The notes under the pieces are model-generated. The model worked only from the letters and a program-made list of their open reading frames with translations. It was not told the DNA's origin and did not search any database. This document shows, piece by piece, positions 1 through 39,914 of a DNA stretch of 39,914 nucleotides (positions are counted from its first letter, which is position 1; every line of letters begins with the position of its first letter). Origin of the DNA: Bacteroidota bacterium (GTDB lineage Bacteria; Bacteroidota; Bacteroidia; NS11-12g; UBA955); NCBI GenBank assembly GCA_947496065.1, contig CANMBF010000024.1, positions 1 to 39,914 of the forward strand, read 5' to 3'. The translations under genes were made by a program, and so were the position numbers.

Positions 1-921
1 GGGAGCGATGCAGCAGCCGATGTGGCGCGCAGAGAAAAAATAGTAATGCGCAGCACCGAGCCCTATTTGTTGTTTGGTAACGATGCCGACGATATGCGCA
101 GTCCTGGTAAAGCCATCGACCCACGTGTGATGATTGGCGATATGAGTAACGATGCTGTAACCTATGCCAAAGAACGCATAGCCTTGATTAAAACATTGCA
201 AGGCAATTTATTGAGCGAGTATGGCAAGGGCAACAGAAGTTTCCAAGAATTAAAAAACAGTTATGCCGTATTAACAGGCGAGTGGGGCGTGCAAGCAGGC
301 GTTATGTCGCGTTATATTGGTGGTGTATATGTTGATAGAAGCTTTAGCAACCAAAACAGCCCTGTGAAGCCTTATACAGCCGTGCCATACGAAACCCAGA
401 AGGCCGCAATGAAAGCTTTAACTGATTTGGTTTTTGCACCAACAGCATTAGAAGTACCAACTGAGTTGGCTGCTTATTTACAAACCCAACGAAGAGGTTT
501 TAATTTCTTTAGTTCGGGCGAAGATCCAAAATTGCACGACAGGGTATTGAACATCCAACGTTCGGTGTTAATGCATTTATTGCACCCAAGCACATTAGAG
601 CGTTTAAACGATAGCAAATTGTATGGCAATAAATATGAGTTAGGCGAAATGATGAAAGACTTAACCAATGCCATTTTCCAAGCCGATTTAGCCACTACCG
701 TAAACACCTACCGTCAGAATTTACAGATAGAATACATAGGCTATTTGGCCATGGCCTTAGAATCGCCTTACTACGACAACCTATCGAAAGCCAAGGTAAC
801 AGCGCAATTGCAGAGCATACAAAAGCAAATGCAAACCGCCTTAGTAACCTCAACTGGCGATACCAAAGAACACCGCGCTTATATTATTTTATTAATAAAG
901 CAAGCTTTGGAAGTGAAGTAG
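1..921 (+). CDS. Zinc-dependent metalloprotease (DUF5117/DUF4953 type), C-terminal part only
   Basis: The frame is open from the first base, so this is the 3' part of a longer gene cut by the window edge; the GTG at 22 is not a real start. About 306 residues are visible. They resemble the helical C-terminal region of the large Bacteroidota zinc metalloproteases that carry DUF5117/DUF4953/DUF5118 domains and are usually secreted or periplasmic proteins of about 800 residues. The HExxH catalytic domain would lie upstream, outside the window, so catalytic competence cannot be judged here. Features matching the family tail are an Arg/Glu-rich start leading into 'RSTEPYLLFGNDADD', then 'YIGGVYVDRS'. 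A strong terminator follows the stop codon by about 20 bases, so this is the end of its transcription unit. The family call is by recognition of this C-terminal pattern, moderately sure. Confidence 0.75.
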   Translation, partial: GSDAAADVARREKIVMRSTEPYLLFGNDADDMRSPGKAIDPRVMIGDMSNDAVTYAKERIALIKTLQGNLLSEYGKGNRSFQELKNSYAVLTGEWGVQAGVMSRYIGGVYVDRSFSNQNSPVKPYTAVPYETQKAAMKALTDLVFAPTALEVPTELAAYLQTQRRGFNFFSSGEDPKLHDRVLNIQRSVLMHLLHPSTLERLNDSKLYGNKYELGEMMKDLTNAIFQADLATTVNTYRQNLQIEYIGYLAMALESPYYDNLSKAKVTAQLQSIQKQMQTALVTSTGDTKEHRAYIILLIKQALEVK

Positions 922-941
922 GATTTAGAATTATTGAAATT

Positions 942-970
942 AAAAATGCGACTTTCGGGTCGCATTTTTT
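942..970 (+). terminator. Rho-independent terminator of the metalloprotease gene
   Basis: An 11-bp perfect inverted repeat (AAAAATGCGAC / GTCGCATTTTT, 942-952 and 959-969) with a 6-base loop ends in a T run. It lies 20 bases after the stop codon at 921. The A-run on the left arm means it could also stop transcripts arriving from the minus-strand island. Confidence 0.85.
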
Positions 971-1259
971 GTTTGGGGATATGTGTTAAAATTATAGAGT
1001 TGAATTGGTGAATGTAGAGATTTAGAAACTTTGTCTTTTTGAGTTTCTTTTACAAAGTTTACTTTAACTAAATATGATATTCGTTAATGATTTTCTCTAT
1101 TAAGGGTCTCAAATTTTACAATTCACCTAATATCCAGTTCTAGTATTTAGTGCCATTGAAATCAGCGTTAATGATTTTTAATCTTTTCATCCCACTTCAA
1201 AGATCAATCACTCTTCCTATCTCTATGAAATAGCTGACCACATTTTTTTTTATGAATAA
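971..1259. other. AT-rich non-coding left edge of the defence island
   Basis: No convincing gene on either strand. The only structure seen is a 9-bp inverted repeat AAACTTTGT (1026-1034) / ACAAAGTTT (1052-1060) without a T run. This stretch is the 3' flank of the six-gene operon, which reads leftwards and ends at 1260. No integrase, tRNA or obvious target-site repeat is visible here. Confidence 0.5.
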
Positions 1260-3770
1260 TTATTTTAATAACAATTTATGATTTTTGTTTATTTCAAACA
1301 TATTACAATATGAGTCATAATTATTTGCAGTGGTTTGAATCTGTTCACACGTAAAACTATTCTCAATTGTTTTACGAAAAATTAATATATCTTTTTCTTT
1401 AGGCGAAATTTCTTTAAATAAGTCTTTTAAAAATATTCGATATTCGCCTCTTGTTTCTCGTAATTTAAATTCTATTTTGAACTTATTATTAGTAGAAAGA
1501 TTTTGAATGGTAATTATCTGTGATTCGCCATGTTTAAGTACTACATGAAAAAAATCTCTTATTGCTTCAACACTGAAAGTAGGGGTCCTTTCTAGATCCT
1601 GATTAATTATTTTTTTTAGATAAAAATTCTCATTTACGTTTTCATTGTCCTCAATTCCAGTATTATTTTTTTTAAGTTCGAGTTGGTTGTACCCGAGCTT
1701 AGCGGTCTCATTATAACACGATAAAGCCCAATTCACTTGTTTTTCAGACAATTCCTTTCCTTTAGAGATATAGTAGGCTGCCACTTGAAACACGAATTTC
1801 CTGGAAGCTCCGTCAAGGACATCACACTCTTTTGCCCATTTTGCCATACCAAACCAAAAACCGGAGTCGCTAAGTGATTCTTCAAAAGACAAGCCAATTG
1901 AATTATCATTTGAGATAGTGTTGCTTTTAGAGCTTACACTTTTTATTGGTATCACATCAGTTTTAACTGCAGTTGTTATAATTAATTCGGGAATTTGTTT
2001 TGAAAAAACATGATTTATCTTCTTAACTTCTAACCAACATTCAGGTTTACGACACCACGTACCTATATTTATCGGACCAGCTGATTCTTCGATTATTTCC
2101 CATACTTTTTTAACTAATTGAGCTAAACTTCTAGATAATTCAAAAGATATACCCTGTAAATTCCATATATCGTCAAATTTTATTTCCCCATTACATATTA
2201 AAGACATTAATCCCATTGTATAATTTACAACATGATTTCTTTGCTGTTTAATCCCAGCTTCATTAACTAACAATGTCAATTTTCGAGCGAGTATTATTTT
2301 TGATATAGAATCAGTGTAGAATTTCTGATCTAAAGTGATTATATTGTTTTCTCTGTATTTTTTAAATTTATCATAATTTTTCTCTGCCCCAAGTGCTGAA
2401 TCATAAGGTCTTGGTTCAATCTTATTTTCGGAATTCGGAAAGCCCCAAGCAAAAAGTATTAACGCCAATTCAGTCTTTTTAATAACACGTAATTTTTTGT
2501 ATTCATTATGAAACTTAACTTCATTATTCGAATCTTTTCTACCCAAATTTAATCCTGTAGTAAAATAATCACTAGTTTTTCTCTCAAAATACCATTTTTC
2601 TCCATGCGTATTAGGTATACTAATTTCTCTTGAGTATTTTTCAAATTCACAATTAAAAAAGTCGTTAGCGTCAAGATCAGAAAACGTCACAGCACTTTGA
2701 GTATTGGCATATCGTGAAATATCATGAATGAAAGACTCCTGTTTTTCGTCATTTTGAATAACACTAAGCTTCATTTGCAAATAAACGTCCTCTAGTAATA
2801 TTAAATTGGCCCTATTTTTATTGCCAAAAAAATGAATCGTGGCGGTAGTTTGTCCTCCATTTACAATCTGAAGATTTTCTACTTTAGATATATACATCTT
2901 TCCATCTTCCTCATAAAAACTGACAGAGTCAGCAGTGGCAGAAATTCCATTATTGTATGCAAAAAACTTTTGCCTTTCATTTCCTCCTAGTGTATCAAGT
3001 AAACCCTTATTTTGTTTTCTAGTGGCGTTTAAAAACAACCTCACATTTCCCTGCAATAGATCAGTCTCATGTTCATCATAAATATCAAACAAGGCTCTTG
3101 CATTCATTACAACCAAGTATCCTTTGTATTCATCGTAAGCGTGTGGTAAACTAATACAAGGTAATTTGTACCCAAGTGATCTAAAATCAATATTTGGAGT
3201 TATGAAATCATGTGTTTTCGATTTCCAAAAATCATAAAAATCTATTAAGGAAATAACAACAGTTGAATAAATTAATTTATTGATTTTACCATTGCCGCTT
3301 AAATCTGACTCCGTATCGTATGCTTTGTTGGTGACAATAAAAAAGGTTACATTTTCAATTCTTAATGAAGATTCGAATATTTCGTCAACGACAGAATGTG
3401 TTGCTTCTTCTGATTCGTCTATAAGTCTTGCTATTGTATTATCAAAAATATTCTTAACAAAAGACTTTCCTTTTTCAATTAAAATTTCCACATCTTTATT
3501 AGTGATTACTTCAGTATTTTTTTTGTTTTTTGAAATATCACCAATAAGTACAGATAATTTCCCTTGACCTTCATCAATATAATAACCATCACATAAAATA
3601 AACTCCTGAGGTAATTCAATGTGTAAAATTTCAAAATCAGTTAGTCCTGATATTTGACATATTTCATCTTTCTGTTGGCTAATGAATAATGAACTGTCGT
3701 AAGGACTTTCTGGATTGGATCCAAGAAAAACATTGTCAATAAGTTTTGAATTAAAGTCTTCTAATTTCAC
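1260..3770 (-). CDS. AIPR family (abortive infection phage resistance) protein
   Basis: An 836-residue protein, last gene of the six-gene defence operon. The central part carries the AIPR hallmarks: 'NVR' at about 242-244, 'NNGISATA' at about 273-280 and 'QIVNGGQTTA' at about 301-310. Known family: AIPR (PF10592) proteins are linked to phage resistance and to restriction-like operons with Z1 and HATPase genes; their biochemistry is not established. The C-terminal 300 or so residues match nothing I recognise and may be an effector or partner-binding region. The start is a GTG whose bases overlap the stop of the DUF4420 gene (GTGA), which implies translational coupling. No signal peptide or membrane segment is seen, so it should be cytoplasmic. 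The gene is visibly AT-richer than the flanking core genes, in keeping with acquisition. Confidence 0.85.
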   Translation of the reverse strand: MKLEDFNSKLIDNVFLGSNPESPYDSSLFISQQKDEICQISGLTDFEILHIELPQEFILCDGYYIDEGQGKLSVLIGDISKNKKNTEVITNKDVEILIEKGKSFVKNIFDNTIARLIDESEEATHSVVDEIFESSLRIENVTFFIVTNKAYDTESDLSGNGKINKLIYSTVVISLIDFYDFWKSKTHDFITPNIDFRSLGYKLPCISLPHAYDEYKGYLVVMNARALFDIYDEHETDLLQGNVRLFLNATRKQNKGLLDTLGGNERQKFFAYNNGISATADSVSFYEEDGKMYISKVENLQIVNGGQTTATIHFFGNKNRANLILLEDVYLQMKLSVIQNDEKQESFIHDISRYANTQSAVTFSDLDANDFFNCEFEKYSREISIPNTHGEKWYFERKTSDYFTTGLNLGRKDSNNEVKFHNEYKKLRVIKKTELALILFAWGFPNSENKIEPRPYDSALGAEKNYDKFKKYRENNIITLDQKFYTDSISKIILARKLTLLVNEAGIKQQRNHVVNYTMGLMSLICNGEIKFDDIWNLQGISFELSRSLAQLVKKVWEIIEESAGPINIGTWCRKPECWLEVKKINHVFSKQIPELIITTAVKTDVIPIKSVSSKSNTISNDNSIGLSFEESLSDSGFWFGMAKWAKECDVLDGASRKFVFQVAAYYISKGKELSEKQVNWALSCYNETAKLGYNQLELKKNNTGIEDNENVNENFYLKKIINQDLERTPTFSVEAIRDFFHVVLKHGESQIITIQNLSTNNKFKIEFKLRETRGEYRIFLKDLFKEISPKEKDILIFRKTIENSFTCEQIQTTANNYDSYCNMFEINKNHKLLLK

Positions 3771-4777
3771 TTGAAGTATGGGGTTTTACATTGGTATTTT
3801 TGGCAGGCATCAATGTTGATGCTATATTTTATATCCATCAATGCGTTGCTATTGTTTAGTTTCCCGAGCTGTTTTAATCTAATTGAAGGAAAAGTGTCAT
3901 CTATCTCATAATACTCTTGACCTTTATTAATTATTGAATAAGATCTATTATACTCTTCTTCCTTTTCAAATCTATAACCAAGACTCATTATATTTCGCCT
4001 AAAAATATTTCTTGAATTCGGATCATTAGCTAGTTGTTTAGTTATGAAATCTATCAATTTGGGTAAATCTCCAACTTTTGATTCAGAACTAACCATGTTA
4101 TAAACCGTTAGATAAAGGTGTTTTAACTTGCCCTTCTCCAACTGTTTTTCATTACTTATTTTGACTTTTAAAGGATTATTTGAGGTGGTTGCTTTTATTT
4201 CAAAGCTAATGCTAGGTAGTTCAAAATCGTGTCGATTTTTCTGATAGCCTTTCCAAGCATTTATTGCAGGGGCGATGCCTAACTCTTGAAATAAAACTTC
4301 ATGCAAAAAATACATTTCTCCGAATAATCCAAGTTGATTTTGTGGGCCAAAAGAGTCCATTTCTTCTACAAAATAACTTTTCCAATCTTCAAATAATTTA
4401 ATTAGCACATCCTCAAATGTCTTAATATCGTTTATTCCAATTATTATTCTCGAAATTTCAGACATAAACAATTCAGAAATTGCTGTGTGAATTGCATACT
4501 TTTGCTCTATTATATATAGGTTTCCCTTTAATCCACTGTAGGTAACTTGCAAACTACACTTTACTCCTAGCACCTCAGGTAACTTCTTATTTGTTTTAAA
4601 TTTTGGTGGTAGTTCAATTATTACCGACCTTTTTAAATTAGTGGAATCGGAATATAGATAAACCTTAAATAGTGAATTTTTGTCAACTAATCCTGAAACT
4701 CCTTTTTTTAAAGAATTTGAAGTAATATTTAATTCCTTCCACTTTTCTTCATAATTAAATTCATTTTTTATTCTCAT
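3767..4777 (-). CDS. PD-(D/E)XK motif protein (DUF4420), predicted restriction nuclease
   Basis: A 336-residue protein. It matches the DUF4420 / PD-(D/E)XK family (PF14390): the conserved 'LGLFGEMYFLHEV' stretch at about 149-161 supplies the upstream Glu, then Asp184 ('RHDFEL') and 'FEIKAT' (Glu193, Lys195) give the metal-binding D...ExK core. This is the best candidate in the operon for the DNA-cutting subunit. Known: DUF4420 genes recur beside Z1 and AIPR genes in predicted restriction systems. It overlaps the next gene by 4 bases and follows the Z1 gene after only 5 bases, so the three are almost certainly co-translated and may form a complex (inference). The ATG start at 4777 fits the tight spacing. 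Confidence 0.87.
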   Translation of the reverse strand: MRIKNEFNYEEKWKELNITSNSLKKGVSGLVDKNSLFKVYLYSDSTNLKRSVIIELPPKFKTNKKLPEVLGVKCSLQVTYSGLKGNLYIIEQKYAIHTAISELFMSEISRIIIGINDIKTFEDVLIKLFEDWKSYFVEEMDSFGPQNQLGLFGEMYFLHEVLFQELGIAPAINAWKGYQKNRHDFELPSISFEIKATTSNNPLKVKISNEKQLEKGKLKHLYLTVYNMVSSESKVGDLPKLIDFITKQLANDPNSRNIFRRNIMSLGYRFEKEEEYNRSYSIINKGQEYYEIDDTFPSIRLKQLGKLNNSNALMDIKYSINIDACQKYQCKTPYFK

Positions 4778-4782
4778 TTTAG

Positions 4783-7700
4783 TTAGTTGTCAAAATATTC
4801 AGCTTCTGCGATTTCGTTCATTACATAATTTGCAGTAATTCCACTTGAAGTTGAGGGAGTAACCGTGGCAAAACCAATTAGGTAATCACCTTTTGCAGTA
4901 GAGTATCTTATATTCTTATTTTTGTCATTATTAAATCTAATTGGGTATATGATTAATAAACCATTTTCCTTATCTCGTTTTTCTAATCTCAGCCATCTGT
5001 TAAAACTTAAATATGTTTTATTTTCCGATTCTCGTGAGGTTTTATATGTTACCCATTCCTTATTAAGGTTCGATATTTCGGTCTCAGTGAAGTCATACTG
5101 TTGTTCTGTATTTCCTGTTATTACTCCAGTTGATATTTTGTCAACTCCCACAAGATCGTTTGTTGCACCCCTACCAGACGGATAGACATCCTTCCCGCCA
5201 ATTTTTACTAATTCTTCACGGCTACCAGATTGCTTGCCGAATAAAACTACAGTCCATTTTGTTAGTTCGCTATAAGTCAGATTGTTTGCATTGACTATAT
5301 ATTCACTTATTGCCTCGGTTTGCATTTTTGAGCTAGTAGGATGATTTTCGTAATTTTTAAGAAAATCTAATATTTTAATTGATGATACATTTTTCCAAAT
5401 AAAAACCCCTGGTCTTCCCTTTTCAAGAGAAGTATCACTTGGTCCAATACCTGAAATTAGATTTTCAACGCTATTAATATTCTTTTCAATTTTATCAGCT
5501 CGGTTCCAAAACACTACTGTTTCAGACATTTTACCTGAAAAATTAAGGGTAATTGGAGTTCCGGATCTCATTTTCATAGCATTTGTAATAATCATTGAAG
5601 GATGACTCTGAACTCTGAGTCCAAATTCGTCTGGTGATTTATGAGGTTCTTCAGCTACCATTTCTTCAAATAAACCTTTAAGTTCTTCAAAGGCAACTGC
5701 TATATGGCTATAGTTACGTAGCAATTCATGATTAGCGTATATTCTGCATGTGTCCACGAAACCATCCCTATAACCAAACCATCTACCCATCTGCATTAGG
5801 GTATCATATGCACTACTTAATCTTAGATAATAACTAACCATTAAACCTTCTAATGTTAAACCTCTAGATAATTTATCGCCTCCAACAGCTATAACTGAAA
5901 GTCCTTCTTTTTCATATTTATAATAGTCAAGCAAGTCTTTAGAACCACCACTTATTTGCCTTACGTTTGGTTTATTAGCTTCCCCGGTTAATTTTTTTAA
6001 TGCCGCATTCATTGATTTAAACACATCATCCCAACTATGATCAATTTTTGATAACTTATATTTCGCCCCATGGTAATATTCATCATTAATTACGGGATTT
6101 GATTGCATAAAATTTGCGGAAATTAAAAAATCATCGTTATAAATATTTTTTAACCAATCAATTGTTTTTGGATCTTTGTTTTTTATATGTTTAAACAATT
6201 TTTTACAATAAGATGAAATTACTTCTGCTAATATTTTTTGAACAGCAGTATACTTGGTAATATGAATAAGCATAGACATATGCTTTTTTTCATGGCCTCT
6301 TAAAACTCTAATACTGCAACCAATTATAAAAGATGCGATAGCATGTTTTAAGGAAATAGGCAAATCCACTCCCTGTTTAGTTAAGACGTCTTTAGGGCTA
6401 TGTGTTTTTTTATGTTTTCCAGGCATAAATCCTTCGCCTACCAATAATGGCTGTCCTTCCTTAATTATAATTTTTGCAAAGCTACCACTATCTGGCATAA
6501 GGTTATTCCAATGAATTATGTCAGAAATTCTTTCATTATATAATTTTTCAATTGAATTTCTACCTTTTAAGCTATCCTTACTTTGCCAATCATGATAAAT
6601 TTCAAGATTCTCATCTCTATATTTAAAAATATCTCTTGTAATTGGCAAACCTTTGTCATCTCGGTGCAACCCTCCAAAAACTTGAAGAGCACCAACATAA
6701 TTGGATGGCTGATTCATCATAACAATAAAATCTCTAGGAAACAAATCGTCACCAAGTCTATTTTCAGTTACGTTGTTCCGTATAAAAATATTAGCAAATG
6801 GAGTTGCAGTGTATCCAATATAGGTTTTAGAAGAAAATTTATTTAATAAAAGTCTAATCCCTTCGTTTATCGATGTCGGGTTATATTCCTCTAGAGGGTT
6901 GCCATCCTCATCCTCTGGAATTATTTTTGTATTTATGGACGCCTGATCAGCTTCATCATCTATAACAAGTAATGGAATTTTATGAAGACGTTCTATTCCT
7001 CTTTCATCCTGATTTATAAAGGGGGTACCTGTGTTGCTCTCAATTAAATTTTGTAAAAACTGATTTACATTTTCAAGTATTGATTTATTTTTTTTTATAA
7101 CCCAAACCCTTACATCATCATTTAGAAGATCAAACGTTAGCCGCCCCTTTCCGAAATCGCTATCAAAGCTTGTCATGGGTTTGGTGTCCGGTACCCAACC
7201 TTTTTTTGTTCCAATGCCAATATTACTTTGAACGCTATCCCTTGTAATTCGGCCTATAACACCCTCGTCAATTCTTTCTTGTGTTTGAGACCTGAGATTA
7301 TCATGCATACCTGCAAGAACAATTACATAACGATACCCTAGGTCAATGGCTTTATTAATTAATCCTGTATAATTTCCCGTTTTACCCGACTGAACATAAC
7401 CTACTACCAAACCTCTGATATCAAAATAATCTCCGTTTTCTAAAGCTCTTCTTGGGTCACCGATTAAACCAAGTATATCATCGGTCTTAGTATCAATGGC
7501 TTCAATAACTTCTTTCGGAAGTTCCTCTCTCTTTAAAGCCTTGTATCTTTCCCATCTTTTAAACTTACCTTCCCAATCTTCCTTTTTAAACCATTTAACA
7601 AAATCTTTTCTTGTTAAAATATTATTCTCTTCAACCTCCGTTATAAGCACTCTTTTCTCAAAATCTAATAGATAATCTTCTTTATTAAATTTCGACACAT

Positions 7701-7842
7701 CTATCTCGGATTCCTCCAAATCCGAAATAAACCAATCATAGGCGTTTTCAAGCGCTTCAGCATGTTCCTTACCCTTAGTTTTTCTAAAAACATAATACTT
7801 ATTAACTGCATTATTAAATGAATCTATTATTAACTGTTTCAT
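4783..7842 (-). CDS. SF2 helicase-like ATPase with Z1 domain
   Basis: A 1019-residue protein. Helicase motifs are intact: Walker A 'GYVQSGKTGN' (148-157), Walker B/DEAD 'IDDEAD' (294-299), 'TATP' (345-348), 'GGDKLSRGLTLEG' (654-666) and motif VI 'QMGRWFGYR' (684-692). The region between and after the motor halves is the Z1 domain (PF10593). Known: H.CglI of Corynebacterium glutamicum is a helicase-Z1 protein that works with a nuclease subunit in an ATP-dependent restriction enzyme, and Z1 genes recur in predicted MORC-type restriction systems. Inference: this is the motor that senses or moves on DNA and licenses cleavage by the DUF4420 protein encoded just downstream. ATG start at 7842, 13 bases after the ATPase gene. 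No truncation or broken motif is seen. Confidence 0.92.
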   Translation of the reverse strand: MKQLIIDSFNNAVNKYYVFRKTKGKEHAEALENAYDWFISDLEESEIDVSKFNKEDYLLDFEKRVLITEVEENNILTRKDFVKWFKKEDWEGKFKRWERYKALKREELPKEVIEAIDTKTDDILGLIGDPRRALENGDYFDIRGLVVGYVQSGKTGNYTGLINKAIDLGYRYVIVLAGMHDNLRSQTQERIDEGVIGRITRDSVQSNIGIGTKKGWVPDTKPMTSFDSDFGKGRLTFDLLNDDVRVWVIKKNKSILENVNQFLQNLIESNTGTPFINQDERGIERLHKIPLLVIDDEADQASINTKIIPEDEDGNPLEEYNPTSINEGIRLLLNKFSSKTYIGYTATPFANIFIRNNVTENRLGDDLFPRDFIVMMNQPSNYVGALQVFGGLHRDDKGLPITRDIFKYRDENLEIYHDWQSKDSLKGRNSIEKLYNERISDIIHWNNLMPDSGSFAKIIIKEGQPLLVGEGFMPGKHKKTHSPKDVLTKQGVDLPISLKHAIASFIIGCSIRVLRGHEKKHMSMLIHITKYTAVQKILAEVISSYCKKLFKHIKNKDPKTIDWLKNIYNDDFLISANFMQSNPVINDEYYHGAKYKLSKIDHSWDDVFKSMNAALKKLTGEANKPNVRQISGGSKDLLDYYKYEKEGLSVIAVGGDKLSRGLTLEGLMVSYYLRLSSAYDTLMQMGRWFGYRDGFVDTCRIYANHELLRNYSHIAVAFEELKGLFEEMVAEEPHKSPDEFGLRVQSHPSMIITNAMKMRSGTPITLNFSGKMSETVVFWNRADKIEKNINSVENLISGIGPSDTSLEKGRPGVFIWKNVSSIKILDFLKNYENHPTSSKMQTEAISEYIVNANNLTYSELTKWTVVLFGKQSGSREELVKIGGKDVYPSGRGATNDLVGVDKISTGVITGNTEQQYDFTETEISNLNKEWVTYKTSRESENKTYLSFNRWLRLEKRDKENGLLIIYPIRFNNDKNKNIRYSTAKGDYLIGFATVTPSTSSGITANYVMNEIAEAEYFDN

Positions 7843-7855
7843 AATTTAGTTTATT

Positions 7856-9298
7856 TTAATTTTTAAGATCGGAATCGTTTAAAAGGTTATTGATGTACTC
7901 TTCAGACTTTCCTTGGTCCAATAATTTTTTTATAAAATTAGCTTTTACTTTTTTTAATCTCTCTTTGTTATCCTCTATTTTATCACTAAGATCTGCCTTG
8001 TTCATTGCTCCATCTGAAATTATTTCAGTAATAGGTAAATTTATTTCAATATGATCAATAAGACCAATAAGTAATTTATTTAGACCAACAACGTCTTTTT
8101 TTTCTTCCATTTCTAAAATCTGTTCAATCAGTGGATGTTTTTTATTTATTTTATAAATCTTTCCCTTAACACTGTTTCTTGCTTCCCAAATCCATGCATA
8201 AGAATCTGTTGAACCGATTTTGCGTTTAGTCCGATGAAGATATCTGTTTTTTGAACTTTCATATGCATTTTTAACAATTTTTTCTACATCTGAATATATA
8301 GAGTTTGGAATAATTGCCTTTGATTTTTTTACATCAATACCCCATACATCATCCCACTTGTTTGGTATATCTACCATTATTCTGCAAAGTTTTGTTTGTT
8401 CATGGGATTTCATGTCGTCCCCCATGTTTAGCCATCCCCCGCAGACAATTAATCTGTTCGTTCGGTATAAATAGAATCCCTGATTAAGAGTGAAACCATT
8501 TTCAAGACTCGCTTTTTTAATATCTGTTTTAGACATTTTACTCTCGTGAGGTAGAATATAAGCTTTTACAACAACAGAGTTATTATAATATTTGCTTTCG
8601 CCTTTTATTGTAATTTTACTGAATGCAAACGGATCAATTGGCTTTAATTGATTCCCCTGATAAAAAAGATCTGTTTTTTCTACCAAATAGCCCTGAATAT
8701 ATCTGTGAAAAATTAATGAAAGATGATCACCAACTGCATCAATTTTTTTATAAAATAAATCTGAATCTTCAGCTTTTTCATTCAATAATTTATCTAAAAT
8801 TTCAATGACAATAATAGTTCCCGATTCATGGAGTATCTTTGGTTTCAATATATCAATTGTTGACTCAAAAGGTTGCGTTTTTATTGCCCATCTTTTAGCG
8901 ATATTATTAACGAAGTCCGTATCCCATACACCTATTTCTTCTTTCTTGTTAATTATAGTTTTTACACTTAAACGTTTTCCCTGTGACAGAGAAGCAGTTT
9001 TTAAGCCTAGACCGAATCTTCCGAGGTCATCCGAATCCCTGATTGGTTTTATTTTTTTTCCAAATCTAAGTGCGTCATTTAAACGCTCTCTATCCATACC
9101 AGTTCCGTTATCTTCAATTCTAATGTATGAATTGGCTTCGTCGAATACAATATCAACATGAATTTGAGTTGATTTTGCAGCTAAACTGTTGTCAATGAGA
9201 TCAGCAATGGCATTTTCCACAGAATATCCCATATCACGGATGGAGTCAAACATCCCGAGATCGGGATCTAAAAGAACGACATTATTTATTTCCCCCAT
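7856..9298 (-). CDS. GHKL/HSP90-like ATPase (MORC/MutL-type) of restriction system
   Basis: A 480-residue protein with an N-terminal GHKL ATPase fold: N-box 'ENAIADLIDNS' (28-38), G1 'DNGTGM' (63-68) and G2 'GRFGLGLKTAS' (93-103). It lacks a histidine-kinase phosphoacceptor or sensor domain, and the lysine/glutamate-rich C-terminus (about 400-480) looks helical. Known: Iyer, Abhiman and Aravind (2008, as recalled) described MutL/MORC-like ATPases of this kind inside restriction-modification operons with Z1, helicase and nuclease genes. Expected role: an ATP-gated clamp that dimerises on DNA and couples recognition to the helicase/nuclease. Spaced 23 bases after the methylase-like gene and 13 bases before the Z1 gene. 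ATG start at 9298. Confidence 0.88.
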   Translation of the reverse strand: MGEINNVVLLDPDLGMFDSIRDMGYSVENAIADLIDNSLAAKSTQIHVDIVFDEANSYIRIEDNGTGMDRERLNDALRFGKKIKPIRDSDDLGRFGLGLKTASLSQGKRLSVKTIINKKEEIGVWDTDFVNNIAKRWAIKTQPFESTIDILKPKILHESGTIIVIEILDKLLNEKAEDSDLFYKKIDAVGDHLSLIFHRYIQGYLVEKTDLFYQGNQLKPIDPFAFSKITIKGESKYYNNSVVVKAYILPHESKMSKTDIKKASLENGFTLNQGFYLYRTNRLIVCGGWLNMGDDMKSHEQTKLCRIMVDIPNKWDDVWGIDVKKSKAIIPNSIYSDVEKIVKNAYESSKNRYLHRTKRKIGSTDSYAWIWEARNSVKGKIYKINKKHPLIEQILEMEEKKDVVGLNKLLIGLIDHIEINLPITEIISDGAMNKADLSDKIEDNKERLKKVKANFIKKLLDQGKSEEYINNLLNDSDLKN

Positions 9299-9321
9299 TA
9301 TTTATTTTTTTCAGTTGTAAA

Positions 9322-10047
9322 TTAATCAATTGTCCATTGCTTTGCCATTGCCCTAGCCATTCCTTCAAATGTTTTACTTCTCATTGTTCTTCGCTCTTCA
9401 GGGGATTTGGCCTTTACAAAAGCATCTGAGTACCATTTTGGCTGACTTTTCCCACTTTTAAAATATATTCTTTCACCTTCATCCACAATTTCTGTTGGAA
9501 CTAATTTTGGTAAGTTTTTTAACCATAGGCAAGTTGTTTTACGAGCCCTATCCCCAAACATAAAAGGCTGCACAATCTGATCAGGTTTGCGAAACCTTGT
9601 ACTAATAATGCCAATTGGATTTTCTATAACTATTTTTTCAATAGGGGCATTGGCTAACGCAATAAAAAATTTAACTGCTTCCTCTCTATGCTCTGCTCTA
9701 TACGGATAATCGGGATGTCGACCCCTTTTAGCAATTGGCAATAGTTTGTCCTTTGGGTCATAGTACCACTTAGCACCACTTACTGCTAAATAAGTACATG
9801 GAGGATGTGCTATCATTATATCCCAGTTGTTTTCCAATTTTACTTTCTCTCCGTTCTGCAATATACCACCTTTGTTTTCAATTACTTCAAAAACATCCAT
9901 ATTAAAATGAAATTCGGGATGACCTCCACTGCATTTTAATAAATCACAACTATAGGCGTTATGCCCTAGAAGCCTTAATTCCCGAGTAACTGCTTGACTT
10001 TCCTCGCAAGCTACAAGTATGTTTAGTTTTTTATTTTTTACGCTCAT
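9322..10047 (-). CDS. Compact C5-methyltransferase-like protein (HPPC type, no target recognition domain)
   Basis: A 241-residue protein of a family often met in phages and annotated as DNA cytosine methylase-like. The SAM-binding start is altered: 'LVACEESQ' (11-18) instead of FxGxGG, then an acidic 'CDL' (34-36). Motif IV is present as 'HPPC' (81-84), with Cys84 in the place of the catalytic cysteine, and 'IENP' (141-144) replaces the usual ENV. 'TTCLWLKNLPKLVPT' (171-185) is a typical family tail. It has no room for a target recognition domain, so either it modifies DNA without strict sequence choice, needs a partner, or is not a DNA methylase at all (inference). It overlaps the true methyltransferase gene by 17 bases and begins with nearly the same eight residues (MSxKNKKL). 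Confidence 0.8.
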   Translation of the reverse strand: MSVKNKKLNILVACEESQAVTRELRLLGHNAYSCDLLKCSGGHPEFHFNMDVFEVIENKGGILQNGEKVKLENNWDIMIAHPPCTYLAVSGAKWYYDPKDKLLPIAKRGRHPDYPYRAEHREEAVKFFIALANAPIEKIVIENPIGIISTRFRKPDQIVQPFMFGDRARKTTCLWLKNLPKLVPTEIVDEGERIYFKSGKSQPKWYSDAFVKAKSPEERRTMRSKTFEGMARAMAKQWTID

Positions 10048-11296
10048 TTTTTGAAATTATTTTTGATATTGACTCCGCAATATTTCTTGCCATTTCTGGC
10101 GGTACAGCATTTCCAATCATTTTAAAACAAAATCCTTGGCCTCCAAGAAATTCAAAATCATGTGGAAATGATTGCAGTAGGGCAGCCTCTTTAACTGTAA
10201 TTGATCTACTTTGCTCAATATCGGGATGAATAAACATTAAGCCATCCTTATACAGGTGGGCAACGATAGTTGGTGAAGGCTTATCCCATTCTAAATTTCT
10301 ATATTTAGCATGGTTCGAACTTTTCCCCATTAATTGATTATAAAATCCAATTTTTTCTTCCATTGTTACTCGATTTAAATTATTTTTAAGCCAATGTTTA
10401 AATGTTGAAACATCCCTATCATTATGAAATCGAGGTTCGTGATGCTTTACTTTTTTATTTCCAATAAGTGAATGTGAAATATTTTTCCCATTCAGTTTAG
10501 ATTGACTTTCTAAAGGCTGGTATTTTGGTAGGTGTGAGATGGCATCCTTTACATTAACAGGTTTGATTTTTTTTGTTAATTGATTAATTTCACTGTAAAG
10601 TACTTCTAATTCTAATTTTGAATTCTTATCTACACCAATTATAATAACTCTATTTCTCTTTTGAGGTACCCCTAAGTCGGATGCTGCGTAAATTGATTTC
10701 TTCAATAAATCGGGAGTTCTTATTTCATAACCGATGGCTTGAAAAGCTTCGTAGATTCTTTCTGTTACTAATTTTCCACCAGGTTCGGCACTTAATAAGC
10801 CCGGGACATTTTCAAAAACAAAAATATCAGGTTTAAATTCATCTACAACTTTTACAAAACTTTCAAAAAGATAGTTTCTGTAATCATCCTTCATTGAATT
10901 TTTATCTTGGGCTCTGCCTGCAATTGAATATGCTTGACATGGCGGTCCACCAATTATCAAATTTACTTTTTGCTTGCCAATTAAACCTCTTAAGCCCTTT
11001 TTAACAATTTCATTATGATTTGTAGAAGAATATAATTTTGTTGACTCTTCACTCCAATTTCCATTAATTAATTCTTCAGTCTTTTGAATATCAAAATGTA
11101 CAACTCTTTTGAATGCATCATCTTCATCATGATTCCATTTAGTATTTAATCTATGACGCAGGGTATTTACCATTGGAATTTCCCATTCTACATGCGCTAA
11201 TGCATCGTACTGGTTTGTTTGAAGAAAACCTTCACTTAGTCCACCACATCCTGCAAATAAATCTATAAAAGTTAATTTTTTATTTTTTTCACTCAT
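10031..11296 (-). CDS. DNA (cytosine-5-)-methyltransferase of the restriction-modification island
   Basis: A 421-residue classical C5 DNA methyltransferase, first gene of the operon. Motif I 'DLFAGCGG' (12-19) binds SAM; 'GGPPCQ' holds the catalytic Cys120; 'ENV' is at 162-164; 'QKRNRVIIIG' (212-221) is motif VIII; a target recognition region follows (about 230-370), and 'GNAVPPEMA' near residue 400 is motif X. It would methylate a specific cytosine in the host's own DNA, protecting it from the operon's nuclease. The recognition sequence cannot be read from the gene. ATG at 11296 is followed at once by the conserved motif-I region, so no longer start is needed. Upstream, at about 92 bases, lies a perfect palindrome overlapping a promoter-like box. 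Intact. Confidence 0.95.
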   Translation of the reverse strand: MSEKNKKLTFIDLFAGCGGLSEGFLQTNQYDALAHVEWEIPMVNTLRHRLNTKWNHDEDDAFKRVVHFDIQKTEELINGNWSEESTKLYSSTNHNEIVKKGLRGLIGKQKVNLIIGGPPCQAYSIAGRAQDKNSMKDDYRNYLFESFVKVVDEFKPDIFVFENVPGLLSAEPGGKLVTERIYEAFQAIGYEIRTPDLLKKSIYAASDLGVPQKRNRVIIIGVDKNSKLELEVLYSEINQLTKKIKPVNVKDAISHLPKYQPLESQSKLNGKNISHSLIGNKKVKHHEPRFHNDRDVSTFKHWLKNNLNRVTMEEKIGFYNQLMGKSSNHAKYRNLEWDKPSPTIVAHLYKDGLMFIHPDIEQSRSITVKEAALLQSFPHDFEFLGGQGFCFKMIGNAVPPEMARNIAESISKIISKNERKK

Positions 11297-11387
11297 GTAA
11301 TCTTGGAATTTTAATCATCTTAATTTCATTTTACGGAGGAATATTGGCAAATAAACCTTGTTTTAAAATGATTGTATAATGATTTCA

Positions 11388-11404
11388 TTAACTTTCAAAG
11401 TTAA
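11388..11404 (-). promoter_or_regulatory. Palindrome with promoter-like box upstream of the restriction operon
   Basis: TTAACTTT-C-AAAGTTAA is a perfect inverted repeat with 8-bp arms. Read on the minus strand it contains TAACTTTG (11396-11403), an exact match to the Bacteroidota -7 consensus TAnnTTTG, pointing at the methyltransferase gene. A TTG at 11419-11421 is only 15 bases upstream instead of about 19, so the promoter match is imperfect. A repressor bound here could control the operon; the regulator is unknown. Confidence 0.4.
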
Positions 11405-11526
11405 TTGTTTAGCCTTATCAATTAGAAATACCCATGAGTATTTTATAAACAACTTTATAGAGTTTGTTCAATAATTTTTGAATTTAATCACAAGATCATT
11501 AGTGCCTAAATTACTTTTTAATAAAA

Positions 11527-11742
11527 CTACATTCTACCATCCTCTACCTCAATCACATCAAGATGACTTACACAATAATCTGAAAAAATAGAATCGAAGA
11601 GTTCTTTTTTAAAATCAGAACTACCGAGCAAGATTGTTGAGAAAACTTCAATTCTATCGGCAGGAGATAAAGTATTTAAACATTCATCGTCACGAAAAAA
11701 AGCCAAAAAGTCTTCTCGGGTTATTGTATTTGTTGTGCTCAT
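11527..11742 (-). CDS. Small acidic hypothetical protein
   Basis: A 71-residue ORF starting at ATG 11742 (M-S-T-T-N-T...). A longer frame from TTG 11793 is less likely because its first part is a perfect inverted repeat. The product is acidic, with no helix-turn-helix, metal site, signal peptide or membrane segment that I recognise. It precedes the six-gene restriction operon on the same strand by 230 bases but is separated from it by the palindrome/promoter at 11388-11404, so it is probably not co-transcribed from the operon promoter. It might be a small accessory or regulatory protein of the island, or simply an unrelated orphan. Function unknown. Confidence 0.45.
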   Translation of the reverse strand: MSTTNTITREDFLAFFRDDECLNTLSPADRIEVFSTILLGSSDFKKELFDSIFSDYCVSHLDVIEVEDGRM

Positions 11743-11765
11743 ATTTTTATGAAAATTTAGAATGA

Positions 11766-11793
11766 TTGTTAAATTGTCGTCGAAATTTAACAA
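11766..11793 (-). promoter_or_regulatory. Perfect 10-bp inverted repeat before the small acidic ORF
   Basis: TTGTTAAATT (11766-11775) and AATTTAACAA (11784-11793) are exact inverse complements separated by 8 bases. The repeat ends 24 bases upstream of the ATG at 11742. It could be an operator or an mRNA hairpin; there is no T run, so it does not look like a terminator. Confidence 0.45.
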
Positions 11794-11843
11794 TGTTTAC
11801 TTAAATATCAATCCTTCAATCCTACAATTTAAAAATTCAAAAA

Positions 11844-11987
11844 TTATTTCCTCAACCCCTCATACATCCCCTTAAAAACAGGCGTTTCCAATGCATTCTG
11901 TTCACCTTGTTTAATCACATAACCTGTGAGCGATTCTATTTCGGTATGGGGTTTATGGTTTTGGTAATCGAAGGGCAGAGGATATTT
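11844..11987 (-). pseudogene. panE: panE-like fragment: C-terminus of 2-dehydropantoate 2-reductase
   Basis: On the minus strand an open frame of 47 codons ends in TAA at 11844-11846. It has no start codon. Its residues include 'HKPHTEIESLTGYVIKQGE' followed by 'LETPVFKGMYEGLRK', the expected C-terminal signature of ketopantoate reductase (ApbA_C domain: TE...LxGYV...G......TP......Y). The N-terminal Rossmann domain and most of the protein are missing; upstream sequence loses similarity within a few codons and the palindromic repeat begins about 60 bases further. The remnant implies that an ancestral panE stood here and was deleted or interrupted when accessory DNA arrived. Identification is by motif recognition only. 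Confidence 0.6.
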
Positions 11988-12046
11988 TATGATTGAAAGA
12001 TTTTTTGATTTTAAAATTTTGAGATTTATGTGTTAAGACATTAGCT

Positions 12047-12072
12047 AAAAAACATACCGATTGGTATTTTTT
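12047..12072. repeat. Palindromic dispersed repeat, copy 1
   Basis: An A-run, then C-ATACCGATTGGTAT, then a T-run. The core ATACC-GATT-GGTAT is a perfect 5-bp inverted repeat. The T run merges with the stop codon of the winged-helix gene at 12071, so on the minus strand it could act as a small terminator. The identical core recurs at 12727 and 14900 in the same orientation. Confidence 0.8.
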
Positions 12073-12589
12073 ATTTCCCTAAGATGCGCAATTTAAGTTC
12101 CTTCATTGCCAATTCTCTTTCTCTTGCCTTTCCAACGCGTATGGCATCAATCAATGCCAATAATTGATATAGATTCTCGTCTTTTCTAGCCGCTTCAACT
12201 ACCGATTTATAGAGCGGTATAATGCTCTGCCCTCTTAAATTCCCTTTGGCAGATGGCCATACGTAATGCTCTTCGCTTTTTATATACTTATTCAAAGGAG
12301 GTGCCGAATGAGCAGTAGCAATCCCTCTTACTATTGCACCTGGTTGCTGAGGAAATACATATTTAATGCCGTATTCTATAAATTCAAGCAATGCCAACTT
12401 ACTTACTTTTTTACCAACTGAATCTAATAAGCCTGCATATTTTGAACGCACCAATGATTTACTCACTTCAGACTGACTAATGCCCAAATCTTCAGCTAAA
12501 GTATTTTGAAGCCATGCCGCATCTCCTAAAGCAATCATTTTTAGTAAAATTACAATGTCCTGCGGACTAATAACTTGTTGTTGTACCAT
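12071..12589 (-). CDS. Winged-helix/HTH protein, probable autoregulated DNA-binding protein
   Basis: A 172-residue protein from the ATG at 12589 ('MVQQQVISPQD...'). The ATG at 12625 is rejected because the extra codons run through a 24-bp palindrome. Residues about 12-70 form an HTH of MarR/ArsR-like layout ('TLAEDLGISQSEVSKSL' is the recognition region). The C-terminal half carries a conserved pattern ('AHSAPPLN', 'VWPSAKGNLRGQSIIPLYKS', 'LLALIDAIRVGKARERELA') that I recall from small proteins encoded next to nucleotidyltransferase-like genes; no family name comes to mind. Here the next gene upstream is the AbiEi/AbiEii pair, which fits that memory loosely, but they are 0.4 kb apart and separated by repeats. 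Likely represses its own promoter (two matching operators). Specific function unknown. Confidence 0.7.
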   Translation of the reverse strand: MVQQQVISPQDIVILLKMIALGDAAWLQNTLAEDLGISQSEVSKSLVRSKYAGLLDSVGKKVSKLALLEFIEYGIKYVFPQQPGAIVRGIATAHSAPPLNKYIKSEEHYVWPSAKGNLRGQSIIPLYKSVVEAARKDENLYQLLALIDAIRVGKARERELAMKELKLRILGK

Positions 12590-12603
12590 CGTATTTTTAT
12601 TAA

Positions 12604-12627
12604 TATTCCATATTCGAATATGCAATA
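12604..12627 (-). promoter_or_regulatory. Operator 1 of the winged-helix gene
   Basis: A 24-bp near-palindrome centred on a perfect 14-bp core, CATATTCGAATATG (12609-12622), flanked by TATTC... and ...CAATA. It ends 15 bases before the preferred ATG at 12589. A related palindrome lies about 50 bases upstream. Confidence 0.55.
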
Positions 12628-12675
12628 ATACGATATTAATAATTAAAAATCAAGTATTAATGATAAAATATTCTG

Positions 12676-12692
12676 TATTCCGATATGGAATA
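12676..12692 (-). promoter_or_regulatory. Operator 2 of the winged-helix gene
   Basis: TATTCCGATATGGAATA: inverted arms TATTCC / GGAATA around a 5-base centre. It shares the TATTCCnATA half-site with operator 1, suggesting two sites for one dimeric regulator, most simply the product of the adjacent gene. Confidence 0.5.
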
Positions 12693-12726
12693 ATTGTGTA
12701 TTGAAATTATTATTTCGTTACTTTCT

Positions 12727-12988
12727 AAAAACATACCGATTGGTATTTTTTTAATGTTGTGAGGTATAAATCAAGGTTTGGGGTAAAGAAAGATAACCAC
12801 AAAGAGCGCAAAGAAAATACACACAAAGATCACAAAGGGAAATCCATGTATTGCTTGCAATAAAGCGCACAAAGGTCTTCCTTTATAAAAGTTCTTTTCT
12901 TCTTACATTAAAATTCTTTGTGTTCTTTGTGGGGTTCTAGCTTAGTGTTCTTGGTGGTTAAAAATACGCACACTGTCATAAAAAAAAA
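12727..12988. repeat. Composite repeat A (palindrome copy 2 plus CACAAAG-type element)
   Basis: Fills most of the gap 12590-13033. It begins with palindromic repeat copy 2 (12727-12752), then about 40 bases resembling composite repeat B, then an element built from CACAAAG/CTTTGTG units: arms CCACAAAGAGCGCAAAGAA (12797-12815) and TTCTTTGTGTTCTTTGTGG (12914-12932) are inverse complements at 17 of 19 positions, and ATTGCTTGCAATAAAG (12850-12865) is exact in copy B. It ends with TTCTTGGTGGTTAAAAATAC and '...TCATAAAAAAA'. No gene. Such CACAAAG-rich intergenic elements are common in Bacteroidota genomes. Confidence 0.75.
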
Positions 12989-13033
12989 TTTTAAAATTTT
13001 AAAATCAAAAAATCTTAAAATGATTTGTGTTCT

Positions 13034-13882
13034 TTATTTCAGATCTAGTTTTTTGAAATGTCGTTGAATTTCTCTTTCTACTTGGTCGAAGTTGGGTAAA
13101 TCTTTTATTTGATCGCGCATGGAGCTTTGCCAACGGCCTCTGTATTGCGGAATTCTTTCTGCTAATTTCTTTTGAAAATCCGCATGCTTTAATCCTTTGC
13201 TTTCACATTTTATTTTAAATTCATTCAGATAAAATTCTAACGCCATTTGATGTTGTTCCAACAGATACCAAATATCATAGAAATCGCGCGCTTGCATCCT
13301 TTGCATTACACTTCGCATCTTTTCAACTAAAACCTCTTCTAGGCTATAACAGAGCATTTGATAGGCTGCTAGGTCGGAATAGTTAATCAAAGCATTTTTT
13401 AATAAAGGTTCAAAAACCAATTGTTCATTTTTCGAAATATCGATTTTCACATTTTTATTGTTTCCTTGTCCACCCAATGGGCCAACATAACTGATATAAA
13501 AGTTAATGCCACCATCTTGGTGTTCGTTATTATCGATAATTGCAAGCGGAATATTCGCTTCTTCTCTGATCCATTCAAATGTTTCATTAAACCACTCAAA
13601 GATTTGGGCATTTGTGATTTGATTTTCTGAAATTTCTTTTATGGTAAATGCATCTGATTTATCTATGCCAATGAGCGTAAAGTCTAAGTCTTCAGAAAAT
13701 CGATAATCATCAAAATAGATTTTCTTTAAAACCGTTCCGCCTTTAAATACGAGTGTTTTGGAAAGGTGATCATGTTTTGCTATGCCTTTTAATAGCCATG
13801 AAAGAATATAATCCTTTTCAATTTGTTGATCACGCACGCCAAGTGCATATGCTTTTTGTTGAAGTTCTCCAGGTGTTATCAT
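13034..13882 (-). CDS. abiEii: AbiEii/AbiGii-type nucleotidyltransferase toxin
   Basis: A 282-residue protein of the AbiEii toxin family (PF08843, DNA polymerase beta-like nucleotidyltransferase fold). Visible motifs are 'EKDY' (22-25), 'KGGTVLKK' (47-54), the nucleotide-binding GG[T/S]...K loop, and 'SEDLDF' (63-68), the metal-binding DxD pair; the helical C-terminal half contains 'MQARDFYDIWYLL'. Known: AbiE is a type IV toxin-antitoxin system giving abortive phage infection; related toxins (MenT) transfer nucleotides to tRNA acceptor ends. The gene overlaps the antitoxin gene by 4 bases (ATGA), the classic AbiE arrangement with the antitoxin first. Catalytic residues are intact. ATG start at 13882. 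Confidence 0.9.
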   Translation of the reverse strand: MITPGELQQKAYALGVRDQQIEKDYILSWLLKGIAKHDHLSKTLVFKGGTVLKKIYFDDYRFSEDLDFTLIGIDKSDAFTIKEISENQITNAQIFEWFNETFEWIREEANIPLAIIDNNEHQDGGINFYISYVGPLGGQGNNKNVKIDISKNEQLVFEPLLKNALINYSDLAAYQMLCYSLEEVLVEKMRSVMQRMQARDFYDIWYLLEQHQMALEFYLNEFKIKCESKGLKHADFQKKLAERIPQYRGRWQSSMRDQIKDLPNFDQVEREIQRHFKKLDLK

Positions 13883-14700
13883 GAATAAATAGCAGATTGA
13901 ATGGTTTCAGTTTCTAAATTTTGCATTATACTCCAGCGGCTAATGTACTTGCCAAGTTTTGGTAATTCTGTGTCGAGTAATATATACGATGCTGATTTAA
14001 GTTTCTTCAAATCTTCGATAATAGGGGTCTTAATATTCAGAATTTCCAACAGAAATCCGAGTCTTTTGATGACCGCTTGTGAATCGAATAGAATTGCATA
14101 ATCCAAAAGTTTTTTGAATTTTATTTTGTCTTTGGATGTATATATAGCTTTTGCTATTTCAACAATTCCACCCGCATATTCAGGTTTAAATAAGCAATCA
14201 ATAATGGTTTTTTCTAAGTCAGAACAAATAACCTTGGTGTAGCTATCAATCCATATTTTTTGAGTTCCAAAAAAATGTTTCTCGTTGTGATAAATAAATT
14301 GAAATTGTACATCTTTAATTTGAATTTCAGATGGCTTCACTTGCTTTGATACAACAATTTGTTCCTTTAACGAGGGTTGTGTAATGAGGTTGTGCAATTG
14401 CAAAGCTGAGTAATAACCAACATAATGTTGTGCCTCGTTTACTAAGTATTTTGTAATAAGGTGCCAATCGGGCATAAATGTTTCGGCATCTACATGGTGA
14501 GGAATAATATAATAGACCCCATTTTTTAAGCGCATTAACAAACCGCGTTTTGTCATGTCACTCAGCAATTCACGGAGTGTGCCTTCCTTTGCTTTAGGCA
14601 CTGCCTGTGTTGCATCATTATAGTCAAAACAATTTTTATTTTGTCCATAAAAAAAAGAAAGCAGTTGGTTGGATTTAGTTGAAATATTTTTACTATACAT
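13879..14700 (-). CDS. abiEi: AbiEi-family antitoxin (winged-helix)
   Basis: A 273-residue protein from ATG 14700 ('MYSKNISTKS...'). The longer frame from 14757 is rejected because a promoter -7 box and an operator-like palindrome lie inside it. The N-terminal winged helix (about 1-80: 'LRELLSDMTKRGLLMRLKNGVYYII') is typical of AbiEi_4/AbiEi antitoxins; the region '...VGYYSALQLHNL...' and the following antitoxin domain ('TKVICSDLEKTIIDCL') match the family. Known role: binds its own promoter to repress the operon and neutralises the AbiEii toxin. Its stop overlaps the toxin start. Predicted cytoplasmic. Confidence 0.88.
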   Translation of the reverse strand: MYSKNISTKSNQLLSFFYGQNKNCFDYNDATQAVPKAKEGTLRELLSDMTKRGLLMRLKNGVYYIIPHHVDAETFMPDWHLITKYLVNEAQHYVGYYSALQLHNLITQPSLKEQIVVSKQVKPSEIQIKDVQFQFIYHNEKHFFGTQKIWIDSYTKVICSDLEKTIIDCLFKPEYAGGIVEIAKAIYTSKDKIKFKKLLDYAILFDSQAVIKRLGFLLEILNIKTPIIEDLKKLKSASYILLDTELPKLGKYISRWSIMQNLETETIQSAIYS

Positions 14701-14709
14701 AGTATTAAT

Positions 14710-14757
14710 ATCAGGATTAGCCTGATAACAAAGATACAAAAAATAATTTAAATTCAA
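14710..14757 (-). promoter_or_regulatory. AbiE operon promoter and operator
   Basis: On the minus strand: TTG at 14755-14757, 18 bases, then TATCTTTG at 14729-14736 (consensus TAnnTTTG), followed at once by the perfect inverted repeat ATCAGG-ATTAG-CCTGAT (14710-14726, plus-strand reading), then ATG at 14700. A palindrome overlapping the transcription start is what an autorepressing AbiEi antitoxin would need. It also fixes the antitoxin start at 14700. Confidence 0.65.
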
Positions 14758-14899
14758 ATAATGGCTTCAAATAATTATAATATATAGCTTATTTGTCAGC
14801 TTATAGCTGATAAAATAGATATTAAGTATAATTAAATCAATTTATTATTATATTTTATGATTTTGAGATTTTTAAATTTATTATTTAAGCAACTAGCTG

Positions 14900-15140
14900 A
14901 AAAACATACCGATTGGTATTTTTTAATATTATGTATTCTAAATATAGGTTTAGGATTTTAAGATTTAACCACACCGCGAAGCAGCATTGCTTGCAATAAA
15001 GGGCACAAAGGTGGAAGCACACAGAGAGCACAGAGATTTAATCACAAATGAATGGCGATTTTTAAAAAATTCTTTGTGTTCTAAGTGGGTATTCTCTTAG
15101 TGTTCTTGGTGGTTAAAAATACCCAGGCTATCATAAAAAA
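14900..15140. repeat. Composite repeat B (palindrome copy 3 plus CACAAAG-type element)
   Basis: Fills most of the gap 14758-15197. Palindromic repeat copy 3 (14900-14924) is followed by a diverged copy of the same element seen at 12727-12988, in the same order: AGGTTT..., AACCAC..., ATTGCTTGCAATAAAG (14986-15001), TTCTTTGTGTTCT (15070-15082), CTTAGTGTTCTTGGTGGTT and 'TCATAAAAAAA'. The two copies bracket the AbiE pair. No gene is present. From 14758 to 14899 I see only AT-rich DNA. Confidence 0.75.
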
Positions 15141-15173
15141 ACCTCGTACAATTATTTATGCAAGGTTTTTTTT
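15135..15173 (-). terminator. Terminator of maeB (possibly bidirectional)
   Basis: Arms AAAAAAACCT (15135-15144) and AGGTTTTTTT (15163-15172) pair around an 18-base region that can extend the stem further. It lies 25 bases beyond the maeB stop on the minus strand and has a T run on both strands. Confidence 0.75.
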
Positions 15174-15197
15174 GTATTTAAAAAATCTTAAATGCTT

Positions 15198-17462
15198 TTA
15201 TTTCTTTCCGTGCGCATCAATTACCGCTACGGCTACCATGTTCACGATTTCGCGAACACTGCTGCCCAGTTGTAAGAAATGCACCGATTTGTTGAAGCCC
15301 AAGAGTACGGGTCCCATGCTTTCGGCAGCACCAAAACTTTGCGCAAATTTATAAGCAATATTGCCCGCAGCTAAGTTTGGAAATATAAAAGTATTCACCT
15401 CCTTATCTACCAAAGTACTGAATGGGAAATTCTCTTTCAACATGTCGTTGTTCATAGCGAAATTGGCTTGTATGTCGCCATCAACTACAATCTCAGGATT
15501 GTTCTTATGTAAGTAGGCCACAGCCTCGGCTGTTTTGCCTGGCACCTCGCCCTTAGCACTTCCAAAATTGCTATAACTCAACATGGCAATCACTGGCTTA
15601 ACACCTAACTTTAAAACCTCTGCATGCGTCATCTTTGTAATCTCTATCAACTCTTGTGCAGTTGGATCGATGTTCACTGTGGTATCAGCAAAAAAGTAAG
15701 GGCCTTTCTTCGTCATGATAATGTACATGCCCGCAATTTTTGTAATGCCTTGCTCGCGCCCTACAATTTGCATGGCCGGTTTCAACGACTTCGGATAATT
15801 TTTGGTTAAGCCCGATATAAAGGCATCGCCTTCGCCTTCGTTCACCATCATACAACCGTAATAATTGCGGTCGCGCATCAACTTACCAGCTTCGTATACA
15901 TTAATGCCTTTGCGTTGGCGACCAGCAAAAAATTTCTCACCAAAGTATTCGCGTTTGGCATCTTCCATCAATGGATCGATGATGCTCACATCACCCAAAT
16001 CAATGGCGTATTCTTCTAATAAGGCTGTAATTTTTTCTTTGTTGCCCAATAAAATTGGAATGGCGATACCTTCTTCTTTGGCGATTTGTGCAGCCTTTAA
16101 AATCTTCACATTGTCGGCCTCTGCAAATACCACACGCTTAGGATTCTGACGGGCTTGGGTCATCATTCTTCTGATGAACCTGTTATCGAGACCCAAACGG
16201 TTTCTCAATTCTAATTTGTATTTGTCCCAATCTAAAATAGGATTCTTCGCTACACCGCTGTCCATGGCCGCTTTGGCTACTGCAGGACTCACCGCCTCGA
16301 TTAAGCGCGGATCAATTGGTTTAGGGATAATATAAGTTCTGCTGAATTCTACATTCGATTCGTTGTAAGCTTTCATAACTGAATCGGGCACTGGTTCTTT
16401 TGCCAAGCCAGCAATGGCTCTTACTGCGGCCAATTTCATTTCTTCGTTAATGGTGGTGGCTCTTACATCTAAGGCCCCACGGAAAATAAATGGAAAGCCT
16501 AAAACGTTGTTCACTTGGTTCGGATAATCGCTTCTGCCGGTTGCAAAAATAATGTCCTCGCGAGCGGCTATGGCTAGCTCGTAAGCAATCTCTGGATCAG
16601 GATTGGCCATTGCAAACACAATAGGATCTTTGGCCATGCTGCGGATCATGTCCTGATTTAAAATATTGGCTTTCGATAAACCCACAAACACATCGGCATT
16701 CACCATGGCATCTTCTAAAGTATCGATGGTAGTTTCATTTGCAAAAAAAGTTTTGTATTGGTCTAAATCGGTTCTGCGGGTATTCAAAGTGCCTTTGCTA
16801 TCGAGCATTAAAAGGTTTTCTTTTTTTACACCCAAGGCAATAAATAATTTACTGCAACTCATGGCACTGGCGCCAGCACCATTTACCACCATTTTGATTT
16901 GATCGATTGGTTTGTTCACGAGCTCTAAGGCATTCAACATGGCAGCACCACTAATAATGGCGGTACCGTGTTGGTCGTCGTGCATGATGGGAATTTTTAA
17001 TTCATCGCGCAAACGGGTTTCAATTTCGAAACACTCTGGTGCTTTAATGTCTTCTAAATTAATACCGCCAAAAGTGGGTTCTAAAGCCTTTACACAAGCA
17101 ATAAATCCTTCAACATCTTTGGTGTTTAATTCGATGTCGAACACATCGATGTCGGCAAATATTTTAAAGAGTACGCCCTTGCCTTCCATTACGGGTTTAG
17201 AGGCTTCGGCACCAATATCACCTAAACCTAATACGGCTGTACCGTTACTAATAACGGCCACTAAATTGCCTTTGGCGGTGTATTTATAAATGTCTTCGGG
17301 GTTGGCTGCTATTCTTAAACAAGGCTCGGCCACACCTGGAGAATATGCCAAACTCAAATCGCGTTTGGTTTGGGTTGGTTTTGTAGGAATCACTTCAATT
17401 TTGCCTGGACGGCCCATGCTATGGTAATCTAAGGCATCTTGCTGTTGTTTTGTAGTGGACAT
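15198..17462 (-). CDS. maeB: NADP-dependent malic enzyme with phosphotransacetylase-like domain
   Basis: A 754-residue protein from ATG 17462 ('MSTTKQQQDAL...'); the 14 codons before it are not conserved in the family. Residues about 1-430 are the malic enzyme: 'AYSPGVAEPC', 'KAPECFEIE' and 'MHDDQHGTAIISGAAM' (substrate and metal binding), then the NAD(P) fold with 'VVNGAGASAMSC'. Residues about 430-754 form a phosphate acetyltransferase-like domain ('RVVFAEADN' to 'LGSSVREIVNMVAVAVIDA'), known in MaeB to act as a regulatory, acetyl-CoA-sensing part. It oxidatively decarboxylates malate to pyruvate with NADPH formation. The length is normal for MaeB. The gene stands alone between a divergent small gene and the accessory region. 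Codon use is richer in G+C than in the island. Confidence 0.96.
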   Translation of the reverse strand: MSTTKQQQDALDYHSMGRPGKIEVIPTKPTQTKRDLSLAYSPGVAEPCLRIAANPEDIYKYTAKGNLVAVISNGTAVLGLGDIGAEASKPVMEGKGVLFKIFADIDVFDIELNTKDVEGFIACVKALEPTFGGINLEDIKAPECFEIETRLRDELKIPIMHDDQHGTAIISGAAMLNALELVNKPIDQIKMVVNGAGASAMSCSKLFIALGVKKENLLMLDSKGTLNTRRTDLDQYKTFFANETTIDTLEDAMVNADVFVGLSKANILNQDMIRSMAKDPIVFAMANPDPEIAYELAIAAREDIIFATGRSDYPNQVNNVLGFPFIFRGALDVRATTINEEMKLAAVRAIAGLAKEPVPDSVMKAYNESNVEFSRTYIIPKPIDPRLIEAVSPAVAKAAMDSGVAKNPILDWDKYKLELRNRLGLDNRFIRRMMTQARQNPKRVVFAEADNVKILKAAQIAKEEGIAIPILLGNKEKITALLEEYAIDLGDVSIIDPLMEDAKREYFGEKFFAGRQRKGINVYEAGKLMRDRNYYGCMMVNEGEGDAFISGLTKNYPKSLKPAMQIVGREQGITKIAGMYIIMTKKGPYFFADTTVNIDPTAQELIEITKMTHAEVLKLGVKPVIAMLSYSNFGSAKGEVPGKTAEAVAYLHKNNPEIVVDGDIQANFAMNNDMLKENFPFSTLVDKEVNTFIFPNLAAGNIAYKFAQSFGAAESMGPVLLGFNKSVHFLQLGSSVREIVNMVAVAVIDAHGKK

Positions 17463-17604
17463 AATGGTGGTGCGAATAAAGGTATTTTTTTGCAAAAAGG
17501 ACAAGAAAGTGCATAAGTTACTATGCTTTTATACAGGCTATTTGTTATCTGAAGGGGTGCTAAACATGCTGAATTGCAAGCGAATGCAATTTAAAAAAAT
17601 AGCT

Positions 17605-17612
17605 TACCTTTG
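17605..17612 (+). promoter_or_regulatory. Putative -7 box of the small membrane protein gene
   Basis: TACCTTTG matches TAnnTTTG and lies 18 bases before the ATG at 17631. No TTG is found at the ideal distance. The box rules out the upstream start at 17610. Confidence 0.4.
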
Positions 17613-17630
17613 ATTTATTGCGATAAGCTT

Positions 17631-17849
17631 ATGAAAAAAATACTCGGCTTTTTTTTGTTGATTGCACCCTCTGCTTATGCAGGCACACCTGGTAACAATG
17701 ATGTATGGATTTTGTATGGCATTGCCATTGCTTTGTTTGGTATTCCTTTGGGCATAGATGCTTTGGTGAGATTTATCAAACGCAAAAGATTAGAGAAATT
17801 GCAAGCTTTAGAAGCAACAAGTATTGAGGAAACGGAGCCTCAGGTTTAG
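17631..17849 (+). CDS. Small exported single-span membrane protein
   Basis: A 72-residue protein from ATG 17631. The first 17-18 residues (MKKILGFFLLIAPSAYA) look like a cleaved signal peptide with an Ala-x-Ala site, followed by a short linker (GTPGNNDVW), one hydrophobic span (about 27-46) and a basic stretch 'RFIKRKR' that would stay in the cytoplasm, then an acidic tail. No family is recognised. It is a lone gene, divergent from maeB, with a -7 box just upstream. Such short Bacteroidota proteins are usually unannotated; function unknown. Confidence 0.65.
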   Translation: MKKILGFFLLIAPSAYAGTPGNNDVWILYGIAIALFGIPLGIDALVRFIKRKRLEKLQALEATSIEETEPQV

Positions 17850-17850
17850 T

Positions 17851-17979
17851 TTAAAATTTTGTTAAAGTGCCCTTGTATTCGCTGAAATTATTTGGCTTGG
17901 CATTGTATTCCATGTGCCAACGAATGCCCAAATTTCTATAAATAAAGTACAATAAAATATAATTGAAATGGATAGGGTA
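17851..17979 (-). pseudogene. Unrecognised C-terminal coding remnant
   Basis: A start-less open frame of 42 codons ends in TAA at 17851-17853. Its translation, for example 'YRNLGIRWHMEYNAKPNNF' followed by 'SEYKGTLTKF', has the codon style of the neighbouring core genes (GGC, GCC, AAG, GAA) and looks like a genuine protein C-terminus. A stop lies directly upstream in frame. It may be what is left of a deleted gene, or chance. I do not recognise the parent family. Confidence 0.3.
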
Positions 17980-17988
17980 TTAAATTCT

Positions 17989-18025
17989 AAAATCCCAAAA
18001 TCTCAAAATCTCAAAATCTCAAAAT
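17989..18025. repeat. Tandem 8-bp repeat AAAATCTC
   Basis: About four and a half units of AAAATCTC/AAAATCCC in a row, directly downstream of the T9SS adhesin gene (minus strand). Similar AAAATC/GATTTT words occur near 12000, 13000 and 14860. Confidence 0.7.
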
Positions 18026-18029
18026 AGCC

Positions 18030-21000
18030 TTACCAAATCAATTGCACCACCCCATTCAAAATGGGTTCTTTTTTCTTGCGCGATTTGTAGCGGTAGTCTA
18101 AAATATAATAGTAAGTGCCATCAGGACATTTGGCGCCTTTGTTCATCAAACTGCCATTCCAGTCGTTGTTTTTATCATCGCTTTCGAACACCAATACACC
18201 CCAGCGGTCGTAAATGAGCAAGTGGTAATAAGCCTCGCCTTTAATGTAAATGCTAAAGGTATTGTTGCCTTGGTTGCCATCTTTGTCGGTGCCATTAAAA
18301 CCATCGCCACCAGAAGGGGTAAACACATTGGGTGGCAGCAAGGCAATTTCGAATGAGTTGTATACTTTTTTACAAATGGTATCCTTACAACCCAAGGCAT
18401 TGGTCGCCTCTAGACAAATCCATTGTTCACCACCATTCTCCCCAAAATTTTCGCACAAATAGCGGTTGGGTTCGGCCTGTGAAGTGTTAAAGAGAAAAGG
18501 ATCTTTTTTAATGGTAATATCGCGGTCGTGGTAAAAACCCCAACGGTACGTAACGGCATATTTCGAAGTATTGGTGAAACAGAATTCTGGTTCTTTCGAA
18601 GCATCAATATTAAAGTCGGCCACCACGCTATCGGCATACACTGTAATATCGGCCATAGCAGGACAGGCCTTACGCCCGAGGCCATTGGTATCGGCTTGAA
18701 AAAACATGGTATGTGCACCTGTGCTTGTAATAATTTTTGAATAATTAAAACTGGTATTCGAATCTTTTTGATTGTCGTAAGTCCAATAATACTGTTTGTA
18801 ATTGTTAATGGTTTTTAAGACCGCTTTAAAATTAATGACATCGCCCACACAAACCACCTCTGGTGTTGCAATGAGTTTAACACTGTCATAAGGCACTACG
18901 GTGATGGTAATTTTTGCTTGGTTGATGAAGGTATCTGGATACACGGCATAGCAATATTTGCCAGTGCCTGGTATGCTGTCGTATTGGTGCAAATACACCT
19001 CGAATTTTCCAACTTTATTGTATTGGTGACCGATGGTTACGGTGTCTTTTTGAGGCGAGAAAAAGCCATCGCCAAAACTGTACAACCATTGGGCCGAATT
19101 GGTAAAGGCAGGGGTATTGTTTTTAAAGATCACTGAGTCGTGCACACAAATGGTGCGATCGGTAATGGTGTTAAAAATAGGTTGAGGACCAGGAATAAAT
19201 ACTTTAAATGAAACAGAATCCACACAACCAGTGACAGAACGCACCACCAACCAAATGGTATGTGCACCGATGGCTTTGTAATCGTGCCCAATTTGTTTAG
19301 GTAATTCTTTGATAAAGCTGCTGGTGGTATTATCGCCCCAACGGATGGTCCAGCTATTGATAAAATCGCAAGGTGGTAAGCCTTTGGCCACACATGGATC
19401 GATGATATAAGAAGAATCGAAAAATTCTAAAATCGATTTGCAATCAACCGTTTTAAAACTGGTGCGGAAATTCGCTTTCGGTCCTGTGACATATATGTTT
19501 TGTGCGAAGGTATCTTTACAACCATTGCTGTCTTGCACCGCCACGCGCACTAAATATAAGCCAGGTGTTTTGTAATAAATACCATTGGTGCCTCCACCCA
19601 AATACACCAAGGTATCGTATCCAATTTTAGCATACGGAAAAAAGCCAAAAATACTGCCTGGTTTTGATGCGTCATCATCGGCTTTGCTATAGTCCCACTT
19701 GGTAATGCCTTCGTAGCCTTTTTGTCCAGCCAAGGTTTTTCTAATATGCCAATAATCATTGGGATCGAGACTGCCGGGCTTCGAAGGATTGAGCGAATAG
19801 TATCTAAAATAGGGCTCGGCCGTTAACAAACTGTTTTTGCAAATCACCGAATCGGTGAAGCGCGGTTCAGCATAAAATCCTACGACGACAGATACCATTT
19901 GGGTTAATGGACAATACATGGGTGTGAACGTTTCTACATTTCTGTAAATGCTAAATACGCCTTTTTTAGTCGGTAGAAAACCATACGCCTTATAATATTT
20001 ACCTTTATTATAGATACTATCTATAGGCAATAAACTGCTGTCTTTATAGTTCAACAATGTATAGGAAGTAGGGATTCTATAAAATTTAAGTGCGGTGTCC
20101 ATCCCATTGGTATCAATGCATCCGCGACTGCCACTGGCATAGTTGCCGATGGTGCCAACATTGTTCCAGATGACATCAATCAATGAACTATCATTAAAAT
20201 CATCTATGTCAATGTTGATAGCGGCTAAGGCTTCTCTTAGTTTGGTGGTAGTATAGCCAGGCAATGCTTTGGTTTTCCATTGGTGAACAATGGCTGTAAA
20301 AACAGTATCTCTTTTGATGCGTTGTTGCCAACCGTTTATTCTTGTATAGCGCTCAATCACCGTATAATTAACTTTCTTATTTGGGTAACGCGGATTAGAC
20401 ACCACACGGTGAAAATATTCTATCACCATATTCACTGTATCAGAGGTACTATTGTCTACCATGTACCACGATGAGGAAGCCGCCAAGCCATTGGCATCGG
20501 GCACTGCATGCGGGATGGTGGTGTAAACAGTGTCTTGCTTACAAGTATTGTAAATGGCAACGGTATCATCTCTGCCCACAAAAGAAAGATCAGCCGATAG
20601 GCGAGGGAAGCTGCCGAAATTGGGATAATAAACGGTATCGACACAATAGTTGGGGGCAATGCCATTGCCTATGATCAAAGCAATGTTTATTTTTTGAACA
20701 CTCTCATTGCTCAAATTGGTATCGTTGTATTTCAAGAAAAAGAGGCCTTTTGCTGGTCCTACTTTATTATAACCTTGATAGGCAAAGGGCGGTAAATCAT
20801 TAATGGATTCCATTATTAAATCACCCCCATTCATATCATTGATCAATTGCCATTTGTTAGGCGTGTTGATATAATCGGCATTGATTTTTGCATACGAACG
20901 AATGCAGCCAGGTTTGGTATCCTCTAAACTAAAGTCGATTCCTTTTACACCATAACCAACGCAGTATTCACCAACGATTTTTAATTTCTTTGCAGAAGGC

Positions 21001-23162
21001 GGCATCAAAGCCAAATCGACCATTGCAGATTGTTCGCATCGGTAAGGATGAACGGTGTCTTTTTCAGTTAGCCTTACTTTGAAACATTTAGGAATGGTGT
21101 TAAAAAATAATTGGCGGTGTAAACTTGCATTGATGGAATCGCCTATCGAAAGATTGTAATTATTAATGCGCTTAACGACCTTGTGCCAAGGCTGTATGGC
21201 CTTCAAGGGAATGGTGTCGAAAGTGGTAGTCAAAGCATATTGAAAGAGGCAACTGTGAATGCTATTTTTAATAACGATTCTTTCGTTTTTATTAACGTAA
21301 TTAAATTGTGGTCCATTGTACATTATTTGCGGATTGCCATCTTTTTTATCGATGTAAATGGTACTGTTTTTTGGGATGTAAATCCTGGTGCGATAAGGCA
21401 TATCGATAAAACCTTCGCCAATGAGTCCTTCAGGAATTTGTGTTTTATTGCGAATGCTATTAAAGATAGAACTGTCCTTGGATGTATTGCCAATGCCATT
21501 GTTGCCATAGTATAAAAAGGTATCGGTTATAATAGCAAATGAATCTGTTGCCCATACTTTACGCACAGCACATTGTTTCTTTACCTTATCGAAAATAGTA
21601 ATAGAAAAAGACTGATCGGAATAGGTATAATCGTAAAGTGAATCCCATGGTGTGAACCAATGCACATCGGCACTGTCTCTGCTAAAGCGACAATTCAACC
21701 AGGTGTTTTGATTTTTCTTGGTATCGGTGGTGCACTGCTCGCAAAAATCATCGTTAAAATTCCAAAGGCGCACCACATTGGTATTGCCTCTGTTTTGTAT
21801 TTTCGAATCTTGCGATTTATAATCAGACCCATTTTTTCTGAAGACATGCACTAATTTGCCCGCCTTGCGCGAGAACAAACTGTCATCGTCGGTATAGTCT
21901 AAATCGTTGTGGTAAAACGTCGTTAAATCGGAGACATGCAAACTGTCTTGAATTTTACATTGGTAGCGTTCTGATTCTGCGAGATAAGGTGGCTCAATGG
22001 CTGCGGCAGGACCTAACACGATAACGGTATCATACAATTCAAATGGTCCGCATGGGTGTTGAACACTACAACGGATGACTTTTGGTCCTAATGTCCGCAT
22101 GACCTCTGTTATTGCGTAGCCTTTTTGCAAACCAGGGGTATACCAATTCACAGCGCCAGGAGGTATCAAATCTTTTAAACTATCGCTGCCAAATTTCCAA
22201 TTAATGGTTTCGCCCGAACAAACAGAATCTTTATCACCAATAATAAAAGGATTCAAATTGTACAAGGCAAAGCTGTTCATGTCGAAAGTTGTAGCACAAC
22301 CGATGCTGCTATAGATAACCAATTTGGGGCTGTAAGAGGCGGTAAATTTCCCATTCAAGTTATAGGTGTGGTTCACAGTGTCCCAATTGGTAGAATCTGA
22401 AGATCCATCGCCAAAAATCCACTTGAATTTTTTGACATCCTTTAAAGCGATTTGCGATTTGTTGGTGAATTTTCCTGAGGCTGTGCTTTGACACAATCGC
22501 GTTGAAAAAGTAGCACTAGCAAAGATAGCTGGCGAAAATTCCACACGCATTTTATATGGAAAATCGGCTTTGGTAATGCAGCCATTGCAATCTTCAATTT
22601 CTACACTTAATGTATAAACACCTCCTTGCGGATCGGGATAATTTTTACAAAAATACAGGGGTGTTTTAATGGGATTCGAACGGGTGCCGTAGCGCGTTAT
22701 CAATTCACCATCGCTAAATAAATATTTGATGGAAACAATGCAAGCGGTGTTGTCGCCCGAGAGACTTGAATCGACAAAGCAAAAGGAGTTGCCCGCATAA
22801 CATTGGGTGGAATCGTTGAGTAAATGCAGTCTGAGTTTAGGTCTTGCTTTAATGGTTACATTCACTGTTGCTGTGCACTTAGAACCATTGGGCAGAGTGC
22901 AAGTGTAGCGGATGGTTTTTAGTCCAGTGGTGTTAAAGGCAAACTGCGGATTGGCTTGGGTGTTATTGAAACCCTCGCCATTAAAGTCCCACGAATGGTT
23001 AGTAGCTCCAGGACTGTTAGATTTAAAATCAATGGGATTGTAAATGCACGGAATACCTGTATAACTGATATTACATTGTTGGGCCTGCAGGTTTTGAAAT
23101 TGTAGGCCAATAAGAAACAATATGAAGGTAAACTGTTTAATCAAACAAAAAACTGAATTCAA
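18030..23162 (-). CDS. Giant secreted PKD-repeat protein with T9SS type B sorting domain
   Basis: About 1,700 residues. There is no ATG near the front; TTG at 23162 or, more likely, TTG at 23144 starts it, because TATATTTG (a -7 box) covers 23160-23167. The N-terminus is a signal peptide (hydrophobic 'FTFILFLIGLQF', then 'QNLQAQ'). PKD-like modules are visible near residues 45-110 ('HSWDFNGEG'), 235-300 ('FKWIFGDGSSDS'), about 1270 ('IRWGDNTTSS') and about 1350 ('YSFGDGFFSPQ'). The last 90 or so residues ('NVFTPSGGDGFNGTD', 'YDRWGVLVFES', 'CPDGTYYYILDY') are the gliding-motility-associated type B C-terminal domain that directs secretion by the type IX system and cell-surface attachment. Probable adhesin or surface scaffold; no enzymatic domain is seen. 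Standalone gene after asd, separated by a terminator. Confidence 0.93.
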   Translation of the reverse strand: MNSVFCLIKQFTFILFLIGLQFQNLQAQQCNISYTGIPCIYNPIDFKSNSPGATNHSWDFNGEGFNNTQANPQFAFNTTGLKTIRYTCTLPNGSKCTATVNVTIKARPKLRLHLLNDSTQCYAGNSFCFVDSSLSGDNTACIVSIKYLFSDGELITRYGTRSNPIKTPLYFCKNYPDPQGGVYTLSVEIEDCNGCITKADFPYKMRVEFSPAIFASATFSTRLCQSTASGKFTNKSQIALKDVKKFKWIFGDGSSDSTNWDTVNHTYNLNGKFTASYSPKLVIYSSIGCATTFDMNSFALYNLNPFIIGDKDSVCSGETINWKFGSDSLKDLIPPGAVNWYTPGLQKGYAITEVMRTLGPKVIRCSVQHPCGPFELYDTVIVLGPAAAIEPPYLAESERYQCKIQDSLHVSDLTTFYHNDLDYTDDDSLFSRKAGKLVHVFRKNGSDYKSQDSKIQNRGNTNVVRLWNFNDDFCEQCTTDTKKNQNTWLNCRFSRDSADVHWFTPWDSLYDYTYSDQSFSITIFDKVKKQCAVRKVWATDSFAIITDTFLYYGNNGIGNTSKDSSIFNSIRNKTQIPEGLIGEGFIDMPYRTRIYIPKNSTIYIDKKDGNPQIMYNGPQFNYVNKNERIVIKNSIHSCLFQYALTTTFDTIPLKAIQPWHKVVKRINNYNLSIGDSINASLHRQLFFNTIPKCFKVRLTEKDTVHPYRCEQSAMVDLALMPPSAKKLKIVGEYCVGYGVKGIDFSLEDTKPGCIRSYAKINADYINTPNKWQLINDMNGGDLIMESINDLPPFAYQGYNKVGPAKGLFFLKYNDTNLSNESVQKINIALIIGNGIAPNYCVDTVYYPNFGSFPRLSADLSFVGRDDTVAIYNTCKQDTVYTTIPHAVPDANGLAASSSWYMVDNSTSDTVNMVIEYFHRVVSNPRYPNKKVNYTVIERYTRINGWQQRIKRDTVFTAIVHQWKTKALPGYTTTKLREALAAINIDIDDFNDSSLIDVIWNNVGTIGNYASGSRGCIDTNGMDTALKFYRIPTSYTLLNYKDSSLLPIDSIYNKGKYYKAYGFLPTKKGVFSIYRNVETFTPMYCPLTQMVSVVVGFYAEPRFTDSVICKNSLLTAEPYFRYYSLNPSKPGSLDPNDYWHIRKTLAGQKGYEGITKWDYSKADDDASKPGSIFGFFPYAKIGYDTLVYLGGGTNGIYYKTPGLYLVRVAVQDSNGCKDTFAQNIYVTGPKANFRTSFKTVDCKSILEFFDSSYIIDPCVAKGLPPCDFINSWTIRWGDNTTSSFIKELPKQIGHDYKAIGAHTIWLVVRSVTGCVDSVSFKVFIPGPQPIFNTITDRTICVHDSVIFKNNTPAFTNSAQWLYSFGDGFFSPQKDTVTIGHQYNKVGKFEVYLHQYDSIPGTGKYCYAVYPDTFINQAKITITVVPYDSVKLIATPEVVCVGDVINFKAVLKTINNYKQYYWTYDNQKDSNTSFNYSKIITSTGAHTMFFQADTNGLGRKACPAMADITVYADSVVADFNIDASKEPEFCFTNTSKYAVTYRWGFYHDRDITIKKDPFLFNTSQAEPNRYLCENFGENGGEQWICLEATNALGCKDTICKKVYNSFEIALLPPNVFTPSGGDGFNGTDKDGNQGNNTFSIYIKGEAYYHLLIYDRWGVLVFESDDKNNDWNGSLMNKGAKCPDGTYYYILDYRYKSRKKKEPILNGVVQLIW

Positions 23163-23200
23163 ATATAAGACAGCAAAGTAACATAAACAGTTGCTTTCTT

Positions 23201-23226
23201 AAAAAAATGACCGCTTGTTGGTCATG
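23201..23226 (-). terminator. Terminator after asd
   Basis: Minus-strand ATGACC-AACAAGC-GGTCAT followed by a run of T. It lies 14-39 bases after the asd stop and separates asd from the T9SS gene. Confidence 0.75.
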
Positions 23227-23239
23227 CAAGTGTAAAATT

Positions 23240-24229
23240 TTATACCAAATGCTTTTCAAGCAGGTATTCTGCAATTTGCACAGCGTTTGTAGCAGCGCCT
23301 TTTCTAAGGTTGTCTGCCACTATCCAACAGTTCAAAGTGTTCGCCTGGCTTTCATCTCTGCGGATTCTGCCTACAAATACTTCATCTTTGTTGTGTGCAT
23401 GCAAAGGCATAGGGTATTCCAAATTGGCCACATCATTTTGAACAATGATTCCTTTGGTGTTTTGTAAAATTGAAACCACTTCATGTAAATCAAAATCATT
23501 TTCGAATTCAATGTTTAAGCTTTCACTATGGCCGCCCATCACTGGCACACGCACAGCAGTAGCGGTCAGTTTAATGCTGTCATCGCCCATGATTTTTCTG
23601 GTTTCGTTCACCATTTTCATTTCTTCTTTGGTGTAACCATTGTCCATAAAAACGTCAATGTGCGGCAATAAATTTAAATCGATTTGGTAAGGATAAGCTT
23701 TATCGGCAGTGGTGCCATTGCGCTCGGCCATCAGTTGGTCGACTGCTTTTTTACCAGTGCCTGTAACACTTTGGTAAGTGCTTACCACCACGCGTTTTAT
23801 TTTGTATTTTTCGTGCAATGGTTTCATTACCACCACCATTTGTATGGTGCTGCAATTTGGGTTGGCAATTATTTTATCAGTAGCGGTTAAGACACTCGCA
23901 TTCACTTCTGGTACCACTAATTTTTTTGTTGGGTCCATGCGCCAAGCCGATGAGTTGTCGATGACGGTAGTGCCAGCTGCTGCAAATTTTTCGGCCCATT
24001 CTAAAGAGGTGCCACCACCTGCAGAGAACAAAGCTATTTCAGGTTTTAAATCAATGGCAGTTTGCATGCTTACAACACTATAATCGGTGCCCTTATAGTT
24101 TACTTTTTGACCAACCGATTTTTCACTCGCCACGGGTATTAATTCTGTTAACGGAAAATTTCTTTCACTTAATACCTCCAACATTTTGGTACCTACCAAT
24201 CCTGTAGCACCCACAACTGCAATTTTCAT
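23240..24229 (-). CDS. asd: Aspartate-semialdehyde dehydrogenase
   Basis: A 329-residue cytoplasmic enzyme making aspartate 4-semialdehyde from aspartyl phosphate with NADPH, the branch point to lysine/diaminopimelate, threonine and methionine. Residues 6-13 ('VGATGLVG') are the NADP loop; 'NPNCST' at about 123-128 holds the catalytic Cys126; 'GGHSESLNIEF' near 232-242 supplies the catalytic His. Length is normal. ATG 24229 begins with the invariant 'MKIAVVGATG'. TATTTTTG on the minus strand at 24234-24241 may be its -7 box, leaving a very short leader. Standalone gene, divergent from the CBS gene. Confidence 0.96.
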   Translation of the reverse strand: MKIAVVGATGLVGTKMLEVLSERNFPLTELIPVASEKSVGQKVNYKGTDYSVVSMQTAIDLKPEIALFSAGGGTSLEWAEKFAAAGTTVIDNSSAWRMDPTKKLVVPEVNASVLTATDKIIANPNCSTIQMVVVMKPLHEKYKIKRVVVSTYQSVTGTGKKAVDQLMAERNGTTADKAYPYQIDLNLLPHIDVFMDNGYTKEEMKMVNETRKIMGDDSIKLTATAVRVPVMGGHSESLNIEFENDFDLHEVVSILQNTKGIIVQNDVANLEYPMPLHAHNKDEVFVGRIRRDESQANTLNCWIVADNLRKGAATNAVQIAEYLLEKHLV

Positions 24230-24362
24230 GGTGCAAAAATAAGCGAAAATATTGGGCTACTAAACGCAGAAAAAATAATTTATAGCCATGTAGGACTCAA
24301 TACGCTACACCAATTGCATTACACTAAACAAAACAATGTCGCCTTGCTTGTGGGTAGCTTTT

Positions 24363-24392
24363 TTGAACTGAGTGATATATTAATTATATTTG
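24363..24392 (+). promoter_or_regulatory. Promoter of the CBS-bamA-like operon
   Basis: TTG (24363-24365), exactly 19 bases, then TATATTTG (24385-24392): a full match to the Bacteroidota sigma consensus. The ATG at 24405 follows 12 bases later. Confidence 0.75.
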
Positions 24393-24404
24393 TACTAAAT
24401 ACCC

Positions 24405-25067
24405 ATGATAGCCGAAGCGCATTTAACAACCTTACTCGAACCTTTAGAGCCCTCTGATACCGTAAAGTATGCCTATGAAAAGTTAGCAGCCTTGCATGTT
24501 GAGTTGTTGCCGGTGGTTAAGAATTATCAATTGTTAAATTACATTGGTTATGCCCAATTAGAAGGGCATGCACAAACAGATAAATTGAGCGATATTCCAT
24601 TGTACCATCCGATTCTGCCAAGCATATTGCCCGAGCAACATTTGTTCGATGCCCTCAAGCAATTAAAGTTTTTAAAATTGCCAATGTTGGCGGTTCAAAA
24701 CGAGGAGGGGCAATACATCGGTATTTTAAAAACATCTGATATTGTAAGCATATTAAGCAAGAGTTTGAGCATAGGTGCCACAGGTAGTATAGTGGTGCTA
24801 GAAGTATTGCCACAAGATTATTCTTTAAGTGATATCGCCAGAATTATTGAATACAACGATGCCAAAGTATTGGGTGTTTTTACATTCGAAATAGAAGGAA
24901 AAAATGAATTGGAGGTGCATTTAAAATTAAACACCAACATCCTAAAAAATATTCTCGCCACACTCGAGCGCTACAATTATAAAGTCATCCAGTATTTCAG
25001 TCGCGAAGATTTAATTGATGATTTGGATGCGCGTTATGAAAGTTTAATGAAATTTTTGGATATCTAA
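24405..25067 (+). CDS. CBS-domain protein with C-terminal ACT-like domain
   Basis: 220 residues. Two CBS motifs (about 5-65 and 75-130; 'AYEKLAALHVELLPVV' and 'LPMLAVQNEEGQYIGILKTSDIV') would bind an adenine nucleotide, followed by an ACT-like ligand domain (about 140-210; 'GSIVVLEVLPQDYSLSDIA'). Known only as a regulatory module type in Bacteroidota; no catalytic domain is present. The next gene starts 2 bases after its stop, so the two are co-transcribed. The start codon follows a full promoter consensus by 12 bases, giving a short leader. The ligand and target are unknown. Confidence 0.87.
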   Translation: MIAEAHLTTLLEPLEPSDTVKYAYEKLAALHVELLPVVKNYQLLNYIGYAQLEGHAQTDKLSDIPLYHPILPSILPEQHLFDALKQLKFLKLPMLAVQNEEGQYIGILKTSDIVSILSKSLSIGATGSIVVLEVLPQDYSLSDIARIIEYNDAKVLGVFTFEIEGKNELEVHLKLNTNILKNILATLERYNYKVIQYFSREDLIDDLDARYESLMKFLDI

Positions 25068-25069
25068 TT

Positions 25070-26452
25070 TTGAGATTTAAACCATGTTTAATATTGTGTT
25101 TTCTGATATGCACGTTGGGTGTATACGGACAAACAAACGACAGTGTTTTTAAGATACAAAAAATAGAAATTGTAGGGAACAAAAAAACAAAAGCCTTTAT
25201 CATTTTAAGGGAACTTACGTTTCATTTAAACGATACCGTTCACAACTGGACTTATCACAAAGCACAAAGTAGAAAACAACTGATTAATCTGTTTCTTTTT
25301 AACGAGGTTGAAATCGAAAAAAATCAATTGAATGAAGTAACCGTTCGCCTGACCGAGCGTTGGTATTTTTGGCCTGTGCCAGTGGCCCAGATTGCCGATC
25401 GTAATTTAAACCAATGGTGGTTGAGCAAAGATCCTTCGCGCTTAATTTACGGCATACAACTGCAATGGTACAATATTCGGGGTCGCAACGAAACCATGGT
25501 GCTCGATTTTAAAACAGGCTATACCCAATTGTTTAATCTTAATTACCGCATGCCGTATTTCAATAAGAAAAGTACTTGGGGTTTTCAGTTGAACACTAGC
25601 ATAAGTGCCAACCGCGAATTGTGGTATAAAACAGATCAAAACAAGGTTCAATTTTTTAAAGACAATAGTTTATTTTTAATCAACCGCAGAAGCGTGGAGG
25701 TGATGTTTACGCACCGAAAAAAAATATTCAATTACCACCAAATATACGGAGGCTACAGACGCACCTTTGTGAAAGATACAGTGCTAAGCGCTGCTGTTAA
25801 TCCTGGCTATTTATACGACAGCAAAACCGAACAAAGTGAATTGTATTTGGGCTATCGCTACACCCGTGATAAGCGCGATTTAAAAGGCTATCCCACCAGT
25901 GGACATTATTTAAAAACCAGTATAGAAGGGCCGTATTTCGTCAATAAAAAATTGAATCCTTTTCCGTTTAATTTAAAATTAACAGCCGCTAAATATTTCC
26001 ATTTAAAAAACAATTGGTTTGCCAGCATAGGCGGTAACGCTCAGTTTTTTGAAATCAGTCAGCTGCCTTACAACCGCACCCAAGCTTTGGGTTATGGCAA
26101 AGATTTTATTCGCGGCTATGAATTGTACGTGATCGATGGTAACCATTTCGCCGTAGGCAAATCGGAATTAAAATACCGCCTTATCAATAAAACATTTAAG
26201 TTTATGAAGGGGGTTCGCAATTACGAAAAGCTACCGATGGCGGTATACCTCACCACCTATTACGATGCGGGTTATGTTTGGAATTACAACCCATTAACCA
26301 CTGCGAATAACAGCATGCCCAACACCTACCAATATGGTACTGGTTTCGGTTTAAATTGGGTGCTCTTTTACGATTATTGTATGCGCACCGAATACAGTTT
26401 AAACAAATTTGGTCAGCACCGTTTGTTTGTACAATTCGTTGCCTCTATTTAA
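25070..26452 (+). CDS. BamA/TamA-like outer-membrane protein (POTRA plus Omp85 barrel)
   Basis: 460 residues. TTG at 25070 is the only sensible start: it gives a signal peptide ('FKPCLILCFLICTLGVYGQ'), whereas the nearby ATG is out of frame. A single POTRA-like domain (about 28-105: 'IQKIEIVGNKKTKAFIILREL', wherein the 'GNKKT' pattern is typical) precedes a barrel rich in aromatic beta-strands, with 'YRYTRDKRDLKGYPTSGHYLKTS' near 265-285 and a 'GYGKDFIRGYE' lid-loop-like RGY motif near 345. The short length (one POTRA) sets it apart from BamA itself. It probably assists in outer-membrane protein insertion or transport. Coupled to the CBS gene upstream; its end faces the convergent protease gene 6 bases away. 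Confidence 0.87.
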   Translation: MRFKPCLILCFLICTLGVYGQTNDSVFKIQKIEIVGNKKTKAFIILRELTFHLNDTVHNWTYHKAQSRKQLINLFLFNEVEIEKNQLNEVTVRLTERWYFWPVPVAQIADRNLNQWWLSKDPSRLIYGIQLQWYNIRGRNETMVLDFKTGYTQLFNLNYRMPYFNKKSTWGFQLNTSISANRELWYKTDQNKVQFFKDNSLFLINRRSVEVMFTHRKKIFNYHQIYGGYRRTFVKDTVLSAAVNPGYLYDSKTEQSELYLGYRYTRDKRDLKGYPTSGHYLKTSIEGPYFVNKKLNPFPFNLKLTAAKYFHLKNNWFASIGGNAQFFEISQLPYNRTQALGYGKDFIRGYELYVIDGNHFAVGKSELKYRLINKTFKFMKGVRNYEKLPMAVYLTTYYDAGYVWNYNPLTTANNSMPNTYQYGTGFGLNWVLFYDYCMRTEYSLNKFGQHRLFVQFVASI

Positions 26453-26458
26453 AAGACT

Positions 26459-28024
26459 TTAGTTTTTCGCCACTTCAATAATCATGGCTACTACCGAATT
26501 GTCATTGGCCTCGTCGGTGGTAAATGAAATCACATCGCTTGCATTAAAATTGACTTGCAGTAGTTGTTGATCGAATACCGTTTTTATTTTTTTATTTAAG
26601 TTGCCTTTTGCTTTGCTCAATTGCCGACGAATGGCTTCAAAATCGATGGGTTTTTTGGTAACCAAAATGGCGAAATAATCGAGGTTGCCGACCTCGTCGG
26701 GTTGCAAGCTGTAATCGCGCGGAAACAAACGTGTTCCCATGATACCACAGTAGGGCGAATGTTTAGGCGTGTAAGGAAATAAACCTTTCACAGAGCCATC
26801 GGTTTCTAGGCCGTACAAATACGTATAACATTCGGCATCGTTGCTCACTTGAATTTTAAATTTGGCAGTGCCTTTGGCAAGGGTCTGTGTCGTTCTAAAA
26901 TTAAAATCTGATTGAGCACTTAGGGGAATTAATTTTTGATTGGTAGGATCCAACAAACCAAACGAAGCTTTTAAATGGTTCGAAGCAAATTTTACATCGT
27001 TGGCTTTACCCATTGGATAAAGACCATAGGCCTCCTTGGTAAAATATTCAAAGTCTTTGTAACGCACATACGCAATACCGCGTTGTCCCCATTCTTCGCC
27101 CCAGCTGTTCATGATTTGAAAGGCACCACCTGCTTTGTAATCATCGTAGCCAATGACACACATGGCATGTCCACCAAAACCATTCATGTCGTAATCCGCA
27201 TCGGTGGGTATCCATACTTCTTGTCCCATCATCTCTTGCATAAAACTGCCGCCTACCATCATGCCGATGGTAACGGGTGCGCCCTGTGCAAGGTTTTGTT
27301 TGATGGCTTGTAGATCTATTTTTTCTTCTCCTATGCCGGCTTTATCGCCTAAGGTTAAACGCTGGTAGCCTTTTATTTTAAAGGCATTGGCTTTTTGTAT
27401 CAAGGCATCGCTCGGTTGTTTGCTGCAATCTTGGTCGTTGTAGGCAAAGTCATCGAAAGCCACCAAACCTTGTTGTTGCATTTTTTCCATGGCCTTAGGA
27501 ATATAAGCCCCTTGGCAGCCTTCCAATTTTATTTGGTTGTATAAATAAGAAGGACTGAAGGCACATTCTCTGGGATCTTTGCCACTTTGCATGGCATACA
27601 TAATAGAACGGGCGGCATAGGCATGGCTCCACGCTACGCAACTGCCTTGCTGACCTTGGTTGCCACGGGGAGGGCAATAGTTTTCTAAAGAAACACGCTC
27701 TGGCAACGTATTCACGGCTGCCAAGGGTTCAAAAACCTCGGTATTGTCGAATTGTTCAGGATCTAAACTGGCGCCTGTGTTCAATGGTCCGGCTTGTTCT
27801 TGCTGAGCACCACCGGGCATCTGACAACCCCCTTTAAAAAGATAAAGACCCCCTCCAATTAATAAAATTAAGAGACCCGTTTTTGGGTTCTTACTAAAAA
27901 GGCTTAATAGCAAAGGAAGCAATGAGCCAATAAGGCCACCGCCACCGCCTCTGTTGCCACCACCGCCACCTGGTATGCGTGGCTCCTCTGGTGTGTTGTC
28001 ATCTTTTACTACTCTGATAGGCAT
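26459..28024 (-). CDS. Papain-like (C1) cysteine peptidase with N-terminal anchor and DUF4384-like tail
   Basis: 521 residues from ATG 28024. The front is unusual: a glycine-rich stretch (about 19-30) and one hydrophobic span (about 31-63) that should anchor the protein to a membrane. The peptidase core follows: 'QGSCVAWS' with nucleophile Cys129, 'GFGGHAMCVIGYD' with the catalytic His and 'IMNSWGEEWG' with the catalytic Asn, all intact. The last third ('YLYGLETDGSVKGLFPYTPK...', 'YFAILVTKK') resembles the DUF4384 domain seen at the C-terminus of other Bacteroidota peptidases, probably ligand- or wall-binding. The Cys in 'FKGGCQ' is not in a good lipobox. Convergent with the BamA-like gene, monocistronic. 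Substrate unknown. Confidence 0.88.
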   Translation of the reverse strand: MPIRVVKDDNTPEEPRIPGGGGGNRGGGGGLIGSLLPLLLSLFSKNPKTGLLILLIGGGLYLFKGGCQMPGGAQQEQAGPLNTGASLDPEQFDNTEVFEPLAAVNTLPERVSLENYCPPRGNQGQQGSCVAWSHAYAARSIMYAMQSGKDPRECAFSPSYLYNQIKLEGCQGAYIPKAMEKMQQQGLVAFDDFAYNDQDCSKQPSDALIQKANAFKIKGYQRLTLGDKAGIGEEKIDLQAIKQNLAQGAPVTIGMMVGGSFMQEMMGQEVWIPTDADYDMNGFGGHAMCVIGYDDYKAGGAFQIMNSWGEEWGQRGIAYVRYKDFEYFTKEAYGLYPMGKANDVKFASNHLKASFGLLDPTNQKLIPLSAQSDFNFRTTQTLAKGTAKFKIQVSNDAECYTYLYGLETDGSVKGLFPYTPKHSPYCGIMGTRLFPRDYSLQPDEVGNLDYFAILVTKKPIDFEAIRRQLSKAKGNLNKKIKTVFDQQLLQVNFNASDVISFTTDEANDNSVVAMIIEVAKN

Positions 28025-28183
28025 TTGTGTGTATGTTAAGGATTCAAACCTACTATTTTTTTATTAAAAAATAATGGGGCATTTTAATTCATCGATTGGG
28101 CGAATTCCACTGGTTTTGTATTTGCGCTTCATTTTTATTTTTCACTTTTATGCAGCACCTTTGCAGAGTCCTTAATTTCCTGC

Positions 28184-29080
28184 CTGATTCAAAATATAAA
28201 AGTTCATATTGCTTTATTTACCGTTGCACTTATCTATGGCATTACTTTTAGTTTGGTAAAGGATATTATGCCTTTTTATCTACAAGGTTTTGGCTTTATT
28301 GTATTGCGAGTGGGATGTGCCACTATTTTATTTTTCGCAACTTCACTCACACGCCCTACAGAAAAAATTAATTGGAAATTGCATGGTGGTTTAATTGGCC
28401 TGTGCAGTCTGTTTGGTGTCGCTGCCAACATGCTCATGTTTTTTAAAGGACTTGAAATAACCACCCCTATTAATGGGGCTGTTTTAATGTTAGCCACGCC
28501 CATCTTTGTACTCATATTAAATACCGTTATTTTCAAACAACCCATGACGACCTTGCAGGTCTTGGGTATTTTATTATCTTGCATCGGCGCAATATTCTTA
28601 TTGATTGGTAAAAATTTTACCTTCTCGTCGACCACCCTGCCTGGCGATTTGCTCATTATTTTTAATGCTATTTCCTATGCAGTGTATTTTGTACTAGTAA
28701 AAAAATTATTGGGGCATTATCACACCCTCACCATTTCAAAATTTACCTTTTTAATCGGATTTTTTTTAACACTGCCTTTTGGTTGGCCAGAGTTAATGCA
28801 AGCGAATTTTAATATGCCACCCGTCATTATTTGTGAAATTATTTTTATCATTGTGTGTACCACCTATGTTGCCTATTTGCTGAATGCATGGGCCATTAAC
28901 AAGGTCGGTCCCACCTTGGTAGGTGCTTATATTTACTTGCAACCAGTATTAGCTGCCATCATTGCCATCATTTTACAAAAAGATATACTTACTTTGCAAA
29001 AAGTAATTGCAGCCTTGCTCATTTTTGCAGGGGTGTATATAACATCACTTAAATATAAATGGTACAAATCAAAAGCATGA
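28184..29080 (+). CDS. EamA-family (DMT) permease
   Basis: About 298 residues with ten hydrophobic spans, two EamA repeats (about 5-140 and 150-295), typical for drug/metabolite transporters of the inner membrane; substrate unknown. The first helix ('HIALFTVALIYGITFSLVK') requires translation to begin upstream of the TTG at 28253, yet no ATG exists in frame back to the stop at 28092. CTG 28184 or ATT 28187 directly before 'QNIKVHIALF' are the best candidates, and CACCTTTG (28156-28163), one base off the -7 consensus, sits just upstream. The 3' end overlaps the yicC start by 22 bases, so the two are probably co-transcribed. Confidence 0.85.
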   Translation: MIQNIKVHIALFTVALIYGITFSLVKDIMPFYLQGFGFIVLRVGCATILFFATSLTRPTEKINWKLHGGLIGLCSLFGVAANMLMFFKGLEITTPINGAVLMLATPIFVLILNTVIFKQPMTTLQVLGILLSCIGAIFLLIGKNFTFSSTTLPGDLLIIFNAISYAVYFVLVKKLLGHYHTLTISKFTFLIGFFLTLPFGWPELMQANFNMPPVIICEIIFIIVCTTYVAYLLNAWAINKVGPTLVGAYIYLQPVLAAIIAIILQKDILTLQKVIAALLIFAGVYITSLKYKWYKSKA

Positions 29081-29943
29081 CGGGTTTCGGTACAGCCGAA
29101 GCAGAGAATCAAAACTGGCACGTGAAGGCCGAAATCAAATCCTTGAACAATAAGTTCTTGGACTTAAACATACGCTTGCCCAAGGCCTTTAAGGATAAAG
29201 AAATTGAATTCAGACAGTTGTTAATGTTGAAAGCCGGTCGTGGTTCTGTTTCCTTGTTTGTGAATGCCGAGCGCAAAGAGAACAACCAGTCGGCCGATTC
29301 ATTGGTGGTGAATACGGCTGTTGCCAATGGTTATAAAATAAAATTAGAAAAATTGGCCAATGAATTAAGTCTTGAAAGTGGCAACTTATTCAACACCATT
29401 TTAAGCATGCCCGATGTTTTGAAATTCGATGAAACCGATGGGGTAGAAGAAGATTGGTTGTTATTGAAGAACACAGTGGAAGCCGCTTTTACTAAGTTCG
29501 ATGAATTTAGAATTCAAGAAGGCAATACCATTCGCAAATATTTTGAAGATTGTTTGGCCGCCATTCAATTGCAATTAAAAACAGTTGAAATAGAAGAGAA
29601 ACCGAGAAAAGAAGCCATAAAAGATAAATTGTTTCAAGCCTTGGCCGATCAAAAAGAAAAGTTAGAAATTGACCATAACCGATTTGAACAAGAGCTTATT
29701 TTTTATCTAGAAAAATTCGATATCGGTGAAGAAAAAAGCCGGTTGAATAATCACTTGGGTTATTTCAATGAGACTTTAGCGAAAGATGCCAATGGCAAAA
29801 AATTAAATTTCATCGCCCAAGAAATCGGTCGCGAAATTAATACCATGGGTAGCAAAGCCAATTATTTTCCAATTCAACAAGCGGTGGTTTGTATGAAAGA
29901 GGAGCTAGAAAAAATCAAAGAGCAATTGTTGAACATTCTTTAA
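29059..29943 (+). CDS. yicC: YicC family endoribonuclease-like protein
   Basis: 294 residues starting at ATG 29059 with the family signature 'IKSMTGFG' (positions 4-11); the internal ATG at 29077 would delete half of it. The C-terminal half, with 'YLEKFDIGEEKSRLNNHL' near 225-245 and 'KLNFIAQEIGREINTMGSKA' near 255-275, is the DUF1732 region. Known: YicC is a conserved RNase-type protein implicated in small-RNA turnover in Escherichia coli. In many Bacteroidota guanylate kinase follows yicC; here the S41 protease gene begins directly at the yicC stop instead (TAA-ATG). No truncation. Confidence 0.93.
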   Translation: MVQIKSMTGFGTAEAENQNWHVKAEIKSLNNKFLDLNIRLPKAFKDKEIEFRQLLMLKAGRGSVSLFVNAERKENNQSADSLVVNTAVANGYKIKLEKLANELSLESGNLFNTILSMPDVLKFDETDGVEEDWLLLKNTVEAAFTKFDEFRIQEGNTIRKYFEDCLAAIQLQLKTVEIEEKPRKEAIKDKLFQALADQKEKLEIDHNRFEQELIFYLEKFDIGEEKSRLNNHLGYFNETLAKDANGKKLNFIAQEIGREINTMGSKANYFPIQQAVVCMKEELEKIKEQLLNIL

Positions 29944-31572
29944 ATGTTACCAGAATCGGCTAAGAAAGCACTGCGTCCCTTATTATACGCCCTGTTGTTA
30001 GGCACTGGTGTGGCCATTGGTATGTATACTAAGGGTGTTCAAAAAGATAAGTTCTCTCAGATTATAGACATCATTTCTCACGATTATGTAGATAGCACCC
30101 ATGCAGTTGATATTGAAAGTGAATCCATCGATTATTTATTAGCACAATTAGATCCGCACAGCAGTTATATTCCACCTGAGCTTTCTGAACAAAGTGCGCG
30201 ACAGGTGTCTGGTAAATACGAAGGTTTGGGCATAGAATACATTATTTTCAAAGACACTATTTTTATTAACAATGTTTCGCCCAATGGTCCTGCCGAGCGC
30301 GCGGGCCTAGTAGCGGGCGACCGTTTGATAAAAGCCAATGGCAAACAATTAACCGATACTTTAACCAGTAGTAAAATTTCGCAAGCCTTGCAAGGCGAGC
30401 CGAATACGAATGCCGAGTTGACGATTTACAGACGCAATGGTAAAAAGGCGTTTAATGTTTCGGTGGGCCGACAAACCATTGTTATGAATAGTTCCGAAAT
30501 TTATTACATGGTGAATGGCACGCTTGGTTATATTAAAATCGACCGTTTCAGTGGCAGTTCGCATCAACAATTTTTAACGGCTTTAAAAGCACTGCAAAGC
30601 CAAGGCATGAAAGATTTAATTCTCGATTTGCGCAACAACGGTGGCGGTTTATTAAGCGAGGCTACTAGCATTGCGAATGAGTTTTTAGAGAAGGATGATT
30701 TAATAGCATTTACCAAAGGCCTTCACAGAAATAGAACAGAGTACCGCGCCAATGGTAATGGCAGCTTTAAAACTGGTAAACTCATTTTACTAATCAATCA
30801 CAATACCGCTTCGGCCAGCGAAATTTTAGCAGGCGCTTTGCAGGACAATGATAGAGCAGTGGTAATGGGCAACCGCTCGTTTGGAAAAGGATTGGTGCAA
30901 GAGCCTTACCGCTTAATGGATGGTTCAACATTGCGCCTAACCATTGCAAGGTATTATACCCCGAGCGGGCGCAGTATACAAAAACCTTATACGGGAAATA
31001 TTGCCACTTATAGAAACGAAATTTATACCCGCAATAATTTAGATGATACTTTAGAACCTGCCTTGGATTCTAATTTGATAAAAACGTATTTTACAAGAAA
31101 TGGCAGAGTATTAACAGTAGGTGGTGGCGTGCGACCAGACATCATCTTACACGATACGACGGCCGATTCAACAGAAATAGAAATGTTGTTACCGGGTTTG
31201 TTTTATAGCCATGTGTTCGATGTGTATTTATTGGATGCTATGCACAGTGAGCTGAGTTTTGTAAAACAAAATTTTAAATCGATTCGCATTTTTGATGAAA
31301 GCTACCGTGTATCAGACAACCATATTAAGAACCTTATTCGTTTGGCGAAGACATTGCCGTATCTAAAAAAGCTAGAATATTCTACAAAAACAGCAGCGGT
31401 TATAAGAAAGCATTTGAAATCTGCCATCGCGAATCGCATGTATGGCGAAGTTGGAAATTCGATGGTCATTAATAAGGAAGAAGGTATTTTCTCGAAAAGT
31501 TTGGAGGTTTTAAAGAAATACAACGCCCTTTTGAACATCGGAAAGCAAAAAGGAAGTAGTTTTGACTATTAA
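29944..31572 (+). CDS. S41 family C-terminal processing peptidase (CtpA-like, PDZ domain)
   Basis: 542 residues. An N-terminal hydrophobic segment (about 10-28) anchors or exports it to the periplasm. A PDZ domain (about 85-165; 'NGPAERAGLVAGDRLIKANG') precedes the tail-specific protease core: 'LILDLRNNGGGLL', 'NTASASEILAGALQ' with the nucleophile Ser, and 'SFGKGLVQ' with the general-base Lys. All catalytic elements are present. Known role: degrades or trims periplasmic proteins from their C-terminus. The ATG begins directly after the yicC stop, so it belongs to the EamA-yicC transcription unit. The final 100 residues are a poorly conserved helical region common in Bacteroidota S41 enzymes. 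Confidence 0.94.
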   Translation: MLPESAKKALRPLLYALLLGTGVAIGMYTKGVQKDKFSQIIDIISHDYVDSTHAVDIESESIDYLLAQLDPHSSYIPPELSEQSARQVSGKYEGLGIEYIIFKDTIFINNVSPNGPAERAGLVAGDRLIKANGKQLTDTLTSSKISQALQGEPNTNAELTIYRRNGKKAFNVSVGRQTIVMNSSEIYYMVNGTLGYIKIDRFSGSSHQQFLTALKALQSQGMKDLILDLRNNGGGLLSEATSIANEFLEKDDLIAFTKGLHRNRTEYRANGNGSFKTGKLILLINHNTASASEILAGALQDNDRAVVMGNRSFGKGLVQEPYRLMDGSTLRLTIARYYTPSGRSIQKPYTGNIATYRNEIYTRNNLDDTLEPALDSNLIKTYFTRNGRVLTVGGGVRPDIILHDTTADSTEIEMLLPGLFYSHVFDVYLLDAMHSELSFVKQNFKSIRIFDESYRVSDNHIKNLIRLAKTLPYLKKLEYSTKTAAVIRKHLKSAIANRMYGEVGNSMVINKEEGIFSKSLEVLKKYNALLNIGKQKGSSFDY

Positions 31573-31672
31573 TAAATAATATTGGAATTGGCTGGGTCGA
31601 ATGTTTGCGTCAACAATCTTTTCTTTTTATAAATTGTTAAACTAAATATACCCTGTCAACTTCGCTACCCTT

Positions 31673-33007
31673 ATGTTTCAATCTGTCACCAGTCAACTAC
31701 CTATGTTCTACCGAATAATTACCATTCTAATTCTTTTAGTATTGTTTGATACTTACGCCTTTCAAACGATTAAAACCCTTGTGGCCGATGTAACACCTCA
31801 GGCGCGCAGAGTCACTTATTTTAGTTATTGGAGTCTGAGCGCTGTATTGGTGGTTTTAATGGTGTTAAGCATCAGCGGTCAATTGGCCCATGCCAGTCGT
31901 GGATTTATTGTGATTACACGTGGCTTTTTTGTGGCGGTTATTGTTGCCAAAATTTTGATGGTTGTACCACTTTTAATAGAAGATGTTTACAGGATTTTAA
32001 ATAAAGTCTATACCCTGTTATTTGGCAGCGAAAGCAGTTCTGAAGTGAATTCTAAATTTTTTGTTTCGCGGAAAAAATTCATTTCACAAGTCAGTGCTGG
32101 CATCGGTGGTTTAACTGTTGCAGGATTAAGTTATGGCGTAATGAAAGGAGCTTACGACTACAAATTGCACCGCAAAACCATTGCATTAAAGCAATTGCCT
32201 AATGCATTTAATGGGTTAACGATTGGCCATATAAGCGATATTCACAGTGGTAGCTTTTGGGATCTTAAAGCTGTTGAAAGAGGCGTCCGTTTATTGATGG
32301 CTCAAAAACCTGATGTGATATTTTTTACAGGTGATTTGGTAAATGATTTAGCCGATGAAATGACCGATGAGCTGGTACATTTGTTCTCGCAAGTAAAAGC
32401 CCCGATGGGTGTATACAGTTGTTTAGGTAACCATGATTATGGCGACTACTACAATTGGCCCGATAAGCACATCGATCGGCCATTTGCTGGCAGCAAGTCG
32501 AGCAAGGAACACATGACCCCGATGCAAGCGGCCAATCTTGATAAACTAATGGAGGTGCATAAGCGCATGGGTTGGGACTTATTGATGAATGAGCACCGCA
32601 TACTCGAGCGCGGTGAAGATAAGATTGCGATTTTAGGCATTGAAAATTATGGCGCTAAAGGGCCATTCCCAAAATATGGTAAAATGAAAAATGCCCACGA
32701 GGGAACCGAAGGGATTGCCACTAAGCTGTTATTATCGCACGATCCTAGCCATTGGGAATACGAGGTGCTTAAAAAGTATATCGATATCAGTGTGATGTTC
32801 TCTGGGCATACCCATGGCGCGCAATTTGGTATCGAAACCGCCAAATTTAAATGGAGTCCTGCCAAGTATATTTATAAGCAATGGGCCGGTTTGTATAGTC
32901 AGAACGACCAACACTTATATGTTAACCGTGGTTTTGGTTTCTTGGGATATCCTGGTCGTTTGGGTATTCGACCAGAAATTTCTTTACTGACTTTAAGTAA
33001 TGTTTAA
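31673..33007 (+). CDS. Membrane-anchored metallophosphoesterase (YaeI/YkuE-like)
   Basis: 444 residues. Four hydrophobic spans occupy about 10-155 ('IITILILLVLFDTYAF', '...ALVVLMVLSISG...'), then a calcineurin-like metallophosphoesterase domain faces either the cytoplasm or the periplasm. Metal-binding motifs are all present: 'ISDIHSGSF' (DxH), 'FFTGDLVND' (GDxxD), 'CLGNHDYGDYY' (GNHD), 'LLSHDP' and 'FSGHTHGAQFG' (GHxH). Related enzymes (YkuE, YaeI) act on lipid-linked phosphates or UDP-diacylglucosamine-like substrates; the precise substrate is unknown. Preceded by a 100-base gap after the protease gene. Monocistronic. Confidence 0.93.
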   Translation: MFQSVTSQLPMFYRIITILILLVLFDTYAFQTIKTLVADVTPQARRVTYFSYWSLSAVLVVLMVLSISGQLAHASRGFIVITRGFFVAVIVAKILMVVPLLIEDVYRILNKVYTLLFGSESSSEVNSKFFVSRKKFISQVSAGIGGLTVAGLSYGVMKGAYDYKLHRKTIALKQLPNAFNGLTIGHISDIHSGSFWDLKAVERGVRLLMAQKPDVIFFTGDLVNDLADEMTDELVHLFSQVKAPMGVYSCLGNHDYGDYYNWPDKHIDRPFAGSKSSKEHMTPMQAANLDKLMEVHKRMGWDLLMNEHRILERGEDKIAILGIENYGAKGPFPKYGKMKNAHEGTEGIATKLLLSHDPSHWEYEVLKKYIDISVMFSGHTHGAQFGIETAKFKWSPAKYIYKQWAGLYSQNDQHLYVNRGFGFLGYPGRLGIRPEISLLTLSNV

Positions 33008-33235
33008 TAAGGTATTGACCGTTTTGGGTCTCAATATTCGCCGATTCTCGGCCTGTATAAGTGTACAATTTATTTGACATTTTTGTTTTTTTTAAAATAA
33101 TGGTCCAAAAACGGACTGGTTATTAGGTGGTTGATTCTCAAAATTGAAAATGCAAACCATTGGTATCATTGAGTTTTATGGGATGCTTGAAAAAATATTT
33201 GAACTTGTGTTTAAATAATTCCGAAAAAATTGTAT

Positions 33236-33243
33236 TATCTTTG
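33236..33243 (+). promoter_or_regulatory. Putative -7 box of the glycogen synthase-like gene
   Basis: TATCTTTG matches TAnnTTTG and lies 31 bases before the ATG at 33275. It rules out the TTG at 33230 as the start. A clear -33 TTG at 19 bases is lacking. The rest of the 33008-33274 gap holds no gene that I can see. Confidence 0.5.
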
Positions 33244-33274
33244 TAAAACAAATTACCAACTCCTTATTAATACA

Positions 33275-34090
33275 ATGACTGCTCAAAAGAAAAGAATTCT
33301 ATTTGTGTCATCCGAGATGACACCTTATTTAAACGAATCTCCGGTCTCTGCTGTTGCTCGTTTTCTTCCACAAGCCATTCAAGAGAAGGAAAATGAGATA
33401 AGGGTTTTGGTTCCTCGCTTCGGTGTTATTAATGAAAGAAGAAATCGCTTGCATGAAGTCGTAAGATTATCGGGTATCAATATTTCTATAGACGATAATG
33501 ACAATCCACTTTTAATTAAAGTTGCTTCGATTCCAGAAGCCCGTATGCAGGTTTACTTTTTAGATAACGAAGATTATTTTCACCGCAAGTTTGTATTCAA
33601 AGATGAGAAGGACAAATTTTTTGCTGATAACGATGAGCGTACCATTTTCTTTTGCAAAGGGGTATTAGAAACCGTTAAGAAATTGGGTTGGGCGCCGGAT
33701 ATTATCCATTGCCAAGGTTGGATGACCAGCTTGATACCAGTGTATTTGAAGACTTTATACAAAGACGAGCCTGTATTCAAAAATGCGAAAGTTATTTACT
33801 CTGTTTTCGAAAATGAATTCAAAGAAGATTTAGGAAAAGACTTTGGTAGAAAAGCATCATTAAACGAAATTGACGACAAACATTTTGCGGCTTACGCCAA
33901 TGGCGATAATAAGAGTTTACACATTGGTGGTATCAAAAATGCCGATGCCATTGTTAACTGCACAGATAAATTGGATCCAGATTTGGAATTGTTACTCAAA
34001 GCAAAGCCCAATATGAACCATGATAACAATGAAAATTTAGGCGAAAGATACTCAGCATTCTACGAACAGGTATTGGGTTCTGCTAAATAA
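33275..34090 (+). CDS. Glycogen/starch synthase catalytic-domain-like protein (GT5 N-terminal half)
   Basis: 271 residues from ATG 33275. It has the N-terminal Rossmann half of GT5 glycogen synthases ('ILFVSSEMTPYLNESPVSAVARF...', 'PDIIHCQGWMTSLIPVYLK') but ends where the C-terminal nucleotide-sugar-binding half should begin. The usual KxGGL sugar-binding loop is replaced ('YLNESPVS'), so ADP-glucose transfer is doubtful. Short GT5-like proteins of this kind are common in Bacteroidota next to a DUF4270 lipoprotein gene and glmS, as here; their role is unclear. It ends 20 bases before the DUF4270 gene, with which it is likely co-transcribed. Predicted cytoplasmic. Confidence 0.87.
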   Translation: MTAQKKRILFVSSEMTPYLNESPVSAVARFLPQAIQEKENEIRVLVPRFGVINERRNRLHEVVRLSGINISIDDNDNPLLIKVASIPEARMQVYFLDNEDYFHRKFVFKDEKDKFFADNDERTIFFCKGVLETVKKLGWAPDIIHCQGWMTSLIPVYLKTLYKDEPVFKNAKVIYSVFENEFKEDLGKDFGRKASLNEIDDKHFAAYANGDNKSLHIGGIKNADAIVNCTDKLDPDLELLLKAKPNMNHDNNENLGERYSAFYEQVLGSAK

Positions 34091-34109
34091 TGTTTTATTT
34101 CGCAGTCGC

Positions 34110-35429
34110 GTGAAATATTCTTTTTTAATTTCTTTTCTAATCATTGGTTGTTTTTTTACGGCATGTAAAAAGAAAGCTGACAATGTTTTTCTTGTAAACG
34201 AGGGTACCGTTGGCTTCGATGGCAATGGCTATACCGATAGTTTTACCTTACTTACCGCTACTATTCGCGAAGACTCTTTAAAGACCGATAGTTTAAGCAA
34301 CAATCTTATTGGCATCATCAAAGATCCTTTTTTTGGCGAATACCATGCGCGCTCTTTCTTTCAATTTAATTTACCTGAATTAGGAAAAGTGATTAGCAGT
34401 GGCACTTTAGATTCGGTCGTATTGTTCATGCAATACACTTCTAAATCGGCTTATTATGGTGACTTAAACTCGGAAGTTAGTTTAGATGTTTATGAATTAA
34501 ATACGGCGTTAACAGCTACCAATGCCGCTTATTCTAATCAGAATTACGGCTTTACTACATCTATTGGTGCTTATACAGGCAAACTAAAGGTCAATGACAG
34601 TATTAAAATTAGAGATCTTTCCAAAAAAGCGACCATAGCGCCTACCCTTGCGATTAAATTAAGTGCAAGTTTTGCTAATAAATTATTTAACGCCAATTCG
34701 ACAGATTTAAGTAGCCAAACAGATTTCTTAAATTTATTCAAAGGATTGGTGATAGTGCCTAGCCCCAATCTTCTATCGGGCAATGGTGTGATGGCAGCTG
34801 TTAACATGTATGCTGCTTTTTCGAAGATTAGAATTTATTACAACGATACCATGCAAAGCGATTTCAAGGTCTTAGATGATTCAAGAAGATTTTCGCAATA
34901 CTATTTTCGCAATCAAAATGCTGAAATTACCAAACAAAAGACAGCATCAAAGAAGGCGAATTTTGATACCACCTTTTTGCAATCGATGACAGGCGCAAAA
35001 ACCAGAATAAGCATCCCTTATTTATTTAACATTGCAAAATCCAAATCTATTTCAATTGCCAAGGCAGAATTGATCATTCGCCCTGTTGCTGGATCTTATG
35101 GTTCAACAACGCCTTTGCCAGCGCGTTTATTACTTCTAAAGCCCGATGCTACCACAGGATTAAACGCAAGTATTTTAGATGCTTTTGAGCCTTTTTATGG
35201 CGGTGCGTATAATGCCACACTGAATGGTTATAAATTCAATATTACACGCCACATTCAAAATTTATTTATTGATTATCAGCGTCAGCCCTACGGAATTGAC
35301 AATAACAAAGGGTTGTTTTTAATCATACCAACGGATAATCCAATTGCACCATCGCGGATGATGGTAGATACAAGAAAAAGAATATCCAATGCAGGAATAG
35401 AATTTAAACTCTATTATTCCGAACTATAA
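34110..35429 (+). CDS. DUF4270 family lipoprotein
   Basis: 439 residues from GTG 34110. A lipoprotein signal (hydrophobic 'YSFLISFLIIGCFFTAC' with a lipobox ending at Cys19) is followed by KKK, suggesting the inner or outer membrane leaflet. The body ('VGFDGNGYTDSFTLLTATI', 'KDPFFGEYHARSFFQF') matches DUF4270, a Bacteroidota-specific outer-membrane-associated family that travels with the glycogen synthase-like gene. Function unknown. Coupled to the upstream gene by 19 bases, and followed 25 bases later by DAHP synthase. Confidence 0.88.
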   Translation: MKYSFLISFLIIGCFFTACKKKADNVFLVNEGTVGFDGNGYTDSFTLLTATIREDSLKTDSLSNNLIGIIKDPFFGEYHARSFFQFNLPELGKVISSGTLDSVVLFMQYTSKSAYYGDLNSEVSLDVYELNTALTATNAAYSNQNYGFTTSIGAYTGKLKVNDSIKIRDLSKKATIAPTLAIKLSASFANKLFNANSTDLSSQTDFLNLFKGLVIVPSPNLLSGNGVMAAVNMYAAFSKIRIYYNDTMQSDFKVLDDSRRFSQYYFRNQNAEITKQKTASKKANFDTTFLQSMTGAKTRISIPYLFNIAKSKSISIAKAELIIRPVAGSYGSTTPLPARLLLLKPDATTGLNASILDAFEPFYGGAYNATLNGYKFNITRHIQNLFIDYQRQPYGIDNNKGLFLIIPTDNPIAPSRMMVDTRKRISNAGIEFKLYYSEL

Positions 35430-35454
35430 TATCCCTTAATTGCTAAACTACAAG

Positions 35455-36327
35455 ATGGACAACAAAAGAAAACCTTATCAACTGGTATCTAGGGAATGGA
35501 AGAAAGAAGATACCGTTATAAAGCTTAAGAATACAGAAATTGGCGGACACAATATTGCGTTAATTGCGGGTCCTTGCGCGGTTGAAAACGAAGACCAAAT
35601 TTTTACAATTTGTGAATTTTTAAGTAAGCAAAATATTAAATTGTTGAGAGGTGGTGCTTATAAACCACGCACTTCACCTTATTCATTTCAAGGATTGAAA
35701 AAGGATGGTTTGATTTTGATGCGCAATGCTGCGGATAAATATGGCATGGGTGTAGTCACCGAAGTTATGGATACCAATTTGTTAGATGAAGTGTACCAAT
35801 ATGCCGATATTTTACAAGTGGGTACACGCAACATGCAAAACTATCAATTGTTGAGAGCGTTGAGTAAAATAGATAAACCTGTTTTATTAAAGCGTGGCAT
35901 GAGCAGCACCTTAGAAGAATGGTTATTGGCGGCGGAGTATATATTATCTGGCGGAAACGATAAGGTGATTTTGTGTGAAAGAGGCATTAGAACCTTCGAA
36001 AATGCTACTAGAAATACCTTAGATCTTAGTATCGTGCCACTGGTTAAATCATTAAGTCATTTACCCATCATTGTTGATCCGAGTCAGGGTACTGGAGTAC
36101 GCGAGTTGGTAACCCCTATGAGCATGGCTGCCATTGCAGCTGGTGCCGATGGCGTAATGGTTGAGGTTCACAACCATCCAGAAGAAGCCTTGTCGGATGG
36201 GCCACAATCATTGTACTTCGATCAGATGAATAATTTGCAGATAAAATTAGCACAAACAGCCCTTATCAACGGCCGTGGTATTGACTTTATGAATGCGCAG
36301 ATTATGCAGTTTGAAAATAATCTGTAA
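35455..36327 (+). CDS. aroF: 3-deoxy-7-phosphoheptulonate synthase (class I, AroQ-less)
   Basis: 290 residues from ATG 35455; the TTG at 35440 is rejected as less usual. It makes DAHP from phosphoenolpyruvate and erythrose 4-phosphate, the first step of the shikimate pathway. Motifs: 'IAGPCAVEN' (metal/PEP site), 'LRGGAYKPRTSPYSFQG' (phosphate binding), 'KRGMSSTLEEWLLAAEYI', 'CERGIRTF' and 'IVDPSQGTG'. It is of the B. subtilis AroA(G)/TIGR01361 type but without a fused chorismate mutase domain, so feedback control must come from elsewhere. Its promoter region is not clear. It sits between DUF4270 and tRNA-Asp. Confidence 0.94.
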   Translation: MDNKRKPYQLVSREWKKEDTVIKLKNTEIGGHNIALIAGPCAVENEDQIFTICEFLSKQNIKLLRGGAYKPRTSPYSFQGLKKDGLILMRNAADKYGMGVVTEVMDTNLLDEVYQYADILQVGTRNMQNYQLLRALSKIDKPVLLKRGMSSTLEEWLLAAEYILSGGNDKVILCERGIRTFENATRNTLDLSIVPLVKSLSHLPIIVDPSQGTGVRELVTPMSMAAIAAGADGVMVEVHNHPEEALSDGPQSLYFDQMNNLQIKLAQTALINGRGIDFMNAQIMQFENNL

Positions 36328-36333
36328 ATATAT

Positions 36334-36363
36334 TTGGATTAAATCGCAAAGTTTATATCTTTG
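36334..36363 (+). promoter_or_regulatory. Promoter of tRNA-Asp
   Basis: TTG (36334-36336), 19 bases, TATCTTTG (36356-36363): a perfect consensus match. The tRNA begins 20 bases downstream, after the aroF stop at 36327. Confidence 0.8.
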
Positions 36364-36382
36364 CACTCCCAAAATCAGCTTC

Positions 36383-36459
36383 GGTGTGGTAGTTCAGCTG
36401 GTTAGAATACTGCCCTGTCACGGCAGGGGTCGCGGGTTCGAGTCCCGTCCACACCGCCA
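36383..36459 (+). tRNA. tRNA-Asp (anticodon GTC), CCA encoded
   Basis: GGTGTGG (36383-36389) pairs with CCACACC (36449-36455) to form the acceptor stem; discriminator G, then encoded CCA (36457-36459). The D arm, the anticodon arm (stem CTGCC/GGCAG, loop CTGTCAC with anticodon GTC) and the T arm (GCGGG-TTCGAGT-CCCGT) all fold. A consensus promoter lies upstream and a terminator downstream, so it is a monocistronic tRNA gene. Confidence 0.97.
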
Positions 36460-36463
36460 AATG

Positions 36464-36491
36464 AAAAGCACCCTGAAAAGGGTGCTTTTTT
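36464..36491 (+). terminator. Terminator of tRNA-Asp
   Basis: AAAAGCACCC-TGAAAA-GGGTGCTTTTTT: perfect stem with 9-10 bp arms, 6-base loop and a T run, 5 bases after the encoded CCA. Confidence 0.93.
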
Positions 36492-36509
36492 CATGAAAAA
36501 AGCTTCGCC

Positions 36510-36622
36510 AAATTTATTTGAGCGAAGATTAGTTCATGAAAAAAGGTCCACGATTTTAATCGTGGATTTTTCATTTGAAGCCATCTCACTAGGGTCCATT
36601 CGCCGCAGGCGGATAATCCCGT
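36510..36622. repeat. Downstream-of-tRNA repeat, copy 1 (with hairpin insert)
   Basis: Copy 1 of an about 86-base unit: '...ATTTATTTGAGCGAAGATT...CATGA', then '...TTTTTCATTTGAAGCCATCTC...CTAGGGTCCATTCGCC', ending TCCCGT (36617-36622). Compared with copy 2 it contains an extra 26-27 bases that form a hairpin, TCCACGAT-TTTA-ATCGTGGA. An upstream arm CTTCGC (36503-36508) also pairs with GCGAAG in the repeat. Part of the gene-free gap 36492-36831. Confidence 0.8.
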
Positions 36623-36635
36623 TGTATGTTGTTTA

Positions 36636-36721
36636 AAATTTATTTGAGCGAAGATTAGTTCATGATTTTTCATTTGAAGCCATCTCACTAGGGTCCATCC
36701 GCCGCAGGCGGATAATCCCGT
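36636..36721. repeat. Downstream-of-tRNA repeat, copy 2
   Basis: The same unit as copy 1 without the inserted hairpin. It contains the perfect small hairpin TCCGCC-GCA-GGCGGA (36698-36712) and runs into a 13-base copy of the tRNA-Asp 3' end. From 36729 to 36831 I see nothing but AT-rich sequence. Confidence 0.8.
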
Positions 36722-36728
36722 CCACACC
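36716..36728 (+). repeat. Direct repeat of the tRNA-Asp 3' end
   Basis: TCCCGTCCACACC is identical to 36443-36455 of tRNA-Asp (end of T arm plus 3' acceptor strand). Duplicated tRNA 3' ends are classic attachment-site scars, but here only about 270 bases lie between and no integrase gene is visible, so a duplication within the repeat family is equally likely. Confidence 0.6.
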
Positions 36729-36831
36729 AAGAAGCAAGGAGTTCAGAAAATTATAAGAATTTTTTAGAGCTACTTTTGGTTTAAATAGGATGTATTTAAA
36801 GCCATTTACATTTTTAGAATGTTCAAAAGGG

Positions 36832-37974
36832 TTATAATGAAATTATTTTTTTAATTTCGAGTATGACGTAATTAAATTCTGCTTCACTTTTAATGCAAAT
36901 AAGGTGGCAACCATTCTTCTCACATAATTCCTTCTTTTTAAAATCTCTTTGCTGATTCTTTTGGAATGCAGCCTCTCCTCCAAAATATTCAACTGGTTGA
37001 TAATGCTGTAAACCTTGATATTCAACAGCAATATTATATTCCGGCAGAAAAATATCTAAATGCTGTTTATTTAGCCATTTTGGTTTGCCATGGTGGTGTA
37101 CTATTGTGTTTTTAAATTCTTCCTTAATACGATAATATAATTTAGTTTCAGTTATCCAACCTTCTCCAATTCTTGGCAAACCCATTAAAGTCCTCAATTC
37201 ATTCTCTGGGCCTTGATAACAATTGAGGTATTCATTCACCAATAATGGATTGATTACAAAATCTTCAAATTGAATATTGTCAGGTATACAAGAATCAGAG
37301 AGTAGTGAAAAATAAAACACATTTTTCTTTTCTGTAAAATACCAATCTTGATTTGTAAAACTTGCTAACCAAACATTCTCAAAATGCGTTCCTTGAAGAG
37401 TTATGGATGAATACAACGAAAGTAAATAATCTCGATTATCTGTAGAATATTTTCCTTCTACCCAATTTTTCAAATCTTCTGTAATTTTTAACCATGTTTT
37501 TGTAGTGCAGTGTTTTTCAATTGCATCATATCCATTTCTATAAATATAAAAGAAGTAAGATGTATACCAATCCATTCCTCCGAGAATAAAATATCTTTTT
37601 AGATAATATTTGAAACTTAATTCATAAAACAAGACTTTTTGATCGAAGGATAAATCATTTTTTATCTGACTAGATAGGGGACTTCTCAATAGAAAACTTT
37701 GAAATAAATCAACATTATCAATACTATGTCCATTGTTCACAAATCTCAAACTTGGATAGAGGTCATTAAGCCCAAGCTTAACTCCGTTTAATTTTAAAGC
37801 TGAATTAATTTTATTTATAGGTATAATTATTTCATTTCTAGATTCCCAATCAGAAACATAAGTTTGAAACTCGTTTCTATACTGAGTAGAGTATTTTTCA
37901 AACCAAAGAACCCTATTCTCATTGAGCACTTCAATTATCTTATAATTTTCGTTTTCAGGAACTATATAATTCAA
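36832..37974 (-). CDS. Orphan PD-(D/E)XK / Vsr-like nuclease-domain protein
   Basis: About 380 residues; the frame extends to 38004, but the TTG there falls inside a -7 box (TATATTTG, minus strand, 38002-38009), so TTG 37974 ('LNYIVPENENYK...') is the more likely start. No ATG lies near. The N-terminal 270 residues match nothing I recognise. The C-terminal 110 or so hold a DUF559/Vsr-like restriction-endonuclease fold: 'HLDIFLPEYNIAVEYQG' (Asp and ExQ catalytic set) followed by 'LQHYQPVEYFGG' and 'RDFKKKELCEKNGCHLICIK'. Probable DNA nuclease, perhaps a standalone defence or mobile-element protein. AT-rich, next to a tRNA gene with a duplicated 3' end, and interposed in the DUF4270-glmS neighbourhood: signs of acquisition. 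Confidence 0.7.
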   Translation of the reverse strand: MNYIVPENENYKIIEVLNENRVLWFEKYSTQYRNEFQTYVSDWESRNEIIIPINKINSALKLNGVKLGLNDLYPSLRFVNNGHSIDNVDLFQSFLLRSPLSSQIKNDLSFDQKVLFYELSFKYYLKRYFILGGMDWYTSYFFYIYRNGYDAIEKHCTTKTWLKITEDLKNWVEGKYSTDNRDYLLSLYSSITLQGTHFENVWLASFTNQDWYFTEKKNVFYFSLLSDSCIPDNIQFEDFVINPLLVNEYLNCYQGPENELRTLMGLPRIGEGWITETKLYYRIKEEFKNTIVHHHGKPKWLNKQHLDIFLPEYNIAVEYQGLQHYQPVEYFGGEAAFQKNQQRDFKKKELCEKNGCHLICIKSEAEFNYVILEIKKIISL

Positions 37975-38009
37975 AATAAAGATTGATATTAATATCTTAG
38001 ACAAATATA

Positions 38010-38330
38010 AGAGAATGTTATACTAGTATACTTCTCAATTAATTCTTGATGTGTTATTTAAAGAATATTTTTCTGCAAGATTAATTTCGTAATTTATAAA
38101 TATTGTTTAATTGGTTTCCAGTCATGAGTCTTCTTAAAAATTGAGCGCTTCAGTATCCTTATAAAATCATAGTAAAAAGATTCATAGATAGGTTGAATAC
38201 TTTGTTTTGAGCCCCTTTTTGAGTTCCTCATTAAGAAAGTTTGCGATGGTCAATTCATTGCATCGGTGATATTCTTCTACAATATACACATAGTGGAGAA
38301 GTAGGCTCAGAACCAATGAAAATTAATCTG
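38010..38330. other. Gene-free gap before glmS
   Basis: No convincing gene. An open stretch of about 45 codons on the minus strand (roughly 38181-38318) lacks an ATG and any recognisable motif, and is not called. No repeats comparable to those after the tRNA are seen. Confidence 0.4.
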
Positions 38331-38338
38331 TAAATTTG
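38331..38338 (+). promoter_or_regulatory. Putative -7 box of glmS
   Basis: TAAATTTG matches TAnnTTTG, 16 bases before the glmS ATG. No TTG is found at the usual upstream distance. Confidence 0.5.
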
Positions 38339-38354
38339 CATAACTTAAAAAATT

Positions 38355-39899
38355 ATGTGTGGAATAGTAGCGTATATAGGGCCTAAAGAAGCGTATCCAA
38401 TTATTATCAAAGGATTAAAAAGATTGGAATACCGTGGCTATGATAGTGCAGGTATTGCATTAATTGATGATGACCAACTCAAAATTTATAAAACAAAAGG
38501 GAAGGTTACTGATTTAGAATCGACTTGTGAGGGTAAGAATATTATAGGTACTTTAGGAATGGGTCATACCCGTTGGGCAACCCATGGCGAACCCAATGAT
38601 AGAAATGCACATCCCCATTTATCACAATCTGGTAACTTAGCAGTGATCCACAATGGTATTATAGAAAACTATGCGACCATTAAAGAAGCTTTAGAAAAAA
38701 GAGGGCATACGTTTGCCAGTGATACAGATACCGAAGTTTTAATTCACTTAATTGAAGACATTCAAGAGAACGAACAGATTTCAATTGATGAGGCGGTAAG
38801 AATTGCATTGAACCAAGTAATTGGCGCTTATGCCATTGTTATTTTGGTGAAAAACGAACCTGCTAAATTAATTGCAGCGCGTAAAGGCAGTCCATTGGTA
38901 GTGGGCATTGGACAAGAACCAGGCGAGTATTTTTTAGCGAGCGATGCGACGCCAATTGTTGAATATACAAGAGATGTTACCTATTTGAATGATGGTGAAA
39001 TTGCCATTGTTAAAGATGGTCAATTAAGCATCAAAACCATTGAGAACATTGCAAAAACACCTTTTATACAAAAATTAGAAATTAATTTAGAAGAGATTGA
39101 AAAAGGCGGTTACCCGCATTTCATGTTGAAGGAAATTTTCGAACAGCCTAAATCTATACACGATAGTATCAGAGGTCGTATTGATTCTGCTAGCGGCCGA
39201 ATTGCTATGCGCAGTATCCAGGAGTATGAAGAAAAGTTGAGAAATGTAAAACGCCTTATTTTAATCGGTTGTGGTACCAGTTGGCATGCCGGTTTAGTAG
39301 GTGAATATTTGTTTGAAGAGTTTGCACGTATACCCGTAGAGGTTGAATACGCTTCGGAATTCAGATACCGCAATCCTGTTATTTATCCCGATGATTTGGT
39401 GATTGCGATTTCACAGAGTGGCGAAACTGCCGATACATTGGCTGCTTTAGAATTGGCCAAAGAAAAAGGTGCTACCATTTTTGGTATTTGTAATGTGGTA
39501 GGTTCATCTATACCTCGCTTTAGCGATGCAGGTGCTTATACACATGCTGGTCCTGAGATTGGTGTGGCATCTACCAAAGCATTTACGGCCCAAGTTTCTG
39601 TTCTCGTTATCATGGCCTTGGCAGTTGCACAAATTCGCGGTACCATCTCACAGGAACGCTTGCGTTTGGTATTAAGTGAATTGGAAGCCATTCCTGCATT
39701 GGTAGAAAAAGCCTTGAAAACAGATGAAGCCATTCAAAAGATAGCAGCCATTTTCAAAGATTCAAGAAACTTTCTATATTTAGGGAGAGGTGTAAATTTC
39801 CCTGTAGCCTTAGAAGGTGCCTTAAAACTGAAAGAAATCTCGTACATACATGCGGAAGGTTATCCAGCTGCAGAAATGAAACACGGCCCCATTGCATAG
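38355..39899 (+). CDS. glmS: Glutamine-fructose-6-phosphate aminotransferase, interrupted by an in-frame TAG
   Basis: 514 codons are readable before TAG at 39897-39899; the family is about 610 residues. GlmS makes glucosamine 6-phosphate for peptidoglycan and lipopolysaccharide. The N-terminal glutaminase has nucleophile Cys2 ('MCGIVAYIG'), 'GHTRWATHG' and 'HNGIIENY'; SIS domain 1 has 'LIGCGTSWHAG' and 'ISQSGETADT'; SIS domain 2 begins ('LGRGVNFPVALEGALKLKEI') and proceeds to 'EMKHGPIA', where Leu is expected. After the stop the frame resumes at once as Ile-Asp-Glu-Glu-Val, the conserved continuation, so a single base change (TTG to TAG) explains the break. Whether this is a real nonsense mutation, a sequencing error or a recoded codon cannot be told here. 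Window ends at 39914. Confidence 0.95.
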   Translation: MCGIVAYIGPKEAYPIIIKGLKRLEYRGYDSAGIALIDDDQLKIYKTKGKVTDLESTCEGKNIIGTLGMGHTRWATHGEPNDRNAHPHLSQSGNLAVIHNGIIENYATIKEALEKRGHTFASDTDTEVLIHLIEDIQENEQISIDEAVRIALNQVIGAYAIVILVKNEPAKLIAARKGSPLVVGIGQEPGEYFLASDATPIVEYTRDVTYLNDGEIAIVKDGQLSIKTIENIAKTPFIQKLEINLEEIEKGGYPHFMLKEIFEQPKSIHDSIRGRIDSASGRIAMRSIQEYEEKLRNVKRLILIGCGTSWHAGLVGEYLFEEFARIPVEVEYASEFRYRNPVIYPDDLVIAISQSGETADTLAALELAKEKGATIFGICNVVGSSIPRFSDAGAYTHAGPEIGVASTKAFTAQVSVLVIMALAVAQIRGTISQERLRLVLSELEAIPALVEKALKTDEAIQKIAAIFKDSRNFLYLGRGVNFPVALEGALKLKEISYIHAEGYPAAEMKHGPIA

Positions 39900-39914
39900 A
39901 TCGATGAAGAGGTG

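Follow-up and report, generated by a model that had tools for sequence, protein, structure and literature searches.

The stretch of DNA analyzed here (hereafter the window; 39,914 nt, contig CANMBF010000024.1 of a Bacteroidota bacterium) carries on its minus strand a series of six genes in the order full-length C5 methyltransferase (MTase), compact methylase-like protein, MORC/GHKL ATPase, Z1 ATPase, DUF4420 protein and AIPR protein. The full-length C5 cytosine MTase (421 aa, 10031..11296) matches PF00145 with an E-value of 3.8e-57 and was aligned with its counterparts from selected loci (alignment A4, 25 rows). The last four genes are placed with MzaB-E by both NCBIfam and PADLOC, from whose models the MZA name for this layout is taken: a MzaB-like MORC/GHKL ATPase (7856..9298; NF041932, E 9.9e-85), a MzaC-like Z1-domain helicase-like ATPase (4783..7842; PF10593; NF041933, E 1.6e-186), a MzaD-like DUF4420 PD-(D/E)XK protein (3767..4777; PF14390; NF041934, E 1.6e-24) and a MzaE-like AIPR protein with a C-terminal B3 domain (1260..3770; PF10592; NF041935, E 1.8e-72), all on the minus strand. 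Since all four matches score below the curated NCBIfam cut-offs (284.7 against 850, 621.8 against 1500, 86.7 against 420 and 244.7 against 1050 bits, respectively), we refer to this effector as MZA-like. The set of MTase, MORC, Z1, DUF4420 and AIPR genes, which we take to be MZA-defining, is present in full in the window. An AbiEii toxin gene (PF08843, E 1.7e-34) accompanied by an AbiEi antitoxin match just below cut-off (13034-14757, minus strand) lies close to the operon, so that the region looks like a small defence island.

The compact gene (9322..10047, minus strand) is an intact open reading frame with an ATG start that encodes 241 aa and overlaps the MTase reading frame (10031..11296, minus strand) by 17 nt. 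Its product matches the phrog_757 "DNA methyltransferase" profile of PHROG over profile positions 11-219 of 247 (E 6.8e-63), and no Pfam or NCBIfam family was found for it at limits of E 1 and 0.1. The canonical C5 MTase features (FxGxG, a target recognition domain [TRD] and a PF00145 match) are all missing. The first-pass annotation of this DNA had described the protein as lacking a TRD, and its length (241 aa versus 327 for M.HhaI), without any TRD-sized insertion, bears this out. The same holds for the catalytic motifs that it reported as kept. HPPC occupies aa 81-84, of which motif IV (PPC, aa 82-84, 9796..9804, minus strand) contains the catalytic cysteine and is invariant in alignment A2 (72 rows from selected loci, with near copies L191, L196, L197 and L206 left out), and motif VI (ENP, aa 142-144) lies at 9616..9624 on the same strand. 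Both motifs are near-universal in the family, with PPC in 164 and ENP in all of 169 relatives (a 170th locus, L041, had no usable reading frame and was dropped), and in four of the five relatives without PPC the cysteine is still found in the same motif. The SAM loop, ACEES (aa 13-17, 9997..10011, minus strand), had on the other hand been read as altered, and proves to be the normal motif I of the phrog_757 family: xCExS is found in 166 of the 169 relatives and exact ACEES in 140, with C14, E15 and S17 invariant in alignment A2. When the two proteins of the window are aligned, the compact PPC falls on the PPC of the full MTase and the compact ENP on its ENV. Comparison with the nearest relatives (L171-L174) yields pN values of 0.10-0.12 and pS values of 0.71-0.83, a signal by which the compact gene looks to be under purifying selection.

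An AlphaFold2 model of the compact protein (pLDDT 93.3, pTM 0.89) predicts the catalytic-domain fold of C5 DNA methyltransferases. All 50 Foldseek matches listed are DNMT3 or DNMT1 entries, and VIA-align Z scores reach 13.2 for DNMT3A, 12.7 for M.HhaI and 11.8 for M.HaeIII, with 201 residues superposed on M.HhaI at 3.8 Å. A sequence search of the PDB with the compact protein returned no relative at a meaningful E-value, despite these clear fold matches. The fold of a SAM-dependent C5 MTase that the first-pass annotation had proposed to look for is hence the one predicted, with the catalytic Cys and Glu kept.

The compact family is common in phages, where 621 of 50,697 records match it, only one of them at more than 60% identity. 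Among 395 genomes of the window's phylum, 18 contain MzaC-profile matches and 74 contain phrog_757 matches at E<=1e-3; strong matches (E<1e-18) occur in eight of those 74, the window included, and 21 of the 22 weaker matches fetched as loci match the window's full MTase instead. Within these 395 genomes, no locus except that of the window combines a strong phrog_757 match with a MzaC match, and the compact gene is absent from all 17 other loci with MzaC-profile matches (some of these matches are weak, and L065 and L073 rest on weak ones), which places it outside the usual MORC/Z1 layout. Among the control genomes, that of Corynebacterium glutamicum also contains a MzaC-profile match. A search of 117 related genomes for proteins closely related to the Z1 ATPase of the window found none in the 16 congeneric genomes listed and only distant relatives elsewhere. 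In view of the 17 MzaC loci we first considered the compact gene to be a chance or passenger gene, a reading that was dropped once a chromosomal clade had been found.

That clade escaped an earlier scan of genome contigs with the single protein, which returned no relative, and was then found by scanning 84,980 species genomes with the family alignment. Among the best 80 of the 423 relatives obtained, a sharp identity gap separates 37 loci at 60-84% from the rest, at 54% or below (a further relative search kept the best 80 of at least 595). Clade hosts include Bacteroidota, Bacillota, Planctomycetota, Spirochaetota and Pseudomonadota, many of them metagenome bins, and all 37 loci carry the three motifs in the window's form. 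The phylogenetic tree places viral members next to a single group that holds every clade row, the window's among them, except L203 (37 of 38 rows); support for this group is moderate (81).

The compact gene lies directly downstream of a window-like C5 MTase in 30 of the 37 clade loci, and the 29 full-length partner MTases are 53-77% identical to that of the window. No window-like MTase was detected in the DNA covered for the remaining 43 of the best 80 loci (54% identity or below), and only two of 80 viral loci showed a weak, partial MTase-like match, some 3 kb away. The gap between the two genes in the 29 loci ranges from -94 to +22 nt, with a 4-nt overlap in 15. The distance matrices of the two proteins, computed for these 29 loci and the window, are correlated (Mantel r 0.71, against a best value of 0.27 in 5,000 permutations). 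Near copies (L190/L191, L195-L197) were included in the Mantel test and in the counts over 37 clade loci and 30 pair loci reported here (30/37 for pairing, 21/30 for the B3 domain); L172, with a contig-cut MTase of 102 aa, was counted as a pair and left out of the Mantel test. The embedding of a methylase-like protein in the operon, noted in the first-pass annotation, thus stands as regards its pairing with the MTase, which recurs, but this pairing does not characterize MORC/Z1 operons in themselves. The suggested count of the family beside Z1/AIPR operons gave none in the 17 other MzaC loci, and within the clade Z1 proteins are found in only seven of 37 loci and MORC proteins in four. The compact gene goes with the full MTase, whatever the effector.

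Some clade members stand apart from this pattern. The genomes of clade loci L179, L181, L199 and L204 yielded no window-like C5 MTase at E<=1e-3, and those of L205 and L207 contain only distant ones, so that the division of strands with that partner proposed below would not be universal. In L179 and L181 the compact gene is convergent to a member of an unannotated family of 253-274 aa proteins, C10 (L179:10731-11492, minus strand; L181:10712-11536, minus strand), a candidate restriction nuclease that is also found, in two pieces, beside the MTase pair of L174 (L174:10752-11607, plus strand). The L179 copy and the longer L174 piece had no Pfam match, and the L179 and L181 copies no PADLOC match. 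The position of the compact gene beside C10 in L179 and L181 suggests that the compact enzyme can act alone. L199 and L204-L207, from Bacteroidaceae, are clade members without the MTase that adjoin small conserved genes (104-147 aa). In Carboxylicivirga and relatives (L216-L220, L222 and L223), the compact MTase is fused behind another domain within a conserved neighbourhood; in L217 this domain has an NPPF motif, appears adenine-MTase-like by eye and is without a Pfam match.

The chromosomal clade is further distinguished by an extended loop after motif IV (aa 95-117, 9697..9765, minus strand), whose conserved residues, together with an extra segment at aa 59-73, are missing from most other relatives. 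Clade members that have the full MTase and those that lack it conserve the loop residues to the same degree, which makes a DNA-contact feature likelier than a partner interface. The window protein departs from the consensus at three near-invariant loop positions, aa 97, 109 and 110, on which the other 27 of 28 pair rows agree; these differences may reflect drift or a change of specificity.

Effector genes were grouped into clusters by BLAST and the cluster representatives run against Pfam. Candidate restriction genes are found near all 30 pairs, the least certain being that of L174 (family C10). A McrB-like AAA cluster is present near 22 of the 30, accompanied by a RE_LlaJI cluster in 10 of those 22; Z1 proteins occur near seven pairs, MORC in four and McrC-like proteins in at least two (L182, L188). 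Other effector candidates are an HNH protein in L172, C10 in L174 and an NgoFVII protein in L189. A single MTase pair may be accompanied by two kinds of effector, McrB/McrC-like plus Z1/DUF4420 in L182 and LlaJI-like plus MORC/Z1/AIPR in L187, each of these loci with two B3 copies. In L177 (L177:12528-14303), L194 and L202 the position behind the AAA gene where a nuclease would be expected is occupied by a 591-aa protein, whose L177 copy had no Pfam or PADLOC match. Between the window and L176, dS amounts to 0.59-0.85 for the MORC, Z1 and DUF4420 genes as against 1.75 for the MTase and 2.14 for the compact gene, a contrast suggestive of separate histories for the two halves of the operon, as shuffling would predict. 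Vsr repairs deaminated 5mC, and its presence in seven of the 30 pair loci, Pfam-confirmed in each, points to 5mC there.

The B3 DNA-binding domain of the window (AIPR aa 715-833; 1272..1628, minus strand) was recognized by profile and structure matches. The N-termini of McrB-like proteins in L171 and L177 share 50% identity with the last 119 residues of the AIPR protein (717-835), which are also 31% identical, over 107 residues, to the N-terminus of an L193 HNH nuclease. A profile search over a single pool of open reading frames, iterated with the domain of the window as its sole seed, retrieved 23 B3 copies in 21 loci, all of them pair loci (21/30). The family was found in none of 143 control loci (5,484 open reading frames from 80 viral, 43 lower-identity, 17 MzaC-match and three lactic-acid-bacteria plasmid loci) and in none of the seven clade loci without the MTase. 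It was not found at E<1e-3 in the remaining nine pair loci, among which L194 and L201 look divergent and L176 is contig-cut. In 11 whole genomes the domain occurs at these cassettes only, with 12 copies in 10 genomes and none in that of L174. The structure closest to the domain model (pLDDT 91.3) is the N-terminal domain of Helicobacter pylori LlaJI.R1 (6c5d; Z 16.9, rmsd 1.6 Å over 116 residues), followed by plant B3 domains (up to Z 12.9) and BfiI (12.0); by sequence, the PDB contained no relative at a meaningful E-value. Seven AIPR proteins encoded in other MZA-like loci gave no B3 match at their C-termini in hhalign comparisons of single sequences, a weak test. The AIPR B3 domain is a candidate for reading the target site.

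We also searched in the reciprocal direction, from the full MTase, in 790 genomes of three families (296, 299 and 195) centred on the genomes of clade loci. Each of the five close MTases (58-62% identical) is immediately followed by the compact gene, and the stretch fetched around it contains no further full-length MTase; four of these loci had already been found by the compact-gene scan, and L255 is new. The next MTase group (43-49%), hereafter the sister group, comprises nine loci, all without the compact gene and with a second full-length C5 MTase immediately upstream of the first; plasmid p275D, found separately, shows the same arrangement. Two of these second MTases, run against Pfam, match PF00145 at E 1.5e-71 and 1.5e-70. 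Another 18 loci, with MTases at 34-40% identity, had no compact gene in the fetched stretch. This alternation indicates that the compact protein holds the place of a second full MTase, and the upstream position of the latter, versus the downstream position of the compact gene, means that neither replaced the other in situ. Proteins of NgoFVII type and others resembling LlaJI R1 are among the sister-group effectors. No member of the B3 family was found in this group, where the site may therefore differ; one 67-aa reading frame of L253 matches the family at E 0.005.

Systems with two C5 MTases are already known. Two MTases are stated to be usually needed for non-palindromic sites (PMC12898733), and LlaJI is described as modifying its asymmetric site, GACGC/GCGTC, with two 5mC MTases (PMC1459862). 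LlaJI, from plasmid pNP40 of Lactococcus lactis, resembles the cassette in having two 5mC MTases, an asymmetric site and restriction genes that follow; H. pylori LlaJI.R1 has in its structure a B3-type reader like that on the window's AIPR, and the pair loci with RE_LlaJI-cluster (10) and McrB-like cluster (22) genes extend the likeness. The LlaJI MTases are both full-length (465 and 379 aa), however, whereas the second one of the window is a TRD-less protein of 241 aa, and the window has MORC, Z1, DUF4420 and AIPR genes, with the B3 domain on AIPR, and neither the McrB-like R1 nor the RE_LlaJI R2 of LlaJI. Whether the window has a side-by-side C5 MTase pair like that of LlaJI depends on whether its compact protein is accepted as a C5 MTase. 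The R1 protein encoded on pNP40 gave no match to the B3 profile. Homology of the compact protein to LlaJI M1 or M2 was considered and rejected, both being full-length and without a BLAST match to it at E<=1e-3; its only BLAST match in that set was to 27 residues of the second MTase of L253 (E 4e-4).

In CglI and NgoAVII, as described, a B3 reader of asymmetric GCCGC is coupled to a Z1 ATPase and steers a nuclease (PMC4267653). These systems share with the window a C5 MTase, a B3 reader and a Z1-domain helicase-like ATPase, but have a single MTase (GCSGC) and a B3 domain fused to a PLD nuclease and, consisting of three genes only, lack MORC, DUF4420, AIPR and the compact MTase (PMC4267653). Given that they manage with one MTase, a B3 reader does not by itself demand two. 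MZA itself shares with the window the order of MTase, MORC, Z1, DUF4420 and AIPR, apart from the inserted gene, and the MzaB-E matches; the compact MTase and the B3 domain on AIPR are additions, neither of them seen in the 17 other MzaC-match loci. The phage protein of phrog_757 belongs to the same family over nearly its full length (E 6.8e-63), but viral loci differ from those of the clade in having no B3 domain (0/80) and a weak partial MTase match in only two of 80. M.BatI, a prophage C5 MTase with a short TRD for which sequence-specific 5mC formation is reported as demonstrated (PMC8936443), is, going by its description, similarly compact and has an unusual motif I, though of the form CxGxxG, and is an orphan enzyme (PMC8936443). 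Methylases, Vsr and a VP1/RAV-type DNA-binding domain are placed in MORC operons by Iyer et al., 2008 (PMC2292703), whose MORC-operon text makes no mention of a second compact methylase. None of the accounts that we found in the open-licence PMC literature, as far as it was accessible, describes a cassette of this kind whose second C5 MTase lacks a TRD.

Taking the LlaJI and CglI/NgoAVII precedents together with the present data, we propose second-strand marking and MZA-like restriction, and consider it reasonably probable (about 0.6) that the compact protein serves as the second of two modification methyltransferases in a restriction-modification cassette. A member of a phage-common family would here have become the compact cytosine-C5 DNA methyltransferase of a chromosomal cassette, and would probably be made from the same transcript as the full C5 MTase, given that the two genes overlap. 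The two MTases would share the task of marking target sites in host DNA, most likely by dividing the strands of a short asymmetric site between them, with the compact enzyme acting on the second strand (or second cytosine) of the site read by B3. The B3 domain on the AIPR C-terminus would read the same site in incoming DNA and, where it is unmarked, direct the MORC/Z1/DUF4420/AIPR machinery to restrict that DNA. The full and compact MTases, often with the B3 reader, would be inherited together and coupled to different effectors. Of the three roles guessed at in the first-pass annotation, a base-modification enzyme fits best, and a regulator of the MTase or a sensor of phage nucleotides sits poorly: both are made less likely by the near-universal catalytic motifs and by the relatives and clade members without such an MTase.

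The absence of a TRD, the tight gene coupling and correlated divergence with the full MTase, and the DNMT3 identity of the best structural neighbours, many of them solved as DNMT3A/3B-3L or 3A-3B complexes, would also be expected of an obligate subunit, a compact protein that alone would lack useful DNA specificity and whose active site would be placed on a second cytosine by the TRD of the full MTase within a heterodimer. We regard this as unlikely, as most viral and other relatives have no adjoining MTase (0/43, and weak, partial matches in 2/80 viral loci), the genomes of four clade members have no detected window-like MTase, and the clade loop, kept with or without the MTase, is not obviously a partner interface. 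Pairing and correlated divergence would likewise suit a regulatory partner that stimulates or positions the full MTase and whose own catalysis is irrelevant, in the manner of DNMT3L. DNMT3L has lost its catalytic residues, however, while PPC and ENP are kept in all 37 clade loci and almost family-wide, the compact gene appears to be under purifying selection, and the sister group has a second full MTase in its place, all of which makes such a role very improbable.

A modification other than 5mC, or action on free nucleotides or single-stranded DNA, could be suspected from a motif I unlike the FxGxG of the full MTase, a motif VI of ENP versus ENV and the lack of a TRD; yet the protein has the catalytic Cys and Glu and the predicted fold of a C5 DNA MTase, it alternates with a second C5 DNA MTase, and Vsr occurs in seven of 30 loci (although the full MTase alone could explain this), so that we consider this quite improbable. 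A passenger reading, in which the compact gene was picked up from a phage and contributes nothing to the system, would agree with the abundance of the family in phages (621/50,697) and its absence from the 17 other MzaC-match loci, but it is hardly credible when the same pairing recurs in 30 of 37 clade loci from several phyla, together with correlated divergence, the B3 association and a reciprocal search in which five of five close MTases were followed by the compact gene.

A broader reading extends the two-enzyme interpretation to a portable "self-marking and reading" cassette, composed of a full MTase, a TRD-less phage-type MTase that would mark the second strand without the usual kind of recognition domain, and a B3 reader that moves between protein contexts (McrB-like AAA proteins, HNH proteins, stand-alone copies, AIPR), by which unrelated killing machines, including MZA-like ones, would become site-specific restriction systems; we put it forward tentatively, at somewhat less than even odds. 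If it is true, a reader domain would steer MORC/Z1/AIPR machinery of this kind in its function as restriction effector, and DNA recognition by the compact enzyme would depend on the extended loop behind its catalytic motif or on its partner. How a TRD-less C5 MTase finds its site presents a clean structural question. A common phage family that PHROGs names only "DNA methyltransferase" gains a testable job, and MZA-like, LlaJI-like and CglI-like systems would be tied together as one modular theme with interchangeable effectors, in which a B3 domain on AIPR, by reading the marks that two C5 MTases leave, could let an MZA-like system tell self from non-self.
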